From the NCBI GenBank assembly GCA_024641825.1, contig JAHECI010000006.1, forward strand, positions 1 through 32,472: a stretch of DNA of 32,472 nucleotides, written 5' to 3'. The translations under genes and the position numbers were made by a program. The first letter of the stretch is position 1; every line of letters starts with the position of its first letter. Under the pieces are notes generated by a model. It was not told the origin of the DNA, searched no databases, and saw only the letters and a program-made list of their open reading frames with translations. The DNA is from Desulfobacterales bacterium. Lineage in GTDB: Bacteria > Desulfobacterota > Desulfobacteria > Desulfobacterales > UBA11574. Of the stretch, positions 1-32,472 are shown in pieces.

Positions 1-411
1 AATCTTTGCCCGGGCGGATTCCAAGGCCGATTTTGATTGCAGAACCTTTGCTTTCAGCTTGTCGGTGTCCAGTCTCGCCAGAATCTGGCCGACTTTCACT
101 TGATCATTGTAATCCACTTCGACGGCTTTGATGATACCGGACAACTCGCTGCCCACATCCACCTGGTTTGTCGGTTCCAGGGCACCTGTGGCGGTTACGG
201 TCACGATTAGGTTTCCCCGCTCAACTTTCTGGGTCCGGTACTGCATGGAATTTGATTTTTTTGTCCCCTTCAAAATAACGGCGCTGGTCACTCCCGCGAT
301 TGCCAGAAGGGATAGGACGAGCCACCATTTCAAATGCTTTTTGCGGCCCGAGGACCGATCGATACCCAGGGTTTCACCAATATCGATTTCCGGGTTTGTC
401 TTTGGTTTCAT
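1..411 (-). CDS. HlyD/MacA-like periplasmic adaptor (membrane fusion) subunit, N-terminal part, truncated by window edge
   Basis: Reverse strand open from ATG at 411 through base 1 (not in ORF track because it is partial): MKPKTNPEIDIGETLG...KKHLKWWLVLSLLAIAGVTSAVILKG...QYRTQKVERGNLIVTVTATGALEPTNQVDVGSELSGIIKAVEVDYNDQVKVGQILARLDTDKLKAKV; typical single-TM plus biotinyl-lipoyl-like adaptor motif. Confidence 0.9.
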   Translation of the reverse strand, partial: MKPKTNPEIDIGETLGIDRSSGRKKHLKWWLVLSLLAIAGVTSAVILKGTKKSNSMQYRTQKVERGNLIVTVTATGALEPTNQVDVGSELSGIIKAVEVDYNDQVKVGQILARLDTDKLKAKVLQSKSALESARAKI

Positions 412-464
412 TGTTTCCTTTCATTTTAAACTTTATTAGCGCTCATCCATAAACACATTTGAGC

Positions 465-622
465 ACTGAGAAGTTTCCAATTCATAAATGAGATATTTTT
501 TCGATGAGCAAGGCCGCACAAGGGTTTTCGCCCGAGGCGTACGCCTGTACGTCGAGGGCGAAAACCCGCGGAGAACGCCGCTCATCGGGAAAATAGCCAT
601 TTATGGATGGACACTAATTCGT
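465..622. repeat. Palindromic dispersed element, copy 1 (MITE/REP-like, imperfect terminal inverted repeats, internal 12-bp perfect stem)
   Basis: Near-identical to 27843-27998. Outer arms AGTTTCCAATTCATAAATGAGATATTTTTTCGATGAGC and GCTCATCGGGAAAATAGCCATTTATGGATGGACACT are imperfect inverted repeats; inner stem GGGTTTTCGCCC (522-533) / GGGCGAAAACCC (556-567). Confidence 0.9.
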
Positions 623-2101
623 GTTATCCGGCATGAGAGATTTCCACCCACCTCCCAGGGATTTATACAAAGCGATTAAATTCGACGTCACGCCGCCCTC
701 GCTGACGGCCAACTGATCCTGGAGTGATAACAACGACCGCTGGGCAATCAGGACATTGCCGAACTCGATGAGTCCGGACGAATACTGTTTTTGGGCAAGG
801 TCAACGGCACGCCGGGCCGCCTCGGTGGCTTCGATCAGCGATTGTCTGCGACGTTGTTCCTTGGCGTAGGCAATCAAGGCATTTTCGACATCCTCCAGTG
901 CCGTTAGAATCGCCGCCTCGTATCGGATCAGAGCCTGCTCCTGCAAAGCGGATTGGACTTCGATGTTGCTCCGGATGGCGCCGGCGTCGAACAGCGGCCA
1001 GGCAACCGCGGCGCCCATGCCATGGGTTCGGCTGCTCAATGAAAACAGGTTGCCCAGGGACAGGGCTTCAAGACCGATGGAGCCGAAGAGCGAAAACCTG
1101 GGATACAAATCCGCCGTGACAACACCGATTTGCGCCGTCTGGGCGGCCAGCCGGCGCTCCGCTCTTCGGACATCCGGCCGGCGTCGCAAGATATCGGCCG
1201 GCACGCCAACCGCCACTTCAAGCGGGGTGACCGGAATGGGTTTGCGTTCCGCCAAGGCATCTCCCAGTGAACCCGGATGCTGTCCGATCAATACGGCCAA
1301 TCGGTTCTTGGCCTGCGCAAGACCGGTCTCCAAACCGGGTATCTGAGCCCGGGTCTGCTCGAGACTGTATTTGGCCTGTTCTACGTCCAGCTGTGTCGTC
1401 AGACCGGCCTGACGGCGCCATCGGGTGATATTGTAGGTTTCTTTCTGTGCATCAAGATTGGCTTCTCCAACCGACAATCGGGTCTGAAATGAGCGCAACT
1501 CCACATAATTCAGGGCAACTTCGGCAAGGAGACTGACAAGCACATCCCGCAAATCCTCTTCACTCGCCTGAAGCTCGGCGCCTGCCGCTTCAACGGCACG
1601 TTTTTCCCCGCCAAACACGTCCAGCTCCCAAGCAGCATCGAAGCCTGCGGCGTAGAGTTCTCTCTCGCTGCCGCTTCCGGTTTCTTCGCTGCTGCGGCTC
1701 ATCCTGGCGGAACCGCCGGCGTCGACGGTCGGGAAACGATAGGCCTCGCTGATGGCGCGGCGAGCACGGGCTTCACGAACACGTGCCCGGGCCTCCTTAA
1801 GACCCAGATTTCCTGCAACTGCAGACTCAACCAGGTTGGTTAGGACAGGATCGTCGAGAATCGACCACCAGGCGGCCAATGCTCCTTTGTCTAGCTGTTC
1901 CCCGACCAGGCCACTTTTCTCCGGGGTATGCCAGGCTTGGGGCATGGGGGTGTCCGGCGGCACATAATCCGGTCCAACTGCCGCGCATCCGACAAAAACG
2001 AACAGCATTAGCGCGGCCGGTAAAAGTGCCCCAAATCGGATCGGGGCTATTTTGATCAGTACGTTCATGGCTTGTTTACATTTCAAGGGGTTGTTTCCCA
2101 T
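614..2101 (-). CDS. Efflux transporter outer membrane subunit, NodT family lipoprotein
   Basis: 495-aa ORF with lipobox-like FVGCAAVGPDY and typical NodT/OprM motifs (LVESAVAGNLGLKEARARVREARA, RRRPDVRRAERRLAAQTAQIGVVTADLYPRFSLFGSIG). An internal start (MNVLIKIAP...) may be the real N-terminus. Confidence 0.94.
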   Translation of the reverse strand: MGNNPLKCKQAMNVLIKIAPIRFGALLPAALMLFVFVGCAAVGPDYVPPDTPMPQAWHTPEKSGLVGEQLDKGALAAWWSILDDPVLTNLVESAVAGNLGLKEARARVREARARRAISEAYRFPTVDAGGSARMSRSSEETGSGSERELYAAGFDAAWELDVFGGEKRAVEAAGAELQASEEDLRDVLVSLLAEVALNYVELRSFQTRLSVGEANLDAQKETYNITRWRRQAGLTTQLDVEQAKYSLEQTRAQIPGLETGLAQAKNRLAVLIGQHPGSLGDALAERKPIPVTPLEVAVGVPADILRRRPDVRRAERRLAAQTAQIGVVTADLYPRFSLFGSIGLEALSLGNLFSLSSRTHGMGAAVAWPLFDAGAIRSNIEVQSALQEQALIRYEAAILTALEDVENALIAYAKEQRRRQSLIEATEAARRAVDLAQKQYSSGLIEFGNVLIAQRSLLSLQDQLAVSEGGVTSNLIALYKSLGGGWKSLMPDNTN

Positions 2102-2219
2102 ATCGATTGATCGCTTCGCCAGAGGTTTGCGGCCGAACGCTTTCAGCTGCGTTAGGTTGGAGGATCGCTTCGCTTAAGGTTTGAGGCAAGAGATTAGAAA
2201 AACAGAAATTTATTTTCCC

Positions 2220-2267
2220 CTCACCTTCTAACTTTCTCATCTTCTCACCTTCTTACCTTCTCACATG
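2220..2267. repeat. Degenerate octanucleotide-period tract (CTCACCTT-like)
   Basis: Consecutive 8-mers: ctcacctt ctaacttt ctcatctt ctcacctt cttacctt ctcacatg. Confidence 0.75.
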
Positions 2268-2337
2268 CCTGCCTCCAACCGCGCAGAGCTTGCCTCCAAG
2301 CATCACAAGATGATGTTGCCGTCCCGGTCAGGGATTT

Positions 2338-2808
2338 TCATGACGAAGTTTTTGCATCGGACGGCAGACCACTGTCCCGCGAGTGTCGTTTGAAACGCCT
2401 CAGATATTGAGCCAAGGCGCTTCTCTCTTCCTGACTGAATTGCCGCGCCAATTCAATGGTTGCATCTGCCAAACGCCGCTTCATGAGACTGCGCAGTTCG
2501 TGTATTTTTTCAATCTGAAGTCGGTAGGCAGCTTCATCAAATTCAGGTGCGGATAAAAGGTTCATGGCTTCTTTTCTTGCCTCTCGGAGCTGATGGTATG
2601 CATCCCGATTGTTCAGATGGACCCTTTGTACCGTTTCAAGAAACAACGCGCCCTTGTCCTTGGGCAATTTGGACGCAAATTCTTCCACGGACTTCCGAAC
2701 AAAGAATTCTTTATGAAAGCGATGGGACACATCGCCAATGACAACGCCGATAAGCAACACGTTGAGGAGAAGTGAACTGAAAATCAGAATTTTAATCTTT
2801 TTACTCAT
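2338..2808 (-). CDS. Periplasmic heavy-metal sensor-like protein (CnrX/Spy-type helical, Metal_resist-like)
   Basis: N-terminal signal/TM (ILIFSSLLLNVLLIGVVIG) followed by a helical periplasmic domain; start overlaps the upstream ORF (2805-2808); encoded with ECF sigma and membrane protein. Confidence 0.72.
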   Translation of the reverse strand: MSKKIKILIFSSLLLNVLLIGVVIGDVSHRFHKEFFVRKSVEEFASKLPKDKGALFLETVQRVHLNNRDAYHQLREARKEAMNLLSAPEFDEAAYRLQIEKIHELRSLMKRRLADATIELARQFSQEERSALAQYLRRFKRHSRDSGLPSDAKTSS

Positions 2809-3254
2809 AGTACATCTCCTTCATAATTTAGAAAATCTTCCAAGGAGGTTTGGTATTGTTCGACGGAAGCATTCCCCGACGGATTTGAAAATCCTATTGT
2901 AAATCCGATGATCAAAGTAAAAATGAGCGAAACCGAAACCGCCGCAAATGCACGCCTGGACAAACTGAATTCCCGAAGTACCTCCGAGAAGAACATGCCA
3001 AGCTTGCGTTGCGCTTCTTTCTTTTTAGGCAAAGCGGCTGCGATAATTCGATCTGCCAGGTCTCTGCTCGGTTCTTCATACTTCCGTGTTTTGAGAACCC
3101 CTTCAAAACGTTCCGCGTCTGCCACTAATTTCTGAAGTTCAGGGAAACGATCCGGCGCCTTCAGCCCTGACGATCTTATGTCTTTTGGCCATTTACGAAC
3201 ATCAGCGCCATACATCAGCAGATTTTCTTTGAACTGTTCAAAGTTGGTTGTCAT
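2805..3254 (-). CDS. Putative anti-sigma factor, single-pass membrane protein
   Basis: 149 aa, cytosolic N-terminus then one TM helix (RAFAAVSVSLIFTLIIGFTIGF); 4-bp overlap with ECF sigma gene. No zinc-binding HxxxCxxC motif seen. Confidence 0.7.
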   Translation of the reverse strand: MTTNFEQFKENLLMYGADVRKWPKDIRSSGLKAPDRFPELQKLVADAERFEGVLKTRKYEEPSRDLADRIIAAALPKKKEAQRKLGMFFSEVLREFSLSRRAFAAVSVSLIFTLIIGFTIGFSNPSGNASVEQYQTSLEDFLNYEGDVL

Positions 3255-3826
3255 CGTGAACCTCCGCCAAGATATTGTTTGACGTTGTGCTTCAATGTCG
3301 TTTTGGCACGCATAACGAGAGATTGCAGCGCTTTCACCTTCACACCAATGATCTGGGCCGCCTCACTGTTGCTTAACCCTTCATAAAAGCACAGGTTAAG
3401 CGCCAGCTGCTGTCGTTCCGGCAATTCGTGTATAAATCGTTCCAATACAGCCTGTTTTTGATGCACATCAAATAAGACGTCCGGCCCGGGATTTTCGTCT
3501 GGGAACTCTATGTCTTCGGGTAAGTTTATCAACTTTTTCTTCTTGCGAAGATCCAAACACAGGTTTATGACGACGCGATAAAACCAGGTGGTGAATTTGG
3601 CTCGTTTACCGGGATCCCAAAGATTCGGCCGGTTCCATAGTTTTAGAAACGCTTCCTGCACAATGTCCTCTGCATCGTCCTTGCTGAAAACAAGGCGGTA
3701 GGCAATACGATAGAATCGATTTGAGTGGCGATCTACAAGTGTCCCAAAGGCTTCATGACTTCCCTTTTGTATCTGGCAGATCAGGGACTCGTCATCCAGA
3801 TGCAAGAGTTTTTCGTCCAAATTCAC
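3251..3826 (-). CDS. RNA polymerase sigma factor, ECF subfamily
   Basis: Region 2 (RLVFSKDDAEDIVQEAFLKLWNRP) and region 4 (LPERQQLALNLCFYEGLSNSEAAQIIGVKVKALQSLVMRAKTTLK). Confidence 0.95.
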   Translation of the reverse strand: MNLDEKLLHLDDESLICQIQKGSHEAFGTLVDRHSNRFYRIAYRLVFSKDDAEDIVQEAFLKLWNRPNLWDPGKRAKFTTWFYRVVINLCLDLRKKKKLINLPEDIEFPDENPGPDVLFDVHQKQAVLERFIHELPERQQLALNLCFYEGLSNSEAAQIIGVKVKALQSLVMRAKTTLKHNVKQYLGGGSR

Positions 3827-4623
3827 TGATATCTGCCTTCCGCCATGGTCTGATGAAAAAGTATCTCTTTGTCTGCCAGCACCTCATCCGACAATTTCTG
3901 TCGTGGGACATCCGTAATTTTCATGAAATATTCGGGCAAGCATGCTTACATGTATTAATACGACCGAAAATCCAAAAGTCTTCGCTCTTTTTTTTAATTA
4001 TACCAAACCATCGGCTGTCGTGTCGACTTAACTTTAACTATTTGGTTCTGCTCCAATTTAGTTGGAGAAAAGGGGCCCAGGATTCATGGGTTTAGGCTTC
4101 AAGGGTCTGTTTTCTAATCAATTTATCAGAACTTTTAACACTTGCTAATACTATCTGTGTGTCCAATTCGCAAACAGAACCATAAAATTTGCTGTTATTC
4201 TATATATCTCTAAACAGAGTTCGCATGACTTTTGCCAGACTTTCAACACGCTGTTGTAATTTTTTAGCATTTTTATCCGCTTGTTTTGTGGCGGGTCACT
4301 CCACCCCCTTGCCCCTTTTAGACATCGAATCCTTGATCCCTTTGGGAACAAGATGGGGCCAGCAGCAGCGTGGAAATGAGCCCGTTGGTTAATCTAAAAA
4401 AAAGTTCGTGCCGCAAGTGTAGGACAGATTGTCTTATGACACACAATTGTATCATACAAACAGGTTCCACCGAATGGGCAATCAATTTTATCAAGCAATT
4501 TCATACGGTTTTGAAATAGATTTTTTTGGCACGGTTATTGCTTTTTTATCAGATAAGGTTTTATCCCCTCTGATAAAAATTGGCATTAATCATCCATCCA
4601 ACAAATTGATAAAGGAGGCTACC

Positions 4624-4938
4624 ATGGAAATTAAAGATTATTGTTCAAACGTGGATATGGAACTTACGGTGTGGAAAGCAAAAATTTTTGACGTGATACG
4701 TAAAGCCGATCAATTGGGATCCGGGGAACTGGAAAAAGTTCTTCCAAACATCCAAGATCTCAAGATGGTCATCACTGAATTGGAGGATAGAATTCATGGG
4801 CTCAGGACAGAATGTCCCATAGAGTGGACGCCCATAAGAAAAGAAATTGAGGGTGTCAAGGGCAACTTGACCAATACCTATGACGAAGTCATCGATTACA
4901 TCGGGGGACGCGCCGCACCCGTAGACGTACCGGGATAG
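4624..4938 (+). CDS. Small coiled-coil-like hypothetical protein (105 aa)
   Basis: ATG at 4624 preceded by AAAGGAGG (in frame with longer ORF 4429..4938); followed by a strong intrinsic terminator. MEIKDYCSNVDMELTVWKAKIFDVIRKADQLGSGELEKVL... Confidence 0.78.
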   Translation: MEIKDYCSNVDMELTVWKAKIFDVIRKADQLGSGELEKVLPNIQDLKMVITELEDRIHGLRTECPIEWTPIRKEIEGVKGNLTNTYDEVIDYIGGRAAPVDVPG

Positions 4939-4994
4939 GCTTGAATAACATCATCGTACCAGCGTCCTTAGGTCAAACCCCTCTCTTATTCACT

Positions 4995-5035
4995 GTCCGA
5001 TAACCTCTCTGTGAAAGGTTATCGGACTTTCTTTT
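4995..5035 (+). terminator. Rho-independent terminator
   Basis: Perfect stem GTCCGATAACCT ... AGGTTATCGGAC with short loop, followed by TTTCTTTT. Confidence 0.9.
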
Positions 5036-5248
5036 AAGCAGACGACCTCTTTGTTTAGATTGAACAGAAATACCCATAAAGCAAATCCGTGTGCCTAAAA
5101 AAACCTATTGATTGGATGGTCAACCTTTTTCTTTTAAACTTTGTCTTTTGATGTAAATAGGATATAGTGTTGATTTAACCTCATCCCATATGGGCTTTTT
5201 AGTCCTCATCGGCGTATCGGAAAACTCGGGAAGTTAGGAGGTGTTTCA

Positions 5249-5467
5249 ATGGAAACATGTAATCTGTCCGATTTTATGAAAGCGCTCACTCCCTGGCTGG
5301 ACGATGATTATATTCGTAAGGCCTACTTGGATGACAACGGACATTTTGTATTGTTGTTTACCGATGGCGTAAAAAATGTCTATCACATTGAAGATTGTGC
5401 AAAATCCAAATTAAAATCAATACTTGAAGACCTGAAAAAGAAAGGGGTTTTCGTCGAATCGACATAA
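5249..5467 (+). CDS. Small hypothetical protein (72 aa)
   Basis: ATG preceded by AGGAGG; coding-like composition: METCNLSDFMKALTPWLDDDYIRKAYLDDNGHFVLLFTDGVKNVYHIEDC... Confidence 0.72.
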   Translation: METCNLSDFMKALTPWLDDDYIRKAYLDDNGHFVLLFTDGVKNVYHIEDCAKSKLKSILEDLKKKGVFVEST

Positions 5468-5614
5468 CAAATTTGTTCGTGACCAGTCGTAATTCAAGAA
5501 CATATTCTAAAAACTCAACGAACACACAAACAATTCATGAATACGCCACTGAATCAGATCGATTTGGAGGCTGATTCCCCTGGTCCTCTGCTAATTTTGA
5601 CAGGAGGAAAATAA

Positions 5615-6862
5615 ATGCGAATTGCAGTCGTTGGTTCGGGCATTTCCGGGATGGTATCCGCATATCTGCTGAGTCAAGACCACGACATTGTTCTATATGA
5701 GGCCGATGACACCATCGGCGGACATACCCACACCATCGATGTATCCATCGAGGGCATTTCCTATCCGGTGGATACCGGTTTCATCGTATTCAACGAAAAG
5801 ACCTACCCGAATTTTATTAAATTGATGGGGTCGCTCGGGGTGGCCTGGCAACCGTCGAACATGAGTTTCAGCGTTCAATGCGATCAGACGGGGCTGGTTT
5901 TTTCCCCCAGCACCTTGAACGCTTTATTTGTTCAGCGAAAAAATCTTTTCCGTCCCTCATTTTACCGAATGCTTTGGGATGCGCTTCGGTTCCGGCGTGA
6001 AGCGTCGGAACTCATTCGATCCGATGATTACCGCATCACCCTTCAGTCCTATTTGGAACAAAAGAACTACAGCCATGCCTTCATTGAACATTTCATTATT
6101 CCCATGGGCGGAGCCATCTGGTCGGCGGATCCTGTTCGGTTCAGAAATTTTCCGGCACGATATCTGGTAGAATTTTTTTACAACCATGGTTTTCTGAACA
6201 TCCGTCATCAACCCCAATGGCGGGTCATCAAAGGGGGGTCGAGGGAGTATATCGGTCCTTTAACCCGGCCCTATAAAGACCGGATCCGTCTGAACTCGCC
6301 GGTTGCATCCATCAGACGATTCCCGGAAAATGTCGAAATCACCACAAAGGGAGGAGACAGCGCCACCTTTGATCAGGTGGTCATCGCCACCCACAGCGAC
6401 CAGGCGCTCCGGATGCTGGCGGATCCTTCGGAACTGGAAAGAGACGTTTTAGGCGCCATTCCTTACCAGGAAAACCTGGCCATTTTGCACACCGACACAT
6501 CGCTCCTCCCGCCCAAAAGAACGGCCTGGGCCAGTTGGAATTATCACATCCCCAGACAAGAAAAAGGGCGAGTTGCGCTGACCTATAATATGAATATCCT
6601 ACAAACCCTGAGGGCCACGGAAGCGCTTTGTGTCACCTTAAACATGCCGGAGAAGATCCACCCGGACCGTGTTATTCAGCGCATCATCTACCATCATCCG
6701 GTCTACGACCCGAACAGTTTAAGCGCGCGCCGAAAACAGGATGAAATCAACGGAAAAAATCGGACCTATTTCTGCGGCGCTTACTGGGGTTATGGGTTTC
6801 ATGAAGACGGCGTGAACAGTGCCTTGGCGGTTTGTAAACATTTTGGGAAAACATTGTCATGA
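5615..6862 (+). CDS. FAD/NAD(P)-binding amine-oxidase-like oxidoreductase (COG2907 type)
   Basis: Rossmann FAD motif MRIAVVGSGISGMVSAYLLSQDHDIVLYEADDTIGGHTHT; C-terminal FCGAYWGYGFHEDGVNSA; RBS AGGAGG; ATGA overlap with next gene. Confidence 0.95.
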   Translation: MRIAVVGSGISGMVSAYLLSQDHDIVLYEADDTIGGHTHTIDVSIEGISYPVDTGFIVFNEKTYPNFIKLMGSLGVAWQPSNMSFSVQCDQTGLVFSPSTLNALFVQRKNLFRPSFYRMLWDALRFRREASELIRSDDYRITLQSYLEQKNYSHAFIEHFIIPMGGAIWSADPVRFRNFPARYLVEFFYNHGFLNIRHQPQWRVIKGGSREYIGPLTRPYKDRIRLNSPVASIRRFPENVEITTKGGDSATFDQVVIATHSDQALRMLADPSELERDVLGAIPYQENLAILHTDTSLLPPKRTAWASWNYHIPRQEKGRVALTYNMNILQTLRATEALCVTLNMPEKIHPDRVIQRIIYHHPVYDPNSLSARRKQDEINGKNRTYFCGAYWGYGFHEDGVNSALAVCKHFGKTLS

Positions 6863-7644
6863 CAAAAAGCGCGATATATGAAGGCGCTGTAAGGCATCGG
6901 CGATATAGACCCCGGCCGAACATATTTCAATACCGGCTCTTTTTTATGTTTCTCGATCTGGAGGAACTCCCCACACTTTTCGATATTCACCCCCTGTGGT
7001 CATACCAACGACGGAATGTTGCATATTTCCGCCGCAAAGATCATTTCGGCCATCCTTCCGTGCCCATGGATATTGCTGTCCGGGATCTTGTTCAAACGCA
7101 CCTTGGAAACCGACCGTCCGGGCCGATTCGTCTGCTGACCCACTTAAGATATTTTGGATATTGCTTTAATCCGGCCAGTTTTTATTACTGCTACGACGCT
7201 TCTGATACCAGGGTCGAGACCATTGTGGTCGAAATCCACAATACCCCCTGGGGGGAGCACCATTGTTATGTATTCGGCGATACCCATAATGAACACCCCG
7301 TTGATCATTGGCGTCGATACCGTTTCAACAAAATTTTTCATGTGTCACCGTTTATTGATATGGATATACAGTACGACTGGCGATTTCGTGTGCCTGGAGA
7401 CATAATTCGCGTTCATATGATCGATATCGAAAAAGGTAAAAAGCTGTTCGATGCCAGTCTGACGCTGAAAAGGAGGCCCATCAGCCATAAACAATTAACC
7501 CGCGTGCTGATGAAATACCCGTTAATGACGATGAAAGTGACCACAATGATCTATTTTCAGGCATTGCGTTTGCTGCTGAAAAACACCCCATTTTTTACGC
7601 ATCCCAAAAAGAAATCACTGCCATATAGAGGAAATGATCCATGA
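6859..7644 (+). CDS. DUF1365 domain-containing protein
   Basis: IYEGAVRHRRYRPRPNIFQYRLFFMFLDLEEL, YFGYCFNPASFYYCYD, EIHNTPWGEHHCYVF: recognisable DUF1365 family motifs; 4-bp overlaps with both neighbours. Confidence 0.95.
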   Translation: MTKSAIYEGAVRHRRYRPRPNIFQYRLFFMFLDLEELPTLFDIHPLWSYQRRNVAYFRRKDHFGHPSVPMDIAVRDLVQTHLGNRPSGPIRLLTHLRYFGYCFNPASFYYCYDASDTRVETIVVEIHNTPWGEHHCYVFGDTHNEHPVDHWRRYRFNKIFHVSPFIDMDIQYDWRFRVPGDIIRVHMIDIEKGKKLFDASLTLKRRPISHKQLTRVLMKYPLMTMKVTTMIYFQALRLLLKNTPFFTHPKKKSLPYRGNDP

Positions 7645-8921
7645 CGGAAACATTCATGCCATATAAAGTATCTGCCCTGGAATGTCTTCGGGAAACGTTT
7701 ATCGACAGACTGTCCCGTAGACTTTTTTTCGCTTTGATGAAAGATTTTAAGATAGGAAAACTTACCCTGATCGAAAAAAATCAGCAGGTCCGATTCGGTC
7801 AATCATCAAAGAGGAGTTCTTTGCGGGCAACCATTTATGTGCATCATCCACGATTTTATACAAGCACCGTGTTTGGCGGCAGCATCGGTTCTGCTGAAGC
7901 CTATATGGCCGGGCTATGGTCAACATCCCATCTGACCAATGTCATACGCCTGGTGATTTTGAATCAGAAAATGATGGAAAAAATGGACAAAGGCTGGTCT
8001 TGGCTCTCTGATCCTGTTCATAATTTGTATCACTGGTTTCGACGCAATACCTTGAAAGGTAGCAAAGAAAATATCGTTGCCCATTACGATCTGGGAAACG
8101 ATTTTTACAGGCTTTTTCTGGATGAAACATTGACCTACTCATGCGGCATTTTTGAGCATGAAAACAGTACCCTGGAAACGGCTTCCATAGCAAAATACGA
8201 TCGAATCTGCCGCAAACTCCAGCTTCATCCCGAAGACCATGTCATGGAAATCGGCGGTGGATGGGGCGGTTTTTCCATACATGCTGCAAAAAACTATGGA
8301 TGTCGTGTGACCACCACAACCATTTCCGATGAACAGTATGCTTTGGCCGAAAAACGCATTTCAGCATCCGGTTTGTCCCATCGAATCAGATTGCTTCGCA
8401 AGGATTATCGACATCTTGCCGGAAAATTTGACAAACTGGTCTCCATCGAAATGATCGAAGCGGTGGGCCATCAGTATCTGAATACTTTTTTTCAAATCTG
8501 CAGCCGGTTGCTCAAGTCGAACGGCATGATGCTTCTTCAGGCCATCACTATTGTCGATCAGGTGTTTGACGCGCATAAACGCTCGGTCGATTTCACTAAG
8601 CGGTATATCTTTCCGGGCAGCTGTATCCCCTCAATCCATGCCATTATGAATTCCATCGCCCGCAAGACAGATCTGAAGCTATTTCATCTCGAGGATATCA
8701 CACCCCACTATGTCCGAACACTTGCCGAATGGCGAAAACGATTTTTCGATCACATTGATGACGTTCGTGAAATGGGATTTTCAGATACTTTTATTCGAAT
8801 GTGGGAATACTATCTTTGCTATTGCGAGGGGGGCTTTGCGGAAAGATATATCGGGGATGTTCAAATGCTGTTGGCCAAACCCATGTGCAGACGGGAACCG
8901 TTGCTTCCCCCTCTGGCCTGA
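7641..8921 (+). CDS. Cyclopropane-fatty-acyl-phospholipid synthase-family SAM methyltransferase
   Basis: HYDLGNDFYRLFLDETLTYSCGIFE, VMEIGGGWGGFSIHAA, EMIEAVGHQYLNTFF, DFTKRYIFPGSCIPS, HYVRTLAEWRKRF; Cfa-family motifs. Confidence 0.95.
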   Translation: MTETFMPYKVSALECLRETFIDRLSRRLFFALMKDFKIGKLTLIEKNQQVRFGQSSKRSSLRATIYVHHPRFYTSTVFGGSIGSAEAYMAGLWSTSHLTNVIRLVILNQKMMEKMDKGWSWLSDPVHNLYHWFRRNTLKGSKENIVAHYDLGNDFYRLFLDETLTYSCGIFEHENSTLETASIAKYDRICRKLQLHPEDHVMEIGGGWGGFSIHAAKNYGCRVTTTTISDEQYALAEKRISASGLSHRIRLLRKDYRHLAGKFDKLVSIEMIEAVGHQYLNTFFQICSRLLKSNGMMLLQAITIVDQVFDAHKRSVDFTKRYIFPGSCIPSIHAIMNSIARKTDLKLFHLEDITPHYVRTLAEWRKRFFDHIDDVREMGFSDTFIRMWEYYLCYCEGGFAERYIGDVQMLLAKPMCRREPLLPPLA

Positions 8922-8993
8922 TCAACACAACTGGCCTTCCCACATATAAACCTGAATTTTGCACAAGGAAGCACACCCCGTCATCACGCATCC

Positions 8994-9788
8994 TTATTTT
9001 TTCTTTGCTTTCGGAAACCAGGGAATAAACGCATTGGTACGCTGAATATATTCTTTGTAACCCGGTCGATGGGTTACAATGGTTTTTTCGGTTAAAGGAA
9101 TCCCTGTCATTTTCAGCAGCACCACAGTAATGATCAGAGGACTCAAAACGGTCCACCAGCTGTTTGGTGTTGAAAATGCAATGAGAAAAATCCCCCACCA
9201 CATGAGACATTCACCAAAATAATTGGGATGTCGGGTATAGCCCCACAATCCCCGATCCATGACTTTTCCCTTATTGGCAGGGTTGGATTTAAAAGACGCC
9301 AACTGCCAATCACCAACAGCTTCAAATATAAAACCCACCACCCAAAGGATTAAACCGCACAGATCCAGCCAGGTGATCATTTCCGGTGTCTTAGATGCCA
9401 CGCCGTACTGAAGTGCAATGGAAATGGCCCACAGAAATATAGACTGGAGCAGAAACACTTTAAAAAGGCTCACGATCCAGAAATGTTTGCCACTCTTTTC
9501 ACGCCAGGAACCATATCTGGGATCCTCCCCCTTTCCCCAGTTGCGCCGCGTCAGATAAATACTAAGCCTTAAACCCCAAAACGTTACCAACATTGCAATT
9601 AACAGCTTTCGTCCAAAAAAACCATCCGTTAAGAAAAAAGTTGTCCAGGCTATCATGACAAATCCCAATCCCCACAAGCTATCTACCACCGTGACGTTTT
9701 TAACAACAAGGCTGAGAAGCCATCCGATAAGCATCATCAAAATAACAGCAGCCAAATTGAGGCTGAATATAAAAATTAGATGTTCCAT
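8994..9788 (-). CDS. DUF1295 domain-containing membrane protein (steroid 5-alpha-reductase-like)
   Basis: Multi-TM; KGKVMDRGLWGYTRHPNYFGECLMWWGIFLIA motif. Confidence 0.95.
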   Translation of the reverse strand: MEHLIFIFSLNLAAVILMMLIGWLLSLVVKNVTVVDSLWGLGFVMIAWTTFFLTDGFFGRKLLIAMLVTFWGLRLSIYLTRRNWGKGEDPRYGSWREKSGKHFWIVSLFKVFLLQSIFLWAISIALQYGVASKTPEMITWLDLCGLILWVVGFIFEAVGDWQLASFKSNPANKGKVMDRGLWGYTRHPNYFGECLMWWGIFLIAFSTPNSWWTVLSPLIITVVLLKMTGIPLTEKTIVTHRPGYKEYIQRTNAFIPWFPKAKKK

Positions 9789-9855
9789 GTTATTTCTCCA
9801 ACTGTTTCTTAGGTCTCAACGTTCTAATTTGTAAAGTAGGAATCGTTATCGAATT

Positions 9856-11265
9856 CTATATTCCGGCCGTCGAAGACATTGGTTTCATGGGATCGATCGC
9901 AAAGATTCCCTTGTTTCGATCATCAATGGCTTTTCGTATGTTTTCATGAACCTTGCTGCTGATCGGATAAGCCAGCGCGATTAAAATGGCAATCAAGTTA
10001 CAAACGGACGGCACCAGTGCATAAAGCGTTCTCAAAGCTAATTTTACTTGTTCAGACTGTTCCACATTGGGCGTGTAGCCTGCTGCACCAAGAATTGAAA
10101 GTCCGGCCCCGACACCAACGGCCGCTGCGAGCTTTTTTGAAATCGACCACAAACCGATATATTGTCCTTCTCGTCTCTCACCCGTTAACCATTCATCATA
10201 GTCGATGACGTCGGCCTGTATGGCGGATGGAATCGCCAAGGTGGCACCGAACCCGATCCCAGATAAAAAAACCAGTACCCCGTAGATCAATTCATCTCCC
10301 GGTCCAAGAAAAAAAACACCGAAAAAAGCGCCCGTATTTACAGCCATGGACGTCAACCATGCCGGTTTTTTGCCGATCTTTCGTGATATCAAAATCCATC
10401 CAGGAAGGAAAATAATACCGGTTACAAAGTATAGAAGAAGGAAAAAGTCTGCCAAATTTGATTGTAGTACATACTCTACGTAAAAAAGAATCAACGTGGC
10501 CGGTAAATTATTCCCAATGGCACTGATGGTGTATGCAATGAGGAGAATGACAAACGGTCGGTTTTGACCCGTCTGCCGTATTCCCTTAATGAACCCTACG
10601 GGACGGTTAACACTTTGGGGAGGTAACTCCTTAATTGATAACACACACCACCATGAAAAACCGATAACGAAGGGCGCATAAATTATGGCAATCCAGAAAA
10701 ATTTGGCCCGTTCTCCCTGAGCGGTATTTGAGAGATTAAACAGCCATTCCACCAGAGCCGGCGAACTTGCAGCAGCAAGTGTTCCGGCAATCAAAAAACC
10801 GTCCCTTACGCCAAATAAAGAAATCCGTTCATTATAGTCAAAGGTAATTTCAGGGCCCAAAGATTCATAAGGCACACTGACCAAAGTCCAGAAAAAAAAC
10901 AAAGCAAAAATACTTACACCGAACCATAGGGCAGAAAAATATGCAGACGTTTCTGGCGGGTTAAATAAAAGGTACATTGACAGTGCAACAAAGAACGATC
11001 CACCTGCGATAAACGGCCGTCTTCTACCGAACGGGGTCTTGATTCGATCGGAAATGAAGCCTATGGCGGGATCCGTTATGGCATCGAAAATTCGGACACT
11101 TAGGAGGACATAGCCCATCACCATAACGTTGACCCCGATAACATCCGTATAAAATTTTGGTATGTAAACATAAATCGGTATGCCGACTACTGCTAACGCA
11201 TAAGCCGGTGCAGCATAGGCAATCTTTTTATATAACGGAACGGATTTTCGGGCTGCAGCTTTCAT
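9856..11265 (-). CDS. MFS transporter, glycoside-pentoside-hexuronide (GPH)-like
   Basis: 12-TM pattern; DAITDPAIGFISDRIKTPFGRRRPFIAGG motif. Confidence 0.95.
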   Translation of the reverse strand: MKAAARKSVPLYKKIAYAAPAYALAVVGIPIYVYIPKFYTDVIGVNVMVMGYVLLSVRIFDAITDPAIGFISDRIKTPFGRRRPFIAGGSFFVALSMYLLFNPPETSAYFSALWFGVSIFALFFFWTLVSVPYESLGPEITFDYNERISLFGVRDGFLIAGTLAAASSPALVEWLFNLSNTAQGERAKFFWIAIIYAPFVIGFSWWCVLSIKELPPQSVNRPVGFIKGIRQTGQNRPFVILLIAYTISAIGNNLPATLILFYVEYVLQSNLADFFLLLYFVTGIIFLPGWILISRKIGKKPAWLTSMAVNTGAFFGVFFLGPGDELIYGVLVFLSGIGFGATLAIPSAIQADVIDYDEWLTGERREGQYIGLWSISKKLAAAVGVGAGLSILGAAGYTPNVEQSEQVKLALRTLYALVPSVCNLIAILIALAYPISSKVHENIRKAIDDRNKGIFAIDPMKPMSSTAGI

Positions 11266-11849
11266 TTTAACCCCAACAATTGCTTTTTAAACGGTTCGTT
11301 CATGGGGAATTTCCCCAACCACATCGAAAAGAGCGCAGACGCAAAATCAGCACCCTTGATAATGCCCTTGGTTTTTCCGTTTAATGCCAGCTCTGTGCCC
11401 CTTCCCGGGATATATGTCAATGAATACCGGTCTCCAGGTTGGACATCTTCATAAAGTGAGTTGTGATAATCGATTTGTGGTCGAATTTTTTCCAAGGTTA
11501 GTGCATCCGTGTTCTTTGCAATCACTTTGTTTGTAGAAATCCCGAAATCTTCCCCTTTTAAGGCATGGAAATACTCAACCTCCAAGCGTTTGGATTTGTC
11601 AGAAAGAACATTCTCTATGGAAATCCCTTCTTCTAAGTAGAGCGCACCGACATAGGCTTTGATAAAACCGAGATGCCGAAGCAGTCCCGCGCCCTGAATC
11701 TTCAAACGAATCCCTTCTGTTTCGTAGCTGTTTTCAAAACGAATCCCCTCGATCTCTGCTCCATTGACATTGGGTGTTACACCTACCATTAATATCACTA
11801 CAAATATTGCGATAAGATAAGATATATTTTTCATGAGTCCATTCCTCAA
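11262..11849 (-). CDS. Chalcone isomerase-like family protein, exported
   Basis: Signal peptide followed by GAGLLRHLGFIKAYVGALYLEEG and MWLGKFPMNEPFKKQLLG; 4-bp overlap with MFS gene. Confidence 0.9.
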   Translation of the reverse strand: MRNGLMKNISYLIAIFVVILMVGVTPNVNGAEIEGIRFENSYETEGIRLKIQGAGLLRHLGFIKAYVGALYLEEGISIENVLSDKSKRLEVEYFHALKGEDFGISTNKVIAKNTDALTLEKIRPQIDYHNSLYEDVQPGDRYSLTYIPGRGTELALNGKTKGIIKGADFASALFSMWLGKFPMNEPFKKQLLGLK

Positions 11850-11958
11850 GTGTTTTTTGCTTTTAATGATTCATTAGCTGTTAAGATTTAAAAAATTCTT
11901 AATATAAAGTTATTCACGTTTAAGGAACATTCAATGGGGAAAAAGTAGGGGTATGGTA

Positions 11959-11973
11959 ATAGGGTATACCTAT
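11959..11973. promoter_or_regulatory. Candidate operator-like palindrome ATAGG-GTATA-CCTAT
   Basis: Perfect 5-bp arms in the AT-rich divergent intergenic region between the chalcone-isomerase-like gene and DUF2177 gene; a related TACCCTATAC occurs at 13313-13322 upstream of the PAS-LuxR gene. Confidence 0.35.
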
Positions 11974-12299
11974 CATTTTTTTAACTTAATAACGACCCAA
12001 GTTTAACACCCCAATACGGCCCAAAAGCCTTTAAAAATTTTTTCGGCCTGATATGCTTTATTGACGGTTATAAAAATAAAAAGGCTTGCAACTTGAGTAA
12101 CAAACTATTGCTTAACAATTTTTTCTAACTTAAAGTACTTAATCAACACACATTGATTATAAACATAAAAATGCTTATAGTGCTTTATAAATAGTCATTA
12201 AGAGTGTGACCATACACAGAAGTTTCTGAATTGTTAAAAAATTTGAAGTTATAGTAAGACAAATGAGTTCCGCTCCGGGTAGGTCATGAGGGTGACAGA

Positions 12300-12707
12300 A
12301 TGAATATTATCTTCTACTTAAAACTTTATGCATTGACTGTACCGCTATTTTTTGCCATTGACATTCTCTGGCTCGGATTTTTTGCAAAAAAGTTTTATCG
12401 AAACAACCTTGGTTTTATACTGAGTCCGGATGTAAACTGGTCGGCGGCAATCAGCTTTTATTTGCTTTATATTGTAGGTATTCTTATTTTTGCCGTTGTG
12501 CCAGCAATTGAAAAAGAATCATTGGGCAAGGCGATCTTGTGGGGTTGTTTGTACGGTTTTTTTACTTACGCAACATACGATTTGACAAATATGGCCACCA
12601 TAAAGAATTGGCCGTTAAAGGTTGTGATGGTCGATATTTTGTGGGGTGTTTTTCTCTGTTCCATGGTCGCTTCGATAAGTTTTTTGATTGCGAAATGGCT
12701 CTCCTGA
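12300..12707 (+). CDS. DUF2177 family membrane protein
   Basis: Multi-TM, AIDILWLGFFAKKFYRNNLG and GCLYGFFTYATYDLTNMATIKNWPLKVVMVDILWG motifs. Confidence 0.93.
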   Translation: MNIIFYLKLYALTVPLFFAIDILWLGFFAKKFYRNNLGFILSPDVNWSAAISFYLLYIVGILIFAVVPAIEKESLGKAILWGCLYGFFTYATYDLTNMATIKNWPLKVVMVDILWGVFLCSMVASISFLIAKWLS

Positions 12708-12724
12708 AAGGTAATGATAAAAAA

Positions 12725-13186
12725 ATGAAAAAAATACTCAAGGTTTCCATTGGGCCTTTGATGCTTATTACGATCTTATACGGATGTTCCGGGAACCCTA
12801 CGGAACATAACAATAGCGATTCCTCAGGGTTACTGGATTGCCCGGATACCCCAAATTGCGTATCGTCATTAGCAAAAAATCCAAAATACCGAGTTGAACC
12901 CTTTAATTTAAACAAAGATCCTAAAACAAGCTGGGACATTGTTAAAAAAACGGTTGAGCTACTGCCCGGAACAAAAGTTGTTTCAGAAGACAACAGCGAT
13001 ATTCATGCCGAATGCAAAAGCATGATTTTTCGATTTGTTGATGATCTCACACTCCATTTAACCCCTTCCAAAGGTATTATTCACATTCGTTCAGCCTCTA
13101 GAATCGGCTATTCAGACCTCGGTGTTAACCGTCGTCGTGTTGAAACCTTGAGAAAAAAACTCAAGCAAAATGGCATTATCGAATAG
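12725..13186 (+). CDS. DUF1499 domain-containing lipoprotein
   Basis: Start at 12725 gives lipoprotein signal (MKKILKVSIGPLMLITILYGCSGN) then DCPDTPNCVSS motif; the longer ORF from 12539 overlaps DUF2177 out of frame. Confidence 0.9.
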   Translation: MKKILKVSIGPLMLITILYGCSGNPTEHNNSDSSGLLDCPDTPNCVSSLAKNPKYRVEPFNLNKDPKTSWDIVKKTVELLPGTKVVSEDNSDIHAECKSMIFRFVDDLTLHLTPSKGIIHIRSASRIGYSDLGVNRRRVETLRKKLKQNGIIE

Positions 13187-13375
13187 CCTCTTCATCATTT
13201 AATTGTCCGGAGACAATTTCGCGTAAGGTTTCCGATATGCTGCACTTGTAAGTGTTCACGGGGTGAGTTCTCCCGCTTCATGTTCCACTTTACAATGACC
13301 TTTAAACTAGAGTACCCTATACAATACAATCAAAAAGACAGCATATTTTGATTGCACGGATCAGGGAGTACACTC

Positions 13376-14278
13376 ATGAAAACCCAGCATAAGGAAGCAA
13401 AGTCCCATATTGAACCCTTAAGTTTTTCGGAAGAACTGGCTAGGGCGGTCATTAATTCGCTCTCTGCACACATCGCCATTCTTGACAAAAACGGCGTAAT
13501 CCTTGAAACCAATCGCGCATGGAATGCCTACTCGGTTAAAAACGGCATGCCGGAAAACTTTGACTACAGAGGAATCAACTACCTAGAGGTCTGCAATGCC
13601 GCCAAGGGAGAGGATGCGTCAGATGCCCACAATATCGCAGAAGGTATTCGTAAGGTTATTCAAGGCCATACCCCGGAATTTCTGTTTGATTATCCCTGCC
13701 ATTCCAAGGACAGCAGACACTGGTACTATATGCGAGCCATCCGAATGTCTGATACCAAACCCGTCCGGGTGATCATCAGTCATGAAGATATAACGGCATT
13801 GAAACTGGTTGAAGAAGCGTTAAGAGAAAGCCGTGAAGAACTCGAAGAACAGAAACAAAGCCTCGAGGAAGCCAATATTGCGCTGAAAGTGCTGATCAAA
13901 CATCGGGAAAACGACAAACTGGAACTTGAAAAAAATGTATTGACCAATGTCAAGGAGTTGGTTTTGCCGTATGTTGAAAAGTTAAAGGGAGTTCCATTAA
14001 AACCCAGAAATAAGACACTCGTTGAAATCATTGATAATCACCTAAAAGATATTATTTCTCCGCTCCTTCAAAAATTTTCAAATGCCCAAATTATTCTGAC
14101 CCCCCAGGAAATAAAGATGGTCGCCTTGATCAAAGACGGAAAGAGCAGCAAGGAAATTGCAGACATCCTGAACATATCCGAAACCACCGTCAATTTTCAC
14201 CGAAAAAACCTGCGAAAAAAGCTCGGTCTGAAAAACAGGCCGATGAATTTGAGGTCCTATTTAATCTCCATATCATAG
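13376..14278 (+). CDS. PAS-domain LuxR-family transcriptional regulator
   Basis: ATG at 13376 with AGGGAG upstream; PAS-like N-terminus (NSLSAHIAILDKNGVILETNRAW), coiled coil, C-terminal HTH (LTPQEIKMVALIKDGKSSKEIADILNISETTVNFHRKNLRKKLGL). Confidence 0.93.
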   Translation: MKTQHKEAKSHIEPLSFSEELARAVINSLSAHIAILDKNGVILETNRAWNAYSVKNGMPENFDYRGINYLEVCNAAKGEDASDAHNIAEGIRKVIQGHTPEFLFDYPCHSKDSRHWYYMRAIRMSDTKPVRVIISHEDITALKLVEEALRESREELEEQKQSLEEANIALKVLIKHRENDKLELEKNVLTNVKELVLPYVEKLKGVPLKPRNKTLVEIIDNHLKDIISPLLQKFSNAQIILTPQEIKMVALIKDGKSSKEIADILNISETTVNFHRKNLRKKLGLKNRPMNLRSYLISIS

Positions 14279-14633
14279 CCCGAAAAAAAACCAATGGAGT
14301 TAAAGGTCTGTGGATATTAAGCCCATTTTCTGAAGCGACATTCCACCCTATTTGCGAGGGTTCTTTTTGCCGGGCGATTCTGATTCCACTGAGAGGGTTT
14401 TAAAGGCTGTTCAGGAGTTTTTTAACGAAGATACTTGCTAAAGTCCCAAGGCTATCATATAAGGAAGGTCGATGATTGAGTGAGGGAGTTTTTCCATTAA
14501 ACCGGAAAAGATATTTCTGGCTGGAAAGCAACCAGTTAACGTCAAAGCAAGATGCCGTTTCCGTTATTGGTAGGATAGACTCTTAATATTCTAATTAAGT
14601 CCCGAAAATTTCCCTTATTTTACTCGTTAGCAG

Positions 14634-15752
14634 ATGCCAATCCATAGCAATTTCAAAGCTTATAAATGCCCGGGACCCCCTGCAAAAATCCTGCTGATCT
14701 CAACTCGGCAGTTCGGGGATTTATTATTGACGACACCTTTGGTGCGCAGCCTGAAATACGCTTATCCCCAAGCGATTATTGATGTGCTGGCGTTTCAAGG
14801 CAAGGAATTCATACTGGATGACAATCCTGACATTAATCAGATTTTGACCATTCCTGAGCCAATTACCTACAGAGATCATCCGCATTTATTCAAACAGATC
14901 TGGCGTAAATATCAGTTGGCAGTCACGACCCTGCCAGGGGATCGGCCCACGTTTTATGCCTGGATTGCGGCACCCCGGCGAGTGGGTCTGGTTCCGTCTC
15001 TAACTGCTAAATCCATCTGGAAACGCTGGGTGTTACAGGGGTGGGTATTGCTTGACGATGAGCACACGGCAACTGTAATTCAGAATTTACGACTGGCGGA
15101 TGTTTTAGGAATTCCTCGTTGTTATGAGGTGGTGCCACCGGAAAAACCTGGCAGTGAGGAACAATTGGATCAGTATCTACCCTTTTCCTGGCGCACCCAG
15201 GCTTATGCAGCATTGCATCTTTCCCCAATGTGGCCTTATAAACGCTGGACTTTAACTGGCTGGACCCAAGTTTCACAATATTTGCAACAACAGGGTATGA
15301 AACTGGTTTTAACCGGCGGTTCTGGAGATTCGGAACAGCAATATTTACAACAGGCCCAGCAACAGATGCCGGCGGAGGTGATCAATCTGGCTGGAAAACT
15401 GGATTTTGCCGCTATCAGTCTGTTGTTAAAACATGCCAAAGTGTATGTTGGCCCGGATACTGCCGTAACTCACCTGGCTGCAGCTGTTGGCGTGCCCACA
15501 GTGGCGATATTCGGGCCCACCAACCCATTGAAATGGGCACCCTGGCCCAAGAAATATGCTGGAAACCGGGCGCCTTTTAAAAAAACCGGTTCTTTGCAAG
15601 TGTTGAAGAATATCGCGCTGGTACAGGATGAAGAAGATTGTATCCCCTGTCATCAGGAAGGATGTGAGCGCCATAGAAATAGCCACAGTCTCTGTTTACA
15701 GAATCTGGATGCAGCCAGAGTTATTACCGCCATCGAAGCGTTAGGCGTTTAA
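14634..15752 (+). CDS. Glycosyltransferase family 9 / LPS heptosyltransferase-like protein
   Basis: KILLISTRQFGDLLLTTPLVRSLKYAYPQA; VYVGPDTAVTHLAAAVGVPTVAIFGPTNPLKWAPWP. Confidence 0.94.
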   Translation: MPIHSNFKAYKCPGPPAKILLISTRQFGDLLLTTPLVRSLKYAYPQAIIDVLAFQGKEFILDDNPDINQILTIPEPITYRDHPHLFKQIWRKYQLAVTTLPGDRPTFYAWIAAPRRVGLVPSLTAKSIWKRWVLQGWVLLDDEHTATVIQNLRLADVLGIPRCYEVVPPEKPGSEEQLDQYLPFSWRTQAYAALHLSPMWPYKRWTLTGWTQVSQYLQQQGMKLVLTGGSGDSEQQYLQQAQQQMPAEVINLAGKLDFAAISLLLKHAKVYVGPDTAVTHLAAAVGVPTVAIFGPTNPLKWAPWPKKYAGNRAPFKKTGSLQVLKNIALVQDEEDCIPCHQEGCERHRNSHSLCLQNLDAARVITAIEALGV

Positions 15753-15865
15753 ATTTTGGAAACAGCCAAGAACCCACCTGAATGGGGTGCCCGCCAATGA
15801 AGGAAATTTGTCCAATGCCCGACAATTAATGAGCGCCTCCGTAACCGTTGTATCGAAAATTAGTT

Positions 15866-16927
15866 ATGTTTGAAAACATTTCAGTACGTGCCGGTAGCAA
15901 AGCCATAAGGATACTCCGGGACGAAGGATTGAATCTATCAAGGGTAAAGGTTATCGCAGGCGCTTCCGGTGCCGCCAAATTTCTTGTTTTAACCGGGATC
16001 GACAGGGTATTGCTGTCTTCCTTCAAACATAGGACAGACCCCCTTTATCTTATTGGCACTTCAATTGGAGCCTTTCGCATGGCTGCCTACTGCCAGAGAA
16101 ACCCGGTCGATGCCCTTGATAAGCTCGAAAGGGAATATATTTTACAGCACTATGATTCAAGACCCACGCGAAAAGAAATTACAGAAGAGTCCTGGAAAAT
16201 TATTCATGCCTATATAGAGGATGATGAAATAGAATTCATTATCAACCATCCTTTCATGAAAATTTGTTTTCTATCCAATAAATGCAAAGGACTTATTAAA
16301 AGTGAAAACCCATGGGTCCAAGGGCTCGGTATTGCACTTGCTTCAGGCGTAAACCGGTTGAGCAGGAACAGGCTTGGGTATTTCTTTGAAAGAGCGTTGT
16401 TCTGTGCCCCAAAGGAAAGACCGCCCTTTGCCGCCATGAATCAATTCCCTTTGAGTATCTATCGTCTTACCCATTCGAATTTCAAGACCGCATTGTTGTC
16501 TTCCGGGTCGATTCCAATGGCAATGGAGGGAATTTCAAATATCGACGGCGTGCCGGGTGTTTTTCGCGATGGCGGCATACTTGATTACCATCTGGACATA
16601 CCGTTTTTGCCCAATGGAAATGGTCTTGTCCTATATCCCCATTTTTATGACCAGATCACACCCGGATGGTTCGACAAGTCCTTAAATCGCAAGCCGGATA
16701 AAAAAAATATGGAAAGTGTTGTGCTCGTTGCACCCTCAAATAGATTCGTTGACAATCTTCCCTTAGGCAAAATCCCCGATAGAAAAGATTTTAAGACGTT
16801 CTTTGGGAAAGACAAAGAACGGATAGAATACTGGAAAAAGGTCGTTGAAGAAAACAAAAAATTGGGGGACGAATTCTTCGAAGCCATCGAATCCGGAAGA
16901 ATAAGGGAGATCGCAAAACCGATATAA
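15866..16927 (+). CDS. Patatin-like phospholipase family protein
   Basis: Oxyanion-like AGASGAAKF, nucleophile elbow IGTSIGAF (GxSxG), and RDGGILDYH (DG dyad). ATG at 15866 preferred over TTG at 15848. Confidence 0.75.
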   Translation: MFENISVRAGSKAIRILRDEGLNLSRVKVIAGASGAAKFLVLTGIDRVLLSSFKHRTDPLYLIGTSIGAFRMAAYCQRNPVDALDKLEREYILQHYDSRPTRKEITEESWKIIHAYIEDDEIEFIINHPFMKICFLSNKCKGLIKSENPWVQGLGIALASGVNRLSRNRLGYFFERALFCAPKERPPFAAMNQFPLSIYRLTHSNFKTALLSSGSIPMAMEGISNIDGVPGVFRDGGILDYHLDIPFLPNGNGLVLYPHFYDQITPGWFDKSLNRKPDKKNMESVVLVAPSNRFVDNLPLGKIPDRKDFKTFFGKDKERIEYWKKVVEENKKLGDEFFEAIESGRIREIAKPI

Positions 16928-17132
16928 GACGGTGTGTCGAGGCTTAGCGGCAAGGGGAATTGCCCGGCACGAAGCGTGATCAGAGGCCCAAAACATCGCG
17001 CCCTTTCGGCATACCCATGGACCGGCCTTTAGCCCCATGGGTATATGCTTGACAACCACACCTAAGATTTGTACAGCATTAACACAAGCCCGTTGTCATG
17101 ATCGGCATTCGGTTTTAATCCAAGGAGGTATT

Positions 17133-17666
17133 GTGAGACTATTATGGGCGGCATTTCTGGCAATACCCATGACGCTCTTTTTCGGGTCCTGTTCGGTGAT
17201 TTCTCAACAGATCCGAACAGAAGCCACACCGACGATTCACTTCAAAACCCTTCTTCTGGAAAAAGATAACTACAGGGGAAAGACCGTGATCCTGGGCGGG
17301 TACATCCTGGAAACGCAGAACTCGGCGGACAAATCGTTGATTAAAGTCTTGCAAGTCCCCCTGGGATTCGGAGAAAAACCCAAATCAAAAGACCTTTCAG
17401 AGGGAAGATTCATGGTCTCCCAAAAGGGTTTCTTGGACCCGGAAATCTACAAAAAAGACCGTAAAATTACGGTGGCCGGCGCCATCGTCGGCGCGGTGGT
17501 GGAGAAAATTGACGACTCCTTCCAGCCCTATCTCAAGATTGAAAGTCGTGAAATATACCTTTGGCCCGAGGAGGCCTACTATTATCCCCCACCATACTAT
17601 GATCCATGGTTTTATCCATATCCCTACTATGGGTACCGGCATCGTCATTACCCCTATTACTGGTAA
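17133..17666 (+). CDS. Slp family outer-membrane lipoprotein with Tyr/Pro-rich C-terminal tail
   Basis: GTG start at 17133 after AAGGAGG; lipobox FFGSCS; Slp-like KGKTVILGGYILE...; tail EEAYYYPPPYYDPWFYPYPYYGYRHRHYPYYW. Confidence 0.82.
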   Translation: MRLLWAAFLAIPMTLFFGSCSVISQQIRTEATPTIHFKTLLLEKDNYRGKTVILGGYILETQNSADKSLIKVLQVPLGFGEKPKSKDLSEGRFMVSQKGFLDPEIYKKDRKITVAGAIVGAVVEKIDDSFQPYLKIESREIYLWPEEAYYYPPPYYDPWFYPYPYYGYRHRHYPYYW

Positions 17667-17860
17667 AAGAAAAACGGTTCGAACCGATGCAAGACTCGCT
17701 CAAAAAAACAGGCGCTATCCAAAATGCGATAAATTCATAAAATTGTGAAATGAATTACATAAATCCTCGGCAAATATTATCCCTAATATTCGATGACACC
17801 ATTATTACAAGGGAGTTAACCATCTAAATTATCAAGAGAAAATTTTCTTAAACATGAATT

Positions 17861-17876
17861 TGGCATGTTTTATGCA
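17861..17876 (+). promoter_or_regulatory. Candidate sigma-54 (-24/-12) promoter
   Basis: TGGCATGTTTTATGCA: GG-N10-GC spacing as required for sigma-54; not followed immediately by an obvious CDS. Confidence 0.45.
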
Positions 17877-17916
17877 AATATCAAGGTAAAACGTTGAAAT
17901 CGGCAGGGGTGCAGAC

Positions 17917-18010
17917 AAGTGCCACCCAGCTTCAACACCCATATAAAAACCATGGAATGGCCAAGGGCCTCCAAAGGTTATACTTCAAAAGGGAGTTTGA
18001 GGTGGCACTT
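17917..18010 (+). other. Potential structured leader/small RNA segment
   Basis: Perfect 10-bp inverted repeat AAGTGCCACC (17917-17926) / GGTGGCACTT (18001-18010), located just downstream of the candidate sigma-54 promoter in a gene-free 580-bp interval. Confidence 0.35.
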
Positions 18011-18249
18011 CACACAGGGCTTCTCTGGTGTACGTGCATCTTTTTCTTCGGCCATCTGCATAAATATGCTAAAATATGATGTGCACCGAGATTAACAACG
18101 GCATTGGGGGAAGCCTTCATATAAAACCTTTGGACACATCCGCCATGGGTTGCTGCCGTATATTCAGATCGCGTTCATCAATAAAAATTAAAGGTTGTAA
18201 TGGGCTTATAGATTTAATATGTTATAGAACCCAAAAAGAGGTATGAGCA

Positions 18250-19317
18250 GTGGCTGATGAAAAGAACAACGGCGAAACCAGGAAAACTTTCAAACACGGA
18301 ACGATCATTAATGTCATCAGCAGCAAAGGGGGCGTCGGAACAACGACCATCGCTGTAAATTTGGCCGTGAGCCTGGCGATAGAGAAAAACAGTCCATCGG
18401 TTGCCCTGATTGACATGAATCTGCTGTTTGGGGATATTCCACTTTTTTTGGAGATCGAGCCAAAATATAACTGGAGCGAGATCACCAAGAACATTTCCCG
18501 TCTGGATGATAATTTTTTGAGAAATATCCTGTCCGTCGATGCTTCGGGAGTTTCCGTTCTTCCATCTCCGAGTTACGTGAACGATCCGGACGAAAAAACC
18601 CCTGAAATTATGGCACATCTGCTCATGCTCATGCAACGGGTGTTTGATTTTATAATCATTGACGGTGGGCAACCCTTGGATGACATCTCTTTAAAGATCT
18701 TAGAATTATCTGACATTGCGCTGCTGGTAACCGTTTTAACCCCTCCCTGTATTTTAAACACCCAAAAGCTTTTAAAGACATTTCGCGGTTTGGGTTTTCC
18801 TCTGGACGATAACATCAAGATCGTTATCAATCGTTATTTAAAAAAGTCGAACATTTCCTTGCCCGAGGCAGAAGCTTCATTTGAAAAAGAGATTTTTTGG
18901 AACATACCCAATGATTATCAAACCACCGTAAATGCCATCAATGAAGGAAAGGCACTGGCCCAATTTGCTCCGGGCGAAGCCATCACCAAAAACTTCAAAA
19001 AGTTTGCCGAGAAATTGCGCGCTGAATCTGAGAAAGCCGACCCGGCGCTTTCTTCATATCGGCGGATGATCAAGAAGACACCCAATTTCGGTAAGTATAT
19101 CTATCAAAAAGATTCGTTGAGTATCAACAGACGTCGACGACAAAGCGATGTGGCCCAACATGACGCCGGTTCCAAAGACAGGCGCCGAAAAATGAGAGAC
19201 GGCATTATTATTGTGGGCCATGATCGCAGGCAGAATGACAACCCCGATTATAACGGTCCTGAAAAGCGCAGTGGGGTTGACCGAAGAAGCGGAAAGGAAA
19301 GAAGGGAAAAAGAGTAA
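18250..19317 (+). CDS. CpaE/MinD/ParA-like P-loop ATPase with basic RRxxxDRR-rich C-terminal tail
   Basis: Deviant Walker A SSKGGVGTTTIAVNLA; VALIDMNLLFGDIPLFL; FIIIDGGQPLDD; C-terminus DRRRKMRDGIIIVGHDRRQNDNPDYNGPEKRSGVDRRSGKERREKE. GTG start at 18250. Confidence 0.92.
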   Translation: MADEKNNGETRKTFKHGTIINVISSKGGVGTTTIAVNLAVSLAIEKNSPSVALIDMNLLFGDIPLFLEIEPKYNWSEITKNISRLDDNFLRNILSVDASGVSVLPSPSYVNDPDEKTPEIMAHLLMLMQRVFDFIIIDGGQPLDDISLKILELSDIALLVTVLTPPCILNTQKLLKTFRGLGFPLDDNIKIVINRYLKKSNISLPEAEASFEKEIFWNIPNDYQTTVNAINEGKALAQFAPGEAITKNFKKFAEKLRAESEKADPALSSYRRMIKKTPNFGKYIYQKDSLSINRRRRQSDVAQHDAGSKDRRRKMRDGIIIVGHDRRQNDNPDYNGPEKRSGVDRRSGKERREKE

Positions 19318-19391
19318 AAAATCCGAGCCCAGAGAGTCCGGCTTTGTTTATCCCCAGAGGGGTAAAGCCTGCCGCACATGCCTGCCAGAGA

Positions 19392-19503
19392 ATGATGGAG
19401 TGCTGGAGTATTGGAATGTTGGGTATTAAAAGAGGAAAATACCTTATTTTAATCACGGGGCTTAAAACCCATTACACCACCACTCCATTATTCCAATATT
19501 CCA
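19392..19503. repeat. Inverted pair of octanucleotide-period TGGARTN arrays
   Basis: Left arm atggagtg ctggagta ttggaatg ttgggtat; right arm (reverse complement) ctggaata ttggaata atggagtg; arms can pair across ~45 nt. Confidence 0.7.
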
Positions 19504-19938
19504 GTTTCGCCGATTGAGATGATATAATCCAGTCATGGCCTATCAAAGATCCCGCCACACAACAAAGGACAAGTTTCTCAAGATTAAATAAATTTTTACA
19601 GGTATTTTATGGAGGTCAGAAAGAATCTGCAACACTTACTGACCCATGGTCATCTACAGTTTCTCCCTGCCATATTGAACATTTTTCAAAAGTCGCGCAT
19701 GGGTTTTTTTCAATCGATAACATTTTGTTATTTAGCGAAAAACCATTTGAACGGAACGCACAAATTTTTTGTTTCGGTCATTTTTCAAATATAAAACAGA
19801 TGTTTTCATAAAAGTTAAAAAAATACACAAGAAAGCTTGACTCGCTCAACCAATTGGTATAAGGATTTTTCCCGACAATGAATGTGCAGTGAATTTTATT
19901 GCCGTGACCTAATTTTATTGTGAAAGGAGGCTCTTTAA

Positions 19939-20127
19939 ATGGCTTTTATCCCTACTGTAGACGAAGACAAATGCGAAGGTTGTGAGGAATGTGTAGATGT
20001 CTGTCCTGTTGAAGTGTTTGAGATGGAGAATGATAAATCCGTTCCGGTAAATGCTGACGAATGTCTGGGTTGTGAAAGTTGCATCGAGGTGTGTGAACCC
20101 GGTGCAATTACCGTCGAAGAGACATAA
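19939..20127 (+). CDS. Small 2x[4Fe-4S] ferredoxin
   Basis: CEGCEECVDVCPVEVFEM and CLGCESCIEVCEPGAI; strong RBS AAAGGAGG. Confidence 0.96.
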   Translation: MAFIPTVDEDKCEGCEECVDVCPVEVFEMENDKSVPVNADECLGCESCIEVCEPGAITVEET

Positions 20128-20144
20128 TCCGTCAATCAAATCCA

Positions 20145-20178
20145 TGTCCCCTGGTCCTTCTTCAGGGACCGGGGGACA
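20145..20178. terminator. Hairpin between ferredoxin and Ste24-like gene, possible terminator
   Basis: TGTCCCCTGGTCC-TTCTTCA-GGGACCGGGGGACA near-perfect stem, no clear poly-T. Confidence 0.5.
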
Positions 20179-20299
20179 AGTTCCACCCGATAACTGCCCC
20201 TATAAATTAAGATCTCGCCTTCCCCCTCCGGACATCCGGACACGAAATCTTTAACCACCGAACCATCGGATACTAACACTGTTTTCTAAGTACAGGTCT

Positions 20300-21580
20300 T
20301 CACAGCCCCCGGGACATTTCGCCTGTTTCCAGATATTCGATTCTTTCGAGCAGGGGTGGATGAGAATAGTTAAAAAAGACATACAGCGGATGGGGTCTGA
20401 TATTCGAAAGGTTTTCCTTTGCCATTTTCTTCAGCGCAGTGACGAGGGGTTTTGCGGTCTTTAAAATTCCGAGGGAATAAAAATCCGCCTCCCGTTCAAA
20501 TTTTCTGGAAACAGCTTTTCCAATAGGCGACAAAAAAAAGTTTACAGGCTCCCACAAAATCCCCACCAGAAAAAGGCCCACATAGGGAGACATGGCTGAA
20601 AAACCAAAACTTTCATACAGCTTTTCCCATGCCATCAACTTTGCTGCCAGAAAAAAAAGCAACAAGGACACGAAACCGCTTAAAAGAATTTGTTTTTTAA
20701 TATGATTTTTTTTCAGATGTCCGATTTCATGGGCCAAAATCGACAGGATTTCGGCGTGACTGTGACATTGAATCAGAGAATCGAACAGGACGATCCGCTT
20801 GGCTTTTCCCAGTCCTGAAAAATACGCATTGGTGTGCCGGGTTCTCCGGGTTGCATCCATCTGGTATATGCCTTCGATATCGAGGCCTTCTCTTTGGGCA
20901 AGTCGTTTAATCCCGATTTTAAGGTCCCCTGCCTCAAGGGGTGTAAATGCGTTAAACAGGGGTGCAATAATGGTGGGATAAAGAACGGTCATCAACAGCT
21001 GGAAACACAAAAAAACAGCCCATGCCCAAATCCACCAGTTTTCTCCGAGAAACTTCAACATCAACAGGAGCGCGGATAGGAGAAAACCGCCCAAAACAAT
21101 CATCACCAGCAATCCCTTTACCAGATCAGAAATCCAAATTTTTATGGTTTTTGTATTAAAACCGTATCGTTCCTCGATGACAAAACTATGATAATAATCG
21201 AAAGGAAGCCCGGCCACCATCTCTCCAAGGCCGATGACGGCAAAGAAAATCAGGCCTGCAGAGAAAAAATTCGTGTTCGCCAGTTTTTCATCGAACCATG
21301 GGAGACCCCCTGAAATAATGATCAAAAGGAACAACATTTTGCCGGCGCTGGTCCGGACAAAATGGAATCGGAAATTATCCGAGGTGTATCGAATGATGTT
21401 TTTTAACTCTCCCTCATGAATCACCCCTTGAAAGGCGACGGGCACCTTTACCCCAAATTTATTGAGATATCTGATATTTATTCGTTCGATGGCCAGACAC
21501 AACACCACACTGAGAAGATACACACTGATATAGGCGATCAAACATGCGTTCAATGAAATCATACACACCCCGGACAACAA
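20300..21580 (-). CDS. M48 family metallopeptidase (Ste24/CAAX-protease-like)
   Basis: ILAHEIGHLKKNH zinc motif, EREADFYSLGIL, TRRTRHTNAYFSGLGKAKRIVLFDSLI; multiple TMs. Confidence 0.95.
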   Translation of the reverse strand: MLSGVCMISLNACLIAYISVYLLSVVLCLAIERINIRYLNKFGVKVPVAFQGVIHEGELKNIIRYTSDNFRFHFVRTSAGKMLFLLIIISGGLPWFDEKLANTNFFSAGLIFFAVIGLGEMVAGLPFDYYHSFVIEERYGFNTKTIKIWISDLVKGLLVMIVLGGFLLSALLLMLKFLGENWWIWAWAVFLCFQLLMTVLYPTIIAPLFNAFTPLEAGDLKIGIKRLAQREGLDIEGIYQMDATRRTRHTNAYFSGLGKAKRIVLFDSLIQCHSHAEILSILAHEIGHLKKNHIKKQILLSGFVSLLLFFLAAKLMAWEKLYESFGFSAMSPYVGLFLVGILWEPVNFFLSPIGKAVSRKFEREADFYSLGILKTAKPLVTALKKMAKENLSNIRPHPLYVFFNYSHPPLLERIEYLETGEMSRGL

Positions 21581-21683
21581 TCATTTATAAAAAAACGGCC
21601 TGTATCGTAGCATTCCCGCCGATGGCAATCAAGATATGATCCCGGTTTTCGGATAAACACTGCCAGGAAACAGTTTATGCCAG

Positions 21684-21793
21684 GGTGAACGCATTTGATT
21701 TTAGTACAACGAAGCGACGGCGTGTTTCTCTTGGAAAGGGATATGCGCCGTCGTGGAGCGTTCTCTCTCTGCTGGGGTTCAAATGCGTTTACC
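21684..21793. repeat. Nested imperfect palindrome / structured intergenic element
   Basis: Outer arms GGTGAACGCATTTGA (21684-21698) / TCAAATGCGTTTACC (21779-21793), inner arms GCGACGGCG (21714-21722) / CGCCGTCGT (21746-21754). Confidence 0.75.
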
Positions 21794-21919
21794 TTGATTT
21801 TTATGTTATCTCAGCTTGAAAAAAAATCGGATTAGCGGTAAAGGATAAATTTTTTAACCTTCAAAATGCCGGCAAACATACGTCTTGCACGGCACAACAA
21901 ACTGTGATAACTTCGTTTT

Positions 21920-22252
21920 ATGAAACAATACGTGATCGATGAACTCAGGCCCAAGGATCATGAAGCGATCAAGGGCTACATGGAAGAAAACTATAGCGCC
22001 TCCGATATGGATGGAATTTACTGGATACCCCTTGAACAGGACATCCTCACCCGAATTCAAAAGGAGCATACGGACTGTCAACCCTTTTATTTTGCCGTCG
22101 ACCTGGAACCAAACCTTATCGCCTTTGAGATGCTGATCCGGACCCAGAAAAGAATGCGATGCAGTTGCATGGGCTATGCAACCGAAAATCAACGCAATTG
22201 GCTCATGGGGCTTGCCGACTCAATATTTGATCAACTCGGGATTAAAATCTAA
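21920..22252 (+). CDS. Conserved-looking hypothetical protein (110 aa)
   Basis: MKQYVIDELRPKDHEAIKGYMEENYSASDMDGIYWIPLEQDIL...; plausible codon usage, no recognised domain. Confidence 0.78.
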   Translation: MKQYVIDELRPKDHEAIKGYMEENYSASDMDGIYWIPLEQDILTRIQKEHTDCQPFYFAVDLEPNLIAFEMLIRTQKRMRCSCMGYATENQRNWLMGLADSIFDQLGIKI

Positions 22253-22339
22253 TCCACCCCCCATTCCACCAGAGATGGAACAACCATGAACAGACACCGA
22301 AGCGTTCTGAATTGATGATGAAGTTTTTTTGATAACAAA

Positions 22340-23065
22340 ATGATACGCAAACTAATTCTTGTTTTATGGACCTTTCTATTTACCGCATACATGGCGGGTT
22401 TGACCGTAATTCTCTCCTTTTTGAGCACCGATGAAAATACGGCGCATAACGTTGGAAGAACCTGGGCAAAATACCTGCTTGCGGCGAGCAACATCAAGGT
22501 CACGGTTAAGGGTATCTCAAATATAAATCTACACGAGTCTCACATTTTTATGGCCAACCATGCGAGCAATTTTGATATCCCTGTTCTTCAGGCCTATCTT
22601 CCGGTTCAATTCAGATGGCTTGCCAAAACCGAGCTTTTTAAGATACCGATCTTCGGTTGGGCCATGAAAAGAGCAGGCTATATCAGCATCGATCGTTCCA
22701 ACAAGGAATCTGCCATACAGAGTCTCCAACGGGCAGCAAACATCATCAAAAACGGCGCATCCGTCATTATATTCCCTGAAGGGACCCGAAGCAGAAATCA
22801 AAATGTCCAGCCGTTTAAGAAAGGAGGATTTGTTTTGGCGGTGGATTCCGGTGTCCCCATCGTCCCGGTAGTCCTTCACGGAACTTGGAAAATTATGCCT
22901 AAAAATCAGATTGTTATCGAACCCGGCCATGTGGTTGTGGAAATCAAAAAACCCATCGAATCTTCGGATTATAGCAGAGAAACAAAAGGTCTTCTGATGG
23001 AAAAAGTCAGGAACGTGATCCTGGAATCCTTAGAAAACGGAAAAAAGAAGGGATCATTATGCTGA
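22340..23065 (+). CDS. plsC: 1-acyl-sn-glycerol-3-phosphate acyltransferase (PlsC family)
   Basis: NHASNFDIP (NHxxxxD) and IIFPEGTRSRN motifs. Confidence 0.94.
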   Translation: MIRKLILVLWTFLFTAYMAGLTVILSFLSTDENTAHNVGRTWAKYLLAASNIKVTVKGISNINLHESHIFMANHASNFDIPVLQAYLPVQFRWLAKTELFKIPIFGWAMKRAGYISIDRSNKESAIQSLQRAANIIKNGASVIIFPEGTRSRNQNVQPFKKGGFVLAVDSGVPIVPVVLHGTWKIMPKNQIVIEPGHVVVEIKKPIESSDYSRETKGLLMEKVRNVILESLENGKKKGSLC

Positions 23066-24708
23066 AAATAATACCCCTCGGCGGATTGGGAGAAATCGGA
23101 CTTAACATGATGGTTTTTGAATATGGCGATTCAGCGTTCATCGTTGATGCCGGGCTCATGTTTCCGGAAGACTATATGCTGGGGATCGATTATGTAATTC
23201 CGGATATGAGTTACATCAAACAGAAAAAACCCCATATTTCAGGGGTCGTCCTGACCCATGCCCACGAAGACCACATCGGAGCACTGCCGTATCTGCTGAG
23301 AGAGATGAATGTGCCGATTTATGGTACGCCGTTTACCCTGGGGGTTGTGCGGAAAAAACTTGAAGAACATGGACTCCTTTCACCCGTTCGGCTGCATGAA
23401 ATTTCACCCAGAGAAAAGCTTGAACTGGGCCCCTTTGAACTCGAGTTTATTCGTGTCTGCCACAGCGCTGTAGATGGCGTTGGGATTGCCATAAAAACCC
23501 CCGTGGGGCTGGTCGTTCATACCGGGGATTTTAAGATCAGCCACACGTCTGTTGACGGCATGATCACCGACGTAAACAAGTTTGCCCAGTATGGCGAGAA
23601 AGGGGTTCTTGCCCTCTTATCGGATTCCACGAATGTGGAAAGGGAAGGATATACCATTTCCGATGAGGAGGTTGGAGACACCTTGGGACGGATTGCAACA
23701 GGTCGAACCGGGCGAATCATTGTCGGTCTTTTTGCCTCCAGCATCACCCGAATCCAGCAGGTCATCGATATTGCACAGGCCATCAACCGGAAAGTCGTTT
23801 TTAACGGCAGGAGTATAGAAACGAGTGTAAATATCGCAAAAAATCTTGGATACATTCGCATCCCTGAAGAGATGGAAATCCATATCGAACAGGTCCATGA
23901 TTTCCCGGATGAAGAGATCGTTATTATAACCACAGGCAGTCAGGGAGAGCCCATGGCGGCCCTGGCGCGCATGGCAACAGGCACCCACAAGCAGATAAAG
24001 ATCAGAAAAGAGGACACGGTTATCCTTTCTTCGAAATTTATACCCGGCAACGAAAAAGCCATCACCAAGATCATTAACGATCTTTATCGGCGCGGTGCCG
24101 ATGTTATTTATGAAAAAATATCGAAAATTCATGTATCGGGTCATGCTTTTCAAGAAGAGTTAAAGCTTATGATCAATCTCACCCGGCCCAAATATTTTAT
24201 TCCAATCCACGGAGAATTCCGCCATCTGGTTCTTCATTCACGTCTGGCAAAGCAGGTGGGCATCGCCGAGGAAAACATCCTTCTTGCGGAAAACGGCCAG
24301 ATCATAGAATTTGATGAAAACGGCGGAAGAATTCAAGACAATGTTTTGACCGGCCGGGTGCTCATTGACGGCAAAGGTGTCGGAGATGTGGGAAGGAGCG
24401 TGCTCAAGGAAAGACGAAACCTGTCCGAAGACGGCCTGGTTGTCGTTAACATGGCCTTTGATGAAGAGACCGGTATTGTGATATACGGACCTGAAATCGT
24501 TTCTCGCGGGTTTGTGTTTGAAACGGAAACGGGCCACCTTCTGGAAGATGCAAAATGTGTTGTTCTGGAAATTGTCGAAGAAGTGAGCCCTGAAGTCTCG
24601 GATCGGACGGCCAAAATCCGAGCAAAAATACAAAAAGCCCTGAGAAAATATTTTTCCTTTACCATAAATCGCCGACCGGTTATACTTCCGTTTATTTTGG
24701 AAGTTTAA
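23059..24708 (+). CDS. rnj: Ribonuclease J
   Basis: Metallo-beta-lactamase/beta-CASP: LTHAHEDHIGALPYLL, HTGDFKI, SDSTNVEREGYT, TGSQGEPMAAL, HVSGHAFQEELKLMINLTRPKYFIPIHGEFRHL. Confidence 0.97.
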   Translation: MLKIIPLGGLGEIGLNMMVFEYGDSAFIVDAGLMFPEDYMLGIDYVIPDMSYIKQKKPHISGVVLTHAHEDHIGALPYLLREMNVPIYGTPFTLGVVRKKLEEHGLLSPVRLHEISPREKLELGPFELEFIRVCHSAVDGVGIAIKTPVGLVVHTGDFKISHTSVDGMITDVNKFAQYGEKGVLALLSDSTNVEREGYTISDEEVGDTLGRIATGRTGRIIVGLFASSITRIQQVIDIAQAINRKVVFNGRSIETSVNIAKNLGYIRIPEEMEIHIEQVHDFPDEEIVIITTGSQGEPMAALARMATGTHKQIKIRKEDTVILSSKFIPGNEKAITKIINDLYRRGADVIYEKISKIHVSGHAFQEELKLMINLTRPKYFIPIHGEFRHLVLHSRLAKQVGIAEENILLAENGQIIEFDENGGRIQDNVLTGRVLIDGKGVGDVGRSVLKERRNLSEDGLVVVNMAFDEETGIVIYGPEIVSRGFVFETETGHLLEDAKCVVLEIVEEVSPEVSDRTAKIRAKIQKALRKYFSFTINRRPVILPFILEV

Positions 24709-24718
24709 ACATCGACCA

Positions 24719-26881
24719 TTGAAATCGATTCAAATGCGCAAAGAAATCACCGGAATTTTACTATTTTTTCTCGTTATTTTTACGCTGATCAGTCTTCTGT
24801 CATACAGTCCGGCTGATCCTTCGATCAATACTGCCAGGGCCCCGGGGCAGATCCACAACTTTTTCGGTTTATTTGGCGCCCATCTGGCGGGCATCCTCAT
24901 CGGACTGTTTGGACTCGGTGCTTTCTGGGTTCCGATTCTACTTCTGCTCACCAGTATCCATTTTTTCGGCAACCATTCCCGAAAAGCCATCATTTACACC
25001 CTTGCCGGCGGCGTTGTTCTGATGATCACCACCGGGAGCTTACTGGCACTCAAGCACAACCATATCGTTATTCTCGGCAGCAAATTTTCTTCCGGCGGCC
25101 TCATCGGAATCCCTTTAAAATCATTTCTCGTAAAATATTCCAACATGCTGGGGGGAGCGGTTATCCTGGCACTTTTATGGATCATCGGTCTGATTCTGGC
25201 CACCGGTTTTTCTTTGATAAAGTTTGCCAAACGATGTTGGCAAACAGGTATTTTTTCAGCAGATCGACTGCGCACATTATTCATAAAATGGAAAGAGCAA
25301 CGGAAAAAATCAAAACAACGTTCCGGAACAAAAAAAGTTAAGATCGTCAAGCAGGAACCGAAAATAGAAATCAAAACCCCCAAACCCCGGCCCATCAAGG
25401 AAACCCCGGCGCCGCGTCAGGAAGTGTTTGATTTCATGCATGCCGGGAAAGGATTTCAGCTGCCATCGATCAATCTTTTAGACGATTTCGAAGAGGCCCT
25501 CTCTTCTGCCGATGATGAAAATTTAAAGATGCAGTCGAAACTCCTTGAAAAAAAGCTCGAAGACTTTAACGTCCAAGGAAAGGTGGTTGCCATTTCCCCC
25601 GGCCCCATCATCACGACCTTTGAATATGAACCGGCTCCGGGAATTAAAATAAACAAAATCGTCAATCTTACCGACGACCTTTCCCTGGCGCTACGAGCCA
25701 TAAGCATTAGAATTGTGGCCCCGATCCCGGGAAAAGCCGTCATCGGGATTGAACTCCCCAATGCCTCCAGGGAGATTGTAAGATTCAAAGGGATTGTCGC
25801 TTCGAGCGGCTTCCAAAAATCGAAGTCCAAACTGACCATCTGTCTCGGCAGGGACATCATCGGAAACCCTGTGGTTGCAGAGCTCGACAAGATGCCGCAC
25901 CTACTCATTGCCGGCGCAACCGGAAGCGGCAAAAGCGTGGCCCTGAATGCCATGATCTGCAGCCTGCTCTACAAATCGACTCCGGATGATGTAAAACTGA
26001 TTATGGTCGATCCCAAAAGAATTGAACTTTCCAATTACGACGGAATACCACACCTCATTACGCCGGTGGTAACAGACATTAAAAAAGCCACCAATGCCCT
26101 ATTCTGGGCCGTACGTGAAATGGAGAGACGGTATGAACTCCTATCTGAAAATAAGGCCAGACACATAAGACAGTATAACCAGAAGATCGAAAAGGATCGT
26201 CAGACCCCCGAAGGAAAAGACCTGGAGAAACTGCCGTATATCGTTATTATCATCGATGAGCTTGCCGATCTTATGTTGGCCGCATCAAGGAACGTGGAGG
26301 TTGCCTTGACACGCCTGGCTCAGATGGCCAGAGCCGCCGGTATCCATTTGATACTTGCCACCCAACGGCCTTCCGTGGACGTGCTCACCGGGATCATTAA
26401 GGCCAATTTTCCCACCCGCCTGACCTTCCAGGTTTCTTCCAAGACCGATTCCAGAACCATCATCGATACCAACGGTGCCGAAAACCTTTTAGGAAACGGA
26501 GACATGCTTTTTCTGCCGCCGGGCACCGCCAAACTCCAGCGTATTCATGGGGCATACCTTTCAGAATTGGAGCTTGGAAGGATCATTGAATTTCTAAAGA
26601 AACAGGAAACACCGGAATACGACCAGACCATCGTCAAAGCGCCGCCAAAGGAAACGGAAGATTCCGGTGAGAAAGAATATGACGAAAGATATGACGATGC
26701 CGTGGCACTCATCACAAAAAATGGACAGGCATCCATATCCATGATTCAGCGGCATTTGCGTATCGGCTATAATCGAGCGGCCCGTATTATCGAAATGATG
26801 GAGGAAGAAGGGATCGTGGGTCCCTCGGATGGTGCCAAACCGAGAACGGTCCTGGTTAAAGGGTATGAAGACATACCTTAG
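24719..26881 (+). CDS. ftsK: DNA translocase FtsK/SpoIIIE
   Basis: N-terminal TMs; Walker A HLLIAGATGSGKSVALNAMI; DELADLMLAA; LATQRPSVDVLTGIIKANFPTRLTFQVSSKTDSRTI; C-terminal gamma winged helix ISMIQRHLRIGYNRAARIIEMMEEEGIVGPSDGAKPRTVL. Confidence 0.97.
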   Translation: MKSIQMRKEITGILLFFLVIFTLISLLSYSPADPSINTARAPGQIHNFFGLFGAHLAGILIGLFGLGAFWVPILLLLTSIHFFGNHSRKAIIYTLAGGVVLMITTGSLLALKHNHIVILGSKFSSGGLIGIPLKSFLVKYSNMLGGAVILALLWIIGLILATGFSLIKFAKRCWQTGIFSADRLRTLFIKWKEQRKKSKQRSGTKKVKIVKQEPKIEIKTPKPRPIKETPAPRQEVFDFMHAGKGFQLPSINLLDDFEEALSSADDENLKMQSKLLEKKLEDFNVQGKVVAISPGPIITTFEYEPAPGIKINKIVNLTDDLSLALRAISIRIVAPIPGKAVIGIELPNASREIVRFKGIVASSGFQKSKSKLTICLGRDIIGNPVVAELDKMPHLLIAGATGSGKSVALNAMICSLLYKSTPDDVKLIMVDPKRIELSNYDGIPHLITPVVTDIKKATNALFWAVREMERRYELLSENKARHIRQYNQKIEKDRQTPEGKDLEKLPYIVIIIDELADLMLAASRNVEVALTRLAQMARAAGIHLILATQRPSVDVLTGIIKANFPTRLTFQVSSKTDSRTIIDTNGAENLLGNGDMLFLPPGTAKLQRIHGAYLSELELGRIIEFLKKQETPEYDQTIVKAPPKETEDSGEKEYDERYDDAVALITKNGQASISMIQRHLRIGYNRAARIIEMMEEEGIVGPSDGAKPRTVLVKGYEDIP

Positions 26882-27045
26882 AACCCGCTTCAAAACCGAT
26901 CTCCCGTGGTCTCGAACCTTTTTTAACGCCCTCTCCGAACAATCTTTTTTTAAATCGCATAATCACGCCAAAGGCGGATAAAACGCGTGGTTGAGAATTC
27001 GTAAAGAAAGAACAGATTAAAAAAAATAGCATCCTATATTTTAAA

Positions 27046-27696
27046 ATGACACTTGATGAAAAACTGCTCAATGGCGTTAAAGGTTTTCTGGACCCTCAAG
27101 AGGGAAACGCCCTTTTTGAAATTGCCATAGAGGCCAGTCGTCGAGGTCCCTGCCTGGAAATCGGGAGTTACTGCGGCAAATCGACAATTTATCTGGGTTC
27201 AGCCTGCAGAAAAAACAACAGTGTTCTATTCTCCATCGATCATCACCGAGGATCCGAAGAACAGCAGCCTGGAGAAGAATATTTCGATCCCGAGCTGTAT
27301 GACCCAAAAGCCCGCCGTGTGGACACATTTAAAGAATTTAGAAATACCATTGAAAAAGCCGGGCTCGAAGATACGGTGGTGCCCATGGTATGCAGGTCCG
27401 AACTGGCTGCACGTTTGTGGGCGACATCCCTCAGCCTGGTTTTTATTGACGGCGGTCATTCTTATGGAGCGGCATACACGGATTACAACGCCTGGGCCGG
27501 ACACATCATGCCCAATGGATATCTGCTGATTCACGATATTTTTAAAGACCCTGAAAAGGGGGGCCAGGCACCGTATCATGTTTACAAGCTGGCGGTTGCA
27601 TCGGGTCTTTTCAAAGAAGTTTCCATGATAAACACCTTGGGAGTCCTGAGACGCATGCCGTCCGGCGCCATCCCTGAAACCCTCCCCCAGCAGTAA
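27046..27696 (+). CDS. Class I SAM-dependent methyltransferase (Methyltransf_24-like)
   Basis: CLEIGSYCGKSTIYLG and SLVFIDGGHSYGAAYTDYNAW motifs. Confidence 0.9.
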   Translation: MTLDEKLLNGVKGFLDPQEGNALFEIAIEASRRGPCLEIGSYCGKSTIYLGSACRKNNSVLFSIDHHRGSEEQQPGEEYFDPELYDPKARRVDTFKEFRNTIEKAGLEDTVVPMVCRSELAARLWATSLSLVFIDGGHSYGAAYTDYNAWAGHIMPNGYLLIHDIFKDPEKGGQAPYHVYKLAVASGLFKEVSMINTLGVLRRMPSGAIPETLPQQ

Positions 27697-27842
27697 TCAC
27701 TCAATACACCCCTTCCAATAAGTCTTACCGAGAGCAAATATGGGGAAAAGAAAGGGTCAAGCCCACCGATGACTTTTTTAAAATTGGGGTTTTAGATTTG
27801 ATTGGCATTTAATTTTTGTCATTTGAGTTTTGCCCCAAGGAA

Positions 27843-27998
27843 ACTGAGTAGTTTCCAATTCACAAATGAGATATTTTTTCGATGAGCAAGGCCGCACAAG
27901 GGTTTTTGCCCGAGACGTACGCCTGTACGTCGAGGGCGGAAACCCACGGAGAACGCCGCTCATCGGAAAAATAGCCATTTATGGATGGAAACTAATTT
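27843..27998. repeat. Palindromic dispersed element, copy 2
   Basis: Near-identical to 465-622 across its length; arms AGTTTCCAATTCACAAATGAG.../...CCATTTATGGATGGAAACTAAT; inner stem GGGTTTTTGCCC (27900-27911) / GGGCGGAAACCC (27934-27945), centre GACGTAC-GCCT-GTACGTC. Confidence 0.92.
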
Positions 27999-28002
27999 AT
28001 TT

Positions 28003-28755
28003 TTACGATGAGGTGTTAAGGTCGTCTTTGGTCAGATACACCACAAGGCTCTTGCCCACGACCGGATTGAACAGCCGGTCGAGAAACCGGGTAATCGAAG
28101 GATGCTTCATGATATCCCATACCAGAAGACGGTGATACAGGTTTACGAGCCGGGAATCTTCACGTTCCGGACCCACAAGGCACTTCAGCCACCAATACGG
28201 TACATGGAGGCTGTGGGCACAATGGTGCCCCCAGGGTTTCAGGCCTTTTCTTTCCAAAAGATTCATCAGCACTTTCTTTTTATAGATACGGACATGTCCA
28301 TTTTCGGTGTTGTGGTAATTTTCGGAAAGTGCCCAGCAGATTCGCTCGGGCAGATAATTTGGGACACTAACAACCAAATCTTTACGCGGTTTCAAGACCC
28401 TGACGGCTTCAGAAACCGCGGTCTTCTCGTCATGAAGATGTTCCAGAATTTCCGAACAGATGACAAGGTCAAAATAATTATCCCTGAACGGCAGGTGATA
28501 TATATCGGCAACAGCAACCGTGCACATCCCCCCGCCGTGTTCTCCGAGTCTTTCCTGGTTTTCAACCCTGGTTCGTGCCTCAAAAACATCATCAAAGTTG
28601 ATGTCCACCCCGATGGCAACGACGTTCCTGAACCTAAACGCACCGCAGGTGTGGCGCCCGGTTCCGCATCCGATATCCAGGATACGACAGCCGGGGGGTA
28701 TGTCGAGCCGGTCAAAATCGATGGTAATCACGGATGGTCTCCCTGTAGGCCGCAA
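28003..28755 (-). CDS. Class I SAM-dependent methyltransferase (Methyltransf_11-like)
   Basis: CRILDIGCGTGRHTCGAFRF; FDLVICSEILEHLHDEKTAVSEAVRVLKP. Confidence 0.93.
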   Translation of the reverse strand: MRPTGRPSVITIDFDRLDIPPGCRILDIGCGTGRHTCGAFRFRNVVAIGVDINFDDVFEARTRVENQERLGEHGGGMCTVAVADIYHLPFRDNYFDLVICSEILEHLHDEKTAVSEAVRVLKPRKDLVVSVPNYLPERICWALSENYHNTENGHVRIYKKKVLMNLLERKGLKPWGHHCAHSLHVPYWWLKCLVGPEREDSRLVNLYHRLLVWDIMKHPSITRFLDRLFNPVVGKSLVVYLTKDDLNTSS

Positions 28756-29965
28756 CGGTCATTTCTGCGGCCCTTTTCCAGGTAAAGCGACTGTGAACCC
28801 GATTAAACCCGGCACGACCCATTTTCTCTGCCTGGTCAGGATTTTCAAGAAGTCGTGTGATCGCATTCACAAGTTCCCGGGAATTGGCAGGGGGAACCAG
28901 AACACCGGCATCCCCCACCACCTCGGGCAAGGCACCGCCGGTGGTGCTGACCACCGGCAAACCGCATGCCATCGCCTCCCCGGCCGGAAAACCGAATCCC
29001 TCGTATACGGACGGAACGATGGCCAAAGAAGCCCTGGCATATTGCCGAACAAAGGCGTCATGGTCGATCCGACCTGTAAACGTAATCCGCTCTTTTATCC
29101 CCAAATTTTTTATGAGTTTTTCAACATCGCCATTCTTTTTTACGGTACCGACAATAACGAGCCTGACGTCGAGGGTTTTGGAGATTTCAGCTACTGCTTC
29201 AAGGAGGTAGGCAAGCCCTTTAATCGGCGTATCCGCGCTGCTGGTAACGATAATCCTCCCTTTTTCCCTTCTGATTTCAGAAACCGGATAGAAAAGGTCG
29301 GTATTGATGCCATTCAGAATGACTTTGAATCGTTCCTTGGGAATCCCGAAATTTTTACTGATGTCGTTTTTGGCAGACTGGGAAACGGTGATAATGTGGG
29401 AGAGGGTTCTGGAAACCCTTTTTTGCATACCGATAAAAGAATACCATCGCATCTGTTTCATCTTTTGCCAAAAAGACGGAGCGGTTCTTACGGCCAGATC
29501 CCGATCAACGGTTATGGGGTGGTGGATTGTGGCGATGGTGGGAATAAATTCTTTAATGGACTTTATGCCGTATGAAAGACTCTGATTGTCATGAACGATA
29601 TCGTATGTGTGTCGCCGTTTCCTTAAAAATCGATGGGCCCTGAGACCGAACGTAAACGGTTCCGGGAATCCCATGGTGGAAACCCCCAGCCACTCCATAA
29701 GATTGATGGGATCTGAAAGCTCTTTTAAAGAGGGCATCCTGAACAGATCATCCGGGTTATAAAGGTCGAGACCGGGAAGCTGAAACAGCTTTATATCTTT
29801 ATCGAGCTGGGGGATGGGCGGCCCTGAAACCACCTCCACATGATGTCCCAAGTCTTTGAGCGCTCTGCTCAAATTATATATATAGACCCCCTGCCCGCCG
29901 CAGTGGGGATGGCTTCGATAGCTCAACAGGCAGATTCTCAATCGATCCGCCTTATCCCTTGACAT
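28712..29965 (-). CDS. Glycosyltransferase family 4 protein
   Basis: LRICLLSYRSHPHCGGQGVYIYNLSRAL; VPSVYEGFGFPAGEAMACGLPVVSTTGGALPEVVGDAGVLV. ATG at 29965 preferred to 30076 because of overlap with upstream gene. Confidence 0.95.
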   Translation of the reverse strand: MSRDKADRLRICLLSYRSHPHCGGQGVYIYNLSRALKDLGHHVEVVSGPPIPQLDKDIKLFQLPGLDLYNPDDLFRMPSLKELSDPINLMEWLGVSTMGFPEPFTFGLRAHRFLRKRRHTYDIVHDNQSLSYGIKSIKEFIPTIATIHHPITVDRDLAVRTAPSFWQKMKQMRWYSFIGMQKRVSRTLSHIITVSQSAKNDISKNFGIPKERFKVILNGINTDLFYPVSEIRREKGRIIVTSSADTPIKGLAYLLEAVAEISKTLDVRLVIVGTVKKNGDVEKLIKNLGIKERITFTGRIDHDAFVRQYARASLAIVPSVYEGFGFPAGEAMACGLPVVSTTGGALPEVVGDAGVLVPPANSRELVNAITRLLENPDQAEKMGRAGFNRVHSRFTWKRAAEMTVAAYRETIRDYHRF

Positions 29966-31070
29966 TATAGCACCTCGTTTCTGCAAGCTTTTCCAACACC
30001 GCATCATATTGATCGATCCGTTTTTCCCAGGCAAAGCGAGACATCGCTTCGGATAGGTTTTGTCGTTTAACCTCAAATTGGGAAAAATTCAAGATAAGAA
30101 AGCACAGTTTCTCGATCAGGTCCGTGGAATCTGTATAGAGGAAATCATCATGGAAGGCCTTTGGAATGATTTCCGGGTAGGACAGCCGGTGAGGCAACAG
30201 GGGGATACAGCCGTAACGGATCGCCTCAACCACTGAAATACCGAAATTTTCCTGATTTGCCGTACTGATGACAATATCTCCCTTCATCAGCCATTCCTGG
30301 TATTTTTCTCTGGAGGCTTCATAGCCGTAGCAAACGATCCGGTTCTTGAGACGTTCTCTGGCAGCGATAAATTCTTTGGGGACCATCTGGAAATTTTTCC
30401 CCAAAAGTGCAAGACGAAAATCGAGACCTCGTTGGCGTACGGCATCCAGGGCTTGGAAAAAAGCCGAGGGGTCTTTGTCAAATTCCCAGCGATGATTCCA
30501 GATGATCAGCGGCGGCGCGTCGGTTTCGGGAACCGAACGGAGCAGCGGACGGTCTGCGGCCGAAAAATGACATCCTGGATATAGGACCCCGCTCTTACTG
30601 CGTATTGCGTCGATCACCCACATGGGCCGGTATTCGGGCATCATTTTTAAAAACTCCGGAAGGCTCGAAAAAAATGCATCAATGTGGGTCCGGGAATTAA
30701 AAAGAACCTTGTCTGCTGCAAGGGCTGTGGTGATGTCGGTGAAACCAAACTGAAAATCCCTGCTTTCACCGGGCGCCAATGGATAGGTCAATTGATTCTC
30801 ATGAAAATAAACCAAAGAAGGCGGACAAAACCGACCCCATAGGGCCTTAAAATCCGACAGGCTCATAAGGTCGCTGGTGATCAGTCCGTCGTACTCTTTA
30901 AGGGAGGGAATTTTTTTCACAAAGTATAGGGCCGCCCCTCGCATCCGCCATTTCCAGAAACGCGCGGGGAGCGTGACAAGGTCGATTCTGTGCCGGGAGT
31001 GTGAAATAAGGCCCTGGGCAAAATCCCCATGGGATCCGCCGAAAAAAGGTTCCAGGAATAAAAATTTCAA
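29952..31070 (-). CDS. tRNA-queuosine alpha-mannosyltransferase-like (DUF3524/GT) protein
   Basis: MKFLFLEPFFGGSHGDFAQGLISHSRHRIDLVTLPARFWKWRMRGAAL; VYFHENQLTYPLAPGESRDFQFGFTDITTALAADKVLFNSRTHID: the characteristic N-terminal DUF3524 pattern; C-terminal GT4-like fold. Confidence 0.88.
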   Translation of the reverse strand: MKFLFLEPFFGGSHGDFAQGLISHSRHRIDLVTLPARFWKWRMRGAALYFVKKIPSLKEYDGLITSDLMSLSDFKALWGRFCPPSLVYFHENQLTYPLAPGESRDFQFGFTDITTALAADKVLFNSRTHIDAFFSSLPEFLKMMPEYRPMWVIDAIRSKSGVLYPGCHFSAADRPLLRSVPETDAPPLIIWNHRWEFDKDPSAFFQALDAVRQRGLDFRLALLGKNFQMVPKEFIAARERLKNRIVCYGYEASREKYQEWLMKGDIVISTANQENFGISVVEAIRYGCIPLLPHRLSYPEIIPKAFHDDFLYTDSTDLIEKLCFLILNFSQFEVKRQNLSEAMSRFAWEKRIDQYDAVLEKLAETRCYNVKG

Positions 31071-31121
31071 ATGATTCTCTGCAGGTTAAAGCGGTTAGTT
31101 CCAATCCAGACCCTCCGCCAT

Positions 31122-32090
31122 TTAAAAACCAAGTTTAAAAGAAAGACAAACACCCTGGTTCTTGACATCGGCCGAAAGGTTAATTTTCACATTGTCTTTT
31201 AATCGTTCTAAAAAAAGGCCGGTTTTTTTCCGGTTGTATTTGTGAGCACTCGTTACGGCGCCGTATATGTTTCCAGCATAAAAACCGACTTCCACAAACG
31301 TAAGGAGCCCCCCGAGTGCAGGATTCCCCCCATCGAAAGACTCATAGGCGGCGTATATAAGCGCACCATTGATCAAAAAAGCGATCAGCGCATCCTGGTA
31401 TCTTTCACAATAAAGATATCCTGCCCCGGGAACGACCGATAAAAATCCCGCCAGCTTGGGGTTCTTTTTTGGAATTAATTTTTCCTTTTCAAGTTCAGCA
31501 GACAGTGTTTCAAGTCTGTATTTATCTTTATTTTTGACACTTATTTTTGAAAAGTATTGTCTGCCCTCTTCCCAGGATGCCGTTTCAAGATAAATCCATC
31601 CGAGCCGGTAGAAGGCCTCATCCCTTACATCTCCATCGTGGGCGACCAGGATAAGATTGTTGAGATTGATGATGGCAGGATCGAAGGCATTTAGCTTCAT
31701 ATAGGCGTCACTGATCTTGAAATACGATTTAATGGCATCATCGGTATCCACGTATTCGTCGATTAATTTTTGAAATGAATCGACGGCCGTATTGAAATCC
31801 CCGCCGAGGTAATACGACATACCGGTTTGGTACATGGCCCGTTCCACCCGCTTATCCTCCGGAAAGAAATGGATAAACCGCTTGTATTCCATAACGGCCG
31901 TCAAATAATCGTGATTGGAAAAAAGGTTCTCTGCATAATTGAACTGTTTGTCCGGCGTTATGATCACAGAAGGATTTTGGTCCGAAGGCGTTTTCGTGTC
32001 GGCAAAAGATTTTGAAAAGGGAATAAAAAGAAAAAATAGCGCAACCAGAGCGATGAATCGGGAGCCAGAGCAAATGTGTCGGATGCGCAT
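31122..32090 (-). CDS. Exported TPR (BamD/YbgF-like) protein with C-terminal hydrophobic domain
   Basis: Signal peptide (FIALVALFFLFIPFSKSFA), TPR repeats (AENLFSNHDYLTAVMEYKRFIHFFPEDKRVERAMYQTGMSYYLGGDFNTAVDSFQKLIDEY), C-terminal PGAGYLYCERYQDALIAFLINGALIYAAYE. Confidence 0.85.
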   Translation of the reverse strand: MRIRHICSGSRFIALVALFFLFIPFSKSFADTKTPSDQNPSVIITPDKQFNYAENLFSNHDYLTAVMEYKRFIHFFPEDKRVERAMYQTGMSYYLGGDFNTAVDSFQKLIDEYVDTDDAIKSYFKISDAYMKLNAFDPAIINLNNLILVAHDGDVRDEAFYRLGWIYLETASWEEGRQYFSKISVKNKDKYRLETLSAELEKEKLIPKKNPKLAGFLSVVPGAGYLYCERYQDALIAFLINGALIYAAYESFDGGNPALGGLLTFVEVGFYAGNIYGAVTSAHKYNRKKTGLFLERLKDNVKINLSADVKNQGVCLSFKLGF

Positions 32091-32095
32091 AATAA

Positions 32096-32472
32096 TTATT
32101 GCCGCCAGAAGTCGTTGTTACTCACAGGGTCGTAGTTGCGCTTTTCGCCGTTTATCCAGACCGGGGCCGACAATTTTGTCTCGTCTCTGCCGCACCGCAT
32201 CAGACGGTCACTGCACATGATCCAGCCGGTAAGGGGACCCTGTTTTTTGATGGCCTCCATACAGTACTGGGAACATGTGGGATACATGGAGCAACGATCA
32301 CCGTCGACATTTGAAATGTAATCTCCATAAAACTTGAAGGGATAAAGGAGAGGGCTCTCCTGTTTTTCTGCAGCCACATCTAACCCTTTTGGATGGTCAG
32401 TCAGATTCATCTCCTGCCGGGCGCAGGCACTGCTCCAACATACGTTTAAAATTGCACAACCAATGATGAAAC
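32096..32472 (-). CDS. YidD-domain (membrane protein insertion efficiency factor-like) protein with apparent N-terminal signal sequence; 5' end beyond window
   Basis: DRCSMYPTCSQYCMEAIKKQGPLTGWIMCSDRLMRCG is the YidD signature. Frame remains open upstream of the annotated ATG (32410) to window edge, encoding FIIGCAILNVCWSSACARQEM. Confidence 0.85.
   Translation of the reverse strand, partial: FIIGCAILNVCWSSACARQEMNLTDHPKGLDVAAEKQESPLLYPFKFYGDYISNVDGDRCSMYPTCSQYCMEAIKKQGPLTGWIMCSDRLMRCGRDETKLSAPVWINGEKRNYDPVSNNDFWRQ

Follow-up and report, generated by a model that had tools for sequence, protein, structure and literature searches.

A predicted furan fatty acid operon in a bacterium of a sulfate-reducing order, with DUF1295 and DUF2177 as candidate pathway members

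Which lipid would a coupled trio of genes for an FAD amine-oxidase-like protein, a DUF1365 protein and a Cfa-family methyltransferase make in a bacterium from an order of mostly sulfate reducers? A first-pass annotation of the window (the whole analysed stretch of 32,472 nucleotides from a Desulfobacterales bacterium) linked the trio to UfaD and UfaM, left DUF1365 unassigned and suggested, as an example of a product, a novel branched or cyclopropane lipid. The genes concerned are:

5249..5467, + strand: ORF of 72 aa upstream of ufaD, no Pfam family
5615..6862, + strand: ufaD-like, putative FAD amine-oxidase-family fatty acyl desaturase (PF01593, 99 bits)
6859..7644, + strand: ufaO-like, DUF1365, putative O2-using furan-forming enzyme (PF07103, 263 bits)
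7641..8921, + strand: ufaM-like, putative SAM-dependent fatty acyl methylase, CMAS (PF02353, 285 bits)

The trio and its predicted product

A Pfam profile search found all named genes at the coordinates listed here, with cut-offs far exceeded, and the ufaD/ufaO and ufaO/ufaM junctions are each a 4-base ATGA stop/start overlap, so that the coupled trio and its DUF1295, MFS, chalcone-isomerase-like, DUF2177 and DUF1499 neighbours are present as first described. Another genome of the same genus, G002, has the block 4395-13196 in collinear order (82-94% DNA identity), so that the block is a stable chromosomal feature and not a binning artefact. The 72-aa ORF is 86-92% identical in G002, G009, G012 and G020.

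The DUF1365 protein RSP1090/RPA2570 has been demonstrated to be UfaO (PMC7380195), which makes the trio the complete set of a known pathway and the proposed novel lipid unnecessary; by homology, 5615-8921 is quite probably a complete three-gene ufaD-ufaO-ufaM furan fatty acid (FuFA) operon. The suspected kinship with UfaD is borne out by 50% identity between the ufaD product and its Pseudomonas syringae homologue, a locus protein listed as an RSP_1091 orthologue (PMC5507510). All long loci (55/55), picked by UfaO similarity alone, hold UfaD, UfaO and UfaM, and ufaD adjoins ufaO in every one. Desulfosarcina alkanivorans PL12 (L080) is among the carriers of the trio. UfaO has invariant residues common to 45 homologues and a confident AF2 model (pLDDT 93.6). 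Against the PDB this model has no match at E <= 0.001, its resemblance to lipocalin/nitrobindin barrels being weak, and we therefore claim no cofactor. UfaO-UfaM fusions occur in ten genomes of relatives of the host, whose own three genes are separate; these long UfaO frames had been considered as UfaD-UfaO fusions, which reading them ruled out, and G060 and G107 were rejected as fusions, being merely long overlapping frames.

In a phylogenetic tree, the methyltransferase falls in the UfaM (UfaO-adjacent) clade (SH-aLRT 99), a label assigned via the P. syringae locus of PMC5507510, since the characterised RSP2144 and RPA2569 are absent from the tree. It lies outside the E. coli-type Cfa clade, inside which the host's second CMAS (L108) is placed. 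Relative to E. coli Cfa, H266Q and G236E are clade-wide substitutions (38/38 UfaM rows) that the window methyltransferase shares, whereas Cfa rows have H at position 266 in 11/12 and G at 236 in 12/12. H266Q alone was discarded as a UfaM marker because the host's own Cfa also has Q. The UfaM-clade placement, together with a second CMAS of the E. coli type, makes a novel branched or cyclopropane lipid unlikely, and phylogeny and signature residues led us to reject it as the main reading. The first-pass annotation had named clustering inside canonical Cfa, or cluster genes not co-conserved elsewhere, as grounds against its proposal; both checks favoured the link to UfaD and UfaM.

In the pathway as predicted for this host, UfaM would carry out SAM-dependent methylation of a cis-monounsaturated phospholipid acyl chain, with no need for O2. 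UfaD, probably using O2 as electron acceptor, would next add a trans double bond in conjugation with the first, and UfaO would insert O2-derived oxygen and close the furan ring. In a sulfate reducer, the methylated precursor could form under anoxia and be converted to FuFA once O2 arrives, yielding a membrane lipid that would scavenge radicals or singlet oxygen. We infer enzyme activities, product, timing and regulation in the host from gene content, gene order, phylogeny, signature residues, co-occurrence and predicted folds. No FufM-like (coclaurine N-methyltransferase-like) CMAS was found in the window or in the genome, so a monomethyl FuFA, formed when O2 is present, is our best prediction for the product; with the genome 87% complete and 6% contaminated, this absence is provisional, as is that of ChrR (below). 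A FufM-like CMAS adjoins DUF1295 in many relatives.

Two other products have to be weighed. The O2 steps may rarely be at work in anoxic sediment, and the operon might in this lineage mainly yield a methyl-branched unsaturated acid (the UfaM product) or a conjugated methyl diene that would serve membrane properties in the absence of O2, with furan formation seldom or never reached. The O2-independence of the methylation step, the probably sulfate-reducing host and the finding that R. sphaeroides forms neither diene nor furan without O2 (PMC7380195) speak for this. We nevertheless consider it improbable: neither ufaD nor ufaO is disrupted, the two are translationally coupled and their identity within the genus is 91-95%, which is unexpected for unused genes, O2 reductases co-occur with UfaO, and the fusions hold UfaO joined to UfaM. 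That the methyltransferase instead forms a cyclopropane or other novel ring, which the FAD protein and DUF1365 modify differently, appears very improbable, given that the tree groups this enzyme with UfaM and not with the E. coli-type Cfa clade, that it has the Q and E residues found throughout the UfaM clade, and that the UfaD-UfaO-UfaM set is complete, even though the enzyme belongs to the CMAS family and plant cyclopropane synthases have an N-terminal FAD oxidase-like domain.

Oxygen and regulation

The first-pass annotation had reasoned that a version in a likely anaerobe would suggest a function other than singlet-oxygen defence. Its premise of an anaerobe-type host holds: dsrA is present in most relatives, the order consists mostly of sulfate reducers, and the host probably reduces sulfate as well. 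The reasoning built on that premise is weakened by a cbb3-type oxidase in the host genome (ccoN and ccoO), by genes for rubrerythrin and AhpC/TSA that lie upstream of ufaD in family members, and by the distribution of UfaO, which is present in 54/193 genomes of the order and tracks O2 reductases. Haem-copper O2 reductases occur in 41/54 UfaO-positive versus 35/139 UfaO-negative genomes (odds ratio 9.4, p=1e-10; phylogeny and genome size not fully corrected for), and by genus in 27/35 versus 22/73 (p=4e-6). A cupin control showed no co-occurrence with UfaO (odds ratio 1.1). In a sulfate-reducing order, more than one in four of the sampled genomes encode an O2-requiring, predicted protective lipid pathway. 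Its presence there and its association with O2 reductases suggest a lipid-based strategy against oxygen stress in bacteria that are generally regarded as strict anaerobes. The lipid class is not itself unprecedented in anaerobes, furan fatty acids having been reported earlier from Dehalococcoides (White et al. 2005, as cited in PMC3971608).

Genes of the window considered in connection with regulation are:

2338-2808, - strand: Metal_resist gene
2805-3254, - strand: anti-sigma-like gene, downstream of the ECF sigma factor
3251-3826, - strand: ECF sigma factor
13352..14278, + strand: PAS-LuxR transcription regulator, candidate locus regulator (PF08448 and PF00196)

The ECF sigma factor had been overlooked. 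The ECF/anti-sigma-like/Metal_resist set has no ChrR partner and is missing from the G002 locus, so the earlier statement that no ECF-ChrR pair is adjacent stands; this lack of conservation also led us to dismiss the unit as regulator of the operon. A ChrR search of the genome (87% complete, 6% contamination) gave only weak single-cupin matches, and the ChrR-type promoter TGATC-N-CGTA has no match in the window, although another sigma factor could use another motif. With neither ChrR nor its promoter motif found, RpoE-ChrR control was rejected. PAS-LuxR homologues (60-69% identical) lie divergently upstream of ufa genes in five other loci (L019, L023, L026, L076 and L143), in keeping with the regulator first noted here, and the PAS-LuxR protein is predicted to regulate the locus in place of RpoE-ChrR.

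DUF1295, DUF2177 and the other neighbours

The trio is followed by five genes, and the cluster genes are co-conserved in other genomes:

8994..9788, - strand: DUF1295 membrane protein (PF06966, 263 bits)
9856..11265, - strand: MFS_2/GPH-family symporter, family of RSP1089 (TIGR00792, 246 bits, cut-off 231)
11262..11834, - strand: Chalcone_3, exported chalcone-isomerase-like protein (PF16036, 120 bits)
12300..12707, + strand: DUF2177 small membrane protein (PF09945, 163 bits)
12725..13186, + strand: DUF1499 lipoprotein (PF07386, 122 bits; lipobox LYGC)

Chalcone_3 probably starts at ATG 11834, which a hydrophobic N-terminus follows, and not at 11849; for the lipoprotein, ATG 12725, with the lipobox after it, is the most likely start, and not GTG 12539 within DUF2177. 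Chalcone_3 adjoins ufa genes in six other loci (L019, L020, L021, L024, L080 and L153), and comparison of its sequence with the PDB gave no significant match. The AF2 model of DUF1295 (pLDDT 96) aligns with PbSRD5A (TM 0.58/0.60, Foldseek probability 1.00), yet there is no match at E <= 0.001; the sequence matches Pfam Steroid_dh at 3e-9, and a steroid 5-alpha-reductase-like fold is predicted.

DUF1295 and DUF2177 lie closer to the UfaO distribution than do O2 reductases (odds ratios 73 and 44 versus 9.4 in the 193 genomes, phylogeny and genome size not fully corrected for). DUF2177 is linked in only 18/36 genomes and elsewhere is not on the UfaO contig. We predict that DUF1295, with its predicted reductase-like fold, and DUF2177 act in the same lipid pathway as the trio, as candidate new FuFA members. 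Alternatively, the five genes could form a separate lipid/envelope module merely beside the trio, which would be compatible with FuFA synthesis by the latter. They are on transcription units apart from the trio, and in R. sphaeroides RSP1087-1089 are dispensable for FuFA synthesis; deletion of RSP1089, a GPH symporter gene of the RpoE regulon (PMC7074977), leaves FuFA unchanged (PMC7380195), so a place beside the ufa genes does not imply a role as pathway enzyme. We regard such a separate module as possible but rather unlikely, because DUF2177 and DUF1295 track UfaO even from other contigs, the module is also found next to UfaO-UfaM fusion genes in another lineage (L140 and L145), and both families belong to the SAK1-dependent singlet-oxygen regulon of Chlamydomonas, where CFA1, CFA2, DUF1365, DUF2177 and DUF1295 are co-induced (PMC4067076).

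Within shared pathway membership, a bolder and decidedly speculative version would make DUF1295 and DUF2177 unrecognised core members of FuFA metabolism in bacteria and green algae, with DUF1295 regenerating oxidised furan lipids. Singlet oxygen or radicals would oxidise furan lipids to conjugated enediones, DUF1295, in line with its predicted steroid-reductase-like fold, would reduce the enone double bond to give a 1,4-diketone, and this would reclose to a furan, so that the lipid antioxidant would be regenerated and not spent once. The co-occurrence and the algal co-induction (PMC4067076) turn two families of unknown function into directly testable FuFA candidates; the pathway itself is already known, and what is new is the variant in the host lineage and these two candidate components.

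Comparison with known systems

Closest in layout is the characterised FuFA operon of Rhodopseudomonas palustris, RPA2571-2570-2569 (ufaD-ufaO-ufaM), with the same three protein families and gene order; unlike that operon, the window has a sulfate-reducer-type host, no FufM found, and additional DUF1295 and DUF2177 neighbours. The R. sphaeroides RpoE-ChrR regulon (RSP1091-1087 and RSP2144) has UfaD, UfaO, UfaM and the GPH-family symporter (RSP1089) in common with the window, in which, by contrast, ufaM is inside the operon, the cluster lacks an SDR, and a PAS-LuxR regulator takes the place of RpoE-ChrR and its motif. In P. syringae, PSPTO_1121-1115 has UfaD-UfaO-UfaM as neighbours, as in the window, within an oxidative-stress regulon (PMC5507510), but with photolyase and SDR neighbours and RpoE/ChrR-type control. 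The Chlamydomonas set shares the protein families of the window but is co-regulated in a eukaryote and is not a gene cluster; the accessible part of PMC4067076 does not read it as FuFA synthesis. Finally, Arabidopsis AtUFAMD1, AtUFAO1 and AtFUFM1 are lipid-droplet homologues of UfaM, UfaD, UfaO and FufM (PMC10940516), with UfaM and UfaD combined in one protein, whereas the window has three separate proteins and some relatives of the host have UfaO fused to UfaM.

The UfaD-UfaO-UfaM trio

Judged from its genes, the window carries a candidate furan fatty acid (FuFA) pathway, encoded by three genes:

5615-6862, +, UfaD, FAD amine-oxidase-like protein
6859-7644, +, UfaO, DUF1365 protein
7641-8921, +, UfaM, CMAS methyltransferase

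UfaM, UfaD and UfaO convert phospholipid cis-vaccenate chains to monomethyl FuFA, with ring oxygen derived from O2, which the UfaD product also requires (Lemke et al. 2020, PMC7380195). RPA2571, 2570 and 2569 (ufaD, ufaO, ufaM) of R. palustris are sufficient (PMC7380195), and the window has the matching three families in identical order. Translational coupling of the trio, as proposed in the first-pass annotation, is likely because two ATGA overlaps join the genes. We fetched 80 loci from GTDB genomes, picked by UfaO similarity alone; each of the 55 that exceed 15 kb contains UfaD, UfaO and UfaM together, and trio loci span Desulfobacterota, Gamma- and Betaproteobacteria, Acidobacteriota, Gemmatimonadota, Nitrospirota and others.

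When 59 CMAS proteins were placed in a maximum-likelihood tree, the window protein (METHYLTRANSFERASE) lies outside the E. coli-type Cfa clade and groups with UfaO-adjacent proteins (SH-aLRT 99). The tie to characterised UfaM runs via the P. syringae locus, whose protein falls in this clade and which has a member listed as an RSP_2144 orthologue (PMC5507510). A different clade contains E. coli Cfa together with the host genome's other CMAS (contig C4, L108). Each of the 38 rows in the UfaM clade carries Gln where E. coli Cfa has His266 and Glu where it has Gly236; among Cfa rows, His is found in 11/12 and Gly in 12/12. Deep branching order is uncertain, since two outgroup rows have long branches, but the split from E. 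coli-type Cfa is unaffected. For UfaO, a PDB sequence search returned no relative, and the confident predicted model (pLDDT 93.6) gave no structural match at E <= 0.001; the nearest resemblance is to barrels of the lipocalin/nitrobindin type, at low TM-scores. H13, N104, N128, K158 and H161 are among the invariant residues of UfaO.

Surroundings, regulation and variants of the locus

Every gene named earlier is present in the window; the starts of DUF1499 and Chalcone_3 need correcting, most likely to 12725 and probably to 11834, respectively. Positions 4395-13196 are collinear with locus L014 of another genome in the genus (G002); the two share 82-94% identity as DNA, and their FAD, DUF1365 and CMAS proteins are 95%, 91% and 96% identical, respectively. 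Flanking features are:

614-2101, TolC-type outer membrane efflux gene
2338-3826, -, ECF sigma factor, anti-sigma-like and periplasmic Metal_resist genes
15848-16927, patatin-like protein
17037-17666, Slp lipoprotein

The genes at 2338-3826, previously overlooked, form one unit beside the efflux gene that has no counterpart in the G002 locus and is probably distinct, concerned with envelope or metal stress. The patatin-like and Slp genes come straight after the cluster in G002, whereas in the window PAS-LuxR and glycosyltransferase-9 genes intervene. As first proposed, no ECF-ChrR pair is adjacent; neither ChrR, whose absence is provisional given the incomplete genome, nor an RpoE-type motif was found. 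The likeliest candidate regulator is PAS-LuxR, because five other loci carry a homologue (60-69% identity) in divergent orientation upstream of their ufa genes.

The order has at least three versions of the ufa locus. Besides the window type, UfaO and UfaM form one open frame in ten genomes from other families (L139, L140, L142, L144, L145, L147, L148, L149, L150 and L154), and two genomes (G024, G033) have a proteobacterial-type cluster with an SDR, their UfaM branching separately from that of the window. Two fusions were checked, one of them from a single-contig genome, and Pfam finds both DUF1365 and CMAS within one frame in each (667 and 708 residues); we found no description of this arrangement. 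Two Desulfobacterales relatives have, near their ufa genes, a lipocalin-type CrtC-domain protein (L030:4798-5961; Pfam CrtC and Lipocalin_9) and its homologue (L024:2334-3479).

Oxygen and the host

The nearest named homologues are from Desulfobacterales and deltaproteobacterial MAGs and Desulfosarcina alkanivorans PL12, and the host probably belongs to Desulfobacterales. Of 40 genomes sampled, 30 have a dsrA match above the curated cut-off; the host genome, which is incomplete so that absences are provisional, has a fragmentary match only, consistent with a broken assembly. The host genome also encodes a haem-copper oxidase of the CcoN type, and next to it a CcoO-like cytochrome c. Across 193 genomes of the order, UfaO occurs in 54 and an O2-reductase-type COX1 protein in 76 (NO-reductase-like long proteins and fragments removed by hand), overlapping in 41 (odds ratio 9.4, p 1e-10, genomes treated as independent) or in 27 genera (odds ratio 7.8, p 4e-6, genera treated as independent); part of the classification was copied by hand from result tables. 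The link is not absolute, as 13 UfaO genomes have no such COX1 match.

Several members of the host's family (L015, L016, L017, L022) have a rubrerythrin-like gene immediately upstream of ufaD; in L015, L017 and L022 an AhpC/TSA-like gene follows slightly further upstream. An FA_desaturase-family gene near the ufa genes of Desulfobacterota (L023, L024, L025, L028, L030, L031, L080) is probably another O2-using lipid enzyme in supposed anaerobes.

Accessory families and known systems

DUF2177 occurs in 36/54 UfaO genomes versus 6/139 others (odds ratio 44) and full-length DUF1295 in 37/54 versus 4/139 (odds ratio 73), genomes treated as independent; by genus, the figures are 28/35 versus 4/73 and 27/35 versus 3/73. 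A cupin (ChrR-like) control showed no association with UfaO (odds ratio 1.1, p 0.8). The DUF2177 link is not merely local, since half of these genes sit on a different contig from UfaO.

DUF1295 accompanies a second CMAS of approximately 343 residues, both being present in 25 of 31 long loci holding either, across phyla. The best PDB match of this CMAS is coclaurine N-methyltransferase; R. palustris FufM, the methyltransferase of the dimethyl-FuFA extension, shares 26% identity with UfaM (PMC7380195) and 38% with AT4G33110 (PMC10940516), which fits a FufM-like protein. Its absence from the window and, provisionally, from the incomplete host genome predicts a monomethyl product. The DUF1295 model (pLDDT 96) gave no structural match at E <= 0.001; it bears some likeness to the bacterial steroid 5-alpha-reductase PbSRD5A (TM 0.58/0.60, prob 1.00, E 0.07) and to a sterol C14 reductase. 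Recycling of oxidised furan lipid by DUF1295 is speculation resting on chemistry.

The window MFS gene encodes a GPH-family symporter, as does RSP1089 in the operon of R. sphaeroides (PMC7074977). Among open-licence literature, we found no paper connecting the bacterial clusters to the Chlamydomonas SAK1 set. In the study of that set (eLife 2014, PMC4067076), SAK1-dependent singlet-oxygen-induced genes include CFA1, CFA2 (named coclaurine N-methyltransferase in another table), DUF1365, DUF2177 and DUF1295, the same families that are grouped in bacterial ufa clusters.
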